64,000 nucleotides of DNA from the NCBI RefSeq assembly GCF_000179235.2, contig NZ_CP039373.1, positions 620,032 to 684,031 of the forward strand, written 5' to 3'. The notes beneath the pieces were generated by a model. The model worked only from the letters and a program-made list of their open reading frames with translations. It made no database searches and was not told the DNA's origin. Positions 1 to 64,000 of the stretch are shown piece after piece. This DNA comes from Synechococcus sp. CB0101 (GTDB lineage Bacteria; Cyanobacteriota; Cyanobacteriia; PCC-6307; Cyanobiaceae). Positions within the stretch are counted from its first letter, which is position 1, and every line of letters begins with the position of its first letter. Position numbers and translations under genes: made by a program.

Positions 1-366
1 GCCATTCAGTTCTTCCGCGGTGTCGACGAGCCTGTGGTTCCTGATATCCGCATGACCCGCTCGCGCGATGGGCGCACCGGTCAGGCGATTTTTGTGTTCG
101 ATCAGCCCGAAGCCCTCTCCCCCGAAAGCATGGGCGACATCGGCGGGATGTACATGGTGGATGAGGAGGGCCAACTGGTCACCCGCGAGGTGAACGCCAA
201 GTTTGTGAACGGCAAACCAGCGGCACTCGAAGCCACCTACACCTGGAAAACCCCGGAAGATTTCGAGCGCTTCATGCGCTTCGCCCAGCGCTACGCCGAC
301 AGCCACGACCTCGGGTTCTCCCAGAAAGAGAACAACGCTGGCGATAACGCCGAAGCCGCCGAGTAA
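1..366 (+). CDS. psb28: Photosystem II assembly protein Psb28, 5'-truncated
   Basis: The window opens inside this gene: frame 1 is open from base 1 and reads [20 protein letters not shown], the start of the Psb28 family, so only the first one or two codons are missing. The visible 121 residues cover almost the whole small soluble family fold, with the conserved TRSRDG segment followed by a Phe-rich strand. Psb28 binds the CP47/RC47 intermediates of photosystem II on the cytoplasmic face of the thylakoid and helps assembly; it is not part of the mature complex. The C-terminal tail is acidic and Asn/Ala-rich. The next gene starts 10 bases downstream on the same strand. Confidence 0.93.
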
Positions 367-376
367 GCCAAAGACC

Positions 377-1432
377 ATGCGATTTGGCCAGGCACTCGGT
401 CTGATCGCAACGGCGGCCGCAGTGCTGTTGCTGTGGTCGCTGCGGCATGTGGTGATTCAGCTGTTCGCGGCCGTGGTGCTGGCCATGGCGTTATGCACCC
501 TGGTGGGTGTGGTGCGCGTACGGCTGCGCTGCAGCCGCCCCCTGGCACTGCTGCTGAGCCTGGTGGGGCTGCTGCTGCTGGTGGCCGTAGCCCTTGCCGC
601 CGTGGTGCCGCCGTTTGTGGAGCAGTTCCAGCAGCTGCTGCTGCAATTGCCCATCGCCGCCGACCGTGCCGGGACCCTGCTGCGTGACCTCATGGATGTG
701 AGCAGCCGCATGCTTTACGGCCAGCAGGCCCTCGATTGGCTCCGGCAGAACTGGGGCAGCAGCAGCTCCAACACTGAAGCCCTTGGACAGGGCTTGCAGA
801 ACCTGCTCGGTTTGGCGGGAAATCTTGGCGGCGGCCTGCTCCAGCTGCTGTTTGTGCTGGCGGTAGCCCTGATGATTGCCGTGCAGCCCACGGCCTACCG
901 CGAGGTGGCTGTGCTGCTGGCGCCGTCGTTTTATCGCCGCCGTCTGCGGGAGGTGCTGCTGCAATGTGGTGAAGCCCTCAGCAGCTGGATGGGCGGAGTG
1001 CTGATCAGCTCCGTCTGTGTGGCGCTGCTGGCGGGGATCGGGCTGTCGCTCCTGGGCGTGAAGCTGGTGGTGGCCAATGCCCTGCTGGCGGGGCTGCTCA
1101 ATGTGATCCCCAATGTCGGGCCCACCTTGAGCACCGTGTTCCCGATGTCGGTGGCGCTGCTGGTGTCGCCGTGGAAGGCTCTGGCTGTGTTGGGGCTCTA
1201 CGTGCTGGTGCAAAACCTGGAGAGCTACCTGATCACCCCATCGGTGATGCAGCACCAGGTGAAGCTGCTGCCTGGGCTCACCCTGGCGGCACAGTTTGTC
1301 TTCACAGTGCTGTTTGGTCCACTCGGCCTGCTGCTGGCACTGCCGCTGGCGGTGTGTCTGCAGGTGGTGATTCGTGAGGTGTTGATCCACGATGTGCTCG
1401 ATCCGTGGCAGCGCCAACGCCTCTCCCCATGA
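377..1432 (+). CDS. AI-2E family (PerM-like) membrane transporter, copy 1
   Basis: A 351-residue polytopic membrane protein. It has two hydrophobic segments at the N-terminus (residues about 8-35 and 58-78), a hydrophilic stretch rich in Gln, Leu and Ser, then a cluster of hydrophobic helices with the family's conserved 'NVIPNVGPTLS' loop and a C-terminal membrane hairpin. This is the layout of the AI-2E / PerM / UPF0118 family, whose members export or exchange small molecules or ions; the substrate cannot be read from sequence. The gene overlaps the next, related gene by four bases (ATGA), so the two are probably translated together. It could equally be named UPF0118 protein. Confidence 0.85.
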   Translation: MRFGQALGLIATAAAVLLLWSLRHVVIQLFAAVVLAMALCTLVGVVRVRLRCSRPLALLLSLVGLLLLVAVALAAVVPPFVEQFQQLLLQLPIAADRAGTLLRDLMDVSSRMLYGQQALDWLRQNWGSSSSNTEALGQGLQNLLGLAGNLGGGLLQLLFVLAVALMIAVQPTAYREVAVLLAPSFYRRRLREVLLQCGEALSSWMGGVLISSVCVALLAGIGLSLLGVKLVVANALLAGLLNVIPNVGPTLSTVFPMSVALLVSPWKALAVLGLYVLVQNLESYLITPSVMQHQVKLLPGLTLAAQFVFTVLFGPLGLLLALPLAVCLQVVIREVLIHDVLDPWQRQRLSP

Positions 1433-2430
1433 CCCTGCGCGGCCTGATCGGTTTGCTCGCCCTGGTGGTGCTGGGGCTGTTGGCCTGGGAACTGCGCTGG
1501 GTGCTGCTGGTGCTGTTCGGCGCCGTGGTGCTGGCGGTGGCTCTGGATGTGCCGGTGAGCTGGCTGCGGCGGTTCACGCCGATGAACCGGCCCCAGGCCC
1601 TCACGGTGGTGGTGCTGTTGTTGCTGCTGGGGGGCTGGCAGCTGGGTGAAGTGCTGCTGCCCGAATTGATCGAGCAGGTGCAGCAGTTCACCCAATTGGT
1701 GCCGGCACTACTCAACCGTGTGGGGGAGCTGCTGGGCGGGGTGGCCATGCTCGAAAGCCTGGAAGGTCGCGTGGCCGAACTGGCCACCTTCGACAAACTG
1801 CAACCCCTCGGCGGCCAATTGCTCGGCTTTGCAGGCGGCGCCGCCAACGGCACGATTCAGCTGCTGCTGATGGTGCTGCTGGCTCTGCTGCTGGTGCTCG
1901 ATCCCCGCAGCCATCAACGCTTGGTGGTGGCGGCCACACCAGCCCACTACCGCGGCATGGCGGGTGAACTACTCAGCGCCTGCCGCCAGGCCTTGGGGGG
2001 CTGGCTGGCTGGGATGACGATCTCTGCCAGCGCGGTGTTTCTGCTCACCTGGGCTGGGCTGGCGGCGCTCAAGGTGCCCCTGGCTCTCTTGAGCGGCCTG
2101 GTCTGCGGCCTGCTCACCTTTGTGCCCACCATCGGCCCCACCGTGGCCACGCTGTTGCCCCTGGCCGTGGCGCTGTTGGTGTCTCCTGCGCTGGCCCTGC
2201 AGGTGTTGATCCTGCGGCTGGTGCTGCAAAACGCTGAGGCGTTCCTGCTCACCCCCCTGCTGCTGAGCCGCACGGTGAATCTCCTACCCACGGTGGCGCT
2301 GATGGCCCAGCTGAGCCTGGGTGCCCTGCTGGGTCTGCCGGGGGTGCTGCTGGCCCTACCGCTGGTGGTGGTGCTGCAGGTGCTCTCTCAGCGGGTGCTG
2401 GTGGAGCAGATCATGGATCGCTGGTTGTAG
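1429..2430 (+). CDS. AI-2E family (PerM-like) membrane transporter, copy 2
   Basis: A 333-residue polytopic membrane protein of the same family as the gene just upstream, with the matching loop 'FVPTIGPTVATL' where copy 1 has 'VIPNVGPTLSTV'. A GTG at 1405 is also in frame, but the ATG at 1429 is preferred because it forms an ATGA overlap with the stop of copy 1 and keeps the N-terminus starting just before the first membrane helix. The two are clearly tandem paralogs that have diverged considerably. Substrate unknown. The stop codon ends 2 bases before the convergent small gene at 2432. Confidence 0.83.
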   Translation: MTLRGLIGLLALVVLGLLAWELRWVLLVLFGAVVLAVALDVPVSWLRRFTPMNRPQALTVVVLLLLLGGWQLGEVLLPELIEQVQQFTQLVPALLNRVGELLGGVAMLESLEGRVAELATFDKLQPLGGQLLGFAGGAANGTIQLLLMVLLALLLVLDPRSHQRLVVAATPAHYRGMAGELLSACRQALGGWLAGMTISASAVFLLTWAGLAALKVPLALLSGLVCGLLTFVPTIGPTVATLLPLAVALLVSPALALQVLILRLVLQNAEAFLLTPLLLSRTVNLLPTVALMAQLSLGALLGLPGVLLALPLVVVLQVLSQRVLVEQIMDRWL

Positions 2431-2431
2431 T

Positions 2432-2638
2432 TCAACGCGCCCGCTGGAACAACCAGGGCGAGCAGACCAGCACAGCGAGAGCCAATGGGTGGTGGCGCGG
2501 GATTTCCGCCAGGCTGCTGAAGGTGAAGTGATCGAGCAAGAGCTGCAGCTCGGTGCGCAGATCGAGCAGAGCGAAGAGCACCAGCAGCAGCGGGATCAGC
2601 GGCAGTGGCCGGCGTGGGGAGCGGCCGGCATTCTTCAT
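2432..2638 (-). CDS. Small membrane protein translationally coupled to secF
   Basis: A 68-residue protein with a basic N-terminus (MKNAGRSPRR) and two hydrophobic stretches (about residues 12-26 and 50-65), consistent with a small inner or thylakoid membrane protein. Its ATG (2636-2638 on the reverse strand) overlaps the TGA of secF in an ATGA arrangement, which argues that it is a real, coupled gene rather than a shadow. It is the last gene of the secD-secF unit. I do not recognise a named family. A link with the Sec translocase is suggested only by position. Confidence 0.68.
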   Translation of the reverse strand: MKNAGRSPRRPLPLIPLLLVLFALLDLRTELQLLLDHFTFSSLAEIPRHHPLALAVLVCSPWLFQRAR

Positions 2639-3627
2639 CGACGTGCCAGTAAGGGCAGCAGGGTTGGCGCGATGCCGATGCTCGACCAGCTCCCCACCCC
2701 AATGCCCACGGTGAGCGCCACAGCAAACCAGAACAGGCTGCCGCCACCGAACAGCAATAGGGCAATCAAGGGCAGCAGGGTGGTGAACGAGGTGTAGAGC
2801 GAGCGCGTGAGGGTGGCGTCCACAGCCAGATCCACCTGATCAGAGAGCCCGAGATCGCGAACCTCGCGGCGTTGCTCACGGATTCGGTCGAAGACCACCA
2901 CGGTGTCGTTCACCGAGTAGCCCGCCACCGTGATCAAGGCCACGGCAAACAGCGAATCCACTTCCACGCCGCGGAGCAAACCCAACCAGGCGAACACGCC
3001 ACAGGTGATCAACACATCGTGGGCGAGGCAAAGCAGCGCCAAACCGGCATAAATGCCGTCGTAGCGGAAGCTGATGTAGGCGGCGATCAAGGCAAAGCTC
3101 ACCAGCAGCGACACAGCGCTGCTGCGCAGCAGCTGACCACCGAGGGATGGACCAATGGTGTTCACCGACAACTGGGCCGGGTTCACCGCACCAATCAGCG
3201 GGGTGAGGCCATCGAGCAATGTCTGGGTTTGCTCCGGCTCCAGATCCGGGAGGCGCAACTCCAGCGAGCGGCCACCATCCAGCACCTGCACCCTGGCACT
3301 GCTCAACCGAGGCGGTTCAGCACCAGCCACAGCCGGTAAGGAGATGGCCAGCAAGCGTTGCTGCACGGCATCCGCCGTGAGGCTGGCGCAATCAGAGGCG
3401 GTGCAGCTGCGCTCAATCTGCAGCTGGGTACCACCGGTGAAATCAAGCCCAGGGCGCAGGGGGGCACCGATGCGCGGGTTGCTCCAGCACAGGGCCATGC
3501 CCACGAGACTGAGCAGAACAGCCAGCCCAGAAACGAGCCAACCCTGGCGGCGGATGCGCGTGATCCGAAAGCGTGGCTCAGCCATGGCGGAGGCGCCCAT
3601 CTGGGGAGCGGGGGTACTGGCGGTCAT
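2635..3627 (-). CDS. secF: Protein translocase subunit SecF
   Basis: A 330-residue RND-superfamily protein. It has an N-terminal membrane helix (about residues 30-50), the GLDFTGGTQL segment typical of SecF just after it, a periplasmic or lumenal domain to about residue 165, and five more membrane helices that include the conserved 'GYSVNDTVVVFDRIRE' motif. SecF works with SecD to use the proton gradient to pull preproteins out of the SecYEG channel. The start overlaps the secD stop (TGATG) and the stop overlaps the next small gene (ATGA), so this is a tight three-gene unit. Confidence 0.96.
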   Translation of the reverse strand: MTASTPAPQMGASAMAEPRFRITRIRRQGWLVSGLAVLLSLVGMALCWSNPRIGAPLRPGLDFTGGTQLQIERSCTASDCASLTADAVQQRLLAISLPAVAGAEPPRLSSARVQVLDGGRSLELRLPDLEPEQTQTLLDGLTPLIGAVNPAQLSVNTIGPSLGGQLLRSSAVSLLVSFALIAAYISFRYDGIYAGLALLCLAHDVLITCGVFAWLGLLRGVEVDSLFAVALITVAGYSVNDTVVVFDRIREQRREVRDLGLSDQVDLAVDATLTRSLYTSFTTLLPLIALLLFGGGSLFWFAVALTVGIGVGSWSSIGIAPTLLPLLARR

Positions 3628-5108
3628 CAGGAGGCACTCCCGGGCAGCTGGGCAGAGGGGAGAAAGAAGGTGGGGCGGCGCAAACCGGAATAGCCCATCA
3701 GCAAGCGCAGCAAGGTGCGGGTGCAGCTGAGGGCAGTGAACAAGCTCAGCACCAGGCCGATGCCGAGGGTGAGTGCGAAGCCCTTCACCAGACCGGTACC
3801 CAAAGCGAACAAAGCCGCGCAGCTGATCAAACCAGTGACATGGCCATCCAGGATTGAGGAGAAGGCCAGTGAGAACCCGGCATCGATCGAGCGGATCAGC
3901 GTGTTGCCGCGGCGGAGCTCTTCCTTCACCCGCTCAAAGATCAGCACGTTGGCATCCACGGCAATGCCGATGGACAGGATGAATCCAGCGATCCCCGGCA
4001 GGGTGAGGGTCACAGGGATCAAGGCGTAGAGCGCCAGGTTGAACAGGGCATAGAGCGCCAGCGCCACCACCGCCACGAACCCTGGTAGGCGATACATCAC
4101 CACCATGAACACCGCCACCAACGCCAGGCCAAACAGGCCGGCGGAGAGGCTGCGCTGCACGTTTTCAGCGCCGAGGGTGGCACCAATCGTGCGTTGCTCG
4201 ATCACTTTCACCGGCAAAGGGAGGGAGCCGCCCCGCAGCTGCACTTCCAAGTCACGGGCCTCTTCAGCGCTGAAGTTGCCCGTGATGCTGGCGGCACCGC
4301 CGGTGATGCCGGCGGGCTTGAACTCCGGTCCCACACTCGCCTCGCTGATCGAGCGGCCATCGAGCACGATCCCCAGCAGGCGACCCGTGCCGGCAATCCC
4401 CTGGGTGAGCTCGGCAAATTTGCGACCGCCATCGGTGTTGAAGGCGAGCGTCACATCCCAGCCGCTGCCGGTCTGCTGTTGCTGGCGGCCGGCGCTGGTG
4501 AGGTCTTTACCGGTGAGTTCCGCCGGTTCGTAGAGAGGAACGATACGCTGCTTAACCTCGTCTAAAAGCTGCTCGAGCTGTTGAATTTCGCTGCTGCCGG
4601 GCGGCACCTTCACCCCAAGCTGATCGAGGGCCTTGGCAAGCTCTTCGGTTTTGAACTCAGGCTGCTGATCACCGACGGTCTGTTGGGCCCGGCTCTGGTT
4701 GAGCACCGCCTCAGCCTGGCGCTTGAGCTTCAGCAGCCCCGTCATCTCCTCTTCGGTGCCTGCCTTCTGGGCCCGAAATTCCAAGAGGGCGGGTTTACCC
4801 AGCACCTTGGCAACCCGGCTGGGGTCCTGCTCATTAGGAAGCTGCAGCACCAGTTGATCGTCGCCCACGCTCTGCAGGGTGGATTCCGCCACGCCGAGGC
4901 CGTTGATGCGGCGGTCGAGCACGTCTTTCACCGCCTCGAGCTGTTCGCCCTTCACCTGCTTGATCGCACCGGCTGGTAACACCTGCAGGGTTAGCTGGCT
5001 ACCGCCCCTGAGATCCAGGCCTAGCTGAAGTGGACTATTAACAAGAACGGCTCCAGCCGCAATCGCCAGAGCCAGGATCAGGGCAAACCACCCCTGTTGA
5101 CGCGCCAT
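3627..5108 (-). CDS. secD: Protein translocase subunit SecD
   Basis: A 493-residue SecD: an N-terminal membrane helix, the 'LGLDLRGGSQLTLQV' motif at about residues 29-43, a large extracytoplasmic P1-type domain, and a C-terminal block of membrane helices with 'SIGIAVDANVLIFERVKEEL', the SecD counterpart of the SecF motif. Length is within the usual range for SecD kept as a separate polypeptide. The stop overlaps the secF start by one base. In cyanobacteria SecDF may serve both plasma and thylakoid membranes; that is general knowledge and not visible here. Confidence 0.97.
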   Translation of the reverse strand: MARQQGWFALILALAIAAGAVLVNSPLQLGLDLRGGSQLTLQVLPAGAIKQVKGEQLEAVKDVLDRRINGLGVAESTLQSVGDDQLVLQLPNEQDPSRVAKVLGKPALLEFRAQKAGTEEEMTGLLKLKRQAEAVLNQSRAQQTVGDQQPEFKTEELAKALDQLGVKVPPGSSEIQQLEQLLDEVKQRIVPLYEPAELTGKDLTSAGRQQQQTGSGWDVTLAFNTDGGRKFAELTQGIAGTGRLLGIVLDGRSISEASVGPEFKPAGITGGAASITGNFSAEEARDLEVQLRGGSLPLPVKVIEQRTIGATLGAENVQRSLSAGLFGLALVAVFMVVMYRLPGFVAVVALALYALFNLALYALIPVTLTLPGIAGFILSIGIAVDANVLIFERVKEELRRGNTLIRSIDAGFSLAFSSILDGHVTGLISCAALFALGTGLVKGFALTLGIGLVLSLFTALSCTRTLLRLLMGYSGLRRPTFFLPSAQLPGSAS

Positions 5109-5183
5109 CGGTGTTGTGAGGGGTCGGTGTTGGAGGGGGAAGGGTTCTGGAACGGTGGCTGAAACGTGCCGCCGCCCCGCCGA

Positions 5184-6167
5184 TCAGACCTGGCCGCTCT
5201 TGAGCGCCTTGGCCGCTTCCACGATCTGGTGGGGCTGAATGATCGTGAGGTTCTCGAGGGTGCCGTTGTAGGGGGTGGGAATGTCCTGGGAGGACAAGCG
5301 CACCGGACGGCAGTCGAGATCATCGAAGCACTGCTCGGTGATCAACGCCATCAGCTCGGCGCCGATGCCACCGGTCTTCATGCACTCCTCAACGATCAGC
5401 ACCTTGTGGGTCTTGCGGATCGAGCGGGAGATGGTCTCCATGTCGAAGGGCTTGAGGCTGATCAGGTCGATCAGCTCCACGCTCACGCCGTCTTTCTCCA
5501 GTTGCTCCACCGCCTTGAGGCAGTGGTGGCGCATGCGCGAATAAGTGAGGATCGTCACGTCGGAGCCTTCCTTCACCAGATCCGCCTGATCCAGGGCGCA
5601 GGTGTAGTCGCCGGAGGGGATCTCCTCGGAGAGATTGTAGAGGAGAACGTGCTCGAAGAAGAGCACGGGGTTGTTGTCGCGGATGGCGGCCTTCATCAGG
5701 CCCTTCGCGTTGGTGGGGGTGCTCACCGCCACGATCTTGATGCCGGGCACCGCGTGGAAGTAGGCCTCGAGGCGCTGGCTGTGCTCAGCACCCAGCTGAC
5801 GGCCCACGCCGCCGGGGCCGCGCACCACGGCGGGGATCGTGAAATTACCGCCGCTGGTGTAGCGAAGCATCCCCATGTTGTTGGAGATCTGGTTGAACGC
5901 GAGCAGCAGGAAGCCCATGTTCATGCCCTCCACGATCGGGCGCAGGCCCGTCATCGCGGCGCCCACGGCCATGCCGGTGAAGGCGTTTTCGGCGATCGGG
6001 GTGTCCAACACCCGCAGTTCGCCGTATTTGTCGTAGAGGTCTTTGGTGACCTTGTAGGAGCCGCCGTACTGGCCCACGTCTTCCCCCATCACGCACACGT
6101 GGGGATCGCGAGCCATCTCTTCGTCGATGGCTTCGCGCAGGGCGTTGAACAGCAGGGTCTCAGCCAC
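5184..6167 (-). CDS. pdhB: Pyruvate dehydrogenase E1 component, beta subunit
   Basis: A 327-residue transketolase-type beta subunit, starting [18 protein letters not shown]. It carries the conserved '[18 protein letters not shown]' segment near residues 26-43, a central pyrimidine-binding region, and the C-terminal half with '[20 protein letters not shown]'. It pairs with the alpha subunit to decarboxylate pyruvate with thiamine diphosphate and feed acetyl-CoA synthesis. The alpha, E2 and E3 genes are not in this window, as expected for cyanobacteria, where pdh genes are scattered. It lies upstream of secD on the same strand, with 75 bases between them. Confidence 0.95.
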
Positions 6168-6214
6168 AGCGGAGCACTCAGTCCGGCTCAGGCCGGTCGC
6201 TGCGCCAACTTATC

Positions 6215-6310
6215 TCAGCCGCCTGCAGCGAAGGTGACGAGCAGCAGCACCGACAGCAGCATGCCGGGCGAGAGGAGCAGCACCAGCAGCTGCAGATCGT
6301 GGGCTGTCAT
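6215..6310 (-). CDS. Possible 31-residue single-span membrane peptide
   Basis: An ATG-started ORF of 31 codons between the DUF3082 gene and pdhB, all on the same strand. The predicted peptide begins MTAHDLQLLVLLLSP and is almost entirely hydrophobic, giving one membrane span with a short polar N-terminus. Small one-helix proteins are common in cyanobacterial photosynthetic complexes, but I cannot match this one to any of the known Psb, Psa or Pet subunits. The call rests on the clean ATG, the strong hydrophobic pattern and the lack of another explanation for the gap. It could be chance. Confidence 0.42.
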   Translation of the reverse strand: MTAHDLQLLVLLLSPGMLLSVLLLVTFAAGG

Positions 6311-6336
6311 CGGCCATATGTCGACGCCCTCCAAGG

Positions 6337-6687
6337 CTAGGGAGTTTGTTCCGCTTCGCTCCAACCCGGCATCAAGCTGCGCAGGAATGTGAAAAACAGG
6401 CCCAGCCCCACGAAGGCGAAGGTGAAGGTGGCCAGAAAGCTCATCCCCACGATCAGCGTCTTCATGAACACGGCGATGCTCTGGGCAAAGCGCACGTCGT
6501 AGTGGGGGGGATGCTCGGCGTAGTAGCCCACGATCCGCTGGGCCAGCTGCAGCGCCAGCCAGCCAAAACCAAAGCTGGTGAGCGAGCCGCTCAGAAAGCT
6601 GATGGGGCCCTTGCGCTGCCGCTTCGGGCTGCCCGATGCAGCCGAAGGCTCAGCGGAGAGCTGGTCGGTGGCTGGCTGTTCGCTCAC
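6337..6687 (-). CDS. DUF3082 domain membrane protein
   Basis: A 116-residue protein with a hydrophilic Ser/Ala/Glu-rich N-terminus, a KRQRKGP basic stretch, then two membrane helices around residues 50-65 and 80-105 separated by a segment containing 'HPPHYDVRFAQSIAVFMKTL'. This matches the cyanobacterial and plastid DUF3082 family, of unknown function. The GTG at 6685-6687 is chosen because it lies just after the ispE stop; the frame stays open further upstream only by running inside ispE. The gap to ispE is 19 bases on the same strand. Confidence 0.78.
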   Translation of the reverse strand: MSEQPATDQLSAEPSAASGSPKRQRKGPISFLSGSLTSFGFGWLALQLAQRIVGYYAEHPPHYDVRFAQSIAVFMKTLIVGMSFLATFTFAFVGLGLFFTFLRSLMPGWSEAEQTP

Positions 6688-6706
6688 GGATCGGCGGCAC
6701 TCGGCG

Positions 6707-7639
6707 TCAGCCCAGCGTGGCACCGGAGCTGGTGCAGCGGCAGACCCAGGCCTCAAAGCCACCCTGCTGCAACTGGGGTTCCAGCTGCTGGTGGGCCGCC
6801 TGCGCGGCGGCGTGATCGGCAAAGAGGGCAAACAAACTGGGACCTGATCCGCTCATCGCCACCGCCAGGGCATCGGTGGCCTGACGCAGCAGGCTCAGGC
6901 CCTCGCGCACGCTGGCGACTTCGGGCTCCACCACGCCCTGCAAGTCATTGCGCAGGGGCGGCAGCGGCCGCTCACCCGCCAAGGCGGCCAACAGCGGCCC
7001 TTCTCGCAGGGCCTGGCGCCGCTGCTCGAATTCCGCCTCACTGCTGAGGTAAAAATCTTCGCGCTGCTCACGGCAGCGCCCATAGGCCCAGGGGGTCGAC
7101 ACACTCGCCTTGGGATGCTTGATCAGCAGCACACCCAAAGCAGGAGCGCCCGCCAGGGCAGCGGGCCCCAGCACTTCACCACGACCGAAACACAGCTGGG
7201 TGCCGCCTTCGATGCAGAACGGCATGTCGGAACCCAGCTGGGCGGCCATCTCCAGCAGCTGCTGGCGGCTGAAGCCACAGCCCCACAGCGCATTGAGGCC
7301 CACCAGGGCGGCTGCACCGTTGCTCGAGCCACCAGCCAGGCCCGCACCGATGGGGATGCGCTTCTCCAGCTCGATGGAGGCCCCCAGCTCCGGCAAACCC
7401 AGCCGCGCTTTGAGCAATTCGGCGGCCTTCACGATCAGGTTGCTGCCATCGGTGGGCAGGTCTGCGCGGTTACAGGTCAGGCTGATCTGGCCATCGGCCG
7501 TCGGGCGCAAGCGCAGCTGATCGGCGAGATCGAGCATCTGCATCACCATCGCCAGCTCGTGGAAGCCATCGGGCCGCAGCCCCAGCACCTCCAGATGCAA
7601 GTTGATCTTGGCGGGGGCGCTGACCAGCAGCTCAGCCAT
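6707..7639 (-). CDS. ispE: 4-diphosphocytidyl-2-C-methyl-D-erythritol kinase
   Basis: A 310-residue GHMP kinase. The N-terminus ([14 protein letters not shown]) holds the IspE substrate-binding motif and residues about 96-112 hold the ATP-binding loop '[17 protein letters not shown]'. The third GHMP motif is near the C-terminus ([14 protein letters not shown]). IspE phosphorylates CDP-methylerythritol in the MEP pathway, which supplies all isoprenoids in cyanobacteria: carotenoids, phytyl chains and quinone tails. It sits just downstream of rsmA (gap 10 bases), the ksgA-ispE order common in picocyanobacteria. Confidence 0.96.
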
Positions 7640-7649
7640 GCGAGGGGGT

Positions 7650-8462
7650 TCAGGCAGTGAGCCGATTCAAACCCGCCGCCAGCGCCACCCAAGCCGCTGG
7701 TGCCACCTCCTGGGGCCGCTGCTCCAGGCCAATACCCGCCTCTGCCGTCAACGCTTGCAGCTGATCAGGCGGCTGCAAGCCGGCCAGGGTGTTGCGCAGC
7801 ATCTTGCGGCGGGCGGCGAAACAGCGGCGCAGCAGGGTTTCCACCGTGCGAGCCAGGGCCGGATCCAACTGCTGATCGGGCGGCAAGGGATCGATCGCCA
7901 CCACCTCGCTCATCACCTTCGGTGGGGGCTGAAAACAGCGCGGCGGCACCAGGCACACCGTGCTGCAACGGGCCAGCAGCTGCATGCGCACGCTCAGGGC
8001 GGAATAGGCGCTGCTGCCCGGCCGCGCCCGGATCCGCTCCCCCACCTCCTGCTGCATCAACAGCACCAAGCGGCGGTAGGGCTGCGCCACGGGGCGATCG
8101 AGCCGCCCCACCAGCCGCTCCAGCAAGGGGCCTGTGATGTTGTACGGGATGTTGGCCACCACAATCCCAGCCTCAGGCAGCGGCACCGCCAACACATCTC
8201 CCGGGGTGAGGTCAAAGCGGGGATCGCCGCTAAAGCGCTCCTGCAACCCCTCCACCAGATCGCGATCGAGCTCCACGGCCCGCACCGCCGCTGCCGGAGA
8301 AGCCAGCAACCGTTCAGTGAGGGCCCCGCGGCCAGGCCCCACCTCCAACACCGTGTCGGCGGCGCTGAGTTCGGCCGCCGCGAGGATCTGATCCAACACC
8401 CGCTCATCTTTGAGCCAGTGCTGACCAAACCGTTTGCGGGTGCGGTGGGCCGCGAAGGTCAT
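7650..8462 (-). CDS. rsmA: 16S rRNA dimethyladenosine transferase RsmA (KsgA)
   Basis: A 270-residue Rossmann-fold methyltransferase with '[18 protein letters not shown]' at the N-terminus, the SAM-binding '[16 protein letters not shown]' and the catalytic '[11 protein letters not shown]' motif typical of the KsgA/Dim1 family. It dimethylates the two adjacent adenosines in the 3'-terminal hairpin of 16S rRNA, a late step of 30S maturation. A GTG five codons upstream (8477) is possible, but the ATG at 8460-8462 gives the normal N-terminus. It forms a two-gene unit with ispE. Confidence 0.96.
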
Positions 8463-8551
8463 CGATCCGTGCGCCACAGGCCTACTTCCAGATTGCTCCC
8501 TGGCCGTCCGCGCCCAACGGGGTTAAACACAGAAGCATCCATCCAACGCCG

Positions 8552-8845
8552 ATGCGCCATCCCGCCGCCTCCGCCTGGCTCACTGCACTGCCTGCCGCTG
8601 CAGCGCTCGTGCTGGCCATTGCCCCTCAAGCCCAGGCCGGATCGATCACCGCCGAATCGATGTGGGACAAGAAAAACGCCATCGAACGGGCCGAGGAGCA
8701 ACTACCAGCCAACGCCACGGTGACCAACACGCACTGCACCGTGGTCAACGTGACCATCGGCAACTACCGCTACATCTGCACCGTCGACTACACCACCACC
8801 CCTACGGCCCCAGCCAGCAGCGAATCCAGCGCACCGGCTCCTTAG
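8552..8845 (+). CDS. Small secreted protein, function unknown
   Basis: A 97-residue protein with a clear signal peptide: Arg/His near the start, a hydrophobic core (LTALPAAAALVLAIAP) and an AQA cleavage site at about residue 29. The mature part is about 70 residues with a central 'NTHCTVVNVTIGNYRYICTV' holding two Cys that could form a disulfide, and a Ser/Thr/Pro-rich tail. I do not recognise a named family. Its 3' end overlaps the convergent yraN gene by 44 bases, an unusually long coding overlap. Confidence 0.7.
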   Translation: MRHPAASAWLTALPAAAALVLAIAPQAQAGSITAESMWDKKNAIERAEEQLPANATVTNTHCTVVNVTIGNYRYICTVDYTTTPTAPASSESSAPAP

Positions 8846-9173
8846 CCGGCGGTTGCGGCACCAGGGCGAGCACCAGCTCCAGGCTGCAGTGTTGATAGCG
8901 GGGATGGGCCGCCAGCCAACAGCGATAGGCACAGCTCAGGCGAGCCCGCTTGCGCGCCGTGAAGCTGGCCAGGCCCCAGCCATCCCGTCCGGATCGAGCG
9001 CGACTTTTCACCTCCACCAGCAACAGGCGCTGCGGCTTATGCAGCAGCAGATCCAGCTCCCCCCAGCGGCAGCGCCACTGCTGTTCGAGCAGCTGCCAAC
9101 CGGCGGCCTTCAGCAGGCGCTGGGCCCGCTGCTCCGCCCAATTGCCGCGCCGCTGGGTTGCGCTGATGGCCAT
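8802..9173 (-). CDS. YraN / UPF0102 family nuclease-fold protein
   Basis: A 123-residue protein starting MAISATQRRGNWAEQRAQ. It shows the UPF0102 pattern: an N-terminal 'G..AE..A...L...G' helix, 'RCRWGELDLLL' (the E-x-D of the restriction-endonuclease-like core) and 'LLLVEVKSRAR' (the E-x-K). This is the fold of the Holliday-junction resolvase Hjc, but the family's cellular role is unproven. The ATG at 9171-9173 is preferred over one six codons upstream because it matches the family start. The C-terminus overlaps the convergent secreted-protein gene. Confidence 0.85.
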   Translation of the reverse strand: MAISATQRRGNWAEQRAQRLLKAAGWQLLEQQWRCRWGELDLLLHKPQRLLLVEVKSRARSGRDGWGLASFTARKRARLSCAYRCWLAAHPRYQHCSLELVLALVPQPPAKEPVRWIRCWLGP

Positions 9174-9218
9174 GACTGCCCACGCCCTCATCCAGCGTGA
9201 GCATTCCCCTGCAGCCGC

Positions 9219-9449
9219 TCACTCGCCGGGCAGCTGACCGCGCAGGGCTCGCAGGCAGTATTTGCAGCCGCCGGTGGTGACCAGATGTCGCTCCGGCGTG
9301 ATCGAAATCCAGCGCACTGGATGCTCCTTGCAGCGGATCTTGATGGGCGTTTTGAAGCTCTTGTAAACGATGGCGCTGTAGTCGTAGCGATCCCCGAAGC
9401 GGGAGCGGGCCCGAGCCAGGAACGTGTTTTGATCGATCGGATTGCCCAT
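9219..9449 (-). CDS. Small zinc-ribbon-like protein (DUF723-type)
   Basis: A 76-residue protein starting MGNPIDQNTFLARARSRFGD. It contains 'YDYSAIVYKSFKTPIKIRC', a conserved block of the DUF723-type family usually found next to or inside endonuclease-like proteins, followed by C-x2-H (CKEH) and C-x2-C (CKYC) pairs that could bind one zinc. No HNH, GIY-YIG or other nuclease core is present, so it appears to be the zinc-ribbon module on its own. The ATG at 9447-9449 fits; the longer open frame upstream runs antisense through the pentapeptide gene and is a shadow. Confidence 0.7.
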   Translation of the reverse strand: MGNPIDQNTFLARARSRFGDRYDYSAIVYKSFKTPIKIRCKEHPVRWISITPERHLVTTGGCKYCLRALRGQLPGE

Positions 9450-9485
9450 CGCGAACGCTCGCTGTTCGATTCGGCAACAAGGGGC

Positions 9486-9501
9486 TGCATCGATCGATGC
9501 A
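9486..9501. repeat. 16-bp perfect palindrome TGCATCGATCGATGCA
   Basis: A perfect 16-base palindrome in the 139-base gap between two divergent genes (zinc-ribbon protein at 9449 and pentapeptide-repeat protein at 9589). It could be an operator for a dimeric regulator acting on either gene. A perfect 16-mer palindrome is expected roughly once by chance in 64 kb, so position is the main reason to note it. The rest of the gap shows no clear promoter or terminator. Confidence 0.35.
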
Positions 9502-9588
9502 TTGAGCCGGAGATTAAGGGAAGCCTCTCGAGGCGTTGGTGGTGATCGCGACAGGCTGCCTAGGGTTGGCCGACCCGATCCCGATCCG

Positions 9589-10074
9589 ATGGGCCGCCTG
9601 CTGCGACCGCTGTTTTCGCTCCTGCTGCTGCCTCTGGCACTGCTGCTGGCGGCCCCAACCGCCCAGGCGGCCATGGATGTGGCCAAGCAAGTGCTGATCG
9701 GCCACGACTTCGCCGGCATGGATCTGCGCGGCGCCACCTTCAACCTCACCAACCTGCGGGAAGCGGATTTCCACGGCTCCGACCTGCGCGGCGCCAGCCT
9801 GTTTGGGGCCAAGCTCCAGGACGCCAACCTCTCCGGCACCGACCTCACCGACGCCACCCTCGACTCGGCCGTGCTGGACGGCACCGATCTGCGCAACGCG
9901 GTGCTCGAGAACGCCTTCGCCTTCAACACGCGCTTCAACAATGTGTTGATCGAAGGCGCCGATTTCACCAACGTGCCCTTCCGCGGTGACGTGCTCAAAA
10001 CCCTGTGCGCCAGCGCCAGCGGCACCAACCCCGTCACGGGCCGCAACACCCGCGACACCCTCGAGTGCAGCTGA
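9589..10074 (+). CDS. Secreted pentapeptide-repeat protein
   Basis: A 161-residue protein with a signal peptide (MGRLLRPLFSLLLLPLALLL, cleavage near AQAA at about residue 27). It then has about fourteen consecutive A(D/N)LxX-type repeats between residues about 40 and 115, such as DLRGA, NLREA, DLRGA, NLSGT and DLTDA, which should fold as a right-handed quadrilateral beta-helix. The tail 'TLCASASGTNPVTGRNTRDTLEC' carries two Cys. Such lumenal or periplasmic pentapeptide proteins are abundant in cyanobacteria and mostly of unknown role. It is followed 13 bases later by a gene on the same strand. Start chosen at the ATG that begins the signal peptide. Confidence 0.85.
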   Translation: MGRLLRPLFSLLLLPLALLLAAPTAQAAMDVAKQVLIGHDFAGMDLRGATFNLTNLREADFHGSDLRGASLFGAKLQDANLSGTDLTDATLDSAVLDGTDLRNAVLENAFAFNTRFNNVLIEGADFTNVPFRGDVLKTLCASASGTNPVTGRNTRDTLECS

Positions 10075-10087
10075 GGAGAGCCACGCC

Positions 10088-10525
10088 ATGAGCTTCGACG
10101 CCCGCAGCCTTGAGCGCCTGCAGCAACTGGGCCGCAGCCTGCCCAAACCCCTGCCCAAGCCGGAAGCGGAGCCAGCACCTGCCCCCGCTAGCCAACAACG
10201 CCATCGGGTGGAAACGGAAACCGACCCTCAGGCCCTGTTCCGCGAGCTGATGCAGGTGAGCCCCGATGGCAGCGTGCCGCCCCACCTGATGGACCGGTTG
10301 CGCCAGGCAGAAGCCGATCAGCAGCGCCAGCGCCAGGCCGAGCAGCGACAGGCCATCCAACGGCAGAGCCCCCAGGGCCCCTCCGCCAGCTCAGGCCTGC
10401 AGCCGCGCGGTGCCAACAACGAACTGCGCCCCAATCGCCAGCGCCGCCCTCCCGCCAACAGCGAGGAACTCGAGCTCTACACCGCCTTCCAGCAACTGCT
10501 GCTGGAAGGCGACGAAGAGGACTGA
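10088..10525 (+). CDS. Conserved hypothetical, Gln/Arg-rich protein
   Basis: A 145-residue hydrophilic protein starting MSFDARSLERLQQLGRSLPK, preceded by a good ribosome binding site (GAGGAGAG, 7 bases before the ATG). It has a Pro-rich stretch (residues 18-37), a Gln/Arg-rich probable helix or coiled coil around residues 75-100 (RLRQAEADQQRQRQAEQRQA) and a short C-terminal 'ELELYTAFQQLLLEGDEED'. No membrane segment or catalytic motif is visible. It probably forms an operon with the pentapeptide gene. Function unknown. Confidence 0.68.
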   Translation: MSFDARSLERLQQLGRSLPKPLPKPEAEPAPAPASQQRHRVETETDPQALFRELMQVSPDGSVPPHLMDRLRQAEADQQRQRQAEQRQAIQRQSPQGPSASSGLQPRGANNELRPNRQRRPPANSEELELYTAFQQLLLEGDEED

Positions 10526-10546
10526 TCAACAGCGCTCAACCTTGAA

Positions 10547-11674
10547 CTAGGGCTTGAGAACAGTGACCTGCGCAGGCTGATCCAACGGCATCACTTTGAT
10601 CGCAGCACCATCGAGGGGCAGCTGATCGAAGTTGAGACTGCGCAGACCTGGATTGTCGTAGGTCTGGATGTAATACACGAGATTCTTTTGATCAGCGGCC
10701 ACCGTCCACTCGGTGATTTCATAGGTGGTGTTAGAGCCTGCACCCCCAAACGCACCACCCGGCGGCAACAGAATGCTCCCAGGTGGCAGATCAAATTGAC
10801 CGAGAAGGCGGAAGGCCGTGCCCACCTGCTGCTGCGTGGTGAGGTTGGTCGGGGCGTAGTGGCTCAACATCAGTGCGCGGATAAAGCGCGATGTAGAGAG
10901 GAAATCACCCGGCAATCCGTGCAGCCCACCGCCGGTGCTGGCCGGCGGAAGCTTCAGGCCATTCACGCTCAGCTCCGCCGGTGGCATCGCGCTGAGATTG
11001 GCGTAATTGCCAGCTGCGGCGAGGTGATACGGGAATGGCGGATCGTTGGTGTACGTGCCGGTGGGGTTATCCATCATGGTGAGCTCACCCTTGATGTATT
11101 CCACCGACAAACTCTTCCCCGTTCGATCATGCAAGGTCATGTGGATCGGCAACGGCCCACCGAACACCTTGATCGCAGCACCATTCACCAGCACCTTGGG
11201 CAAGCCACGCTTCACCTCTTCAATCGTGGCGAAGTTGGTTAGCACATAGGTGAGCAACTGAGCGCTATTGATCGAGCGCTTGGTCTGACCAGGGGGAACG
11301 CTCTGAAATTGGGCATAGCCAGCGAAGTAGAGCAGACCGCCAGCCAAGCCTTTCTCATTCATGCCATCCGGAATCACATCCTTCAGGCCGAGGGCATTGA
11401 GGCCAACCACGGCATAGCGACTGGTCCAGGCCAGGCCATTCCCGATCCCGCCATCGGGGCCATTGCCGCGCAGGGGCGTCCCGCGCTGAATCAACACAGC
11501 CTGACTGCCAAGCGGCTGGCCGAATTCCATGGTGCGGCCATACACACGGCCCCCATCCGAGCCCTTGAGCACAAAGCTGGTGCAGGCCTGAGCCGGCACC
11601 GCTTGACCCCCCAGGAGCCCCAGGGCCGCCAGTACACCGAGGGCGCGGCGGCGCCATGCCATTGCTTGGATCAT
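10547..11674 (-). CDS. Secreted linear amide C-N hydrolase (choloylglycine hydrolase family)
   Basis: A 375-residue protein. Residues 1-30 form a signal peptide ending AQA, immediately followed by Cys31 in 'CTSFVLKGSDGG'. In this Ntn-hydrolase family (bile salt hydrolase, penicillin V acylase) the nucleophile is an N-terminal Cys exposed by processing, so signal-peptide cleavage would create the active enzyme. Family landmarks include 'GRTMEFG', 'GMNEKGLAGGLLYF' and 'YTNDPPFPYHLAA' (the N-D-P region). The protein likely acts outside the cytoplasm on an amide; the substrate is unknown and acyl-homoserine lactones, peptides or polyamides are all possible. A second ATG at 11662 and an upstream start at 11728 are alternatives. 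Confidence 0.85.
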   Translation of the reverse strand: MIQAMAWRRRALGVLAALGLLGGQAVPAQACTSFVLKGSDGGRVYGRTMEFGQPLGSQAVLIQRGTPLRGNGPDGGIGNGLAWTSRYAVVGLNALGLKDVIPDGMNEKGLAGGLLYFAGYAQFQSVPPGQTKRSINSAQLLTYVLTNFATIEEVKRGLPKVLVNGAAIKVFGGPLPIHMTLHDRTGKSLSVEYIKGELTMMDNPTGTYTNDPPFPYHLAAAGNYANLSAMPPAELSVNGLKLPPASTGGGLHGLPGDFLSTSRFIRALMLSHYAPTNLTTQQQVGTAFRLLGQFDLPPGSILLPPGGAFGGAGSNTTYEITEWTVAADQKNLVYYIQTYDNPGLRSLNFDQLPLDGAAIKVMPLDQPAQVTVLKP

Positions 11675-11742
11675 CTGCGGTACCGAAATCACAAACTGCC
11701 CCGAAGCCTGACCGACCCGGCCAGCCACGGCAACACCGGATC

Positions 11743-11756
11743 AGTACAGATGAACT
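11743..11756 (+). promoter_or_regulatory. Candidate LexA (SOS) box upstream of umuDC
   Basis: The bases AGTACAGATGAACT lie 16 bases before the umuD start. They match the cyanobacterial LexA consensus RGTACNNNDGTWCB at all defined positions but one, and form a near-perfect AGTAC-N4-GAACT dyad. umuDC is a classic damage-induced operon, so the placement makes sense. The box also lies 69 bases upstream of the divergent amide hydrolase start, so that gene could share the control. lexA itself is not in the window. Confidence 0.6.
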
Positions 11757-11771
11757 AGCCTGCTTCGGAGC

Positions 11772-12227
11772 GTGTCCGGGCGGCCTGTGTCACTCCTCCT
11801 GATCGGCAGCCTGCGCAGCCAGCGGCCCAGCCTGCGGCTGCCCCTGGCCGCCAGCACCGTGGCAGCGGGCTTTCCCAGTCCTGCCGATGACTACATCGAT
11901 GCGGGCATCGACCTCAACGAGGCCCTGATCCGCCATCCGAGCAGCACCTTTTTCCTGCGGGTGAGCGGCGATTCGATGATCGACGCCGGCATTCAGCACG
12001 GTGATCTGCTGGTGGTGGACCGCAGCCTCGAGCCCCGGCCCGGCCTGATCGTGGTGGCGGTGCTCGATGGCGCCTTCACCCTCAAACGCCTGGTGCGCTA
12101 CCACGGCCGGCTGCGGCTGGAGGCAGCCAACAGCGCCTATCCGCCCCTGGAGCTCCATCAATGCGGCGACGTGCAGATCTGGGGCGTGGCGATCCACGTG
12201 ATCCACGCCCTCACGCGCCATGGCTGA
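11772..12227 (+). CDS. umuD: UmuD, S24-family self-cleaving subunit of DNA polymerase V
   Basis: A 151-residue LexA/UmuD peptidase. It has the self-cleavage region 'AAGFPSPADDYIDAGIDLNE' with the scissile bond expected at Ala32-Gly33, the catalytic Ser68 in 'RVSGDSMIDAGI' and the catalytic Lys105 in 'FTLKRLV'. RecA-stimulated cleavage would give UmuD', which joins UmuC for translesion synthesis. There is no HTH domain, which separates it from LexA. The GTG at 11772 is used; a GTG five codons later is also possible. The last 8 bases overlap umuC, and a LexA-like box lies just upstream. Confidence 0.93.
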   Translation: MSGRPVSLLLIGSLRSQRPSLRLPLAASTVAAGFPSPADDYIDAGIDLNEALIRHPSSTFFLRVSGDSMIDAGIQHGDLLVVDRSLEPRPGLIVVAVLDGAFTLKRLVRYHGRLRLEAANSAYPPLELHQCGDVQIWGVAIHVIHALTRHG

Positions 12228-13497
12228 TGTGCTGGCGCTGATCGACGCCAACAACTTCTACGCCTCCTGTGAGCAGGCCTTTGATCCAGCCCTGATCGGC
12301 CGGCCGGTGGTGGTGCTCTCCAACAACGACGGTTGCGTGGTGTCGCGCAGCAGCGAAGCGCGGCAGCTGGGCATCGGCATGGGCAAGCCCTATTTCCAGA
12401 TTGCGGCGCAACTGGCCCAACACGGCGTGGTGGTGCGCAGCTCCAACTACGCGCTCTACGGCGACATGAGCCAGCGGCTGATGAGCAGCCTCGAACCGTT
12501 TGTGGCGGAGCTGGAGGTGTATTCGATCGATGAAGCCTTCGCGCGGCTGCCGCGCCCGCGGCACGGTGATCTCAGCGCCTGGGCCGCGGAGCTGCGCAGC
12601 CGCATCCGCCACAACCTGGGCCTGCCGATCGCCATCGGCCTGGCCTCCAGCAAGGTGCTGGCCAAACTCGCCAACCGCATCGCCAAGGGAGATCGCCGCC
12701 ATGCGGGCGTGTTCGATCTCGGCCGCGAAGCCAACCCCGATCCCTGGCTGGAGCTCACCCCCGTGGAGGAGATCTGGGGTGTGGGCCGCCAGTTGGGCCG
12801 CTGGTGCCGGCTGCGGGGCATCGCCAATGCCCGGCAACTGCGCGACATGGCCAGTGGCGAACTGCGGGCCAAGGCGGGGGTGGTGGGTCTGCGGCTGCAG
12901 CTGGAGCTGCAGGGGGTGAGCTGCCTGCCCCTGGAGCAAGCGCCCAGCGCCAAGCGGGAAACCTGCGTGAGCCGCAGCTTCAGCCGGGCGATCCTGAGCG
13001 AACAGGAACTGCGCCAGGCGGTGGCCACCTACGTGGTGCGGGCGGCCGAGAAACTACGCCGCCAGCAGCAGTGCAGTGGCCGGCTCACGGTGTTTGCCCG
13101 CACCAGCCCCTTCAGCCCGGGCTTCTACAGCCAGGCCGCCAGCACCGCCCTGGCGGTGGCCAGCAGCGACACGGCCGTGCTGCTGCAGGCCGCCCTGCCG
13201 CTGGTGGCGGTGATCTACCGGCCCCACAAACGCTTTGCCAAGGCCGGGGTGCTGCTGCAGGAGCTGCAGAGCCAGGAGCAACTGCAACACCATTTGCTGG
13301 CACCGCTACCGGAGCAGGAACAGCAGCGACGGGCGGCCTTGATGCAGAGCATCGATGGGCTCAATCGCCGTTATGGCCGGGGCACAGTGCAATGGGCCGC
13401 CTGCGGCATCGCACCCGGCTGGATGATGCGGCGCGAGCAGCTCTCGCGCGCCGCCACCACCCGGCTCAGTGATCTCCCCACCGCCTGGGCCCGCTAA
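12220..13497 (+). CDS. umuC: UmuC, Y-family translesion DNA polymerase
   Basis: A 425-residue Y-family polymerase. Catalytic acidic residues are visible in 'ALIDANNFYASCEQ' (Asp9) and 'YSIDEAF' (Asp104, Glu105); the helix-hairpin-helix region (EEIWGVGRQLGRW) and the little-finger domain with 'FSRAIL' follow. The C-terminus (GMIM-type ending 'RREQLSRAATTRLSDLPTAW') is typical of UmuC and differs from DinB. With UmuD' it forms the error-prone DNA polymerase V. It overlaps umuD by 8 bases and so is surely in the same operon. It ends 3 bases before a convergent gene. Confidence 0.95.
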   Translation: MADVLALIDANNFYASCEQAFDPALIGRPVVVLSNNDGCVVSRSSEARQLGIGMGKPYFQIAAQLAQHGVVVRSSNYALYGDMSQRLMSSLEPFVAELEVYSIDEAFARLPRPRHGDLSAWAAELRSRIRHNLGLPIAIGLASSKVLAKLANRIAKGDRRHAGVFDLGREANPDPWLELTPVEEIWGVGRQLGRWCRLRGIANARQLRDMASGELRAKAGVVGLRLQLELQGVSCLPLEQAPSAKRETCVSRSFSRAILSEQELRQAVATYVVRAAEKLRRQQQCSGRLTVFARTSPFSPGFYSQAASTALAVASSDTAVLLQAALPLVAVIYRPHKRFAKAGVLLQELQSQEQLQHHLLAPLPEQEQQRRAALMQSIDGLNRRYGRGTVQWAACGIAPGWMMRREQLSRAATTRLSDLPTAWAR

Positions 13498-13500
13498 CGA

Positions 13501-13785
13501 TCAGGGCTGCCCGTATTTCTGGATGCTCTGCTTGCTGCAGAAGGTTTTGGCCTGTTCGATCGTCTGACGCTTGCCCACCTGCTCCACCACGCAATTGCAG
13601 GTGTCGGTCACCATCCCTTCAGGTGGTGTCTTGCCGGCCGTCTTGAAGTCGTCGGCCATGGCCTCAGAGCACTTTTTGAAAATGATCTGATTGATCATGC
13701 TGGCCTGGGCAGGAGCAGCCAGGGCAGAGGCAGCAGTGGCAACCAGACACACGCCGATCAGGCGGCGGATGGAGGGAAAAGGCAT
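13501..13785 (-). CDS. Small secreted Cys-containing protein
   Basis: A 94-residue protein with a signal peptide (MPFPSIRRLIGVCLVATAAS; cleavage near AQA, residue 28). The mature part has four Cys in a C-x(23-24)-C-x-C-x(18-19)-C arrangement (KKCSEAM, DTCNCVV, TFCSKQ), likely giving two disulfides. It carries a 'IEQAKTFC' helix near the end. I know similar short secreted proteins from marine Synechococcus, but no function. It lies between umuC (convergent, 3-base gap) and dnaG (upstream, same strand). Confidence 0.72.
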   Translation of the reverse strand: MPFPSIRRLIGVCLVATAASALAAPAQASMINQIIFKKCSEAMADDFKTAGKTPPEGMVTDTCNCVVEQVGKRQTIEQAKTFCSKQSIQKYGQP

Positions 13786-13819
13786 CCCTGAGTCTTAACA
13801 GAGCTGCGACGCAAGAAGC

Positions 13820-15940
13820 TCAGGCCGTGAGCGAATCCGCTTGCTCCTGCAGCACATCTTCAAAGCCAGCGCGGCGCTGCTGGTCGAGGTGGGCAATGTG
13901 CTGGCGCTCGTTGTAGTAGAGCTCCTGAAAGCGCAGGGCATCGCCGTTGAGGTCGGCGAACATCGCCTCGATGCGCGCCTCCATGTCCAGGGCGGCGGGC
14001 TGCAACGCCTGGCCAGGAGCTGGCTCCGCCGCGGGTGCCTGGCCCTCCTCCAGCAGGCGGGCGATGCAGCGCTCCAGGGTTTCGAGGCGCTGGGCACTCC
14101 AGGCGTTGAGCAGATGGCGGCAGCGCTTCAGGCTGCGCTGCCGTTCCAGCGAAGCGGTGGCCCCGCGCAGCTGCAGCAGAGGGTTGGCGAGAGCGAGGCG
14201 CTGCACATCGGTGGGCTCAAGCAGGGGCGTGAGCCGGGTGAGCAAATCCGAAGGGCTCTCGCCGTCGCTGAGCAACAGCTGATCCGAAAGCAGCCGCGGC
14301 AGCTCCAGATCCGCCAGCTCCACACCCGGATCAACGCCGCGATTGATCGCCTCAAGCCGGCCCACGCCAAGGTTGTCTTCCTCGAGGGAGCTGATCGCAG
14401 CCCAGAGCTGACGGTGGTGGGCCAGCGCAAAATCATCGAGCTCACGGCGACGTAGCTCGGCGCGGATCGTGCCCCGGTGCGGGGGGCAATGCAGATACAG
14501 ACGCAACAGTTCCGCTTCCGCCCGCTCCCGCAGGCCCGCCTCACCGGGCTGCTCCCAGCGCTGGGAGCGGCCATGCCAGCGCTGACCTTTCACCTGCTGG
14601 CGCAGATCGTCTTCAAGCTGGAGGGCCAGGCGCGCCTGGCCGCCACTGAGCCGCTCAGCCACCTGCTGCAGGTAGCGGGAGCGCACGGCGCTGGCGGGCA
14701 GCTTGCCCAGCAGCACCACCAGCTCACTCACCGATTGCTGGAACTGATCGGAGCGGGCCAGATCACGGCCCTCGAGCACCTGATCGATCTGCCAATCGAG
14801 CCACAGGGGCGCCTGATCGAGCAGGGAGCGATACTCCCCAGCCCCGTGCTCCTTCAAAAACTCATCGGGGTCTTTACCGGCCGGTAGGTGCAGCACCCGC
14901 AGCTCCAGCTGACCCTGCAGCGCCAGCTGCTCCACCTCACCGATGGCCCGCTGGGCGGCGCGCACACCGGCGCGATCGGTGTCGAAATTGAGGATCAGGC
15001 GCTTGCCATCGCAGCAGCGGCAGAGCTGGGTGATCTGCTGACTGCTCAGGGCGGTGCCCAGGGCCGCCACCGCATTGGTGATGCCGGCGGCATGCAGGGC
15101 GATCACATCGAAATAGCCCTCCACCACCACCGCCCGATCGTCCTTGCGGATGGCGTTGACCGCCTTATCGAGACCGAAGAGATGCTTGCCCTTCTCAAAC
15201 ACCTCCGTTTCAGGAGAGTTCAGATATTTGGGTTCGCCGCCATCGAGGCTGCGACCGCCAAAACCGATGATCCGGCCCTGCCGATCGCAGATCGGCACCA
15301 TCACCCGGTGGCGGAAGCGGTCGTAGAAGCCATCACCGCCGCGCCGCGGCACCACCAGGCCCGCCGCCTCCAGCAGCTCGGGTGCAAAACCCTCCACCTG
15401 CTGCAGATGGCTGAGCAAGCCATCCCAGCGCTCCGGCGCATAGCCGAGGCCAAAACTCTCCAGGGTGGTTTCGCTCAGGCCCCGCTGCTCACGGAGATAG
15501 GCAAGAGCTGATGCCCCATCAGGGCTGCGCAGCTGGCTGCGAAACCAACCGGCAGCCAGGGAGAGCACCTTGTGCAGCTGATCCCGGCGCGAGAGCTGCT
15601 GCCGCAACCGCTCCTGCTGGGGACCCTCCAGGGTTTCCACCGGCAGCTGGTACTTGCGCGCCAGCTCCAGCACCACATCGCTGAAACTCTGGCGCTGCAG
15701 TTCCATCAGGAACTTGATCGCGTTGCCACCAGCACCACAGGAGAAGCAGTAGTAGAACTGCTTGGCCGGCGACACCGTCATCGACGGCGATTTGTCGTCG
15801 TGGAACGGACAGACCCCGACGAACTCGCGGCCCTTCTTCTTGAGCACCACGTGCTCACCCACCACATCAACGATGTCAGCGCGTTCCTTAACGGCCTCGA
15901 TCGTGCGGGGGTGGAGGCGAGGAGCAGACACGCTGCGCAC
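13820..15940 (-). CDS. dnaG: DNA primase
   Basis: A 706-residue primase. Its N-terminal CHC2 zinc finger uses Cys44, His47, Cys65 and Cys68 ('CPFHDDKSPS' and 'YYCFSCGAGG'). The RNA polymerase/TOPRIM core has 'VVVEGYFDVIALHAAG' and 'LNFDTDRAG', and a C-terminal region of about 270 residues would bind the DnaB helicase. It synthesises RNA primers at the replication fork. Both GTG codons at 15940 and 15931 fit the start. The divergent exporter gene begins within a few bases, leaving almost no intergenic region. The C-terminal part is Leu/Arg/Gln-rich and less conserved. Confidence 0.96.
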   Translation of the reverse strand: MRSVSAPRLHPRTIEAVKERADIVDVVGEHVVLKKKGREFVGVCPFHDDKSPSMTVSPAKQFYYCFSCGAGGNAIKFLMELQRQSFSDVVLELARKYQLPVETLEGPQQERLRQQLSRRDQLHKVLSLAAGWFRSQLRSPDGASALAYLREQRGLSETTLESFGLGYAPERWDGLLSHLQQVEGFAPELLEAAGLVVPRRGGDGFYDRFRHRVMVPICDRQGRIIGFGGRSLDGGEPKYLNSPETEVFEKGKHLFGLDKAVNAIRKDDRAVVVEGYFDVIALHAAGITNAVAALGTALSSQQITQLCRCCDGKRLILNFDTDRAGVRAAQRAIGEVEQLALQGQLELRVLHLPAGKDPDEFLKEHGAGEYRSLLDQAPLWLDWQIDQVLEGRDLARSDQFQQSVSELVVLLGKLPASAVRSRYLQQVAERLSGGQARLALQLEDDLRQQVKGQRWHGRSQRWEQPGEAGLRERAEAELLRLYLHCPPHRGTIRAELRRRELDDFALAHHRQLWAAISSLEEDNLGVGRLEAINRGVDPGVELADLELPRLLSDQLLLSDGESPSDLLTRLTPLLEPTDVQRLALANPLLQLRGATASLERQRSLKRCRHLLNAWSAQRLETLERCIARLLEEGQAPAAEPAPGQALQPAALDMEARIEAMFADLNGDALRFQELYYNERQHIAHLDQQRRAGFEDVLQEQADSLTA

Positions 15941-15944
15941 GCGG

Positions 15945-16850
15945 GTGCGGCTTCAGGATGGCAGGGCAGCCCTGTGGATGCTGTCCAGCGCCGTCAGTTT
16001 CAGCCTGATGGGGGTGTGCGTGAAGGCCGTGGGCGGCCGGATCCCTGTGGCGGAGGTGGTGATGGCCCGATCCGCCATCAGCCTGCTGCTGAGCATCGCC
16101 ATGCTGCGCCAGGCCGGGTTGAACCCCTGGGGGCAGCGGCGGGGCCTGCTGGTGTTGCGCGGCGTGATCGGCACCGGAGCCTTGCTCTGCGTGTTTGCCG
16201 CCCTGGCGCAGCTGCCCCTGGCGCCGGCCACGGTGTTGCAGTATCTCCAGCCCACCTTCACGGCGCTGCTGGCCTGGTTGCTGCTGCGAGAACGGGTGGG
16301 GCCGCGGGTGCTGCTGGCGGCATTGCTGGGGTGGTTAGCGGTGGTCCTGCTGAGCAATCCGAGCGAGTTAATGGGATTGCTGGGCCCGATCGCCAGCGGT
16401 TGGCTGGAGGGCAGTGCAACGCCTCTACCCCTGGCCGGAGTGATGCTGGCCATTGCCGGCGCCCTGCTCTCGGCCTGCGCCTACGTGAGTGTGCGGGCCC
16501 TGGGCCGCACCGAACACCCGCTGGTGATCGTGTTCTATTTCCCGCTGGTGGGCTTGGTGCTCACCACCCCACTGGTGCTGCTGCAACCGGTGTGGCCCAC
16601 GGCCTGGGAGGCCCTGGCTCTGGTGGGAGTCGGCCTGTTCACCCAGCTGGGGCAGCTGGGTGTGACCAACGGGTTGCTGGGCTTGCCGGCCGCACGGGCC
16701 ACAGCCCTGAGCTATGGCCAGGTGCCCCTGGCGGCCCTGTGGGGCTGGTGGTTCTTTGGTGAGGCGCTGGATCCCGACACCGCCCTGGCGATGGGCCTGG
16801 TGCTGGTCGCCACGCTGCTCAGCCTCAGGCGATCGGCAAGGGATCGATGA
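15945..16850 (+). CDS. EamA/DMT-superfamily transporter
   Basis: A protein of about 301 residues with ten predicted membrane helices in two EamA halves (the first about residues 10-145, the second about 165-295). Characteristic segments are 'SLMGVCVKAVGGRIPVAE' at the start of half one and 'QYLQPTFTALLAWLLLRERV' before the loop. DMT-superfamily proteins export or exchange small metabolites; the substrate is unknown. The start is uncertain: a GTG at 15945 or the ATG at 15978, the latter directly before the first helix. The 3' end overlaps the convergent lipoprotein gene by 26 bases. Confidence 0.85.
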   Translation: MRLQDGRAALWMLSSAVSFSLMGVCVKAVGGRIPVAEVVMARSAISLLLSIAMLRQAGLNPWGQRRGLLVLRGVIGTGALLCVFAALAQLPLAPATVLQYLQPTFTALLAWLLLRERVGPRVLLAALLGWLAVVLLSNPSELMGLLGPIASGWLEGSATPLPLAGVMLAIAGALLSACAYVSVRALGRTEHPLVIVFYFPLVGLVLTTPLVLLQPVWPTAWEALALVGVGLFTQLGQLGVTNGLLGLPAARATALSYGQVPLAALWGWWFFGEALDPDTALAMGLVLVATLLSLRRSARDR

Positions 16851-17280
16851 TCCAGTCCTGCGTGGTGCCATCGCTGCTGCCGCTGGGCCGCGCTAAGCGC
16901 CAGCTCTGGCCGCGCTCGCCCCGTTGCAGGTAGAGGTCAAAGGCACTGTCAACGCGGATCGGATCACCCGGCAGGCGCCAATCAAAGCGACCGGTGAGGT
17001 GCAACCCTTTGCTGCCGCCGATCGGCAGAGCCTGCTGAGACTCCACCCGCACCCGGCTCACCTGAGGCATGCCCTCGGCGGTGCTGAGCTGCAACGCATC
17101 GGCGATCGAGCGCTGGGTGAGATCAATCTGCAGGGCCAGAGCTGAGAGCAGCACCTTCTGGGAGGGCTGAGCACCGCCGCAGGCACTCAGCGTGAAACTG
17201 AGCACCACACAAAGCAACAGCGCCACAACCCGGCGCAGCGCCACAACCAGCGGGAACGGGGTTGTCGGAGCGGGCAGCAT
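16825..17280 (-). CDS. Putative lipoprotein, function unknown
   Basis: A protein of about 151 residues. A hydrophobic N-terminal segment ends in 'SFTLSACGGA', a good lipobox (LSAC), so the mature protein would be anchored by a lipidated Cys. The mature part has 'QIDLTQRSIADALQLSTAE' and 'HLTGRFDWRLPGDPIRVDS', suggesting a small beta-rich domain. The start is ambiguous: the ATG at 17280, or GTG codons nearer the hydrophobic core. The gene is divergent from ruvA, and its ATG lies in the same inverted repeat as the ruvA ATG. Confidence 0.7.
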   Translation of the reverse strand: MLPAPTTPFPLVVALRRVVALLLCVVLSFTLSACGGAQPSQKVLLSALALQIDLTQRSIADALQLSTAEGMPQVSRVRVESQQALPIGGSKGLHLTGRFDWRLPGDPIRVDSAFDLYLQRGERGQSWRLARPSGSSDGTTQDWIIDPLPIA

Positions 17281-17305
17281 GGGGAGCAACAACGGTGCTC
17301 CCATG
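17278..17305. repeat. Inverted repeat spanning the divergent lipoprotein and ruvA start codons
   Basis: The left arm CATGGGGAGCA (17278-17288) and right arm TGCTCCCATG (17296-17305) are inverse complements apart from one bulged G, with a 7-base spacer. The reverse-strand ATG of the lipoprotein gene and the forward ATG of ruvA each sit in one arm. As DNA it could be an operator for both genes; as ruvA mRNA it would fold a stem holding the GGGAG ribosome-binding sequence and the start codon. Confidence 0.5.
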
Positions 17306-17965
17306 ATCGGCTGGCTGCAAGGGCAACTCGCCGATCGTTGGCAACAAGCCAGCCGCTGCGGGCTGCTGCTGGTGTGCGGCGGCGTGGGCTACGAGGTGCA
17401 CCTGCCCAGGCGCCAGTGGGAGCGGCTCGGGGAAACGGGCACTGAGCTCAGCCTGCACATCCATCAGGTGATCCGCGAGGACGCCTGGACCCTCTACGGC
17501 TTTGCCAGCCGCGCCGAGCGCGATCTGTTTCGGGAATTGGTGGCCGTCAGCGGCGTGGGTCCGCAGATGGCCCTGGGCCTGCTGGGCCAACTGAGCTGTG
17601 AGGAGCTGGTGCGGGCCATCGTGCAGGCGGACCTGCGCCTGCTGACGCAGGCACCAGGGGTGGGTAAACGCACGGCGGAGCGCCTGGCCGTTGAGCTGCG
17701 CACCCGGCTGCAGGAGCGCTACGGCAGCGTGGCCAACCCCGAGGACACGGCCGACCTCGCCCTCCCGGCCAGCGGCAGCGCTGAAGCCCTACCCAGCGCC
17801 GTGCGCGACGAGGTGAATCTCACCCTCACAGCGCTGGGCTACGAGGCCCTGGAGATCAACCGCGCTCTGCGGGCTGTGGCGACGACCGAAGAAGACCTAG
17901 GCCAGGGGGCCGATGCCTGGCTGCGGGAGTGTCTGCGCTGGCTCTCCCGCAGCCAGGCGGCCTGA
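17303..17965 (+). CDS. ruvA: Holliday junction branch migration protein RuvA
   Basis: A 220-residue RuvA starting MIGWLQGQLADRW, with the N-terminal OB domain (residues 1-65), tandem helix-hairpin-helix motifs ('LVAVSGVGPQMALGLLG' and 'LTQAPGVGKRTAERLAVEL') and a C-terminal three-helix domain (ALGYEALEINRALRAV) that contacts RuvB. RuvA tetramers hold the four-way junction while RuvB drives migration. ruvB and ruvC are not nearby. It is followed by rpsO 60 bases downstream. The ATG is immediately preceded by a perfect 7-base stem-loop (see the repeat entry). Confidence 0.96.
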   Translation: MIGWLQGQLADRWQQASRCGLLLVCGGVGYEVHLPRRQWERLGETGTELSLHIHQVIREDAWTLYGFASRAERDLFRELVAVSGVGPQMALGLLGQLSCEELVRAIVQADLRLLTQAPGVGKRTAERLAVELRTRLQERYGSVANPEDTADLALPASGSAEALPSAVRDEVNLTLTALGYEALEINRALRAVATTEEDLGQGADAWLRECLRWLSRSQAA

Positions 17966-18025
17966 GGAGGGGTGACCACGAGGCGGTAAGTTGGATGTTT
18001 GCACCGTCAGGGCCAGACGCCGCGC

Positions 18026-18295
18026 ATGTCGCTCGACACCACCAAGAAGCAGGAACTGATCAACGCTCATCAGACCCACGGCACCGACACCGGTTCTGTT
18101 GAGGTTCAGGTGGCCATGCTGAGCGAGCGCATCAGCAAGCTGAGCGGACACCTGCAGAACAACATTCACGACTTCTCATCGCGGCAGGGCCTGCTGAAGA
18201 TGATCGGTCGCCGCAAGCGCCTGCTCAGCTACCTGCGCAGCAACAGTGAGCAGCGTTACATCGCTCTGATCCAGAAGCTCGGCATCCGCGGCTGA
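18026..18295 (+). CDS. rpsO: 30S ribosomal protein S15
   Basis: An 89-residue S15 starting [12 protein letters not shown], with the signature '[19 protein letters not shown]', '[16 protein letters not shown]' and 'LLSYLR' typical of the 16S rRNA-binding four-helix protein. Length is exactly as in bacteria. It is an early assembly protein of the central domain of the 30S subunit. The PAM68-type gene starts 3 bases after its stop, so the two are probably co-transcribed. Confidence 0.98.
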
Positions 18296-18298
18296 TCG

Positions 18299-18712
18299 AT
18301 GGCAGGCAAGGGGAATAACCGCGCCCGCTCCGGCGGCGGCGGTGGTCTAGGGCCGCAACCCCCTGCCAGCCTCAACAGAACCAAAGCCAAGCCTCAGCAG
18401 ACCATTCCCGATTACGTGGCCAATCGCATGGCCCGGCGGGTGGCGATTGCCACAGGCATCCCCAGCGTTCTCGGGATGTCCACATTCGTGGCCAGTTATC
18501 TGCTGGTGAGCAAGGGCGTGATGGATATTCCCCCTGGTGTCACCTTGGTGACGTCCGGGGGATTCTTCTTGTTGGGGTTGGTGGGGCTGAGCTACGGGGT
18601 GCTCTCCGCCAGCTGGGAGCCGGGAGCCGGCAGCCTGCTGGGGTTTGAGCAGATTGGCCTGAACATCAGCCGGCTGCGCAGCTCGATCAAGCGGCCACCA
18701 GCGGCGAGCTGA
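18299..18712 (+). CDS. PAM68-like photosystem II assembly protein
   Basis: A 137-residue protein with a basic, Gly/Ser-rich N-terminus (residues 1-35), '[22 protein letters not shown]', then two membrane helices (about 57-75 and 82-104) and a short tail with '[20 protein letters not shown]'. This is the cyanobacterial and plastid PAM68 family (DUF3464), known in plants and Synechocystis to help early photosystem II reaction-centre assembly. The gene lies 3 bases behind rpsO. Its last 26 bases overlap the convergent dnaE gene. Confidence 0.86.
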
Positions 18713-21700
18713 GGCGAGCCCGAAACGCCTGGGCGGTGAGGCTGCTGAGGGCGGCCTCACTGTCACGCACGCAGAACTGATGGCCGAGGCGCACGAAACG
18801 GGTCTGGCCGTGGTGGTGCACCATCGCCACCACGGGAACGCGAACGCCGGCCTCATCCTTCTCGGTGCGGTGCTGATTGAGGCACTCGCGCAATTTGTGC
18901 TGCACAGCGATATCACTGGCCTCACTGCCTTCGAGCTCCACCAGCAACACCTTGAGCTCATCGATCACGCGGCAGTCATCCACGATCAACTGCACCTGCT
19001 CATCGCGCCGGTCCACCGAGGCCCAGATCAACAAGCGCGCATCCACCATCAGGAAATCCGCCAGGCGGGCGTAGGTCTTCGGAAACACCACGGCCTCGCA
19101 GCTGCCGCTGAGGTCTTCGAGCTGCAGCACCGCCATGCGATCACCTTTGCGCGTGGTGACAGGCCGCAGGCCCGCCACCATGCCCACCACGCTGACGCGG
19201 GTCTTATCGGCCTGCTCCTCCAGGCTGCCCAGCCCCACGGGTGAGAGCAGCTGCACCGGGCGGGTGAGCTGCTTGAGCGGGTGATCGGAGAGGTAGAAGC
19301 CCACCAGGTCTTTCTCCAGACGGAGCTTTTCGGTGGGCGGGTAGTCGGGCACCGGCGCTGCCTTGGGGGCCGTGCTCAGATCTCCGCTGCCAGCTGCATC
19401 GGCAACAGCATCAGCACTGCCGCCACCCATCAGATCAAACAGATTGCCCTGGCCGCTGGCGCGGTCGCGGGCACGGGAGGAGGCCCAATCCACGATCAAA
19501 TCGAGATCAGCCATCAGCTGGGCACGGTTGGCCTGGGGCTCGAGAGCATCGAGCGCACCGCAATGGATCAGCGATTCAAGTGAGCGCCGGTTGAGCGTGG
19601 TGCCGGGGATGCGGTCGCAGAGATCGGCCAGGGAGCGGAACGGGCCATCAGCGCTACGGGCCTCCAACAGGGCGCGAATCGCGCCATCACCCAAATTGCG
19701 CACGGCGGAAAGGCCAAACAGGATGCGGTCGCCCACGGGGGTGAAGTCGATCCCGGAGGCGTTCACATCCGGCGGCATCACTTCAATGCCCATGGCATTG
19801 CAGTTGGAGATGTAGCGCTGCACCTTGTCGGTGGTGCCGGCATTCACCGTCAGCAGCGCCGCCATGTAGGCCACTGGATAGTGAGCCTTCAGATACGCCG
19901 TTTGATAGGTCACCGCGCCGTAGGCGGTGGAATGGCTCTTGTTGAAGCAGTATTCGGCGAACAGCACCATCTGCTCAAACAGCGCCTCGGCGATCTTCGA
20001 GTCGACACCGCGCTCGGTGGCCCCCTTCACAAAGATGCTTTGGTGCTTCTCCATCTCACTCTTCTTCTTCTTACCCATCGCACGCCGCAGCAGGTCGGCT
20101 TCACCGAGTGAATAGCCGGCTAGATCCTGCGCAATCCGCATGATCTGCTCCTGATACACCATGATCCCGTAGGTCTCCTGCAGGATCGGCTCGAGCTTGG
20201 CGTGGGCGAAATCAATCGCCTCGCGGCCATGCTTGCGGTTGATGAACTTGGGAATCAGGCCGGCATCGAGCGGACCCGGCCGGTAGAGCGCCAGGATCGA
20301 CGAGATGTCCTCCAGGGATGAGGGCTTGAGATCGCGCACGATCTGGCGCATGCCGCTCGATTCCAGCTGGAAGATGCCTTCAAGATCGCCGCGGGCCAGC
20401 AGGCCGTAGGTGCCGGGATCATCGAGAGGAAGCGCATCAGGATCCACCTTCTGGCCAGTGCTCTGCTCCACCAGATCGATGGTTTTATCGATCATCGTGA
20501 GGTTTTTGAGGCCGAGGAAGTCCATCTTCAGGAGCCCCATCGACTCCACGTCTTCCATGAAGTATTGGGTGATCACCTGGCCGTCGTTGTTGCGCTGCAG
20601 CGGCACCACCTCATCGAGCGGATCAGCGGCGATCACTACACCAGCCGCATGCACACCGAAGGTTTTGTTGGTGCCTTCGATCCGCATCGCCATATCCACC
20701 CAGCGTTTCACCTGGGGATCGTTCTGATATTTCTCGCGGAATTCGGGCGCCGGTGATTCATCGCCAATCATCTCCTTAAGCTTGGCGGGCTTACCGCGCA
20801 CCACCGGGATCAACTTCGCCAAACGATCGGCATCGCCGTAGGGGATGTCGAGCACGCGGGCCACATCCTTCAGCACGGCCTTGGAGGTCATGCGGTTGAA
20901 GGTGATGATCTGGGCCACCTTCTCCTCGCCATAGCGGCGGGTCACGTAGTCGATCACCTCGCCACGGCGCTCGATGCAGAAGTCGGTGTCGATATCAGGC
21001 ATCGACTTGCGCTCAGGATTGAGGAAGCGCTCGAACAAAAGCCCGTTGGTGACCGGATCGATGTTGGTAATCCCCAGGGCGTAGGCCACCAAGGAACCGG
21101 CGGCCGAACCGCGGCCGGGCCCGACAGGGATGCCGTTCTCGCGGGCGAAGCGGATGTAATCCCACACCACCAGGAAGTAGGTGGGGAAGCCCATCTGCTC
21201 CATCACCTGCAGCTCGAAGGTGAGCCGCTCGCCGTACTCCGGCGTGAACACTTCGTTCTCCGGCAACTGAAGCCGGGCCCGCAAACCCTGCTCGCTCACC
21301 TCGCGCAGATAGCTCACCGGCGTGTGCCCCTCCGGGATCGGGAAGCGGGGCATCTGATAGCGGCCGAGGATGTCGTAGTCCTCCACCTTTTCGGCCACAC
21401 GGGCGGTGTTGGCGACCGCTTCGGCGACCACCTCCGGCTCGAGGTGATCGGCGAACAGGGCCAGCATCTCCTGCTCACCTTTGATGTATTCGGTGCCGGT
21501 GTAACGCAGGCGCTTCTCGTCGGTGACGAGCTTGCCGGTGAGGATGCAGAGCAGCGCGTCGTGGGCTTCAGCGTCGTTGCTGGTGAGGTAGTGAGCGTCG
21601 TTGGTGGCGATCAGCGGAATGCCCAGCTCCTGAGAAATACGCACCAGTTCCACGTTCACGATCCGATCTTCCGGTGAACCGTGGTCCTGGATCTCCAAGT

Positions 21701-22223
21701 AAAAGTCGTCGCCAAACACGCCCTGATACCAGCGGGCCACATCGCGGGCCACATCGGGTCGACCGCGCAGGATCGCCTGGGAGAGCTCACCACCAAGGCA
21801 GGCGGTGGCCACGATCAGCCCCTCGCTGTATTGCTCGAGGGTGGGTTTATCGATACAGGCGCGCGAAAAGATGCCACGGCCGCGCATGCCACGCAGGTGG
21901 CTGATGCTGGTGAGCTTCACCAGGTTGCGATAGCCCACCGCGTTCTTGGCCAGCACCACCAGGTGGTAGCGGCGCTCTTTTTTGGGGGGATTGGGGTCAT
22001 CAATCGAGCCATTGATGACATACATCTCATTACCGATGATCGGCTTCACGGCGGTGCCCTTGCAGAGCTTGAGCAGCTCAATGGCGCCGTACATCACGCC
22101 GTGGTCGGTGAGGGCCAGGGCCGGCATGCCCAGCTCCTCAGCCCGTTTCACCATCGCCGGCAGCTGACTGGCCCCATCCAGAAGGCTGTAGTCGCTGTGG
22201 TTATGGAGCGGAACGAAAGCCAC
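18687..22223 (-). CDS. dnaE: DNA polymerase III alpha subunit, undivided and intein-free
   Basis: A 1178-residue replicative polymerase. The N-terminal PHP domain starts '[15 protein letters not shown]'. The catalytic aspartates are Asp410 and Asp412 in 'SMPDIDTDF' and Asp568 in '[10 protein letters not shown]'. A helix-hairpin-helix region and a C-terminal OB-fold ('[20 protein letters not shown]') follow. In many cyanobacteria dnaE is split by a trans-splicing intein at the Tyr-Cys of '[14 protein letters not shown]'; here that site (Tyr758-Cys759, about 19949) is uninterrupted. The 3' end overlaps the convergent PAM68-like gene. The ATG at 22223 matches the family start. Confidence 0.98.
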
Positions 22224-22247
22224 AGGCGAAGCCAGAGGGCGGTGCGA

Positions 22248-22268
22248 TGGCCCCAGGCTAAGGGGCCA
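22248..22268 (-). repeat. Hairpin between gatA and dnaE
   Basis: TGGCCCC and GGGGCCA form a perfect 7-base GC-rich stem around a 7-base loop in the 102-base gap between gatA and dnaE, both on the reverse strand. No T-run follows, so it is not a standard intrinsic terminator. It may be an attenuating or stabilising structure in the dnaE leader, or may partly terminate gatA transcripts. Confidence 0.35.
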
Positions 22269-22325
22269 CCACCAGATTCAGGGCTTGCTCAGCACGATCC
22301 TGAACGCAACACGCCAGGGATGGCG

Positions 22326-23789
22326 TCAGGGCACCAGGGCAGCCGCCGGACGCTTCTCCATCACGCGAGCAGCCTGCTCGTAGTGCCAGGCCACCTGCAG
22401 CAGCCGCTCTTCTTGGAGCACGCCGGTGATCAGCTGCACACCGATCGGCAGGCCGGCCCCATCGAAGCCGCAGGGCAGGCTGATGGCCGGCAGGCCAGCC
22501 ATGTTGGCGGGAATGGTTAGGAGATCAGCCAGGTACATCGCAAGGGGGTCTTCGGCGTGGGCGCCAAAGCCGAAGGCGGTGGTGGGTGAGGTGGGCGTGA
22601 GCAGCACATCCACCGACCCAAAGGCACGGTCGAAGTCGCGGCGGATCAGGGTGCGCACCTGCTGGGCTTTCTTGTAGTAGGCATCCACGTAGCCCGCCGA
22701 GAGGGCGTAGGTGCCGATCAGGATGCGGCGCTGCACCTCATCACCGAAGCCTTCGGCGCGGCTGCGGGAGGTCATCTCCGCCAGGCTGGCGGCATCGGCG
22801 GCGCGGTAGCCGTATTTCACGCCGTCGTAACGGGCGAGGTTTGCCGACGCCTCGGACGGGGCGATCACGTAGTACGTGGCGATGCCGTCGTTGAAGCGGG
22901 GGCAGCTCACCTCCACCAGTTCACAACCGAGGGCTTCCAGCTGGTTGGCGGCGGCCATCACCGACGCCTTCACCTCGGGATCAAGCCCCTCAGCTTCAAA
23001 GCACTCGCGCACGATGCCCACCTTGAGGCCAGCGACTGGCTGCTGAAGCGCGGCTGTGTAATCAGGCACCGGAGCCTTGAGGCAGGTGGAATCACGCGGA
23101 TCTTCACCGGCGATCACCTGCAGCAGTTCAGCCGCATCGGCCACGTTGTTGGCAAAGGGACCCACCTGATCCAGGGAGCTCGCGAAGGCCACCAGGCCGT
23201 AGCGGCTGACGCGGCCGTAGGTGGGCTTCAGCCCCACCACCCCGCAGAAGGCGGCGGGCTGACGGATCGAGCCGCCGGTGTCGGAGCCGAGGGAGCCAAC
23301 GCACTCACCAGCGGCGACGGCCGCGGCGCTGCCACCGGAGCTGCCGCCAGGCACCTTGTCGGTGTTCCAGGGGTTGCGGCTAGGGCCGAACACCGAGGTC
23401 TCGGTGGAGCTGCCCATGGCGAACTCATCGAGATTCGTTTTACCGAGCAGCACAGCACCGGCACCCCAGAGACGGCCGGTGACTGTGGATTCGTAGGGGG
23501 GCACGAACTCTTCCAGCATCCGGCTGGAACAGGTGGTGCGCACCCCTTTGGTGCAGAGGTTGTCTTTGATGGCCAGCGGAACACCGGCCAGGGGAGGCAG
23601 CTGCTCACCGGCGGCGCGGGCGGCATCGATGCGATCGGCGTCGGCCCGGGCCCGCTCCGCGGTGACCTCGGTGTAAGCGTGGATGCTGGGCTCAACCGCC
23701 TCGATGCGGCTGAGGTGCTGATCGGTGAGCTCGCGGGCGGACACCTCGCCGCGCTTGAGCTGCTCGCGCCACTCGGCGATCCCCATCAA
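22326..23789 (-). CDS. gatA: Asp-tRNA(Asn)/Glu-tRNA(Gln) amidotransferase subunit A
   Basis: A 487-residue amidase-signature protein. The Ser-cisSer-Lys triad is visible as Lys75 ('[10 protein letters not shown]'), Ser150 ('[12 protein letters not shown]') and Ser174 ('[14 protein letters not shown]'), with the spacing usual for GatA. GatA hydrolyses glutamine and feeds ammonia to GatB, which amidates Glu-tRNA(Gln). This is required because cyanobacteria lack glutaminyl-tRNA synthetase. gatB and gatC are not in this window. The ATG one codon later (23786) is equally likely. It lies directly upstream of dnaE on the same strand. Confidence 0.97.
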
Positions 23790-23818
23790 CCCTGCTGCAA
23801 TTCCAGGGGTCGACGCTA

Positions 23819-24061
23819 TCAGTCAGCACTGATGGTGAAGGGCTCGCCGCGGCGGGCACGCAGCAGGGCGTGGTTCACCTCGGCTGCACCTTCACTGCGC
23901 AAATCCGCCAGGAATGGCGGCAGGGCCTCCTCAAGGCTGCTGCGCCGCACGTAGGGGCCAAACCAATAGGTCACATCGGGCTGGCGCGTCTCCACCCGAG
24001 CCCACCAGGCCAGACCAAGCCCATTGGCAACGCTGCGCAGGGGCTGGAACAGGGTGGTCAT
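23819..24061 (-). CDS. DUF1816 domain protein
   Basis: An 80-residue protein starting [20 protein letters not shown]. It contains '[20 protein letters not shown]' followed by '[15 protein letters not shown]', the core of the cyanobacterial DUF1816 family. The fold resembles the small linker domain CpcD, and some members are tied to phycobilisomes, but the role here is unproven. The ATG at 24061 gives the family length. It sits between rlmB and gatA, same strand, with short gaps (52 and 29 bases). Confidence 0.82.
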
Positions 24062-24113
24062 GGGGCGGTGGGCAGTGGACTCATTGTGGCCGCGAAAGCG
24101 GCGGACGCAGCAA

Positions 24114-25784
24114 TCAGAGCTTGATATCGCCTGAGAAATCCACAGGGCTACCGGGGGCCAGGCCCAACACAAGCTCCGGCTCCGGCTCACTGGGGGCATT
24201 GAGCTCAGCCACCACGTGCTCCACCAAGGCTTGGGCAGCCTCGGCCTCCTCGGGGGTGAAGGTCTCGGGCGCCTCGCTCTCCAGCTCCGTGCTGAGCAGA
24301 GGTTCATCCTGCAGCTCAGGCTCGGCCTCAGGAGCTGCAACGGGTGCAGCCGCTGGGGCCGAGGGGATCTGGGGCCGCACGATGCGCGGCGCCGGGGCCG
24401 AACCCGTGATCTGCTTCATCCAGCCCCGGCGGGCCACCTCATAGAGCACCATTGCGGTGGCCACCGAGGCATTGAGGCTGGGGGTGGCGCCCCGCAGGGG
24501 AATGCGCACCAGCTGATCGCAGTGCTTGCGGGTGAGCATGGACAGGCCCGATCCCTCTGAACCGGTCACGATGACCAGGGGGCCATCCAGATCGGCTTCA
24601 CTGAGGGCCACGCCGGCTTCTCCGGCTAGGCCAATCACGCGGTAGCCCTCTTCTTTCAGGGTTTCCAGCGAACGGTTGAGGTTCACCACCCGGGCCACGG
24701 GTAGGTGCTCGAGGGCGCCTGCAGCCACCTTGGCCACCGAACCGGTGAGGCCGGCGCTGCGTCGCTGGGGCAGCACCAGGCCGTGGGCGCCGAGGGCCTC
24801 AGCGCTGCGCACGATGGCGCCGAGATTGTGGGGATCCGTGATCCCATCGAGGGCCATCAGCAGGGGCGGCTCGCCAATGGAACGGCAGCCATCGATCAGG
24901 CTGCCCAGATCGAGGGTGTCAGCCGCAGCGGCCTGGAGCACGATGCCCTGGTGCACGGCTCCATCGGTGAGCTGGCCGAGGCGCGCCCAGGTGACCTCCT
25001 CCACCAGCACACCACCGGCCTTGGCCTCCCGCAGGAGCTGCATGAAGCGTGGCTGGAAGCGCATCTCCGGCGTACACCAGATGCGATGAATGGGGCGATC
25101 GCTCTCGAGGGCCGCCTGAGCTGCGTGGCGTCCCCAGATCAGATCGTCAGCCGGACCCGCATTGAAGCGTTCGGATTCGCCAGTGGGGGCGTCGACGATC
25201 AGCGGACGGCTGGCAGCCGCCTGGTCGCGATCACCGCGCAGGGGCTTGCGCTCGAAGCGGCGCTCCTGGAACGACGAACGCGCTGAGGAAAAACGGCCCT
25301 GCCCCTGGGGACGGCCGGGGCGGCGCTCTGTGCGGCTGCCGCTGCCGCGGACCCCTTCGAAGCGGGGGCGCCCGCCACCCGGACGATCACCGGATGCACG
25401 GTCAAAACTGGGGCGATCGCCGCTGGGTCGCTCCGAGCCGGGGCGATCACCGCCGAAGCGGTCTGCACCAGAGCGCTCAAAACGAGGGCGTTCGCCACCA
25501 CCGCGGCGGGCGCCATCAAAACGGCGCTCCGGACGCCCCCGATCCCGATCGCCAAAACGCTCGGAACGGTCGCCTCGCTCTGGCCGACGGCCGAAGGACG
25601 GGCGATCGCCGCGTTCGCCACGATCACCCCCCTCACCACCACGCTCCGGGCGCCACTCACCACGGGGTGCAAATGGACGACGCGAACCACCGCGCGCATC
25701 GGGGCGAGCCGGGCGGCCCGGGCGCGAACCTGCCGCCCCCGAGCCCTGGCCTTGGTCCCTGCGGCGATCAAAACGGGGGCTCAT
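24114..25784 (-). CDS. rlmB: SpoU/TrmH-family 23S rRNA 2'-O-ribose methyltransferase with Arg/Gly-rich extension
   Basis: A 556-residue protein, more than twice the usual RlmB length. Residues 1 to about 195 are a low-complexity Arg/Gly/Asp/Pro extension with repeats such as 'SGDRPSFDRASGDRPGGGRP'. Residues about 205-290 are the RNA-binding N-domain ('LIWGRHAAQAALES'). Residues about 305-455 are the SPOUT catalytic domain with 'ALDGITDPHNLGAIVRSAEA', 'VTGSEGSGL' and 'PLRGATPSLNASVATAM'. A C-terminal acidic Pro/Ala/Glu tail (about 100 residues) follows. By family it methylates G2251 of 23S rRNA or a related ribose. The end of its upstream neighbour, the Mini-III gene, and its own start overlap (ATGA). 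Confidence 0.9.
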   Translation of the reverse strand: MSPRFDRRRDQGQGSGAAGSRPGRPARPDARGGSRRPFAPRGEWRPERGGEGGDRGERGDRPSFGRRPERGDRSERFGDRDRGRPERRFDGARRGGGERPRFERSGADRFGGDRPGSERPSGDRPSFDRASGDRPGGGRPRFEGVRGSGSRTERRPGRPQGQGRFSSARSSFQERRFERKPLRGDRDQAAASRPLIVDAPTGESERFNAGPADDLIWGRHAAQAALESDRPIHRIWCTPEMRFQPRFMQLLREAKAGGVLVEEVTWARLGQLTDGAVHQGIVLQAAAADTLDLGSLIDGCRSIGEPPLLMALDGITDPHNLGAIVRSAEALGAHGLVLPQRRSAGLTGSVAKVAAGALEHLPVARVVNLNRSLETLKEEGYRVIGLAGEAGVALSEADLDGPLVIVTGSEGSGLSMLTRKHCDQLVRIPLRGATPSLNASVATAMVLYEVARRGWMKQITGSAPAPRIVRPQIPSAPAAAPVAAPEAEPELQDEPLLSTELESEAPETFTPEEAEAAQALVEHVVAELNAPSEPEPELVLGLAPGSPVDFSGDIKL

Positions 25785-26263
25785 GCGTCAGCGGGCAAAG
25801 GGGTTATCGGGTCGGCGTTCTCGAGGTGTGCCAGCAGCTGGGCAAGGCGGCTGGGGTCTTGAAGAAAGAGCCAGCCCACCATTGTCTCAAACCCCGTCGC
25901 CCGCCCATAAATGCCGGCCTCTCCTTTGCGGGGTCCACGGCCGGCACGGTTGCGGCCTTTCCGTACCAGCTCTAGCTCCTCCTGGCTCAGCAGGCCATCG
26001 CGCTCCAGCACCGCCAGGGCTGCAGCCTGGGCATCGGCACGCACTTCAGCCACCACGGCACGATGCAGCTCGCCACTGCGGCCGGGCTGGCGGCAGTGGC
26101 GCAGGCGATGGTGAAGCTCCCACACCGCATCCCCCAGCCAGGCCAGCTGCAGCGGGCCGAGGTCAGCGGTGTTGGAACTGGCCGGAATCGCGGAAAGCCA
26201 ATCAGGCCGCGATGGATCCGAGGGCGGTATCGAGGTCGGGCTGGAGATGGAGGAACTGCTCAA
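25781..26263 (-). CDS. mrnC: Mini-ribonuclease III
   Basis: A protein of up to 160 residues that is an RNase III catalytic domain without the double-stranded RNA-binding domain. It has 'LQLAWLGDAVWELHHR' (the acidic signature helix), 'RKGRNRAGRGPRKGEAGIYG' and 'ATGFETMVGWLFLQD' with the second acidic pair. Mini-III matures 23S rRNA ends in Gram-positives, and cyanobacterial members act on 23S rRNA too. The only ordinary start codon upstream of the domain is a TTG at 26261-26263, 62 bases inside the STAS gene, so the true start is unsure. The stop overlaps the rlmB start (ATGA), placing two rRNA-acting genes in one unit. Confidence 0.85.
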   Translation of the reverse strand: MSSSSISSPTSIPPSDPSRPDWLSAIPASSNTADLGPLQLAWLGDAVWELHHRLRHCRQPGRSGELHRAVVAEVRADAQAAALAVLERDGLLSQEELELVRKGRNRAGRGPRKGEAGIYGRATGFETMVGWLFLQDPSRLAQLLAHLENADPITPLPADA

Positions 26264-26549
26264 GCCTCACCAGTTTCACCGTCTGCACGACCCGGGCATT
26301 ACCAACCACCAGGAACTGCATGGCCTGGTCGTTGCAGTGCTTGGCCATCTGCACCAGGGCACCCAGACCGGAAGAGTCGATGAAGTCGATCTTGCTCAGA
26401 TCGATCACCAGCGGTTGCGGTGTGCTGGTGAGGTGCTCGGTGATGAACGCGAGAAATTGCTTCTCGGAGTAGGCGTCGAGCTGGCCGGTGAAGCTGAACA
26501 GCAGACAGCCGTCCTGCTGCTGAAAGCCACCGCGCAGAGACACGGTCAA
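26202..26549 (-). CDS. STAS-domain protein, anti-sigma-factor-antagonist type
   Basis: A protein of about 115 residues with one STAS domain: 'LDAYSEKQFLAFITEHL', then 'VIDLSKIDFIDSSGLGALVQ' holding the Ser-Ser pair that is phosphorylated in SpoIIAA-type antagonists, and 'NARVVQTVKLVRLEQFLHL'. It probably belongs to a partner-switching system controlling a sigma factor or other target; no kinase or phosphatase partner is adjacent. The start is problematic: no ATG lies in a sensible place. TTG 26549 is used here; GTG 26543 is an alternative, and an AGGAG lies just before an in-frame ATC about 24 bases further upstream. Confidence 0.85.
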   Translation of the reverse strand: MTVSLRGGFQQQDGCLLFSFTGQLDAYSEKQFLAFITEHLTSTPQPLVIDLSKIDFIDSSGLGALVQMAKHCNDQAMQFLVVGNARVVQTVKLVRLEQFLHLQPDLDTALGSIAA

Positions 26550-26676
26550 TCGCTGCAGATCAGTGATGGCTCCTGACCTCTGACGTTTGGGGCGCCTGCA
26601 GTGTAATGACGGTTTTCGGAACGAACAGGACCGCAACAAAGCTGCATTGATGGCGCGCAGTGCCTGGACGGCTGAC

Positions 26677-27822
26677 TCAGCTGCGCCGCTCGGCCATCAA
26701 GGCTGCAAAACGACCGAAGTGGTGGTCGGCGTCGTGGGGTCCAGGGCTCGCCTCGGGGTGGTACTGAACACCGAAGACTGGCTTCTGGCGATGGGCCAGG
26801 GCCGCCACGGTGCGGTCGTTGAGATTGAAATGGGTGACCTCCACCGCATCGGCAGGGAGCGAAGCCGCATCGATGGCGAAGCCGTGGTTCTGGCTGGTGA
26901 TTTCCACCACGCCTGGACTGCCGCAGGGGTGGTTGAGGCCGCGGTGGCCATAGCCGAGCTTGTAGGTGCTGCCGCCCATGGCCAAACCGAGGATCTGGTG
27001 CCCCAGGCAGATGCCGAACACCGGCAGATTGCTTTGGGCCAGCAAGCCTCGCGCCAGCTCGATGCCGGTGGTGACCGCCGACGGATCCCCGGGGCCGTTG
27101 GAGAGGAACACGCCCTCGGGTTGCAAGGCCAGCACCTGCGCAAGGGTGGCATCAGCGGGCAGCACGGTGATCGCGCAGCCGTGAGCGGCCAGCCGCTCGA
27201 GGATGGCGCGCTTGATGCCGAAATCAATCGCCACCACCCGATAAGGGGTGGCGGGATTGCTCTGCAGGCGCTGATCAAAAGCAGCCGGGCAGAGACTGCT
27301 CCAGTCGTAGGCCGCGTCGGTGCTCACCGTTTGGGCCAGGTTGAGGCCGGCCATCGAGGGAGCTGAACGCACCTGGTCGAGCAGCTGTTGGGGTGTGCTG
27401 CCATCGGTGCTGATCGCGCCGTTGATCGCGCCGCCTTCGCGCAGATGGCGCACCAAGGCCCGCGTATCGATGCCGCGAATCCCCACCACGTTGTGGCGTT
27501 GCAGCCAGGCCTCCAGCGTGTCTTCGCAACGCCAGCTGCTGGGCACAGGCGCCAGCTCTCGGGCGATCACCCCGCGCACATGGGGCGCATCGGCTTCCTG
27601 ATCAGCGCTGTTCACGCCGGTGTTACCCAGTTCCGGATAGGTGAACGTCACCAACTGGCCGGAATAACTGGGATCGGTCATCACCTCCTGATAACCGCTC
27701 ATCCCGGTGTTGAACACCACCTCACCCACCGCAGTACCGCTGGCACCGAAGGCTTCACCGCGCAGCACCAGGCCATCGGCCAGCACGAGCAGGGCGGGAG
27801 ATGGGGAAGAAGCTGTGGTCAT
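26677..27822 (-). CDS. carA: Carbamoyl-phosphate synthase small subunit
   Basis: A 381-residue CarA. The N-terminal half has '[20 protein letters not shown]' and '[18 protein letters not shown]'; the C-terminal class I glutamine amidotransferase domain has '[18 protein letters not shown]' with the nucleophile Cys and '[16 protein letters not shown]' with the His-Glu pair. It releases ammonia from glutamine for carbamoyl phosphate, which feeds arginine and pyrimidine synthesis. carB is not in the window. Start chosen at the ATG at 27822 ([17 protein letters not shown]); upstream codons are unlike the family. It ends 37 bases upstream of the STAS region. Confidence 0.96.
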
Positions 27823-27853
27823 GCCCCCATCATCCCCTCCAGCGGGATCAGGG

Positions 27854-28888
27854 CTAACGGGAAGCCAAGGCTGCGCGCAGGCGCTCAAACCGCTGCCAGG
27901 CTTCACCGCTCGCCATCGCTGCAAGCGCCACGGGCACGGCAGCTGCCACGGACTCGGCGCAACCCGATGCCCAGAGCACTAAGGCCGAATTAAGGGCCAC
28001 CACATCGCGCTGGGCCACGCTGCCGCGCCCCTGCAGAACGGCCTCCAGGATCGCCTGGTTCTCAGCCAGCTCACCGCCCACCAGCGCCTGCATCGGGGCT
28101 TCCGACAAACCGAGCGCTGCCGGCGTGATCGTTTCAGAGCGCACCGAGCCCGCCTCGATCAACCGCAATTCGCTCGGACCCGATAACGACGCCTCATCCA
28201 GGCCACCATGACCGTGCACCACCACAGCTCGGCGCAGGCCCAGGCGAGCCAGGGCATCCGCCATCGGATCCAACAGATCGGAGGCACCGACACCCAACAC
28301 CTGGGTATCCGGGCGCAGCGGATTCACAAGAGGACCGAGCAGGTTGAACACCGTGCGCACCCCCAGGGCACGGCGCAGTGGAGCCAGCCCCACCAGGGCC
28401 GGATGCCAGCCCGGGGCAAATAAGAAGGTGACACCTGCGGGCTCAAGGGCCGCCACCACCTGCTCGGCTGGGGCTTTGAGATTGAGCCCCGCGGCCTCGA
28501 GCACATCAGCCGAACCCACCTTGCCGCTGGCGCTGCGGTTGCCGTGTTTGGCCACGTGGGCGCCGCAGGCCGCCGCCACAAACGCAACGGCCGTGGAGAT
28601 GTTGAACGTGTTGGCCCCATCGCCCCCGGTACCGCAGGTATCCACCAGGGGCAGCTCAGGCCGTGGGCCAGGCAACGGGCAGGCCTGGCGCAGCACCTGG
28701 GCCATCGCCGCCAGCTCCTCACCATTCACCCCCTTGGCCCGCAGGGCAGCAAGCAAGGCACCCGTGAGCACCGGCTCAAGCTCTTCGGCGAGCCAGGCCT
28801 GCATCAGGGCTGCGGCTTGTTCTGTCTGAAGCGATTTCCCCTGCAACAGCTGCTCCAGCAGCGCGGGCCAGGACGAAACAGCGGCCAT
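27854..28888 (-). CDS. trpD: Anthranilate phosphoribosyltransferase
   Basis: A 344-residue TrpD starting [20 protein letters not shown]. The PRPP-binding loop '[19 protein letters not shown]' and '[20 protein letters not shown]' are intact, and '[20 protein letters not shown]' lies in the second half. It joins anthranilate to phosphoribosyl pyrophosphate, the second committed step of tryptophan synthesis. It lies directly upstream of carA (31 bases) on the same strand. Other trp genes are absent, as usual in cyanobacteria, where they are dispersed. Confidence 0.96.
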
Positions 28889-28925
28889 GGGGAGCAATCA
28901 GATGGGGCTGATGTAGCAGAAAAGT

Positions 28926-29264
28926 TCAGGGACTGTCCTGATCGGCGGTGTCGAAACCTGAGCCCACGGCCTGCTCCTGCGCTTCAGCACCGGGGCGATA
29001 CCCGGAGGCCCAGATCGCCCGGCAGCGTTGATTGAGTTCCGCATGGCTGAACCCCCACAGGCGAAGCGTTTTCTCCAGATCGTCCTGAAGGTCGAGAGCG
29101 CCGGGGAAGCCGGCGTAGCGCATCAACAGCCGGCCCAGATCCACCAGCTGGGCATCAACGGGCTGCTGGGTGGCCAGCAGGGAATCCACCAGCTCGCGAT
29201 CGCTGGCATACAAAGGATGCTGTTGCTCGGGCTGATCGCTGGCGGGCATCAGATCGTGCGGCAC
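28926..29264 (-). CDS. DUF3288 family protein
   Basis: A 112-residue soluble protein with 'QQHPLYASDRELVDSLLA' near the start, 'LGRLLMRYAGFPGALDLQDD' in the middle and 'LWGFSHAELNQRCRAIWASG' towards the end. These are the conserved blocks of the cyanobacterial DUF3288 family, function unknown. The start may be the GTG at 29264 or the ATG at 29249. It is upstream of trpD with 37 bases between, and divergent from the ABC exporter with a 38-base gap. Confidence 0.8.
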   Translation of the reverse strand: MPHDLMPASDQPEQQHPLYASDRELVDSLLATQQPVDAQLVDLGRLLMRYAGFPGALDLQDDLEKTLRLWGFSHAELNQRCRAIWASGYRPGAEAQEQAVGSGFDTADQDSP

Positions 29265-29302
29265 GGCTGGCTCCCTAGGTTGGCAGCTTCCTGCGGTGCG
29301 AC

Positions 29303-31069
29303 ATGGCAGCCATCCGGTTCGGATTGATCGGGCGCTACCTGCGGCCCTATCGCCGCACGGTGCTGCTGGGTGTGGCGGCGTTGGTGGTGGTGAACCTGCT
29401 GAGCGTCGCCCTGCCGCTGCTGGTGCGCGGCGTGATCGATGACCTGCAGGATGGTTTCACCTTCAGCGATGTGCTCCGTCAAGCCGCGCTGATCATCGCC
29501 CTGGCCACCGTGATGGGTGGCGTGAGGCTGTGGTCACGCATGTTGGTGTTCGGCGTGGGACGCCAGGTAGAAGCGAGCCTCAAGCAGCAGATCTTCGATC
29601 ACATGCTCCGCCAGGAGCCGGGTTGGGTGCAGACCACCGGCAGCGGAGAAGTGATCAGCCGCGCCACCAGCGACGTGGAAAACGTGCGGCGCCTGCTCGG
29701 TTTCGCCGTGCTCAGCCTCACCAACACGGTGCTGGCCTATGCCCTCACACTGCCGGCGATGCTCGCCATCGATCCCCTGCTCAGCCTGGCGGCGGTGGGG
29801 CTCTACCCCTTAATGCTGGTCACCGTGCGCCTGTTCGGTGGGCGGATGATGCGGCAGCAGCGGCGCCAGCAGGAAGCCCTCGCCCAGCTCAGCGATCTGA
29901 TCCAGGAAGACCTCTCCGGGATCAATGCAATCAAGATCTACGGCCAGGAGGCCACCGAACGGCAAGCCTTCGAAACCCGCAATCGCCGCTACCGCGACGA
30001 CGCGCTGCAGCTAGCCCGCACCCGCAGCACCTTGTTTCCGCTGCTGGAGGGCATCTCCTCGGTGAGCCTGCTACTGCTGCTCGCCCTGGGCAGCGGCCAG
30101 CTGGAAACCGGGCGCCTGAGCATTGGCGATCTGGTGGCGTTAATCCTGTATGTGGAGCGCTTGGTCTTCCCCACCGCACTGCTGGGCTTCACCCTCAACA
30201 CCTTCCAGACCGGCCAGGTGAGCCTTGAGCGGGTGGAAGAGCTGCTGCGGCGCAAACCACAGGTCACCTCACCGGCGCAGCCTCAGGAGATCGCCCCACC
30301 GCAGCAGGCCGGCCGCCGGGCCGCCTCTGTGGAGGCCCACAACCTTTCGCTGCGCTATCCCGATGCAGATCGCCTGGCGCTTGATGGCGTGAGCTTCCGC
30401 CTGGAACCGGGCGAACTGGTGGCGGTGGTGGGCCCGGTGGGCTGCGGCAAAACCACCCTGGCCCGGGCCCTGGGCCGCATGGTGGAGGTACCCGAGGGCG
30501 CGCTGTTCCTCAACGGCACCGACATCACCCAGGTGGAGCTCGATCAACTGCGCCGCCAGGTGGCCCTGGTGCCGCAGGAGGGCTACCTGTTCACCGCCAC
30601 CCTGGCCGACAACCTGCGCTACGGCGAACCCAGTGCCGGCCAGGAGCAGGTGGAGGCTGCCGCGATCCAGGCACGGCTCGAGGGAGACATCCGCGGCTTC
30701 CCCGATGGTTACAGCACGCTCGTGGGAGAACGGGGCATCACCCTCAGCGGCGGCCAGCGGCAGCGCACCGCCCTGGGCAGGGCCCTGCTGGTGCAGGCCC
30801 CGCTTCTGGTGCTCGACGATGCGCTGGCGAGCGTGGACAACAACACCGCCGCCGACATCCTCCAATCGGTGCGCAGCCAGCAGGACCGCACGATCCTGAT
30901 GATCAGCCACCAGCTCTCGGCCGCCGCCGCCTGCGATCGCATCCTGGTGATGGATGGCGGCCGCCTGGTGCAGCAAGGCCACCACAACGAGCTTGTGCAG
31001 CAGAGCGGCACCTACAGACGGCTCTGGGAGCGCGAGCAGGCAGAGCAGCAGCTGAGCCAGGCAGCCTGA
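29303..31069 (+). CDS. ABC exporter, fused permease and ATPase
   Basis: A 588-residue half-transporter. Residues about 15-310 hold six membrane helices of the ABCB type, with 'TGSGEVISRATSDVENVR' as the typical coupling segment. The ATPase domain has Walker A 'GPVGCGKTTLARALG', the signature 'LSGGQRQRTALGRALL' and Walker B 'LLVLDDALASVD'. Such proteins work as homo- or heterodimers and export lipids, peptides or drugs; the substrate is unknown. One irregularity: the Walker B aspartate is followed by Asp rather than the usual catalytic Glu (LVLDDAL), seen in one partner of heterodimeric exporters. Confidence 0.9.
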   Translation: MAAIRFGLIGRYLRPYRRTVLLGVAALVVVNLLSVALPLLVRGVIDDLQDGFTFSDVLRQAALIIALATVMGGVRLWSRMLVFGVGRQVEASLKQQIFDHMLRQEPGWVQTTGSGEVISRATSDVENVRRLLGFAVLSLTNTVLAYALTLPAMLAIDPLLSLAAVGLYPLMLVTVRLFGGRMMRQQRRQQEALAQLSDLIQEDLSGINAIKIYGQEATERQAFETRNRRYRDDALQLARTRSTLFPLLEGISSVSLLLLLALGSGQLETGRLSIGDLVALILYVERLVFPTALLGFTLNTFQTGQVSLERVEELLRRKPQVTSPAQPQEIAPPQQAGRRAASVEAHNLSLRYPDADRLALDGVSFRLEPGELVAVVGPVGCGKTTLARALGRMVEVPEGALFLNGTDITQVELDQLRRQVALVPQEGYLFTATLADNLRYGEPSAGQEQVEAAAIQARLEGDIRGFPDGYSTLVGERGITLSGGQRQRTALGRALLVQAPLLVLDDALASVDNNTAADILQSVRSQQDRTILMISHQLSAAAACDRILVMDGGRLVQQGHHNELVQQSGTYRRLWEREQAEQQLSQAA

Positions 31070-31171
31070 TCCGCGCTTCAAGCCACCGCCGGATTCGATC
31101 ACACTCTGTGCCTGTCACCAGACAAGGTGCAGCGGCGTGGCTTAGCTGGAAGCACGCTCCGCGCCGCTGCC

Positions 31172-31426
31172 ATGACCACCGGTGTGCCCTACCGACTGCG
31201 CTGCACCCTCACCTTCGGGGATATCTACGGCCAGATCCTGATTTGGATGCTGGTGATGTTCGTGAGCTTGGCGGCCGGCCTGGCCCTGATGGGCGCCAGT
31301 AAACCGTTGTTTGCCCTGGTGGGTGTGGGGCTGATCCTGGTGCTCTCGCTGCCGTTCCTGCTCTTCGCCTTCACCACCACGCTGCTGAACCACATCGCCC
31401 TGGAACCCGGCGCACCACAAGGTTGA
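31172..31426 (+). CDS. Small two-helix membrane protein
   Basis: An 84-residue protein starting MTTGVPYRLRCTLTFGDIYG, with two hydrophobic helices (about residues 22-41 and 46-69) and short polar ends. The hydrophilic N-terminus probably faces the cytoplasm. I recall similar short proteins in other picocyanobacteria but no function. It sits 102 bases after the ABC exporter and 39 bases before msrA, same strand. The preceding gap shows no clear promoter. Confidence 0.68.
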   Translation: MTTGVPYRLRCTLTFGDIYGQILIWMLVMFVSLAAGLALMGASKPLFALVGVGLILVLSLPFLLFAFTTTLLNHIALEPGAPQG

Positions 31427-31465
31427 GCGCCGTAGGCTGACCCCAGCACATCGGCTGCGGCATCA

Positions 31466-32221
31466 GTGTTCGGACTGTTTCAGGGACTGGGTGGATCCAA
31501 GGGCGCGTTGATCGCCCCCGATGCCGCGCTGCCCGGCCGCACCGAGCCCATTGCCACGGCCGACCGCCATGTGGTGCTCGGCACCGCCCTGAAAGCACCG
31601 CTCAGCACCAGCCAGCAAGAGGCTCTCTTCGGCTGCGGCTGCTTCTGGGGTGCGGAAAAAGGCTTCTGGCGCCTGCCTGGCGTGATCAGCACCGCCGTGG
31701 GTTATGCCGGCGGCTACACCCCGAATCCCACCTATGAGGAGGTGTGCTCAGGCCGCACCGGGCACACCGAAGTGGTGCGGGTGGTGTGGGACGTCAACGC
31801 CATTGATTTCAGCGACCTGCTCAAGCTGTTCTGGGAATGCCACGACCCCACCCAAGGCATGGCCCAGGGACATGACACCGGCACTCAATACCGCTCAGCG
31901 ATCTATGTGAACGACCCAGAGCTGCTCAAGGTTGCTGAAGCCTCCCGCGATCGCTACCAGGAACTGCTGAACGCCAACGGCAAGGCAGCGATCACCACCG
32001 AGATCGCAACCGGTAAGCCCTTCTTCTTCGCGGAGACCTACCACCAGCAGTATCTGGCGCGTCCCGGCAGCCGCCCCTACTGCTCAGCTCGGCCCAGCGG
32101 CGTGCTGCTGGATGGGTTCGAGGGCTCGGCCTACAAGTTGCCCGCATCGGTCTGGAGCCACTACGACTGGTCGATCGATCACTGCGTGCTGCGGGGCGAA
32201 AACGCTCCGATTGGCTTCTAA
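31466..32221 (+). CDS. msrA: Peptide-methionine (S)-S-oxide reductase
   Basis: A 251-residue MsrA. The active-site motif GCFWGAE is at residues 58-64 with the catalytic Cys59, inside 'LFGCGCFWGAEKGFWRLPGV', and later segments 'GHTEVVRVVWD' and 'FWECHDPTQG' complete the fold. It repairs oxidised methionine. The N-terminal 45 residues extend beyond the catalytic core and the C-terminus is longer than the minimal enzyme, with a 'YCSARPSGVLL' Cys that may resolve the disulfide. Start is a GTG at 31466. Confidence 0.95.
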   Translation: MFGLFQGLGGSKGALIAPDAALPGRTEPIATADRHVVLGTALKAPLSTSQQEALFGCGCFWGAEKGFWRLPGVISTAVGYAGGYTPNPTYEEVCSGRTGHTEVVRVVWDVNAIDFSDLLKLFWECHDPTQGMAQGHDTGTQYRSAIYVNDPELLKVAEASRDRYQELLNANGKAAITTEIATGKPFFFAETYHQQYLARPGSRPYCSARPSGVLLDGFEGSAYKLPASVWSHYDWSIDHCVLRGENAPIGF

Positions 32222-32228
32222 CTGCGTT

Positions 32229-32519
32229 GTGATTGCTCTGCTGCTTCCGCTGCTGGCCCTCAGCAGCCCCTGGTGGGAGGACTACGACATCCGCGACCGC
32301 TTTCTCTGCGGCGATCAGGGTGTGCTGGTGGTGGAACGCAATGACGCCCAGGCTTCGTTGATCAGCGGCCGCAACCGCTTCACCCTGTTCCGCGTGGCGA
32401 GCAGCCAACCTGGTGTTCGCTACGGAAGCGAGGCGATGGAGCTGATCCTCTGGGGCGACAGCCTCACCCTGGAGCAGGGCCGCCGCAAGCTGCAATGCAC
32501 CCGCACCGATCAAGCCTGA
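32229..32519 (+). CDS. Small secreted or membrane-anchored protein
   Basis: A 96-residue protein, starting at GTG 32229, 7 bases after the msrA stop. A hydrophobic N-terminus (VVIALLLPLLALSS) looks like a signal peptide or anchor. The mature part starts WWEDYDIRDRFLCGDQGVLV and contains two Cys (FLCGD, LQCTR) about 60 residues apart. The overall pattern of a short beta-rich domain with two Cys recalls MliC-type lysozyme inhibitor folds, but that is only a guess. Probably co-transcribed with msrA and the next gene. Confidence 0.62.
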   Translation: MIALLLPLLALSSPWWEDYDIRDRFLCGDQGVLVVERNDAQASLISGRNRFTLFRVASSQPGVRYGSEAMELILWGDSLTLEQGRRKLQCTRTDQA

Positions 32520-32526
32520 GCCCCGG

Positions 32527-32733
32527 ATGAATCCTTTACCCGACCGCACCGTGATCCTCGGGATGTTGATCACCCTCGGATTGGTCTTTGCCGTGGTGTT
32601 CTGGTTTGTGCGGCTGGCTCCATCGCCAGAACCAGCCCTGCAATGGCGCGATGCAGCACCCCTTTCACCCAAGACAGCCCCAGCGCCGCAACAGCCATTG
32701 CTGCCGGGTCAGCGCAATGCCGAGCTGATCTGA
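32527..32733 (+). CDS. Small single-span membrane protein
   Basis: A 68-residue protein starting MNPLPDRTVILGMLITLGLV, with one hydrophobic helix (about residues 8-29) followed by a Pro/Ala-rich hydrophilic tail. It begins 7 bases after the previous gene, so it likely belongs to the msrA unit. No family recognised. The tail is low in complexity and may be unstructured. Confidence 0.55.
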   Translation: MNPLPDRTVILGMLITLGLVFAVVFWFVRLAPSPEPALQWRDAAPLSPKTAPAPQQPLLPGQRNAELI

Positions 32734-32780
32734 GCCAACCAGATCCCAGGCTTGTGGGTGACAATGCCCCGGCGGCGTGG

Positions 32781-33140
32781 ATGCCGCGCCCATCCCTGAA
32801 CATCAGCGTGGCTCCAAAACCCCAGCGACAGCTCCATCCGCTGCCCCGGGGTCTGGTGGAGCTCTACGGCCTGCTGGCGGTGCTGTTCGTGCTGGTGCCC
32901 GAATGGATGGCCGATGGAGCTCTGGCGGGTCTGCGGGGAGGGCAGAGCGGCAGTGACCTGCCCATGACCAGCTCCGCCTGGCAGCGCATCCCGGAACTGC
33001 GGCTGGCAGCGATGAATCTGAGGGAGCTGCGGGAGCTCGCCAAGGCTCTGCGCCTGTGGGGTTACAGCAGCCTCAACCGGGAGGAACTCACCGCCTCGCT
33101 TCTGCGCAAAATCCAGGCCAGACGCGGGAAGGCGCTGTGA
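32781..33140 (+). CDS. Conserved hypothetical with Rho-N-like C-terminal domain
   Basis: A 119-residue protein starting MPRPSLNISVAPKPQRQLHP. It has a short hydrophobic helix (GLVELYGLLAVLFVLVP) in the middle and a C-terminal 'LRELRELAKALRLWGYSSLN' followed by 'REELTASLLRK'. The latter resembles the Rho N-terminal or SAP-like helix-extended-helix that binds nucleic acid. The ATG at 32781 is chosen; the frame extends upstream inside the preceding gene. Its TGA stop lies within the proposed promoter of the tRNA gene that follows. Confidence 0.65.
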   Translation: MPRPSLNISVAPKPQRQLHPLPRGLVELYGLLAVLFVLVPEWMADGALAGLRGGQSGSDLPMTSSAWQRIPELRLAAMNLRELRELAKALRLWGYSSLNREELTASLLRKIQARRGKAL

Positions 33141-33144
33141 TAAT
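33136..33144 (+). promoter_or_regulatory. Extended -10 promoter element for tRNA-Pro
   Basis: TGTGATAAT has a TG dinucleotide one base before GATAAT, which differs from TATAAT at one position. It ends 11 bases upstream of the tRNA 5' end, at the right distance for a transcript starting near the tRNA. No good -35 hexamer is seen, as is common for extended -10 promoters. It overlaps the stop codon of the upstream gene. Confidence 0.45.
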
Positions 33145-33155
33145 TTCTTTCTCGC

Positions 33156-33229
33156 CGGGGCGTAGCGCAGCTTGGTAGCGCACCACTTTGGGGTAGTGGG
33201 GGTCGTGGGTTCAAATCCCGCCGCTCCGA
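33156..33229 (+). tRNA. tRNA-Pro (anticodon GGG)
   Basis: A 74-base cloverleaf. The acceptor arms CGGGGCG and CGCTCCG pair in all seven positions (one G-U) and are followed by discriminator A. The D arm contains AGCGCAGCTTGGTAGCGC, and the anticodon stem CCACT/AGTGG encloses the loop TTGGGGT with anticodon GGG, which reads CCC and CCU proline codons. The T arm contains GGTTCAAAT. CCA is not encoded. A promoter-like element lies upstream and a strong terminator downstream. Confidence 0.96.
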
Positions 33230-33244
33230 TTTCAACCGGCTTTC

Positions 33245-33270
33245 AACCACCCCTCCGGGTGGTTTTTTTT
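33245..33270 (+). terminator. Rho-independent terminator after tRNA-Pro
   Basis: AACCACCC and GGGTGGTT form an 8-base perfect stem around the tetraloop CTCC, followed by an uninterrupted run of T. It begins 15 bases after the tRNA 3' end and would end the tRNA transcript. This is the clearest intrinsic terminator in the window. The gene on the other side ends at 33285 on the reverse strand. Confidence 0.9.
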
Positions 33271-33284
33271 ATGCCCGGCAGCAT

Positions 33285-33536
33285 TCACTGCAGCCGGGTA
33301 TGCACCCGATAACAAGCCAGCCAACGGTTCACCCGAGGGCGAAGGCTGGGAGGCACTTCCTCCAGCAACTGCGACAACTCGAGCGCACCAAGACGGCGCA
33401 GGTCACGCACGTCCACATGCCAGAGCGCCTCGGCCTCACGGATGAGCCGAGCCCAGGTGCGGGTGTCCTGCCAGCGTTGGACGCGCTGATGCACAGGGGG
33501 TGGATGGCGGGGGTGTCCGCGGGCGGAAACAGCCAT
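33285..33536 (-). CDS. Hypothetical protein
   Basis: An 83-residue basic protein starting MAVSARGHPRHPPPVHQRVQ. The N-terminal 25 residues are Pro/His/Arg-rich; the rest looks helical, with 'WARLIREAEALWHVDVRDLR' and 'LELSQLLEEVPPSLRPRVNR'. A frame open to 33563 (GTG) gives nine more residues. I do not recognise a family, but the amphipathic pattern and its place between the tRNA terminator and the exonuclease gene favour a real gene. Confidence is moderate because high-GC DNA produces spurious frames. Confidence 0.5.
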   Translation of the reverse strand: MAVSARGHPRHPPPVHQRVQRWQDTRTWARLIREAEALWHVDVRDLRRLGALELSQLLEEVPPSLRPRVNRWLACYRVHTRLQ

Positions 33537-33640
33537 CGCACGCAGCCTCGAAGCTTCATCCACACCATGGCCGCAAATGCCCTGGGCCGTTGAAAGCAGC
33601 GTTTCACCTTCCTATAGATGAAGGAAAACCAGCGGAGCCG

Positions 33641-34555
33641 CTAGGCCGAACGGCGCTGCTGATCACCCTCCACAGGCACCACCGGGAAGGTCAACAACGC
33701 CGCCTCCCGCTCCGACAAGCGACGGCTCCAAGCCCCACTCACGGGCTCGTTCCAGCGGAAGCCGGCTTCACGGGCCTTATGGCGCTCCTCATACGACAAG
33801 CGTGCGCGGTAGAGCCGCCGCGGCTCCAGGCCCTGTTGCAGCAGCGGCTCGAGATCGCTGCAGCGCTCAAACACCTGAGCCAGATATATGCAGTCGGTGA
33901 GGGCGCGGTGGGCGGCCCACACCGGCACGCTGTAAGCAAGCGCCAGATCCCGCACCGATGGATTCGAGCGCAGGTGGCGATCCGCCGGCCAGCGGATGTC
34001 CTCCATGGAGCACAGCCAAGGCTTGTCGATCGCGGGCAACGGAGCGATGCCGAACCATTGGCGATCAAAAGCCGCGTTGTGGGCCACCACCACATCTGAA
34101 GCGGCCAGCAGTGCCTCAAACCACTGCAAGCCCTGTTGCCAGGGCTGAGGCTGCTGCGTGAGCCGTGGATCAATCCCGTTCACCGCCTGGGCTGGGTTTT
34201 GCTCGCAGGGGAGCAGCAACGACACCTGGCTCAGCACGGAACGGCGGGGCACATCAAAGAGCACGGCCCCCAGCTCGATGCAGCGATCACGCTGAGGGTC
34301 GAGGCCGGTGGTTTCGGTGTCGAGGATCAACAGCCGCTGGGGCACCAGAGGTGCAGGGATTTCAGGCAGAGGCTCAGGCGCTGACTGGGGTTCAGGCGCT
34401 GACTTGGATTCCGGCTCGGACTCGGGCTGGAGCTCAGCAACCGGCTCCGGCCGATCCGGCTCAGGAGGAGCCTGAGGCGATGCCGCAACCGGAGCCTGCA
34501 TCAGGCTCAACAGGTCCACCTGCTCCCAGGGTTGCAGAGGTTCAGCCGGGGCCAT
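33641..34555 (-). CDS. DEDDh-family 3'-5' exonuclease
   Basis: A 304-residue protein. Residues 1-72 are a Pro/Glu/Ala-rich linker with repeats of 'SAPEPQ' type and are likely disordered. The exonuclease domain starts with 'RLLILDTETTGLDP' (Asp79, Glu81), then 'VVAHNAAFDRQW' (Asp) and 'AHRALTDCIYL' (His and Asp), which make a complete DEDDh active site like the DNA polymerase III epsilon subunit. A C-terminal module, 'KAREAGFRWN' with 'GAWSRRLSE', follows. It may act in DNA repair or proofreading, but it is not a plain DnaQ because of the extra ends. Confidence 0.85.
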   Translation of the reverse strand: MAPAEPLQPWEQVDLLSLMQAPVAASPQAPPEPDRPEPVAELQPESEPESKSAPEPQSAPEPLPEIPAPLVPQRLLILDTETTGLDPQRDRCIELGAVLFDVPRRSVLSQVSLLLPCEQNPAQAVNGIDPRLTQQPQPWQQGLQWFEALLAASDVVVAHNAAFDRQWFGIAPLPAIDKPWLCSMEDIRWPADRHLRSNPSVRDLALAYSVPVWAAHRALTDCIYLAQVFERCSDLEPLLQQGLEPRRLYRARLSYEERHKAREAGFRWNEPVSGAWSRRLSEREAALLTFPVVPVEGDQQRRSA

Positions 34556-34633
34556 GGAGCGCTGCGCGTCGGCTTCATGATCCCAGGCCGCGCCAGGCCC
34601 TGCCTAGGGTTTCGGCAACCTCTTCCTTTCGTC

Positions 34634-35098
34634 TTGGCAGCAGCCCTGAGCAGCGGCGATCGCGCACCCCTGATTGCCCTCGCCGATCAGCACGGCACCG
34701 AACAACGCAGCGATCAACTTGGCGGCAAAGCCCTGGTGCTCTTCTTCTATCCCAAAGACGACACCCCTGGCTGCACGATGGAGGCCTGCGCCTTTCGCGA
34801 TAGCTACAGCGATCTGCAGGCCATGGGCGCCGAGGTGTGGGGCGTGAGCGGCGATAACGCCGCCAGCCATCAGCGCTTTGCCCAGCGCCACAACCTCCCC
34901 TACCCCCTACTGGTGGACAAAGGCAATCAACTGCGCAAGGCCTTCGGTGTGCCGAGCGTGTTGGGACTGCTGCCGGGCCGCGTCACCTATGTGATCGATG
35001 GCGAGGGAGTGATTCGCCATGTGTTCAACAACTTGCTCGATGGTCCGGCCCATCGCCGCGAAGCGATCGAGGCTCTCAAGGCACTGCGACAGCCATGA
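34634..35098 (+). CDS. bcp: Peroxiredoxin Q / BCP
   Basis: A 154-residue thioredoxin-fold peroxiredoxin. 'LFFYPKDDTPGCTMEACAFR' holds the peroxidatic Cys47 and resolving Cys52, the C-x4-C arrangement of atypical 2-Cys PrxQ enzymes. It reduces hydrogen peroxide and alkyl hydroperoxides using thioredoxin. The TTG at 34634 is chosen because it gives the usual length; an ATG at 34577 in the same frame would add 19 residues. The TGA overlaps the next gene's ATG (ATGA), so the DUF1350 gene is coupled to it. Confidence 0.88.
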   Translation: MAAALSSGDRAPLIALADQHGTEQRSDQLGGKALVLFFYPKDDTPGCTMEACAFRDSYSDLQAMGAEVWGVSGDNAASHQRFAQRHNLPYPLLVDKGNQLRKAFGVPSVLGLLPGRVTYVIDGEGVIRHVFNNLLDGPAHRREAIEALKALRQP

Positions 35099-35821
35099 GC
35101 TGGCGCCAGCGGGGCAGCCTCTGGTGCCTGGAACCCGAAGGGGGGATCTCCCCTCGGGCTGGTGCAGTTCATCGGCGGGAGCTACCTCGCCGCTACACCT
35201 CAACTCAGCTACCGGCGCCTGCTGGAGGCCCTGAGCCGTCGTGGCTTGGCGATCCAGGCCTGGAGTTATGTGCCGGGTTTTGATCATCAGGCCCAGGCCA
35301 ATGAAGCCTGGAAACTGTTCCGCTCCGCCCGCCCCGAAAACCTGCCCGCCCTGCGCCTGGGCCACAGCCTGGGCTGCAAATTGCACCTGCTGGCACCTGA
35401 CAACGGCCGGGGCTGCAGCGGCTTGGCCGCTTTGAGCTTCAACAACTTCTCGGCCGAGCGCAGCGTGCCGCTGCTGGCGGAGCTGGGACCGCGCCTGGGG
35501 ATCCAGAGCGAATTCAGCCCCTCCCCCAGCGAAACCCTGCGCCTGGTGGGTGCGAACTACCGCCAGGCCAACAACCTGCTGGTGCGCTTCAACCGCGATG
35601 GCATCGATCAGTCGCCGCGGCTGCTGGCGGTGCTGCAGCAACGACCCGGCGATCACTCCGAACTGCTGGAGAAGCCCGGCGATCACCTCACCCCCGCCAG
35701 TGCTGGCCTGCGCCAGAACCTGCTGGGCAGCTGGGCTGATGATCCTGCGCGGCAACGGCAGATCGACTCCCTCGCAGAGACGATCTGCCGTTGGTGGCAA
35801 CCGGCGCTGTTGCAGCGCTGA
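35095..35821 (+). CDS. DUF1350 family protein, interrupted by an apparent frameshift
   Basis: The ATG at 35095 overlaps the bcp stop (ATGA) and reads MSWRQRGSLWCLEPEGG, the expected DUF1350 N-terminus, but that frame soon loses similarity and stops at 35283. The body of the family (VQFIGGSYLAATPQLSYRRL, LRLGHSLGCKLHLLAPDNGR, ALSFNNFSAERSVPLLAELG) continues in the next frame from 35162 to 35821. Removing one G from the G6 run at 35140-35145 joins the two as LEPEGGSPLGLVQFIGGSYL. So this is either a sequencing or assembly error or a genuine frameshift. DUF1350 proteins look like alpha/beta hydrolases (G-H-S-L-G) of unknown role. If the frameshift is real, only a GTG-started shorter product from 35162 would be made. 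Confidence 0.82.
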
Positions 35822-37816
35822 TCAAACGCGCAGCGCGTCGAGCACGGAGCGATCCTCGAGTGTGGAGGTGTCGCCGCTCACCTCCTGGCCGGCAGCCAAC
35901 GCACGCAGGATGCGGCGCATGATCTTGCCGCTGCGGGTCTTGGGCAGGGCATCGCTGAACTTGATCACATCGGGGCGGGCGATCGGACCGATCTCCTTGC
36001 CCACATGGCCGCGCAACTCAGCGATCAGGGCCTCATCACCGCTACGGCCTGCCTCCAGGGTCACAAAGGCCACAATCCCTTCGCCCTTCAGATCATCGGG
36101 GCGGCCCACCACGGCGGCCTCCGCCACCGCCGGATGGCTCACCAGCGCGCTCTCAATTTCCATCGTGCCGAGGCGGTGACCACTGACGTTGATCACGTCA
36201 TCGACGCGGCCCATCACCCAGAAGTAGCCATCGCTGTCGCGGCGGGCACCATCGCCGGCGAAGTAGAGCCAGGAGCCGTCGGCGGGTCGAATCTCCTCCC
36301 AATAGCTCTTACGGAAGCGATCGGGATCGCCGTGCACCGTGCGCATCATTCCGGGCCAAGGCCGGCGGATCGCGAGGTAGCCGCCTTGATCGGCGGGCTG
36401 AGAGTTGCCGTCGTGGTCAACGATGTCGGCCTGGATGCCGGGCAGCGGCAGGGTGGCGGAGCCTGGCTTGGTGGGTGTTGCGCCGGGCAGCGGGCTGATC
36501 ATCACGCCACCAGTTTCGGTCTGCCACCAGGTGTCCACGATCGGGCAGCGGTTGCCGCCGATCACATCGCGATACCAGATCCAGGCCTCGGGGTTGATCG
36601 GCTCACCCACGGTGCCGAGGATCCGCAACGAGCTCATGTCGTATTGATCCGGCACCTCGCGGCCGCTCTTCATGAAGGCGCGGATCGCGGTGGGGGCTGT
36701 GTAGAAGATCGTGCACTGGTGCTTCTGGATCACCTCCCAGAAGGCGCCGGGCTTACTGGGCCGCGGCGCACCCTCGTACATCACGGTGGTGGCGCCGTTC
36801 GACAACGGCCCGTAGACGATGTAGCTGTGGCCGGTGATCCAACCCACATCGGCGGTGCACCAGTGGATGTCGTTCTCCTTGAGATCGAAGATCCACTGGA
36901 AGGTGAGATGGGCCCAGAGGTTGTAACCGGCGGTGGTGTGCACCACCCCCTTCGGCTTACCGGTGGAGCCTGAGGTGTACAGCACAAACAGGCGGTCTTC
37001 ACTGGCCATCGGCTCGGCCGGGCACTCGGCGCTCTGGGCATCCACCAGCTCGTGCCACCAGTGGTCGCGGCCGCTCTGCATGGCGCAGTCGCCCTCAATG
37101 CGGCGCACCACCAGCACGTGCTCCACGCTCGGGGCTCCGCCATTGCCGGAAAGGGCCTCATCCACCGCTGGCTTGAGCGGCACCGGTTTGTCTTTGCGGA
37201 AGCCGCCGTCTGCGGTGATCACCGCCTTGGCCTCGCCGTCGATCAGGCGATCGCGCAGGGCATCGGCCGAAAACCCGCCAAACACCACCGAATGGGGAGC
37301 GCCGATGCGGGCGCAGGCCAGCATGGCGATGGCAGCCTCCGGCACCATCGGCATATAGAGCGCCACCAGATCGCCCTTGCCGATCCCAAGCGCTTTGAGG
37401 GCATTGGCGGCTTTGCACACCTCTGCGTGCAGTTGCCGGTAGGTGAAGGTGCGCTTATCGCCGGGCTCCCCCTCCCAGATCAGCGCGGTCTTGTCGGCAC
37501 GTGCACCCTCGAGGTGACGATCGAGGCAGTTGAAGCTGAGGTTGGTGGTGCCCCCTTCAAACCAGCGGGCGAAGGGTGGATGGCTCCAATCCAGCACCGT
37601 GTGGAAGGGCTCGAACCAGTGCAGCTCACGACGGGCTGCCTCACCCCAGAACTGATCAGGATCCTGCTGGGCCTGGGCCGCCAACTGGCTGTAGGCCTCC
37701 AGCGAACCGATGGCCGCGCCGGCCGCCAAGGCTGCCGGCGGCTCAAACACCCGCTGCTCCTGCAGCACCGATTCGATCGTGGTGCCGGTGGCGGGGCTGG
37801 TCTGGGCCTCAGACAT
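35822..37816 (-). CDS. acs: Acetyl-CoA synthetase (AMP-forming)
   Basis: A 664-residue adenylate-forming enzyme of normal length. It shows the phosphate-binding loop '[20 protein letters not shown]', '[19 protein letters not shown]' of the acetate/adenylate site and the C-terminal '[18 protein letters not shown]', whose Lys is the acetylation-sensitive catalytic residue. It activates acetate to acetyl-CoA through acetyl-AMP, for acetate assimilation. The ATG at 37816 ([11 protein letters not shown]) is preferred over one eight codons upstream. It abuts the convergent DUF1350 gene with no gap, and is divergent from the HAD gene. Confidence 0.96.
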
Positions 37817-37926
37817 GCTGGCAAGGGCAGGCGCGCCCATTCAAGCGAGCCAACAAGCGGGCTGACCGCCCCAGCAGCAGGCCTGTAATGGGCGCAGCGG
37901 GATCGGTGCTGATTCAGGATGGGGCC

Positions 37927-38601
37927 ATGGTCCGCCCCGCCGCCTGCCTGTTCGATCTCGACGGGCTGCTGCTCGACACAGAACCGCTGCATGCGGAGGC
38001 CTGGCAGCACGCTGCTAGCCATTTCGGCAGGCCCCTGGCGTCCCATGAGCTATTGGCCTTGCGGGGCCGCCGCCGCCACGATTGCGCGGATCAGGTGCTG
38101 CAGTGGATTGGTGCGAGCGGTGCAGCCACAACCCCCAGCCGAGACGATCTCCTGGCCGTGCGCCAGCCCATCGCCGAGGCGCTACTCGTGCGTGCAGCGC
38201 CGATGCCGGGTGCGCCAGATCTGGTGGAGCACTGCGCTGCCCTGGGGATTCCCATGGCGCTGGCAACGAGCAGCTCCAAAGCCGCTGTGGACTTAAAGGC
38301 TTCGCCCCACCCCTGGTTGGCCGCCATCAGGGTGCGGGTGCATGGCGATGACCCCCATCTGGGGCAAGGCAAACCAGCGCCGGATGTGTTTCTGCTGGCA
38401 GCTGAGCGGCTCGGGGTGGACGCTCAGCGCTGCTGGGCGTTTGAGGATTCACCAGCCGGAGTGCGCGCCGCCAGGGCCGCGGGTTGCCGGGTGCATGTGC
38501 TGCCCCCCAGCCACCTGAGCGTTGAACAGCGCCGCGAGCTCTATCCAGGGATTGAGTGCTTCCTGGCCAGCCTGATCGAGGTGCTCGAGGAGCTTCAGTA
38601 G
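37927..38601 (+). CDS. HAD-superfamily hydrolase
   Basis: A 224-residue HAD phosphatase with motif I 'CLFDLDGLLLDTEPLHAEAW' (nucleophile Asp and the second Asp), motif II 'ALATSSSKAAV', the motif III Lys in 'LGQGKPAPDVFLLAAERLG', and motif IV 'CWAFEDSPAGVRAARAAG'. The cap inserted after motif I is helical (type C1), as in beta-phosphoglucomutase and phosphoglycolate phosphatase. The substrate cannot be read. It ends 7 bases inside the convergent prenyl diphosphate synthase gene. Confidence 0.9.
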   Translation: MVRPAACLFDLDGLLLDTEPLHAEAWQHAASHFGRPLASHELLALRGRRRHDCADQVLQWIGASGAATTPSRDDLLAVRQPIAEALLVRAAPMPGAPDLVEHCAALGIPMALATSSSKAAVDLKASPHPWLAAIRVRVHGDDPHLGQGKPAPDVFLLAAERLGVDAQRCWAFEDSPAGVRAARAAGCRVHVLPPSHLSVEQRRELYPGIECFLASLIEVLEELQ

Positions 38602-39566
38602 AGCCGGCTGAGCACGAACTCGGGCAGCGCCAGCAGCGCACTGCGGCAATCGGAAGCCGGCAACCAACTGATGGCTTCTCGGGCCTCATTGGCAAACCCT
38701 TCCGCCAGGGCGCGGGAGCGCTGAATCGCCTGGCTGTTGCGCACCAGCTCGAGGGCTTGATCGAGATCACCGTCTTCGCTGAACTCGCGTTCAATCAGTC
38801 CCGCCAGGGCTGGATGCTCCTCGAGGGCATAGAGGGCCGGAGCGGTGAGATAACCCGTCGCCAGATCGCTGGCGGCCGGTTTACCCAGCTGTTGATCGCT
38901 GCCGGTGAAATCAAGAATGTCGTCGACCACCTGGAAGGCCAATCCGAGCTGGCGGCCAAAGCGATAGAGCTCATCAAGCTGATGGGCCGGCAGGCCGCTG
39001 AGAACGCCTGCGGCTCGGGCGCTGTTGGCGATCAGGGAGGCGGTTTTGCAGTAGCTCTTTTCGAGGTAGGTCTCGAAGCTCTGGCCGGTGTCGTAACGGA
39101 ACAGGCCCTGCTTCACCTCGCCATCGGCGAGATCCATGATCACGCGGGAGAGCAGCTTCACCACCTCGAGGTCATCGAGGTTGGCGAGATGCCAGCTGGC
39201 CTGGGCAAACAAGAAATCGCCGGCCAGCACCGCCACACGGTGGTTGAAACGGCTGTGCACGGTGTCAACACCACGGCGGGTGCTGGCCTCATCCACCACG
39301 TCGTCGTGCACGAGCGAGGCGGTGTGGATCATCTCCGTGATCTCCGCCAGGCGCCGATGCCGAGCGGTGAGCTCACCATCCGCGGCGAGGGCGCGAGACA
39401 CCAGCAACACGATGCCGGGGCGCAGACGCTTGCCTCCGGCGCTGAACAGATGCTCTGCAGCAGCCTGAAGAATCGGGTGCCCCGCTCCAATCAGGCTGCG
39501 CAGATCGCTCAGCAGGGCCTCGAGGTCGGCCTCGACGGGCTGAAGCAGCTCTGCAACCGTGGCCAT
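38595..39566 (-). CDS. sds: Long-chain trans-prenyl diphosphate synthase (solanesyl type)
   Basis: A 323-residue isoprenyl synthase with the first Asp-rich motif 'SLVHDDVVDEASTRRG' (Asp88 to Asp92) and the second 'LAFQVVDDILDFTGSD' (Asp215, Asp216, Asp219). The small residues before the first motif (MIHTAS) suit a long product, so it most likely makes the C45 tail of plastoquinone; a shorter C20 product by a GGPP-type enzyme is less likely given its length and family position. A UbiD-like decarboxylase, another plastoquinone candidate, lies 4 kb away. Its stop overlaps the HAD gene end. Confidence 0.9.
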   Translation of the reverse strand: MATVAELLQPVEADLEALLSDLRSLIGAGHPILQAAAEHLFSAGGKRLRPGIVLLVSRALAADGELTARHRRLAEITEMIHTASLVHDDVVDEASTRRGVDTVHSRFNHRVAVLAGDFLFAQASWHLANLDDLEVVKLLSRVIMDLADGEVKQGLFRYDTGQSFETYLEKSYCKTASLIANSARAAGVLSGLPAHQLDELYRFGRQLGLAFQVVDDILDFTGSDQQLGKPAASDLATGYLTAPALYALEEHPALAGLIEREFSEDGDLDQALELVRNSQAIQRSRALAEGFANEAREAISWLPASDCRSALLALPEFVLSRLY

Positions 39567-39617
39567 GACCCCCTGCTGTGGCCGAATCCTAGGAGGCGCA
39601 CCCTGGCTGGCGCTGGC

Positions 39618-40436
39618 TCATCCGTGATGCAAATGGCCCTGATGCCAGACGAGGGGCTGACTCCTGCAACGGGCACCCACCAGTCGGCCCACCGAGCGAT
39701 CGAAGCGGTCGGGTTGCGCACTCGTGAAAAACCGCAGCTCACGGCCGGCGGAGCTGCCGTTCAACAAGCCCTGAGCCGTAAGCACCTCCCCGAGGTGGCG
39801 CGCAACGGCCGGGGCAGGGTCGAGCACAGCCAGACCAGGGCCCACCAGCCGGCGAATCGCCTCAATCACGAAGGGGTAGTGGGTGCAGCCGAGCACGATG
39901 GTGTCGGCACCCGCCTCAAGCATCGGGTTGAGGAAGCTGCGCAGCAGAGCATCACAACGCTCCCCTTCCAGCTCCCCGATTTCCACCAGGTCAGCCAAGC
40001 CGATGCAGACCTGCTCCACCACCTGCACATCACCGGCCCAGCGCCCCACCGTGGCCCGGTAGAGCTCCCCCTGGAAGGTGGCGGGGGTGGCCATCACCCC
40101 CACCACTCCGCTGTTGGTGAGCTCTACAGCCGGCTTCACGGCCGGTTCAAGCCCAAGGATCGGCAGCTGCGGAAAGGCCTGACGCAACGGCTCCAGCGCC
40201 ACGGCCGATGCGGTGTTGCAGGCCACCACGATTGCTTTGCAACCCATGGCGATCAGCTGGCCTGCAATCTCACTGCAATAGGCCTGGATCTCCTGGGCCG
40301 ATCGCTGGCCGTAGGGCACATGGGCCTGATCTGCCAGGTAGATCACCGATTCATCCGGCAGGTGATGCACCACCTGCCGCCAGACACTCAAGCCCCCCAA
40401 TCCGGAATCAAAGATGCCGATGGGAGCTCCGCTCAT
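39618..40436 (-). CDS. murI: Glutamate racemase
   Basis: A 272-residue enzyme with both catalytic Cys visible: Cys73 in 'IVVACNTASAVAL' and Cys184 in 'TIVLGCTHYPFVIEAI'. The N-terminus 'IGIFDSGLGGLSV' holds the catalytic Asp and Ser. It interconverts L- and D-glutamate for peptidoglycan. The start overlaps the amidase stop by four bases, giving a two-gene cell wall unit, amiC then murI. An in-frame C-terminal tail after the conserved core is Arg-rich. Confidence 0.96.
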   Translation of the reverse strand: MSGAPIGIFDSGLGGLSVWRQVVHHLPDESVIYLADQAHVPYGQRSAQEIQAYCSEIAGQLIAMGCKAIVVACNTASAVALEPLRQAFPQLPILGLEPAVKPAVELTNSGVVGVMATPATFQGELYRATVGRWAGDVQVVEQVCIGLADLVEIGELEGERCDALLRSFLNPMLEAGADTIVLGCTHYPFVIEAIRRLVGPGLAVLDPAPAVARHLGEVLTAQGLLNGSSAGRELRFFTSAQPDRFDRSVGRLVGARCRSQPLVWHQGHLHHG

Positions 40437-41545
40437 GGATTGGCCACCAGGTAGTTGAGCAACCCAGTGGCAATCGCCACCGCCATCCGCCGGCGGAAGG
40501 CGGGATCCGCCAATCGCGGCGAATCCAGCTGACCCGTGACAAAGCCCATCTCGGCCAGGGCCGCCGGCATCACGGTGCGGCGGATCACAAAGAAGCGACC
40601 CGGGCGTGCACCGCGATCGGGGCTCCCTGGAGACACCCGCAGCATCTGCACCTGCACCGCTTCGGCCAGTCGCCTGGAGGGCCCGTCCTGGAAATAGAAG
40701 GTTTCGATGCCATTCACATCCGGGCGCGACATGCTCAGCGCATTGGCATGAATGCTCAAAAACAAATCAGCGCGGTTGTTGTTGGCGAGGGCCACCCGCG
40801 GCGGCAGGTCGACATCCACTTCCGAGGTGCGCGTCAGCAACACCTGCACGCCTTTGGCCTGAAGGATCTGGGCCACCTGCAGGCTCACATCGAGCACCAC
40901 ATCGGTTTCCCGCAATCCATTGATCCCCACAGCCCCGGGGTCGGGGCCGCCATGGCCTGGATCAATCACCACCTTGTAGCGATTCCTCGGCACGGTGGGC
41001 AGGCCCTCCACCGAGGGCATCGGCCCGGAAGGAACCCCGGCGGCTGGAGGACGCGCCCTCCAGCTCGGCGTGGATGGAGCGTCGAGATCACCCTCGCCGA
41101 AGGGGTTAATCCCGCTCACCACCTCACCCAGCTGCATCTGCCAACGGTCGGCACTGGTACCCACCAAGCGCAGCTCCGTGGGATCGAGCTTGGTGCCGGG
41201 GCGGAACTCCACCACCAGGCGTGTGGTGTTGTCGCTGGGCCGGCCAACCCTCACTTCACGGATGGCGCCATTGCCGCGCACGCTGCGGCTGCGGGAGGGA
41301 GCACCGGGGAGATCCAGCCAAAGCTTGGGGCCCACCAGGCCGCGACCCTCCTCAAAAAACGCCTCGATGCTGGTGCCAGGCGGCGTGCGCAACTCCAAGG
41401 CACCCGAGCGGCTGATCCGCCAGGCGGCCAGGGCGCTTCCAGCCCAGGCGGGCAAGGCTGAACCCAGCGCCACGATGGGCAGGGCGGCGACCAGGGCCAG
41501 CCCCGACAAACGCGCCCGCAGACGGGAAGAGAACGTCGCGCTCAC
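40433..41545 (-). CDS. N-acetylmuramoyl-L-alanine amidase with AMIN domain
   Basis: A 370-residue exported protein. A signal peptide spans about residues 1-40 (LSGLALVAALPIVALGSALP), the next 120 residues are a beta-rich AMIN-type domain (localisation to septal wall), and after a Pro/Ser linker an amidase_3 domain starts with 'KVVIDPGHGGPDPGAVG' (zinc His and Glu), with 'LSIHANAL' holding another zinc His and a catalytic Glu near the C-terminus. It cleaves the bond between MurNAc and the peptide stem, a role in cell separation. Coupled to murI by an ATGA overlap. Class: AmiC-like. Confidence 0.92.
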   Translation of the reverse strand: MSATFSSRLRARLSGLALVAALPIVALGSALPAWAGSALAAWRISRSGALELRTPPGTSIEAFFEEGRGLVGPKLWLDLPGAPSRSRSVRGNGAIREVRVGRPSDNTTRLVVEFRPGTKLDPTELRLVGTSADRWQMQLGEVVSGINPFGEGDLDAPSTPSWRARPPAAGVPSGPMPSVEGLPTVPRNRYKVVIDPGHGGPDPGAVGINGLRETDVVLDVSLQVAQILQAKGVQVLLTRTSEVDVDLPPRVALANNNRADLFLSIHANALSMSRPDVNGIETFYFQDGPSRRLAEAVQVQMLRVSPGSPDRGARPGRFFVIRRTVMPAALAEMGFVTGQLDSPRLADPAFRRRMAVAIATGLLNYLVANP

Positions 41546-41548
41546 CGC

Positions 41549-42367
41549 TCAGAACAGGGCCGGCCGGCGGTGCTTGAGGCTCGGCATCTGGGCCTGGATG
41601 CGCTGGCGGTGTTGCACGTCCACCGGAGCAACGGCCTGACCCGGTCCACTGCCAGCATCCGCCAGCACCGTGCCCCAGGGATCAATCACCAGGGCATGGC
41701 CATGGGTCTGGCGCCGGCCGCCGTGGTTGCCGGTCTGGGCTGGGGCCAGCACGTAAGCCGTGTTCTCGATGGCACGGGCCTGCAGCAGCACCTGCCAGTG
41801 GTCTTTGCCGGTGAAAGCGGTGAAGGCCGCCGGAATGAACAGCACGTCGGCACCTGCTGCCGCCAGGTGCCGGTACAGCTCAGGGAAGCGCACGTCGTAA
41901 CAAATGGAGAGGCCCACCCGACACAAACCAGGCACCTCCACCACAGGCGGCAGCTGGTCGCCCGGTTGCACCGTGGCCGACTCCCGATAGGTGTTGCCGT
42001 CCGGCAAATCCACGTCGAAGAGATGGATCTTGTCGTAACGAGCCAGGATTTCACCCTCCTTACCCACCAGCTCCGCGCGATTGCTGGTGAGGCGCTCTCC
42101 TGCCGGCACCGGATAGCCGCCGCCCAGGAGGGTCACCTGGTAGCGCCGGGCCATGGTGATCAAAAACTGCTGCGCCCGCTCCGCCAGGGCAGGAGCGATG
42201 TCGAGACGATGTTCGTCATCACCCATGAACGCGAAGTTCTCGGGCAGACCCACCAGATCAGCACCGCGGCGCGCGGCCAGATCGATTTGCTCCTCCGCCG
42301 CCGCGAAGTTCGCGTCGGGATCAGCGGTGCTGGTGAGCTGGATCGCTGCTGCCAGAAAGCTTGTCAC
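41549..42367 (-). CDS. Nitrilase-superfamily carbon-nitrogen hydrolase
   Basis: A 272-residue enzyme with the complete Glu-Lys-Cys triad: Glu43 ('LPENFAFMGDDE'), Lys113 ('ARYDKIHLFDVD') and Cys156 ('GLSICYDVRFPELYRHL'). The family branch is Nit1/Nit2-like; Nit2 and Nit1 act as omega-amidase and deaminated-glutathione amidase, so a metabolite-repair role is plausible. It lies 3 bases upstream of amiC on the same strand and may be the first gene of that unit. Confidence 0.9.
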   Translation of the reverse strand: MTSFLAAAIQLTSTADPDANFAAAEEQIDLAARRGADLVGLPENFAFMGDDEHRLDIAPALAERAQQFLITMARRYQVTLLGGGYPVPAGERLTSNRAELVGKEGEILARYDKIHLFDVDLPDGNTYRESATVQPGDQLPPVVEVPGLCRVGLSICYDVRFPELYRHLAAAGADVLFIPAAFTAFTGKDHWQVLLQARAIENTAYVLAPAQTGNHGGRRQTHGHALVIDPWGTVLADAGSGPGQAVAPVDVQHRQRIQAQMPSLKHRRPALF

Positions 42368-42415
42368 CGCTTGCGTTTTACCGACCCGGGCACTGTAAGG
42401 GTGCCGGCAAGGGCC

Positions 42416-43171
42416 TCAGGCCGCCTGCAACACGCCGGGGCTGGTCTGGGTGGGCACGATGGTGAGGTTGTCCACGGCGGCACAGCAGGCGAAGTCGGCG
42501 TCGTGGTTGCCGATGCCGATCAGCCGCTGACCGTGGCTGGCGGCCCGCAGACAGGTTTCGGTGTCGGTGTGCCACTGCTGCCAGAGCGCCAGGGCCGCCA
42601 GTGCCTCATCGTTGGCGCAGCGCACGCCCACGTGGGGCGACACAGCCAGCTCCAGCGCCTCCGACACCACCGCACCCGCCGCCAGGCTGTCTTCCAGGGA
42701 GTAGTCACCCTCCCAGCCGCTGCCAACGATCCACACATGGCGGCAATCGCGCTCAATCAGCCGCCGCGCAACGGCGGTGCGGTTGGGCAGGCAGGCCGTC
42801 ACCAGCAGCGGCACCGCCTTCACCGCCTCGAGCGAGCGGGTGCCGTTGGTGGTGCTCATGAAAATGCGTTTGCCCCCCACCAGCTCTGGCGTCACCGCCA
42901 GGGGGGAATTGCCCAGGTCGTAGCCATCCACCCGCTTGCCGCCGCGCTCACCAGCCCGCAGCCGGCGCTCCGCCGGCCAGGCGGCCGCCGTGGCATCCAG
43001 TGCAGCCAGATCGGCAAACGCCTGGATGGCCTCAGCGCCGTTCTGCAGCGACCAGGCAATCGTCGTTGTGGCCCGCAGCACGTCGATCACCACCGCTGCA
43101 TCGGGGCCGCCCTCGGCCACAGGCTTCACGGCCGGCACGCACTCGGAGGTGTGGAAGTAGGAGATCTGCAC
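42416..43171 (-). CDS. comB: 2-phosphosulfolactate phosphatase family protein (ComB)
   Basis: A 251-residue protein of the ComB family: N-terminal '[20 protein letters not shown]', then '[18 protein letters not shown]' and '[13 protein letters not shown]', and '[20 protein letters not shown]'. ComB dephosphorylates 2-phosphosulfolactate in coenzyme M synthesis in archaea; cyanobacteria carry the gene but do not make coenzyme M, so the natural substrate is open, with sulfolactate production a possibility. comA and comC are not nearby. It is divergent from the UbiD-like gene (61-base gap). Confidence 0.9.
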
Positions 43172-43232
43172 GGCCGCAGTGGCGGAAGGGGTGCGTCACA
43201 GTAGTCACCACAGCACAGCAGGCAGCAAAGAA

Positions 43233-44777
43233 ATGGGTTCGCAGCGTGACCTGCGCGGGTTTCTGAAGCTGCTAGAGGAACGCGGACAGTTGCGCCGCAT
43301 CACGGCACCGGTGGATCCCGATCTGGAGCTGGCAGCGATCGCCGATCGGGTGCTCAGCTGCGGCGGACCGGCCCTGCTCTTCGAAAACGTGATCGGCAGT
43401 GAGATGCCGGTCGCGATCAACCTGATGGGCACCCAGGAGCGGGTGCTCTGGAGCATGGGGATGGAGCGGCCTGAGGAGCTCGAAGCCCTGGGCGAGCGCC
43501 TGGCACTGCTGCAGCAGCCCCGCCCGCCCAAAGGAGCTCGGGAGGCGGTGCGCTTCGGCTCCGTGCTGCTCGATGTGCTCAAGGCCCGGCCCGATCTGGA
43601 TCTCACACCCCCCTGCCGCCAGCAGGTGTTCAAGGGCGAGGCTGTGAACCTCGATGCCCTGCCGCTGCTGCGCCCCTGGCCGGGCGATGGCGGCCGCATC
43701 CTCACCCTGGGCCTGGTGATCACCAAGGACCCCGAAACCGGAACCCCCAACGTGGGTGTGTACAGGCTGCAGCAGCAGTCGATCAACACCATGACCGTGC
43801 ACTGGCTGAGCGTGCGCGGCGGCGCCCGTCACCTGCGCAAGGCGGCGGCCATGGGCAAAAAGCTGGAGATCGCCATCGCCATCGGCGTGCATCCACTGCT
43901 GGTGATGGCGGCCGCCACGCCGATCCCCGTGCAGCTGAGCGAATGGCTATTCGCCGGGCTCTATGCCGGTGAGGGCGTGCGGCTCGCCAAATGCAAAACC
44001 GTGAACCTGGAAGTGCCCAGCCACAGCGAAGTGGTGCTCGAGGGCACGATCACCCCGGGCGAGGAGCTGGCCGACGGGCCCTTCGGCGACCACATGGGCT
44101 TCTACGGCGGCGTGGAGCCATCACCGCTGGTGCGCATCCAATGCGTAACCCAGCGGCGCGAGCCGATCTACTTCACCACCTTCAGCGGCCGACCTCCCAA
44201 GGAAGACGCGATGCTCGCCATCGCCCTCAACCGCATCTACACCCCGATCCTGCGGCAGCAGATCCCGGAGATCGTGGATTTCTTCCTGCCGATGGAAGGG
44301 CTGAGCTACAAGCTGGCCGTGATCGCCATCGACAAGGCCTATCCCGGCCAGGCCAAGCGGGCCGCCATGGCCTTCTGGACCGCCCTGCCTCAATTCACTT
44401 ACACCAAATTCGTGGTGGTAGTGGACAAGGCGATCAACATCCGTGATCCGCGGCAGGTGATCTGGGCGATCAGCGCCCTGGTGGATCCCCAGCGCGATCT
44501 GATCGTGGTGGAGGACACCCCCTTCGACACGCTGGATTTCGCCAGTGAGCAACTCGGTCTCGGCGGCCGCCTGGCCATCGACGCCACCACCAAGCTCGGA
44601 CCGGAACGCAACCACCCCTGGGGCGAGCCCCTGAGCCGGCCTGCAGCGGTGGAGGCTCGCCTCGATGCCCGCTGGGCCGAGCTGGGGCTGGCGGATGTGG
44701 GCCAGAGCGATCCCGACCCAGCCCTGTTCGGCTACGCGCTGGAACAGGTGCTCGAGCGGCTGGCCAAGGCGGGATGA
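43233..44777 (+). CDS. UbiD-family decarboxylase
   Basis: A 514-residue protein of the prenylated-FMN-dependent UbiD family. It starts MGSQRDLRGFLKLLEERGQL, has 'GPALLFENVIGSEMPVAINL' near residue 50, the 'TMTVHWLSVRGGARHLRKA' and 'ADGPFGDHMGFYGGVEPSP' active-site segments with the conserved Glu and Arg, and 'EDAMLAIALNRIYTPILRQQ'. In cyanobacteria such proteins are thought to decarboxylate the 4-hydroxybenzoate-derived ring during plastoquinone synthesis; this is inference. Upstream ATG and GTG codons are less likely than the ATG at 43233. Its stop overlaps the Rrf2 gene (ATGA). Confidence 0.92.
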   Translation: MGSQRDLRGFLKLLEERGQLRRITAPVDPDLELAAIADRVLSCGGPALLFENVIGSEMPVAINLMGTQERVLWSMGMERPEELEALGERLALLQQPRPPKGAREAVRFGSVLLDVLKARPDLDLTPPCRQQVFKGEAVNLDALPLLRPWPGDGGRILTLGLVITKDPETGTPNVGVYRLQQQSINTMTVHWLSVRGGARHLRKAAAMGKKLEIAIAIGVHPLLVMAAATPIPVQLSEWLFAGLYAGEGVRLAKCKTVNLEVPSHSEVVLEGTITPGEELADGPFGDHMGFYGGVEPSPLVRIQCVTQRREPIYFTTFSGRPPKEDAMLAIALNRIYTPILRQQIPEIVDFFLPMEGLSYKLAVIAIDKAYPGQAKRAAMAFWTALPQFTYTKFVVVVDKAINIRDPRQVIWAISALVDPQRDLIVVEDTPFDTLDFASEQLGLGGRLAIDATTKLGPERNHPWGEPLSRPAAVEARLDARWAELGLADVGQSDPDPALFGYALEQVLERLAKAG

Positions 44778-45220
44778 GCCTGCTGCGCCGCAGCGGACAG
44801 CAGGCGCTCCAGGCACTGCTGGAGCTGGCTGAGGCCCCGCAGCAATGGCGCTCGGTGAATGACATCGCCGCCGCGCAAGCCTTGCCAGCGCCAATGCTTG
44901 AGCAGCTACTGCTGCAACTACGCCGTGCCGGCCTGGTGGAGGCACGCCGCGGGCGATTGGGGGGGTACCGGCTGCAGCGGCAGCCCGCTGCCATCCCGGT
45001 GGCGGAGGTGCTGGCAGCGGTGGGAGCTGACATTCAGCTCGTCGAACCTGACGCCCCTGACAGCAACCAGGCAGAAGAGCAGGTGCTGCGCTCCATGGCC
45101 CGGCGCCTGCAGCGGGCCATGGAGCGGGAGCTCATGCAGTTCAACCTCGAGGAATTGCTGTTTGATTTGCGCAGCTGCCGGGAAACCCTCAGCGGCGACG
45201 GCGGCTTGATGCTCGGCTGA
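44774..45220 (+). CDS. Rrf2-family transcriptional regulator without cluster Cys
   Basis: A 148-residue protein. An N-terminal winged helix with '[10 protein letters not shown]', '[19 protein letters not shown]' and '[18 protein letters not shown]' (wing) matches Rrf2. In IscR/NsrR-type members three Cys in the next loop bind an iron-sulfur cluster; here that loop reads '[14 protein letters not shown]' and has none, and the only Cys is near the C-terminus. It may respond to another signal or none. Coupled to the UbiD-like gene by an ATGA overlap, and 38 bases upstream of aroA. Confidence 0.85.
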
Positions 45221-45258
45221 GGCCGATGCCTACGCTCGCTGCACTCCACGCGTCAGCC

Positions 45259-46566
45259 ATGCCCCTCGCCCTGGGAACCACCGCAGGTCGCAGCCTCAGG
45301 GGCACGGTGCGCGTACCGGGCGACAAATCGATCTCCCACCGCTCACTGCTGTTCGGCGCCATTGCCGACGGCACCACCACCATCGAGGGTCTGCTCCCTG
45401 CAGAAGATCCCCTCAGCACGGCGGCCTGCCTGCGGGCCATGGGTGTGGACGTCTCACCGATCGAGGCCGGACAGACCGTCACGGTGCAGGGCGTGGGGCT
45501 CGATGGCTTCCGGGAGCCAGAGAGCGTGCTCGATTGCGGCAACTCCGGCACCACCATGCGCCTGATGCTGGGGTTGCTGGCGGGTCGTGCCGGGCGCCAT
45601 TTCGTGCTCACCGGCGACGATTCCCTGCGCCGCCGGCCGATGAAGCGGGTGGGCGGTCCACTGGCTGAGATGGGCGCCACGATCGCCGGCCGCAGCGGCG
45701 GCAACCTGGCACCACTGGCGATTCAGGGCCAGACCCTGCACGGCGCCACCATCCGCACCCCTGTGGCCTCGGCCCAGGTGAAGAGCGCCATCCTGCTGGC
45801 CGCACTCACCGCGGAAGGCCCCACCACCGTGATCGAACCGGTGCAAAGCCGTGACCACAGCGAGCGCATGCTGCGGGCCTTTGGCGCGGAACTGAGCGTT
45901 GGCGGCCCCGGCAACACCGAGGTGACCGTGAAGCCCGGCCAGCGCCTGCGCGGCCAAGCCGTGGTGGTTCCCGGCGACATCAGCTCGGCTGCCTTCTGGC
46001 TGGTGGCCGGCGCGATCACCCCTGGGGCTGATCTCACCGTGGAAAACGTGGGCCTCAACCCCAGCCGCACCGGCATCCTCGACGTGCTCGAGCAGATGGG
46101 GGCCCGCATCGAGGTGCTCAACCAGCGGGATGTGGCCGGCGAACCAGTGGGGGATCTGCGGGTCACCCACGGCCCGCTGAAGGCCTTTGAGATCGGGGCT
46201 GATCTGATTCCGCGCCTGGTGGATGAAATCCCCGTGCTGGCGGTGGCGGCCTGCTGCGCCGAAGGCGTGAGCCGCGTCAGCGGCGCCGAGGAACTGCGGG
46301 TGAAGGAAACCGATCGCCTGGCGGTGATGGCCCGCCAACTGGGCGCGATGGGGGCCCGCATTGAAGAGTTCGCCGATGGCATGGCCATCCAGGGCGGCGT
46401 GCAACTGCATGGCGCCGAGGTGGATAGCGAAACGGATCACCGCGTGGCGATGAGCCTGGCGGTGGCGGCACAGATCGCCACGGGAGCAACCCAGCTGCAC
46501 AGGCCGGAGGCGGCGGCGGTGTCGTATCCCGAGTTCTGGAGCGACCTTGAGCGGCTCCAGGCTTGA
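45259..46566 (+). CDS. aroA: 3-phosphoshikimate 1-carboxyvinyltransferase (EPSP synthase)
   Basis: A 435-residue AroA. Conserved segments include '[20 protein letters not shown]' (Lys23 and Arg bind shikimate phosphate and PEP), '[20 protein letters not shown]', '[17 protein letters not shown]' and '[20 protein letters not shown]'. It joins PEP to shikimate-3-phosphate in aromatic amino acid and quinone precursor synthesis. The ATG at 45259 is preferred over one 11 codons upstream. The 3' end overlaps the next gene by 20 bases. Confidence 0.97.
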
Positions 46567-47446
46567 GCCACGGCACACGGCTGATGGCAGCTTCAGCCTG
46601 TTCAGCCGCGAGGTGGGCGAAGGCTTCCACAGTGGGCTCGGTGCGCTGAGTGAGGCGCGGGCCAAGTTCGTCGCCCCAGCCCAACTGGAGCGCTGGAGCC
46701 CAGGCAGCACGCTGCAGGTGCTCGATGTGTGTGTGGGCACGGGCTGCAACAGCGCCGCCCTGCTCGAAGCCTGCAACGCCCGTGGCCTGAAGCTCAACTG
46801 GTGGGGCCTGGAACTCGACCGCGAACCCGTCGCGCTGGCCCTGGCCGATCGAGGGTTCTGCAGCCAGTGGGCACCCGAGACCCTGCATCAACTTGCAGAG
46901 CTGAGTCGAGGCCCGCAGATGCTCTGGGGAGATGCCCGCAGTCAGCTGCCGCAGCTGCTGACCAGTCAGCGAGGCCGCTTTGATCTGATCCTGATGGATG
47001 CGTTCTCCCCCAGCCGCTGCCCGCAGCTCTGGACCCTGGAGTTTCTGAGTGGGCTGGGGGTCCTGCTGCAGCCCAGCGGCCGTTTGCTCACCTATTGCAG
47101 TGCCGCCGCGATCCGGCGATCGCTGCGGCTAGCTGGACTGGAGATCGCCAGCATCTCCGCCCCTTCAGGCCTACTGAAACAGGCCAAGGACTGGAGCGGC
47201 GGCACCGCCGCCAGCCCCAGCTCCCTCGAGGGAGCCAGCCAGCTCAGGCCCCTGAGCCCCATGGAAGAGGAGCACCTCCACACCAATGCCGCCGAGCCCT
47301 ACCGCGATCCCAGTGGCCACAGCGATCGGGCCACGATCCTGCGCGAGCGGCAGCAGGCTCAGGCAGCGGCCATGGCCGCCGGTGGCGTGGAAGCCACCGG
47401 TGCCTGGCGGCGGCGCTGGGGATTGAGCTCCAGCAACCACCAGTAG
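46547..47446 (+). CDS. MnmC2-like tRNA methyltransferase domain protein (stand-alone)
   Basis: A 299-residue protein with '[20 protein letters not shown]' at the N-terminus, SAM motif '[20 protein letters not shown]' and '[20 protein letters not shown]' with the conserved DAF-P. This is the methyltransferase half of MnmC (DUF752 type), which makes 5-methylaminomethyl-2-thiouridine in tRNA wobble positions; the FAD-dependent half of bifunctional MnmC is absent. The start is TTG 46547, overlapping aroA by 20 bases. The last 100 residues are Ser/Ala/Glu-rich and look poorly conserved. Confidence 0.82.
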
Positions 47447-47474
47447 ATTCCCGGCCAGTTGTGCTCCGCCGCTG

Positions 47475-48824
47475 ATGCTCGCCGTTGCCGTGTTGGCCGC
47501 TGGAAAGGGCACCCGCATGAAGAGCGATCTGCCCAAGGTGCTGCAGCCCCTGGCGGGGGCCACCCTGGTGGAGCGCGTGTTGGCCAGCTGCAAGGGTCTG
47601 GCGCCACAGCGGCAGATCCTGATCGTGGGCCATCAGGCTGATCGGGTGGAGCAATCCCTGGCCCATCAACCTGGTCTGGAGTTTGTGCTGCAGCAGCCCC
47701 AGAACGGCACGGGGCATGCGGTGCAGCAATTGCTCGAACCCCTCAGCGGTTTCGAAGGGGATCTATTGGTGCTCAACGGCGACGTGCCGTTGCTGCGGGC
47801 TGAGACCATCGCCAACCTGCTCGAACGGCACCGCAGCAGTGGTGCGGCGGTCACCCTGCTCACCGCCCGGCTGGCCGACCCCACGGGCTACGGCCGTGTG
47901 TTTGCCGATGACGCCGCTCAGGTGTCGGCGATCGTGGAGCACCGCGACTGCAGCGAGGCCCAGCGCTGCAACAACCTGATCAACGCCGGCATCTACTGCT
48001 TCAACTGGCGCAAGCTGGCGGAGGTTCTGCCGCAGCTCAGCACCGACAACGACCAGGGAGAGCTCTATCTCACCGACACCGTGGCGATGCTCAACCCCGC
48101 CATGCACCTGGAGGTGGCCGATGCCGATGAGATCAACGGCATCAACGATCGCCTGCAGCTCTCCCAATGCGAGGCGGTGATTCAGGAGCGCATGCGCCGC
48201 CATTGGATGGCTGAAGGGGTGACCTTCGTGGATCCCGCCAGCTGCACCCTCAGCGATGGCACCCGCTTCGGCCGCGATGTGGTGGTGGAGCCCCAATGCC
48301 ATTTCCGCGGCGACGCCGTGATCGGCGAGGGTTGCCGCATCGGCCCGGGCAGCCTGATCGACAACAGCCGCATCGGCGATCGCGTGGAGATCATCTACTC
48401 CGTGGTGCGCGATGCAGCCGTAGCCAGCGACTGCGCCATCGGCCCCTTCGCCCAGCTGCGCCCGGGCGCTGATCTCGCTGAAGGCTGCCGCGTCGGCAAC
48501 TTTGTGGAGATCAAAAAAAGCAGCCTGGCCGAGGGCTGCAAGGTGAACCACCTCAGCTACATCGGCGATGCCGAGCTGGGCTCAGGCGTGAATGTGGGAG
48601 CCGGCACCATCACCGCCAACTACGACGGGGTGAACAAACACCGCACCATGATCGGCGCTGGCAGCAAAACCGGTGCCAACAGCGTGCTGGTGGCGCCGAT
48701 CGTGCTCGGCGAAGGCGTGACCGTGGGAGCCGGCTCCACCCTCACCAAAAACGTGCCCGCTGGAGCGCTCGCCCTGGGCCGCGCCAAACAGCTGGTGAAG
48801 GAGAACTGGCAGGCCCCTAGCTGA
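47475..48824 (+). CDS. glmU: Bifunctional UDP-GlcNAc pyrophosphorylase / glucosamine-1-P acetyltransferase
   Basis: A 449-residue GlmU. The N-terminal uridyltransferase has '[20 protein letters not shown]' and the Mg site '[11 protein letters not shown]'. From about residue 250 a left-handed beta-helix of hexapeptide repeats forms the acetyltransferase, with '[20 protein letters not shown]' and the catalytic His in '[13 protein letters not shown]'. It supplies UDP-GlcNAc for peptidoglycan and lipopolysaccharide. Its last 8 bases overlap the convergent murF gene. Confidence 0.97.
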
Positions 48825-50187
48825 GCGGCAGCTCCGGCAACAGGGGAATCAGCCGCTCCAGGGCCACACCCCGGCTGGCCTTGAGCAACAGCACATCGCC
48901 GCTGGCCAACCATTGCTTGAGCGGCTCGGCGGCCTCCGCCGGCTCCGCCACCACAGCAAGGTTCGGCAACGCCTGGGCGGCCGCCGCCATGGCCTGGGCC
49001 TCAGCGCCGCCGGCGACCACCACCAATCCATCGAGGCCCAGGGCCGCCGCCCGCTCCGCCACCTGACGATGCAGGGCCACGCTCTGCTCTCCCAGCTCGA
49101 GCATCGAGCCCAGCACGGCAAAGCGGCGCCCCGGCTGCCGGGCCAACAGCTCCAGGGCCGCCAACACGGCTTCCGGAGAGGCGTTGTAGGTCTCATCCAA
49201 CACCCTGAGGCCGCCGAGCTGGAGCCGGCGATTGCGGCCGCCGGGCACCTCCACATCCAGATCAGCCAAGGCCGGCAGGCCAACTCCCAGCTCCTGGGCC
49301 ACCGCCACGGCCAGCAGCAGGTTGCGGGCGTTGTGCCGGCCCGCCAGGGGCAGGCGAATGCGTTCACCGCGCACGCTGAGCAAGTCGTTGGTTTCATCGA
49401 GCTCGCCGAGCAGATCCGCCTGGTCAACGCCCGGATCGCCCGCCAGTGCCACCCGCTGCACGCGGCCGCTCCATACCGCTTGGATCGCCTGCTCCAGCAG
49501 GGGATCGCCTGCAGGGATCACCAAGAGGCCATCGGGCTTGAGCTGGCTGGTGATCTCGCACTTGGCGGTGGCAATCGCCTCACGGCTGCCCAAGCGGCCG
49601 ATGTGGGCCGTGCCGATGTTGGTGATCACAGCCACATCCGGCTGAGCGGTGCGGCTGAGGCGATCGATCTCACCCAGGCCACGCATGCCCATCTCCACCA
49701 CCACCGCCCGGTGTTCGGTGCCAGCCTTCAGGAGCGTGAGGGGCACGCCGATGTCGTTGTTTTCGTTGCCGCTGCTGGCCATCACCGGCCCTAAGGGCCC
49801 CAGGGCGGCGCGAATCAGTTCGCGGGTGGTGGTTTTGCCGGCCGAGCCCGTTACGGCCACCACCGGTGCAACGAGTTGACGTCGATGCAGCAACGCCAAC
49901 TGTTGGTAGGCATCGAGGGTGTCATCCACGAGCCAGTGGAGCAATCCCGGGGGAACGTCTCCGGCGCGGCCGCGTTGCACCACAGCCGCCTGGACGCCAA
50001 GGGCTGCTGCCTGCCCGAGAAACCCGTGCCCATCGAAGCGCTCCCCCACCAGGGGAACAAACAGCTCTCCGCCCTGCAGCTGGCGGCTATCGGTGCAGAT
50101 GGGGCCCACTGGGGCAGCCGGATCCACACCAGCGGCCTGAGCTCCGCGGGGTTGTCCCCAGCACGCGATCAAAGCGCCAAGCTGCAT
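48817..50187 (-). CDS. murF: UDP-MurNAc-tripeptide--D-alanyl-D-alanine ligase
   Basis: A 456-residue Mur ligase. It has an N-terminal MurF domain ([20 protein letters not shown]), ATP loop '[20 protein letters not shown]', central '[20 protein letters not shown]', and a C-terminal domain with '[20 protein letters not shown]'. It adds D-Ala-D-Ala to the peptidoglycan precursor. A GTG/ATG near 50187 starts it, 4 bases from the stop of the TM/Pro-rich gene upstream. It lies near other wall genes (glmU, murI, amidase) without forming an operon with them. Confidence 0.97.
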
Positions 50188-50191
50188 TGGA

Positions 50192-50977
50192 TCAGGGGCT
50201 GGATGACTCGTTGAGCACGATCATGCCGGCGCCCACCAGCGCATCTCGGGCCAGCAGGCCAGAGCGAGAATCGCGCAGCTCCAGGTGGTCGTAGCCGAGA
50301 TCCGCCGCCCAGAGCTGCCACTGCTCGGCGTAACGCTGCTGAGCCGGCACGCTCAGCGCCGCAAACGCAGGAGCCACCTGCAGCACGAGGGTGCGCTGAT
50401 CAGCCGACGCCACCGCTTGAAGCAGCAATCCGTCGGCATCGGAGCGCTGCACGAGTGCATCGAGCGGGTCTGGCGGTTGGGGCTCAGCAGGGACCTCAGC
50501 AAGAGGCAGATCCGGTGGTTCCTCAGCAAGCTCACCGACCCCATCGGGCGAGGGAGCCGGCGGTGCCTCCGGCATCAACGGCGGCTCGAAGGCGAGGGGC
50601 GCGGGCGGCGGCTCGTCCGCCTCGGGAGCCTCCGCTGGTCCTGCCTCGATTGCAGCGGAACGGATCGGCGGGCTCACAGGGGGAGTGAGGCGCCGCAGGG
50701 CTGAGGCGCCTTGCAGGCCCAGCAGCACCACCAGCGTGAGCCCAAGCGCGAGCAGCAACGGCCAGAAGAGGGGTGCCAGATCCGCCGGCCACCAGCTCGG
50801 GCGCCACAGGCTCCCCTGGCCGTTGCGCCGGACAACCTCCTGAACGCGCAGCCGGGTATCGGCAACAACCGCCCAGAGGTTGTCGCCCAGGGTGGACCAG
50901 GGGTTGCGATACGTGGCCGGCAGATCGCGCTGCTGCGCTGACTGCTGGGACGGGCCCTCAGGCGGTGACAGGGCCAT
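50192..50977 (-). CDS. Membrane-anchored Pro-rich protein, function unknown
   Basis: A 261-residue protein. The N-terminal 80 residues are cytoplasmic-type and hydrophilic; a strong membrane helix follows (LFWPLLLALGLTLVVLLGL), then a Pro/Glu/Ala-rich stalk of about 80 residues (repeats of 'PPAPL', 'EAPPAP', 'EPQPPDPL'). The last 85 residues, 'LVQRSDADGLLLQAVASADQ' to 'LGYDHLELRDSRSGLLARDA', look like a small folded domain. The layout recalls TonB-type or wall-spanning anchors but no specific family is recognised. Located between glgA and murF, all on the same strand. Confidence 0.72.
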   Translation of the reverse strand: MALSPPEGPSQQSAQQRDLPATYRNPWSTLGDNLWAVVADTRLRVQEVVRRNGQGSLWRPSWWPADLAPLFWPLLLALGLTLVVLLGLQGASALRRLTPPVSPPIRSAAIEAGPAEAPEADEPPPAPLAFEPPLMPEAPPAPSPDGVGELAEEPPDLPLAEVPAEPQPPDPLDALVQRSDADGLLLQAVASADQRTLVLQVAPAFAALSVPAQQRYAEQWQLWAADLGYDHLELRDSRSGLLARDALVGAGMIVLNESSSP

Positions 50978-50986
50978 CCCAGCGCA

Positions 50987-52528
50987 TCAACGACCGCCGC
51001 GGCGGCGCAGCAGGGAGAGCGGATTGAGCAAGCTGTTGCCCGCCGAAGACGCCTCAAGGGGCTCGCGGGGGGGCTGACCTCCACCCTGGAGGCTGGGGTC
51101 AGCGTCCTGGCCGCGGGAGAACTGCTCCACCGCCTCGGCATCGGGGGTGGGCTCCTTCACACCCTTCACCTCCTTGTACATCTGGTCGTACTCGAGGGCG
51201 GAGCGATCCCAGCTGTAATCGGCGGTCATCGCACGCCGTTGCAGCTCGCGCCAGCTGTCGCCATGGCGGTACGCCTCCCAGGAGCGCACGATCGAGGTGT
51301 AGAAGTCGAGCGGGTCGTAGCGATCGAAGCAGAAGCCGGTGCCGGTGTGGGCATTGGGCACATGGGGCGGCACGGTGTCCACCAGACCCCCCACGCGGCG
51401 CACCACAGGGATCGAGCCGTAGCGCATCGCCAGCAGCTGGCTGATGCCGCAGGGCTCAAACCGGCTGGGCATCAAGAAGGCATCGCTGCCGGCGTAGATC
51501 AGCCGGGAGAGGGCGTCGTCGTAGGTGAGGAACACGGCGAAGCGGCCCGGGTGGCGAGCCGCCATCTGCCAGAGGCCGGATTCGATATGGCGATCACCGG
51601 TGCCGAGCACCACAAACTGCGTGTCGGAATAGGCCAGCACCCGATCGGCTACCTGCAGCAGCAGATCCACGCCCTTCTGGTCCACCAGACGGCTCACCAA
51701 ACCCATCAGATAGGTGTCGGGATTCACCGCCAGGCCCATGCGCTCCTGCAACACCCGCTTGCACTCGGCCTTGCCGGCGAGGTCATCAACGCTGTAGTTG
51801 GCGGGCAGGGTGGAATCGGTAGCGGGATTCCAGGCGGCCTGATCAATGCCGTTGAGGATGCCGCGCAGCTTGCCGCTGATGTAGTTGAGCAACCCCTCGA
51901 GCTGTTCGCCGTATTCAGACGTGCGGATCTCCTGGGCGTAGGTGGGTGACACCGCATTGACGCGATCGGCATACAGCAAGGCCGCCGCCATGGTGTGATC
52001 GCCCTGCATATACCAGGGGCACCAGGTCATCCGATCGAGCTTCCAGCGCCAGGGCCCCTGGTATTTGAGGTTGTGGATGGTGAACACCGTGCTGATGTCG
52101 GGGTCCTGGTGCATCCACACCGGAATCATCCCGGTGTGCCAGTCATGGCAATGGAGGATGTCGGGCTTCCAGTGATTCCACGCGAACTCAGCGGTGGCAC
52201 TGGCAAAGAAGGTGAAGCGCCAATCCTCGTCTTCACCGCCGTAGATGCGCTCGGGATCGAAAACCGGGTGCCCCACGAGATAGAGGGGGAGCCCATTGCT
52301 GGGGTGCCGCGTTTCGTACACCGCAAAATCGGTGCCCATGGTGTGGCCGCGCCAGATGGGCTCGCCAGGAATATCGAGCTGACTCCAGAGCCGCCCGTAG
52401 CCGGGCATGATCAGCCGCACGTCGTGGCCGAGAGGGGCCAGGGCCGGGGGCAGGGAACCCACCACATCACCCATGCCCCCCACCTTCACCATTGGGGCGC
52501 ATTCGGCTGCGGCAAACAGCACCCGCAT
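50987..52528 (-). CDS. glgA: Glycogen synthase (ADP-glucose)
   Basis: A 513-residue GT5 enzyme starting [20 protein letters not shown]; '[13 protein letters not shown]' is the ADP-glucose loop (K-x-G-G). The C-terminal half has '[20 protein letters not shown]', '[20 protein letters not shown]' and '[17 protein letters not shown]'. It extends glycogen chains from ADP-glucose. A C-terminal extension of about 50 residues after the core ([15 protein letters not shown]...) is not conserved. The ATG at 52528 is chosen over one nine codons upstream. It precedes the TM/Pro-rich gene by 9 bases. Confidence 0.97.
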
Positions 52529-52569
52529 GGGAAGTCCGGCTGAAAGTGCGCGCAACTCTACGGGTGGTT

Positions 52570-53175
52570 TCAGGGCAACACCGTCACCGGTGTGCCCACC
52601 TCCACCAGCTCAAACACCTCCTGCACGTTTTCCTCAAACAAGCGCACACAGCCATGGGACACCGCTCGTCCCACCGTCCAGCGATGGGGCGTTCCGTGGA
52701 AACCAGCCACGGTGCAGCCGTCCACGCTCAGATAACGCTCACCATCCCAAGCGTTCTGGCGGGGGGTGCAGTCGCGATAGAAGCCGATCCAGCGGGATCC
52801 CAATGGGTTGTTGGGGCCAGGCCCCACCTGCTTGCCATTGCTGGGGTGTTCCCAGATCGGATACGGCACCATCTCCAGCACCTGATGGCGGCCCGCAGGC
52901 GTTTCCCACCCCTCGGTGCCCACGGCAGCTGGGTAGCGGCGCAGCAGACGGCCATCCTTGAGCACCATCAATTGCCGGGTGCGGCGATCGAGCACCAGAT
53001 GCAGGCCCTCATCGTCGATCAGATCGGAGGGAATGCGGCTGAGGGCCACGGCGTCACTGATCGCCGGCGCCGGCGGTGGGATCGGATCCGGCTGACGCGC
53101 CAGGGCTGGAGCCCCCAGGGGAGCCAGGCAGGCGGCCCAGGCCAGCATCCAACGAGACAAACGACGAGCTGTCAC
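52570..53175 (-). CDS. L,D-transpeptidase (YkuD domain), secreted
   Basis: A 201-residue protein with an N-terminal signal peptide ([19 protein letters not shown]). The catalytic domain starts '[20 protein letters not shown]' and contains '[20 protein letters not shown]' followed by CVRL: His160, His174, and the nucleophile Cys176 of the YkuD family. These enzymes make 3-3 cross-links in peptidoglycan or attach proteins to it. The start GTG at 53175 includes a basic n-region; an ATG at 53148 is an alternative. It lies 41 bases upstream of glgA, same strand. Confidence 0.9.
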
Positions 53176-53218
53176 AGCGATACGAGCACTCTCACCAACT
53201 GCTAGCCAACGGCTGGCG

Positions 53219-54079
53219 CTAAGGCAGCCATGGGGACTCGGAAAAATCCGGTGCCCGCTTCTCGAGGAACGCGTTGCGGCCCTCTTGCCCCTCCTCTGTT
53301 CGATAGAAGAGATGGGTGGCCTGGCCCGCCAGCTCCTGGATGCCGGCCATGCCATCGGTTTCGGCATTGAAGGCGGCCTTGAGGCAGCGGATTGCTGTGG
53401 GACTGTGCTGCAACACCTCCCGGCCCCAGCGCACGCCTTCGGCTTCCAGCTGCTCCAGCGGCACCACGGCATTCACCAGACCCATCTCCAGCGCTTCTGC
53501 AGCGCCGTACTGACGGCAGAGAAACCAGATCTCACGGGCTTTGCGCTGCCCCACCAGCCGGGCGAGGTAGCCGGCCCCAAAACCGCCGTCAAAGCTGCCC
53601 ACCTTCGGACCGGTCTGGCCGAAGACGGCGTTCTCGGCCGCCAGGCTCAGATCACAAAGCAGATGCAGCACCTGGCCGCCACCGATGGCGTAGCCCGCCA
53701 CCAAGGCGATCACCACCTTGGGCAGGCTGCGGATCAAACGCTGCAGGTCGAGCACGTTCAGGCGGGGCAGCCCGTCGTCGCCCACATAGCCGCCATCACC
53801 CCGCACGCTCTGGTCGCCGCCAGCGCAGAAGGCATAGCCGCCATCGGCGGCGGGACCGGCGCCGGTGAACAGCACCACACCGATGCGGGGGTTGTCGCGC
53901 ACCCGCGAAAACGCATCAAACAACTCCGTCACCGTCTGCGGACGGAAGGCGTTGCGCTTGTGGGGGCGGTTGATCGTGATGCGGGCGATGCCCTCGGCGC
54001 TGAGGTCGAACAGGATGTCGCTGTAGGAGCCTTGCGGCTGCCAAGCGATTGCCAGCTCAGCTGAGGGTGTTGCCGCCAT
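53219..54079 (-). CDS. menB: 1,4-dihydroxy-2-naphthoyl-CoA synthase
   Basis: A 286-residue crotonase-fold enzyme starting [20 protein letters not shown]. MenB signatures are '[20 protein letters not shown]', '[20 protein letters not shown]' and '[20 protein letters not shown]'. It closes the second ring of naphthoquinone, here for phylloquinone, the photosystem I cofactor. The ATG at 54079 is chosen; it overlaps the menD stop by 23 bases, giving a menD-menB operon. A longer open frame upstream has no family similarity. Confidence 0.96.
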
Positions 54080-55871
54080 CAGGCCCCTTGTGGATGGAAG
54101 CCATTGTGCGGCGGCACTGCCGGCGCAGCGCTGCATCGGCCTGCCGGTCGGTGCGCACATGAAGCAGAGCCATGGGGTGCTGGGCTGCCCAGCTCAGGCC
54201 ATCCGCCAACTGATCAAGGCTGACGACGGCGCGGGCGGGAATGCCATAACCGGCGGCCAGGGCGGTGTGATCGAGCTGCTGCGGCATCGCGAACAGCCGC
54301 TCGAAATCCAGCTGCGGGCCGGTGCGGATCGGCAACTGCTCAAAGATGCCCCCCCCGGCGTTATCGACCAACACGACGGTGAGCCGAGCCTTGGCAGCAG
54401 CCATCGCCTCACGCCACAGCCAGCCGTTGGCGTCGTGGAGCAACGCCAAATCACCACTGAGCAAGGTGGTGCGGCCATGGCTCATCGCCAGACCGGCCGC
54501 CATCGAGAGGGTGCCATCAATCCCGGAGGCGCCGCGGAACCCGAACACCGGCCGCTGGGGTGCATCGGCCGCTGCAAAGCTCTCCCAATCGCGCACGGGG
54601 CTGCTGCTGGCCAGCATCAGCGGTTCACCAGCCGGCAGCAGGCGGCTGAGGGCACGGGCCAAGGCGGGTTCACGGCTCAGGGCCTGCGGATCAGCAGAGA
54701 GCCAGCGCTGATCTAGCTGCTGTTGCAACTGCTGATCCGCCGCCATCAACGCCGCCGCCCACACCTGGCTGGCTTCGCTCGGCTGACCATCGGGCATGCC
54801 AGCAGCGAGCCAGGCGGCCAAGCCACAGGCCAGCTGCTGGCGGGCCGTGCCGCTGGCATCGAGGTTGCGCGGATCGCCCTCCGTGATCAGCAGTTGGGGG
54901 CCGTCACTGGCGGCGATCCACTGCTGCAGGCGGCGGCTGGCGGGCATCGACCCGAGCCGCAGCAGTTGCGGAGCCGCCGGCAAGGCATGGCCTTCGCCCA
55001 GGAGCAGGTCGTAGCCGTGCACCAGCTGCAGCCCGGGCCAGCCGCGCAGGCCCGACAGTCCATCAGCCAACACCGGCCAACCACTGCGGCGCTGCCAACG
55101 CACGAGCGCCTCGGCAAAGGGCTCGAGCTGAGCCGCGGGCGCCCGCCAGGGCCCCACCACCACCGCTCCAGGCTGATCGGGATCCAACAGATCAGCAGCT
55201 GAATCCACTGGGTTCAGCGGCCGAGCCGCGGGCTGTGCGTTCACAGCAAGGGCTGGGCTGCTGCTGGTGCGGCGTGCCCACTCCGCCTCGATCTGCTCTG
55301 CCGAGGCGTGCAGCGGCTCTTCAAACGGAAGGTTGAGATGCACAGGTCCCACCGGTGCAGCCAGGGCAGCACCCCAGGCCCGCTCGGCCAACGCACTGAG
55401 GCCCTCCGCCGGCATCGCCGCCAACCCCCGGGGATCACCAGCTCCTATCCAGCGGCAGCACGGAGCCAGGAACGCCTCCTGATTCACCGTTTGATTGGCA
55501 CCACAGCCCTTCAAGCGGGCGGGGCGATCCGCTGTGAGCAGCAACAGCGGCACCGCGCCGTGATCGGCCTCCACCACAGCGGGCAGGAGGTTGGCCACCG
55601 CACTGCCGGAGGTGGTGACCACCGCAGCCGGCACCCCATCGGCCCGCCCGAGCCCCAAGGCCAAAAACGCCGCAGAGCGCTCATCCACCGCAGGGATCAG
55701 TGCCAAACCGCTCGTCTCGAGAAGCCCGGCGGCCACCGCCAGAGGGGCCGAGCGGCTACCCGGGCAGAGCACCAACCGGCGCAAGCCAAGACGCTGCAGC
55801 GCCTCCAGCAGAGCCAGGGCGGCCCGGAGGTTGTCGCCGGCGCTGCAACGGTGGGCTGAAGGAGCGGGCAC
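54057..55871 (-). CDS. menD: 2-succinyl-5-enolpyruvyl-6-hydroxy-3-cyclohexene-1-carboxylate synthase
   Basis: A 604-residue thiamine diphosphate enzyme. The N-terminal domain has '[20 protein letters not shown]' and '[20 protein letters not shown]', the C-terminal part 'NRGVSGIDG'-like '[20 protein letters not shown]' and '[12 protein letters not shown]'. It condenses isochorismate with 2-oxoglutarate, the first committed step of phylloquinone synthesis. The start is a GTG at 55871. lepB lies divergently 31 bases away. menB follows with a 23-base overlap. Confidence 0.96.
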
Positions 55872-55902
55872 CGGCGGTGCTGTTGTTCAGGATGTGGCGA
55901 TC

Positions 55903-56529
55903 ATGCTCACCGAAGCGGCGATGAAGAGCAGTTCCTCCTCCAGCGATCCATCCCCTGGGGCGGGTTCAGCGCTGAAGGGCTGGCGCTCGGTGCTGCTGTG
56001 GTTAGCCGTGGCCGTGCTGCTGCGCTGGCTGGTGATCGAACCGCGCTGGATTCCTTCCGGCTCGATGCTGCCCACCCTGCAGTTGCAGGACAGGGTGTTG
56101 GTGGAAAAGCTCAGGCCGCGGCTGCATCAGCCCCTGCCCAACGGCACGATCGTGGTGTTCCATGCCCCTCCGGTGCTGGTGGAGGCGGGCTACGACCCCC
56201 AAGCGGCTCTGATCAAGCGGGTGGTGGGGCAACCAGGGGATGTGGTGGAAGTGCGGGATGGCGCCCTGCTCCGCAATGGCAGCGCTGTGGACGAGCCCTG
56301 GCGTCAGCAACCGATCGACTACAGCTTCGGGCCGCTGACCGTGCCCGAGGGTGACCTGCTGGTGATGGGCGACAACCGCAATGCCAGCCTCGACTCCCAC
56401 ATCTGGGGCCCGCTGCCACGCCAGGAGGTGATCGGCACGGCTGTGTTTCGCTACTGGCCGCTGAATCGTCTTGGTCTGATTCGGTTCTCCGACCTCAACG
56501 GTCTCGAACGAGACGAAGAGCTGGGGTAG
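55903..56529 (+). CDS. lepB: Signal peptidase I
   Basis: A 208-residue membrane protease. One membrane helix (about residues 27-44) is followed by 'PRWIPSGSMLPTLQLQDRVL' with catalytic Ser54, and 'AALIKRVVGQPGDVVEVRDG' with catalytic Lys105; 'VMGDNRNASLDSHIWGPLP' closes the fold. It removes signal peptides from secreted and lumenal proteins, of which this window holds several. A second ATG at 55921 gives a protein six residues shorter. The DUF760 gene starts 29 bases downstream. Confidence 0.95.
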   Translation: MLTEAAMKSSSSSSDPSPGAGSALKGWRSVLLWLAVAVLLRWLVIEPRWIPSGSMLPTLQLQDRVLVEKLRPRLHQPLPNGTIVVFHAPPVLVEAGYDPQAALIKRVVGQPGDVVEVRDGALLRNGSAVDEPWRQQPIDYSFGPLTVPEGDLLVMGDNRNASLDSHIWGPLPRQEVIGTAVFRYWPLNRLGLIRFSDLNGLERDEELG

Positions 56530-56558
56530 GGTGCAGCCGTGACGCGGAGCACACCGGA

Positions 56559-56900
56559 ATGTTTAACCCGGAGTTCCTGACGAGCGACAGCGAAGCAATC
56601 AGCGCCAATTCGTTGATTCAGTACCTGCAGGAACAGTCCCCGGATGTGCTGCAGCGCGTGGCTCGCTCCGCCAGCAGCGACATCCAAGACATCATTCGCC
56701 ACAACGTGCAGGGCCTGTTGGGCGTTCTGCCGGGCGAGCACTTCGACGTGAAAATCACGGCCAACCGTGATCACCTGGCTGGCCTGCTGGCCTCCGCGAT
56801 GATGACTGGCTACTTCCTGCGCCAGATGGAGCAGCGCATGGAACTGGAAGCCACCCTCTTCCCCGAGGCTGACGCCGACCCCGGTGAGCTGAAGCTCTGA
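56559..56900 (+). CDS. DUF760 domain protein
   Basis: A 113-residue acidic helical protein starting MFNPEFLTSDSEAISANSLI. It has 'LIQYLQEQSPDVLQRVARSA', 'VQGLLGVLPGEHFDVKITAN' and 'ASAMMTGYFLRQMEQRMELE', which are the conserved blocks of the DUF760 family found in cyanobacteria and plastids, where it occurs singly or in tandem. Function unknown; a plant member is linked to chloroplast protein turnover. It is convergent with the DUF4336 gene (19-base gap). Confidence 0.85.
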   Translation: MFNPEFLTSDSEAISANSLIQYLQEQSPDVLQRVARSASSDIQDIIRHNVQGLLGVLPGEHFDVKITANRDHLAGLLASAMMTGYFLRQMEQRMELEATLFPEADADPGELKL

Positions 56901-56919
56901 GCCACAACGAGCCGGTGAG

Positions 56920-58074
56920 TCAGCCCACCTGGGGCTGCTCCGGCACCACCTTCAGCTTCAAGAGGGTGCGATCGATTCCGGCCAGATAGGCCCAATTGCC
57001 CTCGTTTGGAGCCCATTGGCGCTGCTCCAACTGTTCGGCCAGCTCCAGCAACTGGACTGAGCTACAGGCAACGGGCGCGTCATAGTGCGCTGGAACAACC
57101 CAGCGCAGGCCATCCAGGCGGGCCAGGCGCCGCACCCAGGCCACGATCAAAGCTTGGGTGCGCGGAAACACCAGCCGCTCGAGCACCGGCGCTACCCGCA
57201 GCTGGCCGGGCTGGGGTTGCAGCTCGAGAAACACCTCGGCTGAATTGCGGGCCCAGTGGAAGGGATAGAGACCGAAATAGCTGCGGGCATTACGGCAGCC
57301 CGGCTTCCAAGCCTGGCCCAGCAGTTCAGCAACGCTGGGAACAGCCAGTGCTTCCGGGCGTAGATACGACGCAAACAACGCCAGGCGTTGCCAACCCTTC
57401 AGACGCAGCTCCGGCGCATCAACCAGGGGCTGATCCCCGCGGTCGCGGGCGTGAAACAGCAGCGGCGTGGGATCGAGATCGAAGAGCTCAGGCGGTACCG
57501 CATTGATCGCCACCAGGGCATCGGTGAGCAGCAGAGCCCCGCTGGCTTGATGCAGGCAGGCCAATTCCTGAAACCGCCCCAGGCCTAAATCAATCGGCCC
57601 AAGCGACTCCCAGCGCAGGGCCTCTCCATGGGGGTAACCGTCGTCGCCCAGCACCCGGGTGCGGCGGCGCGGAAAACCAAGCCAGGGCAGGGGGAGCGGC
57701 AGCGGGAAACTCCATTGCCCGGGGGTCACCCACAGCTCGGCCTGGGGGAACGCCCGGGCCATCGCTGGAACAGGCAGCTTGTGCTCAAGGCCAGACGCGG
57801 TGGGCAGCACGATGCTCAGCACCGGGCCGTAGCGCTGCTCAAGATCTGCAAGCGCCTGGCGCACCTCGGCCGTGGGAGCCACCGGGGCATACAGCATCAG
57901 GCCGCCCGGCACCCGAGCCACGGTCATCCGGATCGGCACCGCCACATAAAACACGCCCTGGAGCTGCTCAAAACTCCAGATCTGTTCTGGAATCAGCTCA
58001 CGCACCAAGGTGCGCCGGCGCCCATAGGGATACAGGGGCAGCAGCGGCCACCAAGGCCAGGACTGATCCGACAC
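56920..58074 (-). CDS. DUF4336 family protein, last gene of the manganese transport operon
   Basis: A 384-residue protein, start GTG 58074 (VSDQSWPWWPLLPLYPYGRR). It has 'LQGVFYVAVPIRMTVARVPG', 'GPVLSIVLPTASGLEHKLPV', a long middle section and a C-terminal 'RWVVPAHYDAPV'. The family resembles metallo-beta-lactamase-like proteins but has lost several metal ligands; function unknown. It starts 2 bases after the mntB stop on the same strand, so it is the last gene of the mnt operon, which suggests a role in metal use. Confidence 0.78.
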   Translation of the reverse strand: MSDQSWPWWPLLPLYPYGRRRTLVRELIPEQIWSFEQLQGVFYVAVPIRMTVARVPGGLMLYAPVAPTAEVRQALADLEQRYGPVLSIVLPTASGLEHKLPVPAMARAFPQAELWVTPGQWSFPLPLPLPWLGFPRRRTRVLGDDGYPHGEALRWESLGPIDLGLGRFQELACLHQASGALLLTDALVAINAVPPELFDLDPTPLLFHARDRGDQPLVDAPELRLKGWQRLALFASYLRPEALAVPSVAELLGQAWKPGCRNARSYFGLYPFHWARNSAEVFLELQPQPGQLRVAPVLERLVFPRTQALIVAWVRRLARLDGLRWVVPAHYDAPVACSSVQLLELAEQLEQRQWAPNEGNWAYLAGIDRTLLKLKVVPEQPQVG

Positions 58075-58076
58075 GC

Positions 58077-58916
58077 CTAGAGGGTCTGGGAACGCTGGGA
58101 GCTCAGGATGCCGTAACGCGGTGCCAACAAGAAAGCCAACAGGAAGAGAGCGGTCTGCACCAAGACAATGCAACCGGCCGTGGAGCTATCGCTCCAGTAG
58201 CTCACGTAGACACCGATCAAGCTAGAGAGCACGCTGCTTGCGATCGCCAAGAGGGTCATCCGATCAAAGCGATCGGTGAGCAGATAGGCCGTGGCTCCGG
58301 GGGTAACCAGCATCGCCACCACCAGAATCACCCCCACGGTTTGCAAGCCCGCCACGGCCGTAAGCGAAAGCACCGAGAGCAGCATGTAATGCAGCACCCC
58401 CGTGTTGATGCCAATGGAACGGGCGTGGGTGGGGTCGAAGCAAAACAGCAACAGATCGCGGCGAAACACCAGCAGCAAACCCACCACCAGCGCTGAGATC
58501 AGGAGGGTCTGCTGAATATCTGAGCTGGAAATACCCAGCACGTTGCCAAACAGAATGTGGGTGAGATCAATGTTGCTGCGCACCTTCGACACCAACACCA
58601 GGCCCAGGGCAAAGAAGCCGGTGAACACCAGGCCAATCACCGTGTCTTCCTTGATGCGCGACTTCTGTTTGACAAAACCAATCGCTGCCACCGAGCCCAC
58701 ACCAAACACAAAAGCCCCGAGGGAAAACGGCAGGCCGAGGGCATAGGCCACCACCACACCGGGCATCACCGCGTGGGACACGGCATCGCCCATCAGTGCC
58801 CAGCCTTTGAGGGTCATGTAGCAGGAGAGCAAGCCACACACGCCGCCCACCAAAGCGCTCACCAACAGCGCTTTCACCATGAAGGCATGGCTGAGGGGTT
58901 CGAGCAGCCAGGTCAT
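58077..58916 (-). CDS. mntB: Manganese-type ABC transporter, permease
   Basis: A 279-residue polytopic membrane protein with eight to nine helices, including 'GGVCGLLSCYMTLKGWALMG', 'DAVSHAVMPGVVVAYALGL' and 'VGVILVVAMLVTPGATAYLL'. These are conserved in ABC-3 permeases for manganese and zinc. Specificity comes from the binding protein of the same operon (see mntC), which looks Mn-type. It overlaps the ATPase gene by four bases upstream and the DUF4336 gene follows 2 bases downstream. Confidence 0.93.
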   Translation of the reverse strand: MTWLLEPLSHAFMVKALLVSALVGGVCGLLSCYMTLKGWALMGDAVSHAVMPGVVVAYALGLPFSLGAFVFGVGSVAAIGFVKQKSRIKEDTVIGLVFTGFFALGLVLVSKVRSNIDLTHILFGNVLGISSSDIQQTLLISALVVGLLLVFRRDLLLFCFDPTHARSIGINTGVLHYMLLSVLSLTAVAGLQTVGVILVVAMLVTPGATAYLLTDRFDRMTLLAIASSVLSSLIGVYVSYWSDSSTAGCIVLVQTALFLLAFLLAPRYGILSSQRSQTL

Positions 58917-59665
58917 GGCTTGGGCACCATCCCACCGAAGGTACGCGCCAGGTTCTCAGGGGTGAACACCGCGCTGGTTTCGCCGTAGGCCAGCACGGTG
59001 CGGTTGATCAGCACCACCAGATCGCAGAAATCGCGGATGTGGCCCAGGTCATGGGTGGAGATCAAGATCGTGCGACCTTCCTGGCGGAACTGCAGGAACA
59101 GCTGAGCCATGAGTTGCTCCGTACGCACATCCACGCCATTGAAGGGTTCATCCAGCAACAACACCGAGGCGCGTTGAGCAATGGCCCGGGCCAGAAACGC
59201 TCGCTTGCGCTGGCCACCAGAGAGGGCGCCGATCGGCCGCTGCGCCAGATCGAGCAGATCCACCCGCTGCAGCGCATCGCGTACAGCCACCCGATCCGAC
59301 TGACGCGGCCAGCGCAGCACGTTCATCGAGCCATAGCGGCCCATCATCACCACATCCCAGACGGAGATCGGGAAGTTGCAATCGATCCCTTCGCTCTGCG
59401 GCACGTAGGCCACCGCCTGATCGCGCTGGGCCGCCAGCACGGGCTGGCCATTGATGCGAATGCGCCCATGGGAGGGGCGCACAAACCCCGTCAGCGCCTT
59501 GAACAGAGTGGATTTGCCCGCTCCATTCATCCCCACCAACCCGCAGATGCAGCCGGCGGGAAGGCTGAGATCGGCGTCGTAGAGCGCCACAGTGCCGTTG
59601 TAATCCACGCACAGCTGCTCCACCTCAATCCGCGGAGCGGCCATGGGGGCGTATCGCACGCTCAT
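58913..59665 (-). CDS. mntA: Manganese-type ABC transporter, ATPase
   Basis: A 250-residue ATPase with Walker A 'GLVGMNGAGKSTLFKALTGF', signature 'ALSGGQRKRAFLARAIAQRA' and Walker B 'VLLLDEPFNGVD'. The Q-loop 'YVPQSEGIDCNFPISVWDVV' is typical of Mn/Zn import ATPases. Both ends overlap neighbours by four bases (ATGA), so it is coupled to the binding protein and the permease. It works on the cytoplasmic face of the plasma membrane. Confidence 0.94.
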   Translation of the reverse strand: MSVRYAPMAAPRIEVEQLCVDYNGTVALYDADLSLPAGCICGLVGMNGAGKSTLFKALTGFVRPSHGRIRINGQPVLAAQRDQAVAYVPQSEGIDCNFPISVWDVVMMGRYGSMNVLRWPRQSDRVAVRDALQRVDLLDLAQRPIGALSGGQRKRAFLARAIAQRASVLLLDEPFNGVDVRTEQLMAQLFLQFRQEGRTILISTHDLGHIRDFCDLVVLINRTVLAYGETSAVFTPENLARTFGGMVPKP

Positions 59666-60657
59666 GGCGCTGGCTTCGGGGTGAGCGGGCGGCTCAGACC
59701 TTGCATGATCAGGTTCACGTTGTGGCGTTGCAGGGCCAGGAGGCTGGGGGCTGGGCCGCCGCTTCCCGAGAGGGAATCCACATAGAAGGTACCCCCGAAT
59801 TTGGCTCCCGTAGCCCGGGCCACTTCCCGCTGCGCCTCATCGCTCACGGTGCTTTCGCAAAACACAGCCGGCACCTGCCGCTGCTTCACCGTGTTGATCA
59901 AGCGGGCCAATCGCCGTGGTGTGACCTGGGTTTCGGCATTGACCGGCCAGAGGTAAGCCTCATCGAGGCCGTAGTCGCGGGCGAGGTAGCTGAAGGCACC
60001 TTCACAGGTGACCAGCAGCCGCTGGCTGGGCGGCACATCCGCCAAGGCCGATCGCAGCTCGGCATCGAGGGCTCTGAGCTGCTGCTTGTAAGCCAGCCCA
60101 CGGGCTCGAAAGTCTGGGGCACCGGCTGGATCCAACTGACTGAACCCCTCCACCAGCCGATCCACGTAATGCTCAGCCCGCTTGGGCGACATCCAGGCGT
60201 GGGGGTTGGGTTTGCCCGCATAGACATCCCCCTCGATCAACAACGGCTCCATCCCATTGCTGAGGGTGAGGGTTGACGCCTGTCCGGAGGCAGCCACGAA
60301 GCGGTTGGCCCAACGCTCCAGGCCCAAACCGTTCTCCACAATCAAATTGGCGCCCTGCGCAGCCTCGAGATCGCTGGGGGTGGGCTCATAGCCATGGATC
60401 TCAGCACCAGGCTTGGTGATCGAGCGCACCTCCAAACGATCACCGGCCACCTGGCGGGCCATGTCAGCCAGCACCGTGAAGGTGGTGAGCACCACAGGCT
60501 TGCGGGTGGCATCCGCAGAGGCGTTGGTGGAAGGCGGAGCCGAGCTGGAACAACCCACCAAAACAGCGGTGAATAGTGCTGCGACACCTCGTGCGACACC
60601 GCGTGCGCCACCAAGGCCGACCCGCTGAACGGCGACAGCTGCAGACACTGAAGCCAA
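59662..60657 (-). CDS. mntC: Manganese-binding lipoprotein of the ABC transporter
   Basis: A 331-residue cluster A-I binding protein. 'VLVGCSSSA' is a lipobox (Cys36). The metal ligands fit Mn-type proteins: His88 ('EIHGYEPT'), His153 ('PNPHAWMS'), Glu219 ('TCEGAFSYL') and Asp294 ('YVDSLS'), matching the His-His-Glu-Asp set known from Synechocystis MntC. Zinc-type ZnuA has a third His in place of this Glu and usually a His-rich loop, both absent here. It captures manganese for the photosystem II cluster. The start is a TTG at 60657 or GTG at 60648. First gene of the operon. Confidence 0.92.
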   Translation of the reverse strand: MASVSAAVAVQRVGLGGARGVARGVAALFTAVLVGCSSSAPPSTNASADATRKPVVLTTFTVLADMARQVAGDRLEVRSITKPGAEIHGYEPTPSDLEAAQGANLIVENGLGLERWANRFVAASGQASTLTLSNGMEPLLIEGDVYAGKPNPHAWMSPKRAEHYVDRLVEGFSQLDPAGAPDFRARGLAYKQQLRALDAELRSALADVPPSQRLLVTCEGAFSYLARDYGLDEAYLWPVNAETQVTPRRLARLINTVKQRQVPAVFCESTVSDEAQREVARATGAKFGGTFYVDSLSGSGGPAPSLLALQRHNVNLIMQGLSRPLTPKPAP

Positions 60658-60737
60658 AAGGACCGGATTGCTAAGGAGATTTTAGGTCGCAGATCCAACC
60701 GAATGAGACTTCAGGAGACAGCTCCATCAGCCGCAGG

Positions 60738-60923
60738 TCAAGCGCGCTGGCTTGCAACCCATGCCGTTGCAGCTTTCTGAGTGTGCCAAGCCTGAAGCAA
60801 TTGCTTCGCCAGGTTGCGCAGCTGATCGGGATCAGCGGTTGCATCAATTGCCCGATTGAACCGTTCGATTTCAAACTGCTGGGTGATGGAAAGCTCCACC
60901 GCTGGAGATCGATCGGAATGCAT
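60738..60923 (-). CDS. Small helical protein, paralog A of the protein at 61715-61891
   Basis: A 61-residue protein, start ATG 60923 (a TTG at 60950 gives nine more). Its core 'VELSITQQFEIERFNRAIDA' and 'LRNLAKQLLQAWHTQKAATA' aligns without gaps to the + strand protein at 61715 (IELSLNQSFEVERLKREIDA and LRHLAKDLLKAWFSEQANT), so the two are paralogs about 0.8 kb apart in opposite orientation. Highly charged and helical, no membrane segment, function unknown. The 'ELSLxQxF' opening recalls the start of NblA proteins, but the rest does not match well. Located just upstream of mntC. Confidence 0.68.
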   Translation of the reverse strand: MHSDRSPAVELSITQQFEIERFNRAIDATADPDQLRNLAKQLLQAWHTQKAATAWVASQRA

Positions 60924-61012
60924 CTGTGCACCATCAAGGAGCGATGCCAAGGTAATGAAAGAGGCCGAAGATCCCGTAACAACCGCAACCAGGCGGTGAC
61001 TTGATCAGGAAA

Positions 61013-61268
61013 TCAAGGCTGAGGCTCGAGCAAAAGGTTCAGCAGATCAGCCACGCGCAAGACATGGGGATCACGTGGATCGCGACGGCGATTTGGGGTA
61101 TTTCTGACCAAGCCGCCAGAGCTCATTGCAGGTGTGTCCAGGCTCGACAGCGCGAAGCTTGCAGACCAGATTGAACACATCCTGTTGGGATAACTCACCA
61201 TCCGATTGCCACTTCAAGCTGGCGGGCTGGATGGAACGATCAACTTCGGAACACGGTTGATCCGACAC
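61013..61268 (-). pseudogene. Small gene apparently broken by a one-base frameshift
   Basis: Two overlapping reverse-strand frames look like one protein. The N-terminal part (from a GTG near 61268: 'VSDQPCSEVDRSIQPASL', then 'GELSQQDVFNLVCKLRAV', 'CNELWRLGQKYP') is in one frame and stops shortly after; the rest, 'NRRRDPRDPHVLRVADLLNL', ending at 61013, is in another. Removing one C of the CCCC run (around 61094-61099) joins them smoothly. It is either an error or a true frameshift. The family is not recognised. The region is less GC-rich than the surroundings. Confidence 0.5.
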
Positions 61269-61370
61269 GGATAAGCTGCTGCGTTCGATCAACGCTAAGG
61301 AGCACGGAGCTCGTTGCAGCGGCTTCCTCACAAAGATCGAGGGGAAGATTTTCTGAAGGTGTCGCCTTTG

Positions 61371-61535
61371 TTACGCACCCGGGTGATCGCCCTGGTGATC
61401 AGTCTCCAGGCTGAGGTCTTGCACCAGCATCAACAGGGCCATGCCCATCAAGGCCAGGGCGATGCCGGCCTGATCAGAGCCCGCCAGCTCGAGGGTGCGA
61501 GCAGCGTTCAGGTGTTGACTCCAGCTCAGACGCAT
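61371..61535 (-). CDS. Possible 54-residue membrane peptide
   Basis: An ATG-started frame of 54 codons reading MRLSWSQHLNAARTLELAGS, followed by a hydrophobic stretch (IALALMGMALLMLV) and an acidic tail. The pattern of a short soluble segment, one membrane helix and a charged end would suit a small membrane protein. No good ribosome binding site is seen. The opposite strand has a 91-codon frame, but its composition (His/Gln-rich) is typical of a shadow. Confidence 0.4.
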   Translation of the reverse strand: MRLSWSQHLNAARTLELAGSDQAGIALALMGMALLMLVQDLSLETDHQGDHPGA

Positions 61536-61714
61536 GGATGGGGAAGCGGCTTTGTGGTGAGAACGACTCTCCCGGCAGGGCGCTGTTGAGCGACGTCGAT
61601 TTCACAAACAGTCACGGTTGGCAATTGCTGACGCACCGATCCGCTGCGTAACCACCGCTACGTCCGCCATCAGCAGCAGCCATAGGTTTCGGGGCGTCCC
61701 ATCGTGATGAGCCG

Positions 61715-61891
61715 ATGGCCCCGATCGAACTCAGCCTCAATCAATCCTTTGAGGTGGAACGTCTCAAGCGCGAAATTGATGCCCAGAGCGACGCCGAGCA
61801 GCTCCGCCATCTGGCAAAAGATTTGCTCAAAGCCTGGTTTAGCGAGCAGGCCAACACGCAGCAGGCCATTCAGCAACAGTTCTATTCCTGA
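61715..61891 (+). CDS. Small helical protein, paralog B of the protein at 60738-60923
   Basis: A 58-residue protein starting MAPIELSLNQSFEVERLKRE, then 'IDAQSDAEQLRHLAKDLLKA' and a Gln-rich end. It aligns gaplessly to the reverse-strand protein at 60738-60923 (matches at ELS, Q, FE, ER, ID, QLR, LAK, LL, AW). Charged and helical, no membrane span. Function unknown. It is convergent with the glycosyltransferase gene, with only 4 bases between the stops. Very short, so easily missed in annotation. Confidence 0.72.
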   Translation: MAPIELSLNQSFEVERLKREIDAQSDAEQLRHLAKDLLKAWFSEQANTQQAIQQQFYS

Positions 61892-61895
61892 AGGG

Positions 61896-63113
61896 TCAAG
61901 AGAGCTGGCGTCCCTTCCAGGTCCATCCGCGACCTGTGAGGGTGCGCCACACCGATGTTGGGCCAATGGCACCCACCAGGAGGCCTCCGGCCCCCATCAA
62001 CCACCAGAGGTGCAGCGGCACCTGGAATTGGCGCCGGCTCCAGACACGCAGAGCCAATTGCAGCAACACGCCACATCCCGCCAGTAGCAACAGCACCAGC
62101 CACCAGCTGCGTTGCCATGGCATCCACCAACTCAGCAACAAGCCGGCACCCAGCAACAACCACGGTCCGCTGAACATCAACACCACCACCCCAGCGGCAG
62201 ATAAGGCTTTGGGAACGCTGGAATCCAGGCCCAGGAACCAGTTCTTGCTCCAGCCCTCCCAAAGCGCGGCGAAGTTGGCATACATGTTGAGCTCCGCCAC
62301 ATCAAGCCCCAGCAAGTAGCGCAGCCGATACCCCTGAGTTTTGATCCGGCGAGCCAGGGCAAGATCCTCCACCACTTCAGCGGCCAAGGCGCGATGGCCG
62401 CCGATCTGCTCGTACACAGGGCGGCGAAACAGCATGAAAGGCCCGGCGGCAAAGGCCACAGGGCTCGAAGGATCATTGGCTGCCTGAATCGGAAAACCCA
62501 GGCCCAGCAAACTGGCCATGATCGGCTGCACCATCCATTCCGCCAGGCATGTGCATCCCAGGCGCGGCGCCAGGCTGAGCAGATCGGCCTGATCGTGCAG
62601 GGCCTGCAGCAGGGCGCGCCGCAAGGCATCCGGCTGCAGGCGCACATCGGCGTCGATGAACAGCAACCAATCGCTCTGGGTCTGCTCGGCGGCTTGAGTA
62701 CAAGCCCAGTTCTTGCCCACCCAACGTTGATCGCCTGGTCTGGGGCCCGCCTGCAGCAAACGAAATCGCTCCGGCGGGCAGCCACTGGCAGCTGCCGCCG
62801 CTGCCGCCAGGGCGCCTGTGGCATCGCTGGAATCGTCGTCAACAACCAGCAACTGCCAGGAGCTGCACGGCATTTCACTGGCCAGCACATGGCTGACGCA
62901 GGCTTCGATATTGGTGGCCTCGTTGTAGGCCGGAACCACAACCGTGAGCGACTGCTCAACCGGTTGCTGATCCGCTGGCAGCTCCAGCAAACGCGGCGCC
63001 ACAGCGAAGACGCGCTGAAGACCCGCCAACAGGATCAGCAGCCCGAGGCAGGCGGCACCGGCCAAGCCGACCAGCACAACCGGCAGCCAAGGAAAGTTCA
63101 GTAACAGCGTCAC
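61896..63113 (-). CDS. Family 2 glycosyltransferase, membrane-bound
   Basis: A 405-residue protein. An N-terminal membrane helix is followed by a GT2 domain: 'VVVPAYNEATNIEACVSHVL', 'LLVVDDDSSDATGALAAAAA', and the metal-binding 'LLFIDADVRLQPDALRRALL'; 'AAEVVEDLALARRIKTQGYR' holds the E-D-x-x-L acceptor motif. Two or three C-terminal membrane helices follow (residues about 305-385). Acceptors could be a carotenoid, lipid or hopanoid-type molecule; the sequence does not tell. It overlaps the small membrane gene upstream by four bases. Confidence 0.88.
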   Translation of the reverse strand: MTLLLNFPWLPVVLVGLAGAACLGLLILLAGLQRVFAVAPRLLELPADQQPVEQSLTVVVPAYNEATNIEACVSHVLASEMPCSSWQLLVVDDDSSDATGALAAAAAAASGCPPERFRLLQAGPRPGDQRWVGKNWACTQAAEQTQSDWLLFIDADVRLQPDALRRALLQALHDQADLLSLAPRLGCTCLAEWMVQPIMASLLGLGFPIQAANDPSSPVAFAAGPFMLFRRPVYEQIGGHRALAAEVVEDLALARRIKTQGYRLRYLLGLDVAELNMYANFAALWEGWSKNWFLGLDSSVPKALSAAGVVVLMFSGPWLLLGAGLLLSWWMPWQRSWWLVLLLLAGCGVLLQLALRVWSRRQFQVPLHLWWLMGAGGLLVGAIGPTSVWRTLTGRGWTWKGRQLS

Positions 63114-63331
63114 ACCAGCCTCCCGAGCAGGCTCACCAGACCGCTGGATGGCCGATCTGGCAGATCGGGTGGACGCCGCTCTTGCGGATGCAGCAACGGC
63201 GCCAGGCTGCTCAGGCCCAGCATCACGAAGGAGAAGGCACCCAGCAACGCCAAGAGGCGAAGCCCCCAGGGCCGGCCACGATCCACGGGCCAGTCGCCGT
63301 CATCGGGCTCAGGGGGATGCCAACGGTTCAT
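63110..63331 (-). CDS. Small membrane protein coupled to the glycosyltransferase
   Basis: A 73-residue protein starting MNRWHPPEPDDGDWPVDRGR, with one hydrophobic helix (LRLLALLGAFSFVMLGLSSL) and a Pro/Arg-rich end. Its stop overlaps the glycosyltransferase start (ATGA), so the two are translated together and may act together. No family recognised. Confidence 0.7.
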   Translation of the reverse strand: MNRWHPPEPDDGDWPVDRGRPWGLRLLALLGAFSFVMLGLSSLAPLLHPQERRPPDLPDRPSSGLVSLLGRLV

Positions 63332-63376
63332 TCAGAGCCGCGATACTGCCTCCCTATTGCACGTCATCCCACCGCC

Positions 63377-64000
63377 ATGTCTCGCACGATTGCCGTGAGC
63401 GGCGCCTCGGGCAAAACCGGATGGCGGATCGCCGAGGAGCTGCTGCGAGCTGGGGATCAACCGAGGCTGCTGCTGCAGGAACACTCTGTGGTGCCCGAGC
63501 CACTGCGGGCGTGTCAGCTGCATCGCTTGCAGTTGAGCGACCCAAACGCCCTCGATGCAGCCCTCGAGGGCTGCGACGGCTTGGTGATCGCCACAGGGGC
63601 ACGGCCTTCGGTGGATCTCACAGGCCCGATGCGCGTGGATGCCTGGGGTGTGCAGCATCAAGTGGAGAGCTGCCGGCGTCTGGGCATCCGGCGAGTCGTA
63701 CTGGTGAGCTCCCTGTGCGCCGGGCGCTGGCGCCATCCCCTGAACCTGTTCGGCTTGATCCTGGTGTGGAAGCGGGTGGGGGAGCGGAGCCTGGAACGCA
63801 GCGGGCTGGATTGGACCGTGATCCGCCCCGGCGGGCTCTCCGAACGGGAAACGGATCTGGAGCACGAAGGCATTCGCTACAGCACCGCCGATCAACAGGA
63901 CAGCGCTTCGATTCCGCGGCGCCTGGTGGCGCGCTGCTGTGTGGAGGCTCTGGCCACGCCAGCCTCCATCGGCCAGATCATTGAAGTGACCAGTTCGGCA
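63377..64000 (+). CDS. NAD(P)-binding Rossmann-fold protein, 3'-truncated
   Basis: The window ends inside this gene; 208 codons are visible from ATG 63377. 'TIAVSGASGKTGWRIAEELL' is the dinucleotide-binding loop (G-x-x-G-x-x-G type), 'GCDGLVIATGARPSVDLTGP' and 'VVLVSSLCAGRWRHPLNLFG' follow, then 'WTVIRPGGLSERETD'. This is the atypical short-chain dehydrogenase (NmrA/Ycf39/Tic62-like) group, often lacking the classical Tyr-Lys pair; here the segment 'WKRVGERSLERSGLDWTVIR' stands in place of the YxxxK helix. It is divergent from the glycosyltransferase unit (45 bases). Confidence 0.85.
   Translation, partial: MSRTIAVSGASGKTGWRIAEELLRAGDQPRLLLQEHSVVPEPLRACQLHRLQLSDPNALDAALEGCDGLVIATGARPSVDLTGPMRVDAWGVQHQVESCRRLGIRRVVLVSSLCAGRWRHPLNLFGLILVWKRVGERSLERSGLDWTVIRPGGLSERETDLEHEGIRYSTADQQDSASIPRRLVARCCVEALATPASIGQIIEVTSSA

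Follow-up and report, generated by a model that had tools for sequence, protein, structure and literature searches.

A conserved family of small, distantly NblA-like proteins with NtcA-type promoters and a divergent partner gene in picocyanobacteria

In the genome of Synechococcus sp. CB0101 we found evidence of a family of small proteins, represented by the paralogs ORF1 and ORF4, which, as judged from sequence, is real and conserved, is linked to nitrogen-type promoters, resembles NblA and comes with a new partner gene, ORF3; the biochemical steps that we attach to it are ones that we infer. NblA marks the light-harvesting antenna (the phycobilisome) for destruction on nitrogen shortage. The family looks like a distantly NblA-like, nitrogen-controlled stand-in for NblA, and we consider it rather probable that ORF1 and ORF4 are NtcA-induced, NblA-like proteolysis adaptors of picocyanobacteria.

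The window, by which we mean the whole stretch of 64,000 nucleotides analysed (C1 620032-684031 of a genome that is a single contig of 2.79 Mb), carries four small genes between a Mn/Zn-type ABC transporter with a PF01297 binding protein and a family 2 glycosyltransferase (Table 1). ORF3, ORF2 and ORF1 are transcribed toward the transporter genes, with ORF1 immediately upstream of them in the same orientation, and ORF4 is divergent. The sequence-only reading of this stretch had described the 61- and 58-residue proteins as inverted small paralogs with a common core, which we could confirm: both frames are open, the core is present in both, their identity is 46% (alignment A1), and a search of the whole genome with ORF4 returned four places with E values from 4.6e-33 to 2.2e-11, a relatedness far above chance. 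A second cassette, copy B, has identical gene order and orientation and lies at about 2248.5-2249.7 kb (L005 6480-7687). Copy B adjoins genes for a DnaG-like primase, a DnaB-like helicase and a sigma-70 region 2 protein (L005 7844-13711), surroundings that may mark an integrated element.

Table 1. Cassette features, in positions of the window
Feature	Position	Strand	Remarks
Metal-binding protein gene, PF01297, Mn or Zn uptake	59662..60657	-	Downstream of ORF1 in several Vulcanococcus-type loci
ORF1, NblA-like, 61 aa, more widely conserved paralog	60738..60923	-	PF04485 14.6 bits, E 0.045; dN well below dS
Putative NtcA-activated promoter of ORF1: GTTGCGGTTGTTAC, 21 nt, TACCTT	60949..60989	-	One mismatch vs GTAN8TAC / TAN3T
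ORF2, intact small protein, 65 aa	61071..61268	-	GTG start inferred from copy B
ORF3, conserved two-helix protein, 54 aa, divergent partner gene of NblA-like family	61371..61535	-	
Putative canonical NtcA-activated promoter of ORF4: GTAACCACCGCTAC, 21 nt, TAGGTT	61648..61688	+	Sole GTAN8TAC in 64 kb
ORF4, NblA-like, 58 aa, second paralog	61715..61891	+	phrog_27081 E 1e-6; dN well below dS

All four small ORFs showed dN well below dS in 19/19 comparisons (with copy B, L095-L097 and L103), made over conserved blocks of 41-50 codons with synonymous sites saturated in several, and therefore all four look like real genes, none of them broken. ORF2 had earlier been taken for a broken small gene, a view that does not hold: it shares 69% identity with its copy B counterpart, shows pN of 0.03-0.05 against pS of 0.54-0.74 in comparison with L095-L097, and has homologs in 116 of the 151 picocyanobacterial genomes searched. 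On this substitution pattern, both ORF2 and ORF3 are intact genes, conserved and kept by purifying selection. The family of ORF2 consists of small proteins with the motif KWQxDGELSxxD... and has no name; since its homologs extend to Prochlorococcus-like genomes, we rejected the idea that ORF2 is a regular component of the NblA-like module. The GC-poor pocket reported before was found (57-59% in the 500-base bins of 60501-62000, against mostly 60-70% in the window), but it is mild and not unique, because five further bins (10501-11500, 20001-21000, 58501-59000) also lie just below 60%. The small cassette proteins had no significant match in NCBIfam, Rfam at its gathering threshold gave no match in 60000-63000, and a scan for sigma-70 promoters and terminators yielded a single terminator-like site, no more than chance would give, and not one promoter.

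The pair was also considered as a functional part of the Mn/Zn operon, and this was rejected. Adjacency of ORF1 and the transporter was seen in L095, L096, L097, L104 and L099, but most of the 80 loci in our set of relatives (out of 131 confirmed) lie elsewhere, and we therefore read it as a matter of position rather than function. The order ORF4/ORF3-ORF2-ORF1 next to the metal transporter is found in L096, L097 and L095 (where the contig breaks off within the gene for the binding protein). L104 shows it too, but no ORF3 was detected there, and L098, L099 and L103 show it in part.

The earlier remark that the opening of the two proteins loosely resembles NblA proved to be the right lead, although the likeness stays below the Pfam cut-off. 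The NtcA-type promoters, the co-occurrence with phycobiliprotein genes and the copies on viral contigs, all described below, agree with it. In the profile search that had been proposed, ORF1 fell short of the 25-bit cut-off of PF04485 (Table 1) and ORF4 was not among the matches listed; across the 151 genomes no place of the family reached that cut-off, the best scoring 22.7 bits. Nevertheless, when these genomes were searched in six frames with PF04485, at least 21 of the 54 matches at E<=1 fell on family members against about 0.005 expected, matches that are not independent since many are orthologs, and the only two matches in this genome were its two ORF1 copies. Nine of the 28 members that make up profile A1 matched PF04485 at E<=10 (best E 1.9e-4). 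Aligned with hhalign to A2, an alignment of 20 true NblAs, profile A1 reached 92.5% probability over its N-terminal 29 columns only, and A3 (82 members) reached 90.1% over 27 columns; the alignment with NblA ends after the first helix. Scored with an HMM of A2, 80 members from host and viral loci, non-redundant at 90%, had a median of 9.8 bits against -0.7 for shuffled sequences, and 71 of them exceeded the 99% shuffle level whereas nine did not (best shuffled score 11.7 bits), scores that do not amount to 80 independent tests because the members are related.

The features shared with NblA are a length of about 55-65 residues, an LSxxQxF motif that starts helix 1, a predicted helix-loop-helix, occurrence in hosts as well as on viral contigs, and an NtcA-type promoter, the last being typical rather than strictly defining. 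Within LSxxQxF, the L, Q and F are invariant or nearly so in A1 and A3, and S or T follows the L; the second E of the ELSLEQQF of NblA is not retained. Other parts differ. True NblAs (A2) have a C-terminal LKHQW region with near-invariant K and W, in place of which the family (A1/A3) has xWVxxQQ; LKHQW-type regions have a phycobilisome-binding role in NblA. FExER and LAKxLLxAW are signatures of the family's own and not of NblA. The C-terminal NblA region is thus absent, and on all these grounds we call the family NblA-like and keep it out of PF04485.

Nitrogen control is suggested by the sequences of the upstream regions. The canonical form of NtcA-activated promoters is described in PMC9430850 and PMC3898017, and control of nblA by NtcA in Synechococcus elongatus in PMC4390884. 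The intergenic region between ORF3 and the family gene carries GTA-N8-TAC followed, about 21 nt on, by TAN3T. Among 36 unique divergent intergenics (what remained of 39 segments of 38 selected loci once duplicates had been merged and a secondary segment dropped), the strict box plus -10 was present in 24 (null mean 0.018); if one of the six box positions was allowed to mismatch, all 36 had it (null mean 10.7, maximum 19). Scored over nine positions, of which no more than one could mismatch, the promoter was found in 33/35 divergent regions (null 0.67) and before 46/50 family genes without ORF3 (null 0.4), the latter mostly copies in an abcF-htrA context; this makes 79 of the 85 host upstream regions tested, a sample with few of the other marine and Prochlorococcus-like paralogs. 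Perfect nine-position matches numbered 23/35 and 19/50, respectively. In the 2.79 Mb genome the perfect motif with N21 spacing has only two sites, one ahead of ORF4 and the other ahead of the copy B ORF1, and because the reversed control pattern occurs nine times, the strength of these sites lies in their position and not in their number. A site of the ORF1 type stands at a similar distance in copy B, L098, L103 and L104 (perfect) and in L095, L096 and L097 (one mismatch), and one-mismatch boxes were found at copy-B-type ORF4 genes (L002, L007, L103) and at the marine-type L009 and L257. At many Cyanobium/Synechococcus loci (such as L032, L109 and L113) a conserved TTACAAC-NN-GAAACACTGACA block precedes the NtcA box by about 13 nt; we know of no NtcA or -10 consensus that it fits, and it may bind a second regulator. 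In Synechococcus WH7803 a small ORF, RS12335, lies between nirA and nitM, and PMC9430850 reports it to be strongly upregulated under nitrogen lack and nanomolar nitrate (+193.92 vs +238.82).

Homologs in other genomes, on which the case for the pair had been made to depend, were found in abundance. ORF4 alone as query had relatives in 95/151 genomes of its taxonomic family, and profile A1 found the family in 109/151, with up to seven copies per genome. In a class-wide sample of 96 genomes the four matches all fell within its eight picocyanobacteria, and profile A1 matched none of the 88 non-picocyanobacterial genomes. Among the names that the relatives bear are Vulcanococcus, Cyanobium, Synechococcus (WH 5701, UW105, UW140, S. 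lacustris), Aphanothece and Microcystis elabens, and cyanobacterial MAGs are also among them. At 46 of the 80 loci (within L121-L174) the family gene is flanked by genes for an ABC-F ATPase and an HtrA-type protease in conserved order. The accessory look once ascribed to this region fits the paired cassette, seen in Vulcanococcus-type genomes (a label coined in this analysis; two of these records are so named), but not the family as a whole, which was matched in 84 of the 85 sampled genomes that we class as phycobilisome-bearing, that is, with at least three PF00502 phycobiliprotein genes (the exception being G002). This makes the family a concrete, deletable candidate for antenna breakdown in starved picocyanobacteria. 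Canonical NblA shows a different distribution: PF04485 was matched above the Pfam cut-off in one of the 151 genomes (G109), but in 45 genomes that represent 20 other families of the class. Our searches turned up the ORF1/ORF4 family in picocyanobacteria and on viral contigs only. G109, a Prochlorococcus-like genome in about 70 contigs with few phycobiliprotein genes, yielded no family member with profile A1; its match to PF04485 (L045, G109:C41:5504-5650, 27.5 bits) may be a phage or contaminant sequence.

These distributions bear on which proteins the family might target. One could consider that ORF1 and ORF4 share ancestry with NblA and are under NtcA control, but act on other clients, such as a photosystem or enzymes of carbon and nitrogen metabolism, with paralogs of one genome serving different targets. 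The divergence of the C-terminal half from NblA, the many copies in some genomes, the divergent members kept by Prochlorococcus-like genomes and a weak relative in the Prochlorococcus phage P-SS2 would all be compatible with this. Strong members (E<=1e-10), however, track the phycobiliprotein genes almost perfectly, being found in 79 of the 85 genomes with at least three PF00502 genes and in one of the 66 with fewer, an association that is confounded by descent because the low-count genomes look like Prochlorococcus in size and gene count. At any strength, a family match occurs in 25 of these 66 apparently Prochlorococcus-like genomes, in the form of a divergent member, and because such genomes and a Prochlorococcus phage keep relatives, the target of the family need not be phycobilisomes. 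On balance we regard adaptors for other clients as a rather unlikely explanation.

A scan of IMG/VR placed family members on 79 contigs (79 of 123 pattern-matching stretches), which makes the family a likely auxiliary gene of cyanophages; Pfam annotation would miss these copies, because the family scores below the cut-off. No ORF3 or ORF2 homolog was detected at these viral loci at E<=1e-3, in stretches of about 4-8 kb each, and in contrast to the hosts, the NtcA promoter was found at one mismatch in 2/55 phage copies (null 0.75) and as a perfect match in 0/55. The neighbours at 18 of the 79 loci were classified with PHROGs on the basis of 20 long ORFs. Genes for a portal, terminase or tape-measure protein stood near the phage copies at 5/18 loci (L181, L183, L202, L210, L225), and replication genes, for a helicase, primase or ribonucleotide reductase, at 8/18 (L175, L189, L199, L201, L209, L215, L217, L218). 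At L230 and L236 the neighbours matched families of unknown function or methyltransferases, and those of L178, L192 and L195 gave no PHROGs match. The family itself has a significant HMM match to phrog_27081, a family without assigned function in PHROGs, with ORF4 (Table 1), with ORF1 (E 2.6e-4) and with four IMG/VR members (E 1.4e-6 to 0.072), over about 40 residues. Among GenBank phages only distant relatives were found, in S-SCSM1, Bellamy, S-CRM01 and P-SS2. The S-SCSM1 relative is annotated as a phycobilisome degradation protein (nblA) and is 40% identical to ORF4, with 76% of the query aligned (E 0.03). The IMG/VR copies diverge less, their best segments being 47-72% identical to ORF1. 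The P-SS2 relative is weak (E 1e-3), and its record states 'similar to WH7803_0965'; a literature search for SynWH7803_0965 found nothing.

The idea of a divergent picocyanobacterial nblA is already in print. PMC9602691 describes distant cyanomyovirus nblA homologs, which group with 'picocyanobacterial nblA genes' taken from Nadel et al. 2019, and PMC7439483 mentions a divergent nblA-like gene in Synechococcus WH8102, which is likely a member of the ORF1/ORF4 family. In the paper listings and text passages covered, the NtcA promoters of the family, the ORF3 partner, the paired cassette and the spread on viral contigs are unmentioned.

A different possibility is that the small proteins, under NtcA control, inhibit a metabolic enzyme or act on it as allosteric partners, and that their likeness to NblA reflects the convergence of short helical hairpins. 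Glutamine synthetase inactivating factors are small regulators that could serve as a model for this. The AlphaFold2 monomer of ORF1 has two helices (13-28 and 32-60, pLDDT 85.5), and among the best 50 of 63 PDB matches that Foldseek returned for it there were only common helical arrangements, NblA not among them and none at E<=0.001, with VIA-align at 2, an outcome that by itself speaks neither for nor against NblA. A search of hmmsearch type with A1 against PDB sequences retrieved NblA (1ojh) only at E 0.65, over the N-terminus only and behind unrelated chains. The lack of a decisive fold match, the confinement of the NblA alignment to the N-terminal half, and the scores of two phage relatives on the A2 HMM, which are at background (S-SCSM1 -0.2 bits, S-CRM01 0.9 bits), would suit an enzyme regulator. 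Against it, the six-frame PF04485 search singles out the family far beyond chance, most members stand above the 99% shuffle level, and occurrence on viral contigs fits the known phage nblA genes, as described in PMC9602691. We consider this alternative improbable.

ORF3, the possible membrane peptide of the earlier reading, is in host genomes a conserved divergent partner gene of the NblA-like family. Its homologs occupy 33 places in 28/151 genomes. At 30 of these a family gene stands no more than 1 kb away, and at 28 the two genes are divergent and separated by 163-201 bases; the three places without a family neighbour are the weakest matches. Across 24 sequences eight columns are invariant, and the TGA present in two homologs falls after the conserved core. 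The predicted structure, of moderate confidence (pLDDT 73.7), consists of two helices, and NCBIfam gave no significant match for ORF3. That ORF3 and its neighbour form a toxin-antitoxin or phage-defence pair might be suggested by small divergent genes present in several copies, one of the two also on viral contigs, but their promoters are NtcA-type and, because many family genes, including the abcF-htrA copies, have no detected adjacent ORF3, we do not favour this reading and hold it to be very improbable.

Returning to NtcA-induced, NblA-like adaptors as the preferred reading, we hypothesise the following sequence of events. When nitrogen is short, NtcA bound to 2-oxoglutarate would turn on the ORF1 and ORF4 genes; the second helix and the C-terminal tail of their products would then bind phycobiliproteins, and the conserved N-terminus (LSxxQxFExER) would hand these to a Clp-type protease, with the outcome that the antenna would be degraded for amino acids. 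ORF3, a new partner protein to test, probably tunes the adaptor, either as a docking partner or as a brake. At the viral loci covered the adaptor stands by itself, and phages probably use it to take the antenna apart while they infect; under the fullest form of this reading they could do so unrestrained, because they would have taken the adaptor without its ORF3 partner and without the nitrogen switch. The complete picture, in which phycobilisome-bearing picocyanobacteria, without canonical NblA, degrade their antennae via this separate family of NtcA-driven adaptors, ORF3 acts in part of the lineage as a dedicated brake or docking factor and phages use the adaptor unrestrained, is one that we offer tentatively, as a possibility less likely than not. 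The two cassettes of the genome studied here would allow for a graded or multi-target response. In three genomes (G061, G131 and G004) two family genes lie in tandem, and in G061 and G004 the pair stands beside an ORF3 homolog.
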